Below, one piece after another: positions 1 to 11,061 of a stretch of DNA of 11,061 nt (its first letter is position 1; every line of letters begins with the position of its first letter). The notes beneath the pieces are model-generated. The model had not been told where the DNA came from, made no database searches, and worked only from the letters and a program-made list of their open reading frames with translations. Source of the DNA: Pseudomonadota bacterium. Lineage in GTDB: Bacteria > Myxococcota_A > Bradymonadia > UBA4248. The stretch spans positions 1 through 11,061 of the forward strand of contig WQTY01000034.1 in the NCBI GenBank assembly GCA_009786045.1, read 5' to 3'. The position numbers and the translations under genes were made by a program.

Positions 1-70
1 CACGCCTCCTTGCTTCCTGGAATCTGCACCATTTCGACGCCGCGACCCTGCCGTCAGCGATAAGGCGAGT

Positions 71-110
71 GCGATAGCGGCGCAGGGGGCGTTGCCCCCA
101 AAATGAAAAA
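71..110. repeat. Short copy of the GCAGGGGG hairpin repeat
   Basis: Positions 72-89 are an 18-base word (cgatagcggcgcaggggg) that recurs exactly at 11044-11061, the last bases of the window. It runs into a hairpin with arms 85-90 and 94-99 (gggggc/gccccc, loop gtt), then an A-rich stretch (100-109). The order GCAGGGGG, C-rich closing arm, A-rich tail matches the longer elements at 5146-5201 and 10867-10919, so this looks like a shortened member of that family. No coding sequence is supported in 1-185; nothing recognisable is seen in 1-70. Confidence 0.55.
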
Positions 111-133
111 CGCCACAGGGGGGCATCAATCGG

Positions 134-159
134 GTAGGGGGCATAGCGCGCTACGCCCG
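134..159 (+). repeat. REP-like palindrome with GTAG foot
   Basis: GTAG at 134-137 is followed by one G and then an imperfect palindrome. Arm 139-147 pairs with 150-158, with one A-C mismatch that becomes a G-U pair when read on the minus strand. The same design, GTAG then a GGG-rich stem closed by CCC and then G, occurs at 10923-10948 and 11016-11039. REP elements recognised by RAYT (TnpA_REP) proteins carry a G(T/G)AG tetranucleotide at the stem foot, which is the basis for the name. It lies downstream of the minus-strand phosphoesterase and could form in its transcript tail, but no U-tract follows, so it is not called a terminator. Confidence 0.5.
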
Positions 160-185
160 TACAGGGCCGTGTCTGCCTTTAGTGG

Positions 186-920
186 TTAAATGCCGAGGTA
201 AAGGCGTTTTCCGAAATTGTAGGTAATGTCGGAGTCGAAGAGTTTTCGGACGGTGTTTTCGATGTCGTATGAGACGCGGTGGTAGACGATGGTGTGGGTT
301 TCGGTGTCGTAGATGGTGCAGCATGCACGATTGTCGTAGTCGCGGGGCTGGCCTACGGAGCCGACTGTGACGAAGTATTTTTTGTCTGGTTCGAAGGTGA
401 GGATATTGGCCGTGACGTCGGTGGCATGATCTTTGGTCAGGGCAAAGGCCTTCGTGAGGTGCGAGTGCCCGATGAAGGTGATGTGGTCGAGGTCGTCGAA
501 GCGCGGGACGAGCTGGTTTGCCTGTTCGATGAAGAAGATGTAGTTGAAGTCCTGCGGTTCGATGGGGGAGCCGTGGCTGACGGTGAAGCCTGCAGGATGT
601 TTTGTGATGTAAGGCAGGTTTGCCAGCCAGGCCATATTTTCCTGTGAAAGGATGCGGGCGTGATAGTCGAGGACGTTTCGCGCGGCATCGTAGTAGTAGG
701 CATAGTTCATGCGTCCGCAAACGGCGGCGTCGTGATTTCCCAGCATGGTGGCACTGGCGAAGTTTCGTATCGCGGTGCAGCACTCGTCGGGGTGCGGCCC
801 GTAGCCGACGACGTCGCCCAGGCAAAGATATTCATCGCATGGGTTTTCGTGGTAGAAGTCTATGACTGCTTTGAGTGCGTTGTAGTTGCTGTGTATATCT
901 GAGAATATGCCGATTTTCAT
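186..920 (-). CDS. Metallophosphoesterase, COG0639/YfcE-like family
   Basis: A 244-residue calcineurin-like phosphoesterase that should hydrolyse phosphomono- or diesters with two bound metal ions in the cytoplasm (no signal peptide). All family motifs are present in order: D8-x-H10 at the N-terminus, GD at 35-36 followed by VVGYGPHPDEC, GNHD at 61-64, SHGS at 115-118 and GHSH at 151-154. The VGSVGQPRD block at 187-194 is typical of the ApaH-related single-domain branch of COG0639. Length is normal for that branch. The start chosen is the ATG at 918-920, preceded on the minus strand by a strong GGGAGGGG ribosome site; an in-frame extension to 1103 has no family similarity. It is transcribed divergently from the gene at 1130. 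The substrate cannot be read from sequence: the family includes cyclic-nucleotide phosphodiesterases and broad phosphatases. Family call is firm, function general. Confidence 0.93.
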   Translation of the reverse strand: MKIGIFSDIHSNYNALKAVIDFYHENPCDEYLCLGDVVGYGPHPDECCTAIRNFASATMLGNHDAAVCGRMNYAYYYDAARNVLDYHARILSQENMAWLANLPYITKHPAGFTVSHGSPIEPQDFNYIFFIEQANQLVPRFDDLDHITFIGHSHLTKAFALTKDHATDVTANILTFEPDKKYFVTVGSVGQPRDYDNRACCTIYDTETHTIVYHRVSYDIENTVRKLFDSDITYNFGKRLYLGI

Positions 921-942
921 TCGTCCCCTCCCTGCTGTCTCT

Positions 943-970
943 CGTATAGCGCATAAGGCGGACATCACAA
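943..970 (-). promoter_or_regulatory. Possible sigma-70-type promoter for the metallophosphoesterase
   Basis: Read on the minus strand, TTGTGA (965-970) and TATACG (943-948) are separated by 16 bases and lie 23 bases upstream of the ATG at 918-920. Both boxes are imperfect matches to TTGACA and TATAAT, so this is a weak prediction from spacing and position only. The divergent gene at 1130 must have its own promoter in 921-1129; I could not pick one out convincingly. Confidence 0.3.
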
Positions 971-1129
971 AGATATTCATGTCGTGATGGGGGAGGCTGG
1001 TGCAAGGGTAAGATGCGTGCTTGAGAACATTGCGCTCGTTGTTGAAATGTGAGAGAATGGAACACGTCGCGTGTAGGCAGTGTTCTTGGTGGTTTGAGCA
1101 CATTGATGTGCGGACTGATTGGAGGAGAG

Positions 1130-2137
1130 ATGTTTTCTAGAGCGAAACGGTCGTTGTTTTGTGTGGCAGCGTTGCTGTTGGCTGGCGTCGCCCCTGCGTA
1201 TGGTCAAGACATGGAGGATTTCAAGGCGCGCATGGCGCGTGCGGCGTCGATGACGCAGGAGAACATGAGTGAGGCGCTGCGCCAATATCTGGAGATCCGT
1301 GCCAAGTATGCAGGGAAGGAAGTGGACTACTCGCTGGGTCGGACCTATCAGCGTTTGTTTCAGTGCGAAGAGGCACAGTATTATTACGAGCAGGTCATGA
1401 TCAAATATGATTTGCCCGATGATGATCCGATTTATCAGCGTGCCGTGAAGGATTTTGATCAGATTGCGCATTGCCGTGACTGGCAGAAGGTGTACCTGGA
1501 TTGTGCCATTCCGGCCGGGGGGCATGTGCTGATTGGCAGTGAGCGCGTGAACCAGTGCTGGGAGCGTCCTTTTGCACTTTCCGATGGTGAGCATACCTTT
1601 AAGCTGGTGTCTGAGACTGGCAGGGAAAAGGTGGTCACGTTTGCGGCAAAGTCCGGGGCAGCGGATGCGCGCATTGCCCTGGCGTTTGATGTGGAACAGG
1701 TTGTGGTGGAGCAGGTGATAGCGACTGAGCAGCATTTTGTGCTGCAGGAGCGTTTTCACCCTGCGCTTTACTGGGGGCTGATCACTGGCGGTGTGCTCAT
1801 TATGGGTGGTGGCGGTGGCGGGTTTGCAGCGCTGTCGAATCGAGCTCTGGTCGATGTCGAGAGGAATGAAGTCAAGTATGAGGTGCTGCTGGCGACAGAG
1901 CCGGATAGGGCAAATGCTGCCAAACAGCGTGCAAACGAGGCGAGGGACAGGGTAAAGCTGCACAATACGCTGATGTATACGTCTTTTGGTGTGGGGGGGG
2001 CGTTGGTGGTGACGGGGGTAACGCTGGCGGTGATCAGTGCCGTGAGCCCGCGCGTTCGCGTTGAGAAGACGAATGTTGAGGCATTTGTGGCGCCCAGTGC
2101 CGGCGGCTTGATGATGGGGTTTGGGATGTCCTTTTAG
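1130..2137 (+). CDS. Secreted TPR/PEGA-like envelope protein with two C-terminal hydrophobic segments
   Basis: A 335-residue exported protein of unknown function. Residues 1-26 are a classic signal peptide (basic Arg/Lys, hydrophobic core CVAALLLAGVA, cleavage after AYGQ). Residues about 40-100 are helical with a TPR-like pattern (LGRTYQRL then CEEAQYYYEQV). Residues about 121-175 are a beta-rich PEGA-like segment (VYLDC, GGHVLIGSE, GEHTFKLVSETG), a fold often found in surface or envelope proteins. Two glycine-rich hydrophobic stretches follow, about 213-237 and 281-306, which could span a membrane; the protein ends in GFGMSF. Four cysteines in 90-140 could form disulfides. The start is the ATG at 1130, placed after GGAGGAGAG; upstream in-frame codons would bury the signal peptide. 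Such TPR-PEGA-two-TM proteins are common in Myxococcota-like genomes, usually uncharacterised. A role in envelope architecture or stress sensing is guesswork. Confidence 0.85.
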   Translation: MFSRAKRSLFCVAALLLAGVAPAYGQDMEDFKARMARAASMTQENMSEALRQYLEIRAKYAGKEVDYSLGRTYQRLFQCEEAQYYYEQVMIKYDLPDDDPIYQRAVKDFDQIAHCRDWQKVYLDCAIPAGGHVLIGSERVNQCWERPFALSDGEHTFKLVSETGREKVVTFAAKSGAADARIALAFDVEQVVVEQVIATEQHFVLQERFHPALYWGLITGGVLIMGGGGGGFAALSNRALVDVERNEVKYEVLLATEPDRANAAKQRANEARDRVKLHNTLMYTSFGVGGALVVTGVTLAVISAVSPRVRVEKTNVEAFVAPSAGGLMMGFGMSF

Positions 2138-2353
2138 CCGTGTGAGGCGAGGGGTGAGGTTTGATGACCCCATTTGGGATGTGTCAGTGCTGTCATAGGG
2201 TGTTCGATTGTTTTGCGATTCTGCGGCTGGGCGCTCACGGATGGGGGATGTGCCGGTATTTGGTTTGTTGAGGCGTGTGAGGGAATGAAAATTGCACAGA
2301 GTCAAAGTGAGCTATTGTCTTTTAGGTTTTGTGTTCGATAAACCATTTTAGAT

Positions 2354-2359
2354 AGGGGA
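2354..2359 (+). promoter_or_regulatory. Ribosome binding site that decides the spike-gene start
   Basis: AGGGGA here is one base from the first ATG (2361) but seven bases from the second in-frame ATG (2367). Normal spacing therefore favours 2367 and trims the product by two residues. Upstream, TTGTCT (2315-2320) and GATAAA (2337-2342), 16 bases apart, may be a weak promoter. Confidence 0.6.
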
Positions 2360-2366
2360 AATGATT

Positions 2367-3224
2367 ATGGCAAGCATGGGAAGTCTCATATCGGCAATCT
2401 TGGGTGCGAGTGTCCAGGGACGTTCTGGAGCTGCGCGTATGCAGGGCTGCATGATAGCGGTGGTCGTGGATAATTGTGATCCCGAGAATCGCTATCGCGT
2501 TCGTCTGTCGTATCCCTGGCTGGCGGATCAGTATACGAAAGACACGACGTCGGATGGCAGTGCTGCCAAGGTGCAGAGTTTTTGGGCACGCATTACGACG
2601 ATGATGTCCGGCTCGGAGATCGGGAGTGTCTGGCTTCCCGAGATCGATGATGAGGTGATGGTGGCGTTTGAGGAGGGCGATTTTGCGCGCCCGATCGTCA
2701 TTGGCTCTCTTTGGAATGGTGAGCGCAAGTCGCCGCGCAAGCTGACGTATTCGCCGGATCAGAACGAAGAGGATATTCCGAACAATGAGCAGGGCGGGGA
2801 TAACGATTTTCGTTTCATCCGTTCGCGCATGGGCCATACGATTGCGTTTAACGATCGCGAAGGTGAGGGTGGTGTTTCTCTGCGTTCGAACAAGTCGGCT
2901 GAGCTTTATATTGATGATGCCGATGGGAGCGAGCGCATACGCCTTTACGACATGAACCAGACCCAGTGGCTGGAGATCGATGTGCCCAACAAGAAGATTA
3001 CGCTTCAGACGGATACGGGGGATATCCTGATCAAGGCCAAGGAAAAGATCCGTATGGAGTGCAAGAACCTTGAGATCGATGTTGAGCAGAAGATCACGAT
3101 CGATGCCGGCGATTCGATCACGCAGAATTCGAATACGTATTCGACGACGACGAAGAGCAAAACGGATTTCACAGCGAAAGCGAATATGACGCTGAAGGGC
3201 GTGAAGATTCATCTCAATCCGTAG
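2367..3224 (+). CDS. VgrG / phage baseplate gpV-like spike protein
   Basis: A 285-residue puncturing-tip protein of the gp5/VgrG/gpV class. Residues about 25-117 match the gp5-type OB-fold: GCMIAVVVDNCDPENRYRV with YPWL, then FWARITTMMSG, then VWLPEIDDEVMVAFEEGD and RPIVIGSLWNG. Residues about 150-178 keep the usual transition (FIRSRMGHTIAFND). From about 180 the chain becomes short alternating strands (WLEIDVPNKKITLQT, ILIKAKEKIRMECK, QKITIDAG) ending in KGVKIHLNP, as expected for a trimeric beta-helix spike. In contractile injection machines (T6SS, extracellular injection systems, phage tails) this trimer caps the inner tube and is tipped by a PAAR protein. No lysozyme or effector domain is fused. 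No sheath, tube, baseplate or PAAR gene is adjacent, so it is an orphan here; it ends in its own terminator. Family confident, which machine it serves unknown. Confidence 0.88.
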   Translation: MASMGSLISAILGASVQGRSGAARMQGCMIAVVVDNCDPENRYRVRLSYPWLADQYTKDTTSDGSAAKVQSFWARITTMMSGSEIGSVWLPEIDDEVMVAFEEGDFARPIVIGSLWNGERKSPRKLTYSPDQNEEDIPNNEQGGDNDFRFIRSRMGHTIAFNDREGEGGVSLRSNKSAELYIDDADGSERIRLYDMNQTQWLEIDVPNKKITLQTDTGDILIKAKEKIRMECKNLEIDVEQKITIDAGDSITQNSNTYSTTTKSKTDFTAKANMTLKGVKIHLNP

Positions 3225-3244
3225 TTTGGGGCGTTTGTTTTGTG

Positions 3245-3272
3245 AAAGGCAGGGTGTTATCCTGCCTTTTTT
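3245..3272 (+). terminator. Rho-independent terminator of the spike gene
   Basis: A perfect 9-bp stem (aaaggcagg 3245-3253 with cctgccttt 3261-3269) has a 7-base loop and a run of six T (3267-3272). It begins 20 bases after the stop codon and insulates the spike gene from the tRNA unit. Confidence 0.93.
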
Positions 3273-3308
3273 GTATGTGGCCGGGCAAGGTGGACGAGAA
3301 AATAGTCA

Positions 3309-3337
3309 TTGACATCGTTGAAGATGCGCGTTACGTT
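3309..3337 (+). promoter_or_regulatory. Sigma-70 promoter of the tRNA-Pro gene
   Basis: A perfect -35 TTGACA (3309-3314), a 17-base spacer and a weaker -10 TACGTT (3332-3337) place the start of transcription near 3344, a few bases before the mature tRNA. The GC-rich stretch right after the -10 (gcgcggccg) is the kind of discriminator seen at stringently controlled stable-RNA promoters; that regulation is inferred. Confidence 0.75.
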
Positions 3338-3349
3338 GCGCGGCCGATG

Positions 3350-3424
<75 letters not shown>

Positions 3425-3427
3425 TGG

Positions 3428-3460
3428 GCCCAAAGCTGTTTGGTTTTGGGCTTTTTTTTT
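3428..3460 (+). terminator. Rho-independent terminator of the tRNA gene
   Basis: The stem gcccaaa (3428-3434) pairs with tttgggc (3445-3451) and can extend inward by three further pairs including G-U. It is followed directly by nine T (3452-3460) and sits three bases after the mature tRNA end. Confidence 0.93.
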
Positions 3461-3592
3461 CGACATGGCTTTGGGGGCTGGATTCTGCGGATCGAATGTG
3501 AGTTGACGACGGGATGGGATGTCGTGAATTTCCTGTTTTGAGTTAGCACGACGTGACTTTGATAAGGGCTGTTGGAACGAAGGAGTGTTGTC

Positions 3593-4180
3593 ATGCGATC
3601 GATTTGGTTGAGTTTGGCGGCTGTTGTTTGCGTTGCTTCATTGTCGGCCTGCGGGTCAGTGAATTTTGGCACCAGGCCTGATGCCGAGTTGACTGCTTCG
3701 AATCAGGCGCGTGAGTGGCAGGCGGCTCCTGAGGTTTCGGAAACGAATGAGGAAACTCAGCCTGAGGTGGATTGCGATGCCTTTATGGATGAAATGGCCA
3801 ATGTTTGTTATTTGGGGACAGCGTTCGAAGCGGATGGGATGACACCGCGGCATGATTTTGACGAGGATGGCAACGATTTGGGAGAAATTGATCAGGAGTG
3901 GGCAGCGGCTTATTGTTCGTGCTATGCCCAGCTTGCCTTCCAGACGTTTGGCTGCATGGGGGTTCTGTCGCACCTTAACTTGACGGACGAAGAGTATGAC
4001 AGCAAATACGAAAGCGTTCGTTATGAGTGTGCAGCCTCCTTTGAAACCTGGCTGGATGATGCCGAAGCGGATGGTGCCGTGTTTGAAGACTGCGACCCTT
4101 CGGTGGAAGCGTGTGCCGGGAGCGAGGGTGAGGCGGATGGTGCAGAAGTCTCGGAAGATGTGCTTCTTGATCGACAGTAA
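3593..4180 (+). CDS. Acidic cysteine-rich lipoprotein of unknown function
   Basis: A 195-residue predicted lipoprotein. The signal peptide carries lipobox LSAC, residues 17-20, so Cys20 should be lipidated and the protein anchored to a membrane facing the periplasm or surface. The mature part is strongly acidic (many Asp and Glu, few Lys or Arg). It holds eight further cysteines (contexts VDCD, NVCY, AYCSCY, FGCMG, YECA, EDCD, EACA), enough for four disulfides. The central region ([16 protein letters not shown] onward, then [17 protein letters not shown]) looks like a compact helical Cys-bonded domain; the ends are low-complexity. I do not recognise a family. The start is the ATG at 3593, seven bases after AAGGAG (3580-3585); a TTG at 3572 is in frame but precedes that site. 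It is followed by a terminator at 4211-4251. Confidence 0.85.
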
Positions 4181-4210
4181 GTACGAGGGGTACAGATTTG
4201 CAGGGCAATA

Positions 4211-4251
4211 GCCGTTCTCTTTGTGGTTTCGCTTTTGGGAACGGCATTTTT
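4211..4251 (+). terminator. Rho-independent terminator or attenuator before the DUF364 gene
   Basis: Arms gccgttctc (4211-4219) and gggaacggc (4237-4245) form nine pairs with one G-U, with a loop of 17 bases and a tail atttttg. It fits as terminator of the lipoprotein gene. Because the next start codon is at 4262, the structure could also act as an attenuator or block ribosome access on readthrough transcripts. Confidence 0.75.
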
Positions 4252-4261
4252 GTGAGTTCTG

Positions 4262-5011
4262 ATGCGGATATTTGATGTTTTGGTGGATGCGGTTCCGGCG
4301 GATGCCCGGATCGTTGACGTATCCGTCGGCATTTTTTGGACATTTGTGCAGACACAGTATGGGTGTGCTTTGTCGGCAACAGCGCATCGCTGGGTAGAGG
4401 AGCCATTTGGCGTCGTTATCCCCTGGGCGGGTGAGCTTGTTGGTAAGCGAGTGCTGGATTTGGTGGAACTCTATGACGGTGTCTCACTGACGGGGCGTGC
4501 GCTGGCGAATGCAGCAGTTTCGGCAGCGTTTGGCACTCTGGAGGGCGGGCGTTTTTCGAATGGTTCAACGCAGGAACTGTTGTTGTCTCTGTGCCGTGAA
4601 TCGGCCAGGCCGCTTCATGTGGCGCTCGTGGGGCACTTTCATTTTGCAGAGGTACTGCGTCCTGCGGTACATCGCCTGGATGTGTATGAGCTGGATCATC
4701 GCTGCCAGCCGGGAGACATTCCGGCCACGTGTATGGCGCAGCGGCTGGCAGAGGCAGATATTGTTGTGATGACGTCTTCGACGCTGCTGACGCATGCTGC
4801 AGAGGCGGTTCTGTCATATTGCCGCAAGGATGCCGTGAAGATGATGGTGGGTCCGGGTGCGCCTTTGCACAGAACGTTGTGGGATTTTGGCTTTGACGTC
4901 ATTGGCGGGAGTATCGTTCGAGATGTTGCAGGTGTGCGTCTGGCGGTTGGCCAGGGGGGGGCGCATAAGCAGTTGCCTGGCGTAGAGAAGGTGAACTATT
5001 GGCGTGTTTAG
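4262..5011 (+). CDS. DUF364 / DUF4213 family protein (putative heavy-metal chelation)
   Basis: A 249-residue cytoplasmic protein of the DUF4213-DUF364 family. The family's structures show an enolase-N-like region plus a Rossmann-like domain, and a role in metal or metal-complex handling is proposed but unproven. Residues about 1-110 fit DUF4213 (FDVLVDAVPADARIVDVSVGIFWTFVQ; SLTGRALANAAVSAAFG). Residues about 118-245 fit DUF364: VALVGHFHF at 120-128, VYELDHR at 141-147, ADIVVMTSSTLLTHA at 165-179, VGPGAPL at 196-202, FDVIGGS at 211-217, then QGGAHKQLPGVEKV. Length is typical. The ATG at 4262 is the first possible start after an in-frame stop (tga 4253-4255). The ribosome site is poor (only gag at 4254-4256), and the codon lies just beyond a terminator. 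No transporter or corrinoid gene, the usual neighbours of this family, is present. Confidence 0.87.
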   Translation: MRIFDVLVDAVPADARIVDVSVGIFWTFVQTQYGCALSATAHRWVEEPFGVVIPWAGELVGKRVLDLVELYDGVSLTGRALANAAVSAAFGTLEGGRFSNGSTQELLLSLCRESARPLHVALVGHFHFAEVLRPAVHRLDVYELDHRCQPGDIPATCMAQRLAEADIVVMTSSTLLTHAAEAVLSYCRKDAVKMMVGPGAPLHRTLWDFGFDVIGGSIVRDVAGVRLAVGQGGAHKQLPGVEKVNYWRV

Positions 5012-5070
5012 GCGTCTATGGGGCGGATCGTGTGATGGATTGGAGCGTTTTTAGCTTAAGTGACGGCATA

Positions 5071-5096
5071 AGCAGACAGTGTTTCTTCTGTTTGCT
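5071..5096 (+). other. Stem-loop downstream of the DUF364 gene
   Basis: Arms agcagacag (5071-5079) and ctgtttgct (5088-5096) form nine pairs with one G-U around an 8-base loop, 60 bases after the stop codon. No T-run follows (gggcgggg instead), so it may be a processed 3' end or part of the repeat-rich spacer rather than an intrinsic terminator. Confidence 0.4.
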
Positions 5097-5145
5097 GGGC
5101 GGGGTATGTTGCCACAAACAATAACCTTTTGCCCTTCACCCACAA

Positions 5146-5201
5146 GCAATGCGTAGCATTGCAGGGGGTGTGGGGGAACTCGTTCCCCCACGAAAAGAAA
5201 A
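5146..5201 (+). repeat. Paired-hairpin intergenic repeat, copy 1
   Basis: Hairpin 1 is gcaatgc/gta/gcattgc (5146-5162, seven pairs, 3-base loop). The link is A-GGGGG-T. Hairpin 2 has arms gtgggggaac (5070+100 to 5179, that is 5170-5179) and gttcccccac (5182-5191), with a 2-base loop. An A-rich tail follows (gaaaagaaaa to 5201). The same four-part layout with the same lengths is at 10867-10919. It sits immediately upstream of mtnP; its tail runs into a possible -10 box TAAAAT (5207-5212). Confidence 0.85.
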
Positions 5202-5226
5202 CTGACTAAAATAGAGTGGAGGTCGT

Positions 5227-6108
5227 ATGGATAAGCGGGTGGAGATAGCAATCATTGGGGGGAGCGGCCTGAGCGAGATGGAGGGGATCAGGATCGTAGA
5301 CTCGGTGACAATGCTGACGCCGTTTGGTGCGCCGAGCGATAATATCACGATTGCGGAAGTGGGGGGGCGTTTGGTGGCGTTTTTACCGCGCCATGGGCGT
5401 GGCCATCGGATTCCTCCAACGCAAGTGCCTTATGCAGCAAATATTTGGGCACTGAAGCAGTTGGGCGTGTTTTGGGTTTTGACGTTTTCGGCGGTAGGGA
5501 GTTTGCGCCAGGAGATAGCGCCGGAGCATTTTTGTGTCCCCGACCAGATCATCGACAGAACACGGCATCGTCGTGAGACATTTTTTGACGATCTTGTGGT
5601 GCATGTTTCGTTTGCTCAGCCATTTAACGCGCAGCTCAGGCAGGTGTTATTGGAGGCATGCCGGGCAGAGGGCGTGACGACGCATGACGGTGGCGTGTAT
5701 GTTTGCATGGAGGGGCCTGCGTTTTCGACGCGTGCAGAGAGCCAGATGTACCGTGCCTGGGGTGGGGATATTATTGGGATGACGGCGATTCCTGAGGCGA
5801 AGCTTGCCATGGAGGCTGAGATGGCCTATGCGACAGTGGCCCTGGCAACGGACTATGATTGCTGGCATGAGTCTGTGGTGACCGTCGAAGAGGTTATCCG
5901 GCACATGGAGAGGAATGTTTCGAATGTCCATCGTGTCATTAAGCGCGTTGTTCCGCTCATTCCGCTGGGCACCGAGGCGCAGAATCCGGCATCTGAGGCG
6001 CTGAAGTGTGCGCTGACGACGCATGCCTCGCATATTCTTCCAAAACATCGCGAGAAGTACGAACTATTGTTGGCGAAGTATGTCGACTTTGATGGCAGCC
6101 GAAGGTAA
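5227..6108 (+). CDS. mtnP: S-methyl-5'-thioadenosine phosphorylase (MTAP)
   Basis: A 293-residue trimeric-type purine nucleoside phosphorylase that splits 5'-methylthioadenosine with phosphate into adenine and methylthioribose-1-phosphate, the entry step of methionine salvage in the cytoplasm. Family signatures are complete: phosphate-binding GGSG at 11-14; RHGRGHRIPPTQVPYAANIWALK at 55-77 in overlapping blocks; FSAVGSL at 87-93; VPDQIIDRT at 104-112; MEGPAFSTRAES at 161-172; GMTAIPEAKLAMEAE at 184-198; and TDYDCWH at 208-214. The Asp pair D209/D211 fits 6-aminopurine specificity (MTAP) rather than a guanosine or inosine phosphorylase. The start is the ATG after GGAGG (5218-5222, 4-base spacer). 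It overlaps kamA by up to 29 bases, so the two are co-transcribed and probably translationally coupled. The rest of the salvage pathway (mtnA, mtnB and so on) is not in the window. Confidence 0.96.
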   Translation: MDKRVEIAIIGGSGLSEMEGIRIVDSVTMLTPFGAPSDNITIAEVGGRLVAFLPRHGRGHRIPPTQVPYAANIWALKQLGVFWVLTFSAVGSLRQEIAPEHFCVPDQIIDRTRHRRETFFDDLVVHVSFAQPFNAQLRQVLLEACRAEGVTTHDGGVYVCMEGPAFSTRAESQMYRAWGGDIIGMTAIPEAKLAMEAEMAYATVALATDYDCWHESVVTVEEVIRHMERNVSNVHRVIKRVVPLIPLGTEAQNPASEALKCALTTHASHILPKHREKYELLLAKYVDFDGSRR

Positions 6109-7303
6109 GCCAAGACGAGATGAGGTGGCGGATGCTGCTTGCCTGTCGCGCCATCCGCAGGCTTTGCCTGAGGATGGCGTGGCATCGTCCTATGCCTGCC
6201 GTCCTCTGATATGGCGAGACGTGACAGAAGAGGCATGGTCGAGCTATGCCTGGCAGTGGTCGCATCGCTTGTTGACGGCAGAAATGCTTGACGCGGCGAT
6301 AGCGCTGATGCCGCCGGAGCGAGAGGCGATCTTAGCCATGCGTGGCACATTTCCGGCGGTGGTTTCTCCCCATTATGCGTCGTTGATTCGGCAGGATTTG
6401 GGTGCGGCATGTCCGATTCGGCGTCAGGCGATTCCTTCGGTGCACGAACTGGAAAGGCACGAGGGCCTGTTGGATGATCCGCTTGGGGAGGCTCGCCATT
6501 CCTATGCGGCATGTGCGACGCGCCGTTATCCTGACAGGGCTCTGATTTATACGACGCATGCGTGTGCGATGCGCTGCCGCCATTGTACGCGGCGCACGAA
6601 AGTTGGCCGGGCGTGTGAGCCGGGCCTCAGTCAGATTCGCGCGACGCTGTCAGAAATCGGCGCGGATGCGCGTGTGCGGGATGTATTGGTTTCTGGCGGG
6701 GATCCATTGAGTTTGCCTAATGCGGTTTTGGGTGAGGTTCTGAAGACGCTTCGCGGGTTTTCGCATGTGGATGTGATTCGGCTGTGTACGCGCATGCCTT
6801 GTACGCTTCCGCAGCGTTTTGATGATCCTGAGCTGCTGGCAATTTTAAGAGAAACGGCGCCGATTTATGTCAGCGTGCAGTTTAACCATGATTTGGAGGC
6901 AAGTCTGGAGTCTGCGCGAGCGCTGAAGCTGTTGCGCGAAGCCGGGTGTATTCTGAGCAACCAGAGCGTCTTGCTTCGTGGCGTGAATGATGTGCCGGAA
7001 GTTTTTGAGCGGCTGTATCGCTGGCTTCTTCGGCACGGCTGCCGCCCATACTACCTGTTTCAGTGTGATGCCGCGCAGGGGACGCGCCATTTTATGACAC
7101 CGATATCGCGCGGGCTGGAGATCGTGGATTTTTTGCGCGGCCGGCTGTCGGGACTTGGCATGCCACACTATGTCATCGACTTGCCGGACGGCATGGGCAA
7201 GGTCGAGCTTTGCCCAGATTATGTCGTTGGCGGGGAACGCGGGGGCAAGGTGATGTTCAGGAATTGGTGCGGCGACGTGGTGGCGTACGACGATGGCGTT
7301 TAG
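6080..7303 (+). CDS. kamA: KamA-family radical SAM protein, lysine 2,3-aminomutase
   Basis: About 407 residues, close to clostridial lysine 2,3-aminomutase, which moves the alpha-amino group of L-lysine to carbon 3 (beta-lysine) using a [4Fe-4S] cluster, SAM and PLP. The N-terminus keeps the WSSYAWQWSHRL block of KamA. The cluster motif C162-x3-C166-x2-C169 is followed by TRR. DVLVSGGDPL, NQSVLLRGVND and YYLFQCD match the family. PLP lysine is K374 (GMGK). D330 and D367 sit where LAM has Asp293 and Asp330, the residues that bind the lysine side-chain amine; spacing D367-K374 is identical. That argues against glutamate 2,3-aminomutase. Full length argues against short EpmB. Starts possible at 6080 or 6092 (both inside mtnP) or 6023; 6080 is preferred but its ribosome site is weak. 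Neither acetyltransferase ablB nor EF-P genes are adjacent, so the use of beta-lysine is open. Confidence 0.93.
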   Translation: MSTLMAAEGKPRRDEVADAACLSRHPQALPEDGVASSYACRPLIWRDVTEEAWSSYAWQWSHRLLTAEMLDAAIALMPPEREAILAMRGTFPAVVSPHYASLIRQDLGAACPIRRQAIPSVHELERHEGLLDDPLGEARHSYAACATRRYPDRALIYTTHACAMRCRHCTRRTKVGRACEPGLSQIRATLSEIGADARVRDVLVSGGDPLSLPNAVLGEVLKTLRGFSHVDVIRLCTRMPCTLPQRFDDPELLAILRETAPIYVSVQFNHDLEASLESARALKLLREAGCILSNQSVLLRGVNDVPEVFERLYRWLLRHGCRPYYLFQCDAAQGTRHFMTPISRGLEIVDFLRGRLSGLGMPHYVIDLPDGMGKVELCPDYVVGGERGGKVMFRNWCGDVVAYDDGV

Positions 7304-7605
7304 GATAGTTTGATCTTGGGAAACCATGGCTGCGGCATTGCCTGTAGATGCTGTAAGGGGGTGAGCGTTGGCATGCTGTGTTTGTTCGCCCGCTATTGCT
7401 CGCCCGAGGGGCGACAATACGCGGGCGGGCGCAGCTATCTGCAGGGCAGATACGCCGCGCCTTCTTGTGGCCGTTCGGACGGGAGCTGAATTTTTGGCAG
7501 CGGCAGCCATGAGGCAGAGGGGGAATTCTTTGGGGGTTTTGCGCAGATGTGTTAGAACTCGTGGCGTTTGGGACTTTTGAATGGGAATAGCCTGCGGAGA
7601 ATGAC
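7304..7605. other. 302-base intergenic region between kamA and the FHA gene
   Basis: No credible gene on either strand: short open frames at 7368-7580 (plus) and on the minus strand lack ribosome sites and family likeness. The region holds a strong double stem-loop (7387-7461, separate entry). A promoter for the FHA gene is expected in the last 130 bases, but no clear -35/-10 pair could be chosen. No T-rich terminator for kamA was found. Confidence 0.6.
7387..7461 (+). ncRNA. Two abutting stem-loops, possible structured RNA or palindromic repeat
   Basis: Stem-loop 1 (7387-7427) has 18 pairs in three blocks: 7387-7393 with 7421-7427, 7394-7398 with 7415-7419, and 7400-7405 with 7409-7414. It has single-base bulges at 7399 and 7420 and loop gag. 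Stem-loop 2 (7428-7461) has 7428-7432 with 7457-7461, then 34-35 with 54-55, then tatctgc (7436-7442) with gcagata (7446-7452), loop agg. There is no space between the two and no U-tract after them, so an ordinary terminator is unlikely. It could be a 5' leader element of the FHA mRNA, a kamA 3' stabiliser, a small RNA, or a repeat palindrome. Strand is assigned from flanking genes only. Confidence 0.45.
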
Positions 7606-10239
7606 GTGGCGAGAGTCATCTATCGAGACGATAATTATCAGACGGTTTATGTGGATGTGAATGTCCAGAATCCGGAGGTGACGGTTGGCAGAAATGCCGG
7701 CAATGCCATTGTCATCCCTGCAAAGTCACTTTCTCGCTATCACGCCAAGATTGTTTTTCAGAATGGGCGTTATTTTCTTATTGATTTGAAGAGCTCGAAT
7801 GGGAGCTATGTCAATGGCGCCCGTGTGACACAGCAGGAGATTCGTCCGGGCGACAAGCTGGCCTTTGGTGAGGTCGGTGTAGAGTTTACAGAGGCACCGG
7901 CATCAGGCGCGGGGGCGATGGCAGGGCCAGTGGCTGCTGGAGCGATGGGTCCTGGGCCGATGAATGTGGGTCCATTGGGGCCGGGGCCGATGGGGGCAGG
8001 ACCGATGCCGGGGGCGATGGGCCCTGGCAAACCGGCGGGTTTTCCTGGCGCAGATGGTCAGGGGATGGGCGGTCCAAAGCTTGCCGGGCCAAAGCTTCAG
8101 ATGTTTAATCCAGGCCTTCCGATGGGAGGTGCATCGTCAGATCCCCGCAATATCAACGTGCGCCCGATATCGAATCCAGGCAACTATCGCCCGACAATGC
8201 CCAACCAGCCATCGTTCGATCAGGATATGGAGCTGATGTTGCAACAGCAACAGCAGCGCTTGAATGCGCAGCCAGGCAGTGCGCCTTCCCAGGTTCCGGC
8301 GTCGCAGGGGATGGGCGAAGGGCAGCAGATGGGGATGGACCCCTCACTTGCACCTCGGACATTTGATCCTTCCACCATGGGTTATGCGCCGGGCATGATG
8401 GGTACGGGGATGGGCATGGATCCTCACCAGGCACCTGAACGCCGCGTGACATCATCTGCCTCAATGGCGCCTGCGCCCAGTCTGGGTGGCGGCATGGATC
8501 CCTCGCTTGCGCCCCGGACGTTTGATCCGGCGGCGATGGCGCCTGCGCCTAGTCTGGGTGGCGGCATGGATCCTGCGCTTGCACCCCGGACGTTTGAGCC
8601 CGACACGATGGGCTATGGTCCGGGTGGTGTGGGTGCCGGGATGGGGCTTGCGGATCCTTACCAGGCACCGATGCCTTCTGGTCGCACGGCCCCGCCTGCA
8701 CCTGGTTTTGGCGGCATGGATCCCGCGTTTGCGCCCCGAACGTTTGATGTGAATACGATGGGTTATGGGGGTGGTGTTGGGGCAGTTCAGCCGATGGCAT
8801 GGCATGATCAGGGATTGAGGCAGCATTCTGCATCGTGGCCGGATGCACCTGAGGGAGGCGTGTTTGGTCATGCCGAGCCAGGTGGGGAACATGAAAAAAC
8901 GGGGTTAGGGGCTTATCCAGAGGTGCCAGAAGAAGAGGCTTTCCAGGCCGGGAGTGGGCTGTCTCAGGAGGCGAATCAGAGTGGTGATGGGGCGCAGGGG
9001 GCGGTGTCGGACTATTCAGACATTCGATCTTCTGAGGTTGAACTTGAGCGACAAGCGGATTTATATGCTTCACGCCAGCGAACGAGAATTGGCCGTGAAC
9101 AGTCCGGGGCTCTGAGCAGTATGGCAAACCGTCGGCTTGCGCCGAGAGCGGGCCAGGCAAGCAGTGAGGTGGCAGCGCCTCGTGTGTCTCAGGATGCATC
9201 GACAACCAGTGGCATACTGCCGGCGAGGGCAACGAGAGGCAGGGAGCGTCATAGAGGGGGGTATGCGCCGCAGGCAGCACGCGTGTCGATGGTGGGACAG
9301 GGCAGTACCGACGGGGCGAGCATTTCTGACGAAAACCTCGCGCAGGAAATCTCTGATTTGGATGTGATGTCCCTGGGGAGTGCAGAACAGGCACCACTCG
9401 CTGTCGAAGAGATGTCTTTGTCCTCGGAGACAAGGGCGTCGAGCTCGCTGTCCATTCGAGTGGGTGCAGAATTGGCCGATGGGATGGCGGAGGCCCCGGA
9501 TGATTTTCTTCCGAATGTGTCGGGGGAGCCGAAGTCCGAGATCCTCACGTGTGGAGATCTTTTGTTTTTGGAGGAGGGACGGGGAAGCTGCCAATCGTCG
9601 GAAGATGGGGCATCGGCATCTGTGAGTTTTGATAATGGTCAGCCGGGTGAGGCCGGGGGAGGATACGAAGGGGAACGGCTTCGAGCTGTCAACGCCGAAC
9701 AGGCGGAGGTTCTCAACACCTATCGGCAGTTATCGGCACAGTTGTCGGAACAGAACGACGCGCTGTCTGCAAAGCTTGAACTTAAGCGTGCAGAGATCGA
9801 GGCTTTGCGCCAGCATGAGAAGGAGAATGACGGGCTGAGGCAAAGCATTGTTCAGCTTGAGGAGGGGGAGGCTTTGCTGCGTGAGCAACTTGCCCAAACC
9901 CAGTCTCGCGAAGCCTCACTCAGGCAGGAACTGGACGAGGCACACAGGCAGCTTGCCGAGTATCAGAGTGAAGCTGAGCAGGCACAGCGCCGTATTGATG
10001 AGGCAGAAGCCCAGTGTCACGCCCTTGGCCTGGAGGTAAACCATTTGAAGGATCGCAATAACGATCCCTTTGTGGTGTTGTGGCGCGAACGTTTTGGTGC
10101 GCTTGAACGCTATGCAGCATCGCTTGAATGTGCTACACACCAGCTTGACCTTGAAAGCATCGATCCGAAAGCCTTAGAAAACGTACGTTCAATGCGCGAA
10201 GTGATTGCGTTTTGTGCGACGTCGCTAAGTCAGGATTGA
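7606..10239 (+). CDS. FHA-domain protein with long repeat-rich linker and C-terminal coiled coil
   Basis: An 877-residue cytoplasmic-type protein (no signal peptide). Residues about 5-95 are a good forkhead-associated domain: GR at 28-29, SLSRYH at 41-46, SSNG at 63-66 and NG at 70-71. FHA domains bind phosphothreonine peptides, so it probably docks to a target of a Ser/Thr kinase. Residues about 100-165 are Gly/Pro/Met-rich (GPM-type repeats). Residues about 244-400 hold four copies of a MDPxxAPRTFD unit (see repeat entry). Residues about 400-690 are polar low-complexity sequence. Residues about 696-815 are an uninterrupted Glu/Gln/Leu-rich coiled coil (QLSAQLSEQNDALSAKLE and on). The last 60 residues are a conserved-looking helical tail (LWRERFGALERYAASLE). 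The start is GTG at 7606, six bases after GGAGA (7595-7599); the ATG at 7601 is out of frame. FHA proteins regulate secretion systems, cell division or signalling; which applies here is not shown. Confidence 0.9.
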   Translation: MARVIYRDDNYQTVYVDVNVQNPEVTVGRNAGNAIVIPAKSLSRYHAKIVFQNGRYFLIDLKSSNGSYVNGARVTQQEIRPGDKLAFGEVGVEFTEAPASGAGAMAGPVAAGAMGPGPMNVGPLGPGPMGAGPMPGAMGPGKPAGFPGADGQGMGGPKLAGPKLQMFNPGLPMGGASSDPRNINVRPISNPGNYRPTMPNQPSFDQDMELMLQQQQQRLNAQPGSAPSQVPASQGMGEGQQMGMDPSLAPRTFDPSTMGYAPGMMGTGMGMDPHQAPERRVTSSASMAPAPSLGGGMDPSLAPRTFDPAAMAPAPSLGGGMDPALAPRTFEPDTMGYGPGGVGAGMGLADPYQAPMPSGRTAPPAPGFGGMDPAFAPRTFDVNTMGYGGGVGAVQPMAWHDQGLRQHSASWPDAPEGGVFGHAEPGGEHEKTGLGAYPEVPEEEAFQAGSGLSQEANQSGDGAQGAVSDYSDIRSSEVELERQADLYASRQRTRIGREQSGALSSMANRRLAPRAGQASSEVAAPRVSQDASTTSGILPARATRGRERHRGGYAPQAARVSMVGQGSTDGASISDENLAQEISDLDVMSLGSAEQAPLAVEEMSLSSETRASSSLSIRVGAELADGMAEAPDDFLPNVSGEPKSEILTCGDLLFLEEGRGSCQSSEDGASASVSFDNGQPGEAGGGYEGERLRAVNAEQAEVLNTYRQLSAQLSEQNDALSAKLELKRAEIEALRQHEKENDGLRQSIVQLEEGEALLREQLAQTQSREASLRQELDEAHRQLAEYQSEAEQAQRRIDEAEAQCHALGLEVNHLKDRNNDPFVVLWRERFGALERYAASLECATHQLDLESIDPKALENVRSMREVIAFCATSLSQD
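8335..8790 (+). repeat. Imperfect coding repeats in the FHA protein linker
   Basis: Four copies of MDPxxAPRTF(D/E)P begin at residues 244, 297, 321 and 371 of the FHA protein. Copies 1 and 3 are long (53 and 50 residues) and continue with xTMGYxPG, GMG, DPxQAP and a Gly-rich end. Copy 2 is only 24 residues, lacking that middle part; copy 4 decays. At DNA level, 8464-8535 and 8536-8607 are a 72-base in-frame tandem duplication with only a few differences. This shows growth by unit duplication and internal deletion. Confidence 0.88.
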
Positions 10240-10326
10240 TAAAGAGGCAGTTTTTGTTGTGCGCACATCGGCCCAGGGGCCGCGGATAGCGTGCAGCGGC
10301 TAAAAAATGGCGTTAACGACCTGTAG

Positions 10327-10335
10327 AGGGAGGAG
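10327..10335 (+). promoter_or_regulatory. Ribosome binding site that decides the superoxide reductase start
   Basis: AGGGAGGAG is two bases from an in-frame TTG (10338) and eight bases from the ATG at 10344. The ATG is therefore the better start, and it gives the usual short N-terminus before the first Cys pair. Confidence 0.7.
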
Positions 10336-10343
10336 ATTTGGCT

Positions 10344-10730
10344 ATGCAGTTTTATCATTGTGAGGTCTGTGACAATCTTGCGGGCATGATTCACGATTCT
10401 GGTGTCGTGCCTGTTTGCTGCGATGAGGTGATGAAGTCACTTGTTGCGAATACGGTCGATGCGAGTCATGAGAAGCATTTGCCGGTGGTAACGATCTCGA
10501 GTGACGAACGAGAGACGCGCGTGTTGGTTCAGGTTGGCAGCGTGCCGCACCCCATGACCAAGGAGCATCTCATTGAGTGGATATTTATCGAGACGAACAA
10601 GGGCAGACATCGCCGCGCGTTGGTGGCGGATGATGCGCCGACGGCGAGTTTCCTGCTTATTCAGGGTGAATTGCCGACAGCCGTCTATGCGTATTGCAAT
10701 CTGCACGGGCTTTGGAAGACGGCGCTGTAA
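10344..10730 (+). CDS. dfx: Desulfoferrodoxin, two-iron superoxide reductase
   Basis: A 128-residue cytoplasmic enzyme that reduces superoxide to hydrogen peroxide without releasing oxygen, used by anaerobes and microaerophiles. The N-terminal desulforedoxin domain has all four Cys ligands of the rubredoxin-like iron (C6, C9, C25, C26). The catalytic domain has the full His4-Cys site: H45 in EKHLPVV, H69 in VPHPM, H75 in KEHLIEWI, C118 and H121 in CNLHGLWK. The active-site Glu-Lys pair (E43-K44) is kept. It is therefore the complete two-iron type, not neelaredoxin. It lies 104 bases after the FHA gene with its own strong ribosome site and is probably transcribed separately. No rubredoxin (usual electron donor), rubrerythrin or catalase gene is in the window. 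Confidence 0.96.
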   Translation: MQFYHCEVCDNLAGMIHDSGVVPVCCDEVMKSLVANTVDASHEKHLPVVTISSDERETRVLVQVGSVPHPMTKEHLIEWIFIETNKGRHRRALVADDAPTASFLLIQGELPTAVYAYCNLHGLWKTAL

Positions 10731-10866
10731 TTGCGTTTTTAACAGGGGGCAGAAGATGTTCTGCCACTATATGTCTTACCCATAAGCGGAGAACTGGTTC
10801 CAAAGAAATGAAAAGCCTTCAAAGAGGCAATCATTTTCATCCAGAGGCAGCAATTTTTGCCCCAAA

Positions 10867-10919
10867 GCGATACGCAGTATCGCAGGGGGTGTGGGGGAAC
10901 AAGTTCCCCCACAAAAAAA
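10867..10919 (+). repeat. Paired-hairpin intergenic repeat, copy 2
   Basis: Hairpin 1 is gcgatac/gca/gtatcgc (10867-10883). The link is A-GGGGG-T. Hairpin 2 has arms gtgggggaac (10891-10900) and gttcccccac (10903-10912), with loop aa. The tail is seven A (10913-10919). Compared with 5146-5201, hairpin 1 differs by two paired changes that keep both base pairs plus one loop base, and hairpin 2 differs only in its loop. Upstream, both copies are preceded by a TTTTGCCC word. Confidence 0.87.
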
Positions 10920-10922
10920 TCT

Positions 10923-10948
10923 GTAGGGGCGACCGTCCCGGTCGCCCG
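10923..10948 (+). repeat. REP-like palindrome with GTAG foot
   Basis: GTAG (10923-10926) is directly followed by a perfect 8-bp stem, gggcgacc (10927-10934) with ggtcgccc (10940-10947), loop gtccc, then G. Further short hairpins abut it: gcgac/gca/gtcgc (10951-10963) and gcgggg/tgt/ccccgc (10976-10990). Confidence 0.7.
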
Positions 10949-11006
10949 CTGCGACGCAGTCGCCGACGGGGCGTTGCGGGGTGTCCCCGCACAGGGGGTA
11001 GCCGCG

Positions 11007-11048
11007 TATCGGCACGTAGGGGCGCGCAGTGCGCGTCCGGTGCCGATA
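11007..11048 (+). repeat. Nested palindrome containing a REP-like GTAG stem
   Basis: The outer stem tatcggcac (11007-11015) pairs with gtgccgata (11040-11048) perfectly over nine pairs. Inside, GTAG (11016-11019) is followed by an 8-pair stem with one G-U (11020-11027 with 11031-11038, loop agt). The right outer arm overlaps the 18-base word cgatagcggcgcaggggg (11044-11061) shared with 72-89, so another GCAGGGGG element probably starts here and continues past the window. Confidence 0.7.
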
Positions 11049-11061
11049 GCGGCGCAGGGGG

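Follow-up and report, generated by a model that had tools for sequence, protein, structure and literature searches.

Within the 11,061-nt stretch of contig WQTY01000034.1 analysed here (the window), a short two-hairpin repeat occurs twice, and its copies differ where both arms of a stem have changed together. This raises the question of what kind of element the repeat is and what keeps its stems paired. Reading of the sequence bore out the preliminary description, in which the two copies share one layout (Table 1). In hairpin 1, pair 3 is A-T in copy 1 and G-C in copy 2, pair 6 is G-C in copy 1 and A-T in copy 2, and the third difference lies in the loop; in hairpin 2 the loop (TC or AA) is the sole difference. 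On each strand both copies folded better than any of 200 shuffles, with z values of -4.29 and -4.65 on the + strand and -4.17 and -5.48 on the - strand. The limits first given for the hairpins and linker also hold, but those for copy 1 were too narrow, since a terminal repeat with two mismatches starts at 5041, approximately 105 nt upstream of hairpin 1. The stretch from 5044 to 5119 within this 5′ half is an 84% match to other copies, and no 3′ terminal repeat was recognisable at copy 1, where the best candidate had five mismatches. On the A-rich side of copy 1, a PNP_UDP_1 gene in the same orientation begins at 5227. No gene is visible on the A-rich side of copy 2, because other palindromic sequence runs on to the contig end (11061).

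Table 1. Parts of the two copies of the element in the window.
Feature	Position	Strand	Basis or remark
Copy 1, diverged 5′ terminal repeat	5041–5054	+	2 mismatches to TAGAGCRTTTTCAG
Copy 1, 5′ half (subfamily A body)	5055–5145	+	comparison with other copies
Copy 1, hairpin 1	5146–5162	+	7-bp stem, 3-base loop, GCAATGC-GTA-GCATTGC
Copy 1, linker AGGGGGT	5163–5169	+	read from sequence
Copy 1, hairpin 2	5170–5191	+	10-bp stem, 2-base loop, GTGGGGGAAC-TC-GTTCCCCCAC
Copy 1, A-rich 3′ stretch	5192–~5201	+	
Copy 2, 5′ part	10819–10866	+	5′ type differs from copy 1; limits approximate; set beside other copies
Copy 2, hairpin 1	10867–10883	+	GCGATAC-GCA-GTATCGC
Copy 2, linker AGGGGGT	10884–10890	+	read from sequence
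Copy 2, hairpin 2	10891–10912	+	loop AA
Copy 2, A-rich tail	10913–10919	+	read from sequence

The idea that the element might consist of these two copies only fails on numbers. A pattern made of the linker plus hairpin 2 gave 291 matches in the draft home genome and 10 for a reversed control, and matches were present in 24 of 57 related genomes. Relative G004, from the same family, had 68 pattern matches versus 1 in the control, and 109 matches at E up to 0.01. In genomes from outside the family, counts were mostly at control level, the exception being G010 with 14 versus 0. Relatives from another genus have the same layout with different stems, and in relative G005 the lengths of stem, loop and linker are kept while the stem letters differ. 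Positions were rarely common to genera, as 1 of 40 relative ORFs that end at copies matched any of the 104 home genes beside copies. The hairpin-2 pattern had no exact match in viral contigs, and we rejected a viral origin on that ground.

Sequence comparison showed that the two hairpins make up only the 3′ half of a longer element. The preliminary description had overlooked this, as well as the position at gene ends and the resemblance to REPs described below. The two stems span approximately 67 nt within a longer conserved body, and in one subfamily (A) the whole element reaches about 175 bp. Terminal inverted repeats (TANAGCRTTTTCAG) are recognisable in a minority of copies, upstream in 18 of 95 compared with 10 of 950 control windows, and downstream in 16 of 95 compared with 7 of 950. 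In subfamily A these repeats are bounded by TA. TA is also seen at the outer ends of several copies, as a candidate target duplication. When 80 terminal-repeat sites in the draft were inspected by eye, no inward-facing pair of insertion-sequence size and no autonomous partner with the same ends was seen. IS630-type MITEs, Correia and RUP among them, are short and non-coding and have terminal inverted repeats; the element is likewise short and non-coding, and in subfamily A it has terminal inverted repeats bounded by TA. It differs in that terminal repeats are found in a minority of copies only, in its strict position at gene ends, and in having neither an established target duplication nor a visible autonomous partner. 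Correia and RUP are both counted among the IS630-type MITEs in the account given in PMC2817692.

Pairing within the stems was scored in 82 of 98 home copies, aligned without use of structure after omission of the 16 that lack a plain hairpin 1. In these 82 copies 98.3% of stem cells were paired, the linker columns were invariant, and 83 cells carried compensatory (both-sided) changes, compared with 21.4 in shuffles and 0–12 in slid controls. Further pair types numbered 13 versus 12.3 in shuffles, with 163 of 500 shuffles as high, and the covariation case at home rests on few kinds of change occurring in many copies. Hairpin 1 of G004 is mostly a covarying 23-bp stem; among the 22 of 29 copies with a stem of at least 18 bp, 50 cells were both-sided, versus 15.1 in shuffles and 0–7 in slid controls. 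In both sets of copies it is the pairing of the stems that is preserved, and not their letters, as first proposed from the window alone, and changes are overwhelmingly paired rather than as often unpaired.

The preliminary description saw in this pairing the mark that selection on a folded structure, of DNA or RNA, would leave. The upkeep of pairing stands; selection is a possible cause of it. Unpaired stem cells in hairpins 1 and 2 of 164 home copies comprise 16 G-U, 14 A-C and 19 others, so neither strand is favoured as RNA, and given this lack of strand preference RNA-level selection is unproven. Template switching between hairpin arms during replication would also yield paired changes, by perfecting imperfect palindromes without structural selection, and published abstracts on the correction of quasipalindromes describe mutations of this kind. 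The very low number of one-sided changes and the lack of a strand preference at home are both consistent with it. It accounts less well for the layout lengths kept in G005 despite different stem letters, or for the excess of G-U over A-C in G004 (15 versus 3, in copies that share descent). We consider template switching a serious though less likely alternative.

Genes around the copies were called with our own script and are uncurated. Copies adjoin a gene with the A-rich side of hairpin 2, and the commonest setting is directly behind the stop codon of an antiparallel gene. Of the 164 copies, 9 lie within gene calls and 27 have no gene on the A-rich side; among the other 128, 83 face an antiparallel gene and 45 a parallel one. 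The antiparallel stop codon is at most 26 nt away in 71 of the 83, and in a smaller set of 116 copies it was this near in 51 of 60. For copies with genes on both sides the same rule holds in 67 of 75, where 10.6 were expected and the maximum in 20,000 simulations was 23. On the 5′ side of the element a stop codon was this near in 2 of 112. In relatives the rule was followed by 20/33, 13/16, 4/8 and 3/4 copies, compared with 18–23% of random positions. TAG is in excess among the stops beside copies (48 of 72, versus 68 of 191 elsewhere; Fisher p = 7e-6), and terminal repeats that start with TANAGC overlap the stop in many copies.

Such a distribution could arise if a selfish element inserts preferentially at stop codons or their TA with no effect on the host gene, its hairpins serving only the mobilising enzyme. 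The TAG excess and the overlapping TANAGC ends suggest as much, as do the C-termini of several host proteins beside copies, which we take to be complete. Copies with no recognisable terminal repeat are equally close to the stop, however, 16 of the 72 stops are TGA, and no transposase was found. We give this explanation a limited chance, comparable to that of template switching.

A strong hairpin close behind stop codons could also act as an intrinsic terminator. On the gene's strand, however, a T-rich run precedes the stem instead of following it, and a scan of 4900–5400 around copy 1 found no terminator-like site. We rejected this candidate on both grounds and consider it extremely unlikely. 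Parallel genes have a start codon within 36 nt in 20 of 45 copies, window copy 1 among them, and in 16 of 37 copies with both genes, where 4.5 were expected. These starts would fit a structured regulatory RNA transcribed in the orientation of the element itself, such as a 5′-UTR element of the parallel genes, and the base-pair covariation at home and in G004 is a trait of structured RNAs. We find this improbable, since antiparallel settings are commoner, the + strand at home shows no preference for G-U, and no Rfam family corresponds to the element. The window had no Rfam match at curated cut-offs, in agreement with the earlier statement that no named element of this form was known, and at five further loci that carry copies all matches were sub-threshold and chance-like. 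A high-copy repeat in the Spirochaetaceae MAG Pc512_bin53 has a near-identical core (GGGGGTTTGGGGGAACTGGTTCCCCCAA, 77 matches versus 0 in the control). Its body differs, and it follows no stop-codon rule, since the antiparallel gene lies within 28 nt in 2 of 8 cases. As the core is all they have in common, we rejected it as the same element.

The closest likeness is to REPs. As characterised for the GTAG/CGTC super-families in PMC3733652, REPs are high-copy, mainly intergenic palindromes that lie less than 20 bp from ORF 3′ ends, and their GTAG termini often supply a TAG stop; the element here resembles them in copy number, in its mainly intergenic location close to gene ends and in the probable provision of TAG stops by its ends. 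A REP, however, is a single palindrome of 20–40 bp with an unpaired GTAG/CGTC tag at the stem end, whereas the element has two hairpins in a longer body and carries such a tag in 1 of 164 copies at the three feet examined (5′ of hairpin 1, the linker, and 3′ of hairpin 2 on the other strand). REPs of the GTAG type also flank a RAYT gene. The home genome has four Y1_Tnp genes, one of which, in locus L040, has two copies of the element nearby, and this could point to a RAYT transposase that mobilises a GTAG-type REP. In the family as a whole, 13 of 14 Y1_Tnp loci hold no copy, and no Y1_Tnp gene was found in the draft genomes of G003 and G004, despite the 109 matches in the latter. With the tag absent and no general Y1_Tnp association, we rejected a RAYT-borne REP, which we regard as very improbable.

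We favor, with moderate confidence, a REP-like and probably MITE-type dispersed palindrome, present in a few hundred copies with cousins in the family, that ends up as a 3′-UTR hairpin. Copies would move in trans, as non-autonomous transposons, and come to rest at stop codons; insertion there would spare the protein and could let the end of the element provide a TAG stop. The gene's transcript would then run from the stop through a U-rich spacer, a strong G5/C5 hairpin and a C-rich linker to a second hairpin, an order through which the element would act as REPs are held to act. By analogy, it may form a 3′-end barrier to exonucleases and, being so near the stop, may slow translation; according to work cited in PMC12306157, translation is lowered by E. 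coli REPs that lie less than 16 nt from a stop. The pairing of the stems could be kept by the mobilising enzyme, by an RNA role or by template-switch repair.

Several observations count against a REP-like, MITE-type palindrome. The TGA stops cannot come from insertion into TA. Most copies have no recognisable terminal repeat and are just as near the stop, over a third (45 of 128) face a start, no autonomous partner was seen, neither window copy is at a stop codon, and there is no strand preference at home. In relatives G007 and G002, 0 of 4 copies are at a stop, and of the four antiparallel genes in G005, two have their ends at distances of 156 and 272 nt.

More speculatively, and with low confidence, the element may represent a further REP-like class that has neither the GTAG/CGTC tag nor a RAYT, carries a GGGGGT tag before a G5/C5 hairpin, and targets stop codons directly. 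Its hairpin loops would be landing sites for other palindromes, and intergenic regions would grow as nested palindromes. If this is true, the tag would be a recognition site common across phyla, given that high-copy repeats in two Spirochaetaceae MAGs have a nearly identical core. The element bears on the question of why REPs lie right behind stop codons. It differs from REPs in its tag, its body and its link to a transposase, yet has the same spacing, documented here with counts and controls; the position would therefore be separable from RAYTs and from the sequence. That stem letters turn over between genera while the layout stays constant would also make this family a good case for weighing structural selection against template-switch repair.

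The preliminary description had reported two copies of a two-hairpin repeat whose stems differ by compensatory changes, and on reading the sequence we found the positions, lengths and paired changes of both copies all as stated. Folding of each copy beats 200 of 200 shuffled versions. The window is contig C34 of its home draft genome (2.62 Mb, 456 contigs, 82.6% complete), in which a search with the linker and hairpin 2, allowing up to 2 mismatches, gave 291 matches, compared with 10 for the same pattern read backwards; element density at home is about 1 per 9 kb.

The first collection comprised 98 distinct home copies, and the 82 with a plain hairpin 1 were aligned by MAFFT without structure. 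Hairpin 1 takes the forms GCAATGC/GCATTGC (50), GCGATAC/GTATCGC (22) and GCGATGC/GCATCGC (4), with rarer mismatched GCAATGC/GCATCGC (2) and singles such as GCGAAAC/GTTTCGC, while hairpin 2 has ends GT..AC, GC..GC or TC..GA and inner AAC/AGC. In the alignment 98.3% of 1722 stem cells were paired and 6 of 21 stem pairs changed on both sides, giving 83 both-sided cells, which are not independent events, against 21.4 after shuffling (0 of 500 shuffles as high; 0 to 12 in slid versions). Further pair types (13) showed no excess over shuffles (163 of 500 as high), so the case at home draws on a limited set of changes, repeated across a large number of copies. Four pairs of a candidate outer stem were 93.9% paired with one-sided change only, and we do not claim them as a stem. 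Over both hairpins of 164 home copies, the unpaired stem cells (16 G-U, 14 A-C, 19 other) point to no RNA strand. Template switching at quasipalindromes, a published mechanism, could keep stems perfect without function.

With a cut-off of E = 1, a covariance model hit all 8 family genomes: 150 times at home (the number scored), 128 in G004, 44 in G006, 37 in G005 and 5 to 8 in the rest; at E up to 0.01, these three relatives gave 109, 34 and 23, respectively. Many G004 copies are found near the end of a contig; the repeat therefore probably interrupts assembly, making the copy counts minimum values. In G005, hairpin 1 is GAAAAGC/GCTTTTC or GAAATGC/GCATTTC in the same 7+3+7 layout, the linker is of the home kind and hairpin 2 is 10+2+10. 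The G004 hairpin 1 stem reaches at least 18 bp in 22 of 29 copies (18 of the 22 distinct), usually 23 bp. In these 22 long stems 12 of 33 pairs change on both sides, and the 50 cells that do so compare with 15.1 after shuffling (none of 500 shuffles reached 50) and 0 to 7 in slid versions; unpaired hairpin 1 cells are 15 G-U, 3 A-C and 2 other, in copies that share descent. No plain hairpin 1 was seen in G006, G003, G007, G002 and one G005 copy, where hairpin 2 is a long stem with a left arm like a pyrimidine box just upstream; their A-rich side was required by our script, and its presence is no finding. In the first four genomes, for example in stretches L123, L115 and L141, this box lies 5′ of GGAGGGGGT and could replace that left arm in pairing with the right arm.

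For gene context, copies were picked by listing order or score and never by their surroundings. The position of 164 distinct home copies was read from our own dicodon gene caller. Nine lie inside gene calls, 83 face an antiparallel gene (stop codon towards the A-rich side), 45 face a parallel gene (start towards it) and 27 have no gene on that side in the stretch examined. Of the 83 antiparallel stop codons, 71 lie no more than 26 nt away and 58 no more than 15 nt; in the copies listed individually, these distances run to two bases past the stem foot, and foot-to-stop is two more. Where genes flank both sides (n = 75), 67 stops are within 26 nt, against 10.6 expected from uniform placement in the intergenic gap and a maximum of 23 in 20000 simulations. 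Parallel starts lie within 36 nt in 20 of 45 copies (16 of 37 with both genes, against 4.5 expected). There is no closeness to the gene on the 5′ side (2 of 112, assuming an 85-nt 5′ half). Stops within 33 nt of copies (n = 72) are TAG in 48, TGA in 16 and TAA in 8, and TAG makes up 68 of 191 stops of other genes. By an ORF test, which 18-23% of random positions pass in the first four relatives named here, a stop is near 20 of 33 copies in G004, 13 of 16 in G006, 4 of 8 in G005 and 3 of 4 in G003, and near 0 of 4 in G007 and G002 together.

Sequence 5′ of the hairpins is conserved, with at least three types by eye. Type A has the ends TANAGCRTTTTCAG (5′) and CTGAAAATGCTCTA (3′) and measures 162-198 bp in eight copies with up to 3 mismatches at each end. 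The upstream terminal repeat (up to 2 mismatches) occurs in 18 of 95 copies against 10 of 950 control windows, and the downstream one (up to 3) in 16 of 95 against 7 of 950; given this enrichment, the terminal repeats are real in a minority of copies and unrecognised in most. The draft has 80 terminal-repeat sites against 11 in the control, with, by eye, six inward-facing pairs spaced 116-226 bp and none of insertion-sequence size. The copy in L016 has a tandem duplication of about 60 bp within its 5′ half.

Other palindromes are nested in some copies. Among 144 hairpin-1 slots, 130 are plain, 2 contain other long sequence and 12 a different palindromic module, of which there are four kinds; a hairpin 1 with such a module has a shortened right arm and an intact left arm. 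The 156 hairpin-2 loops comprise 133 short ones, 4 occupied by a long palindromic module and 19 that the script failed to close. Other palindromes may use hairpin loops as targets or break points.

Location of features in the window and of modules and genes in other stretches
Feature	Location	Remarks
Copy 1	window 5146-5201	faces parallel start
Copy 2	window 10867-10919	no gene visible on A-rich side
Overlap of radical SAM / lysine aminomutase-type ORF with end of PNP_UDP_1 gene	window 6023-6108	gene caller favoured ORF start 6092
FHA-domain protein	window 7606-10239	MDP.LAPRTFDP-like motifs repeated mid-protein
Other palindromic repeat kinds	window 10920-11061 and about 60-180	GTAGGGGCGACC..GGTCGCCC, GGGGCGTTGCGGGG, GCAGGGGGCGTTGCCCCC; contig terminates within the array at 10920-11061
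Hairpin-1 modules	L009, L012, L018, L026, L033, L073, L086, L106, L167, L168, L184	
Hairpin-2 modules	L175, L177, L179, L187	
Y1_Tnp gene	L040:292-957	two element copies nearby

The hairpin-2 core also occurs outside the family, in at least 7 stretches from an Armatimonadetes MAG (7 matches), the Spirochaetaceae MAGs bin84 (26) and bin53 (77), and Desulfovibrio sp. A2 (1), with 0 in the control. Spirochaetaceae Pc512_bin53 (L299-L337) has a high-copy repeat with a nearly identical GGGGGT and G5/C5 core in a different body. The ends of that repeat, GGCGCCTC and GAGGCGC, look capable of pairing. The stop-codon rule fails there, as 2 of 8 antiparallel genes, among 41 copies, end within 28 nt. G010, of the same class (including L051 and L068), gave 14 hairpin-2 pattern matches against 0 in the control, many on its contig C164 and unlike the home element in sequence.

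Among 14 Y1_Tnp loci of the family, only L040 has copies; two copies beside one of several such genes is about what their density would give by chance. G004 lacks Y1_Tnp. The N-terminal part of the L040 gene presumably resembles a translated REP of another kind. REPs are described as lying less than 20 bp from ORF 3′ ends, chiefly between convergent and unidirectional genes, with their GTAG termini often supplying the TAG stop (PMC3733652), and E. coli REPs less than 16 nt from a stop as reducing translation (work cited in PMC12306157). Position at gene ends and TAG excess are common to the element and REPs; the element lacks the REP tag at the feet examined, where 1 of 164 copies has it. We do not class the element as a REP, yet take it to work like one.
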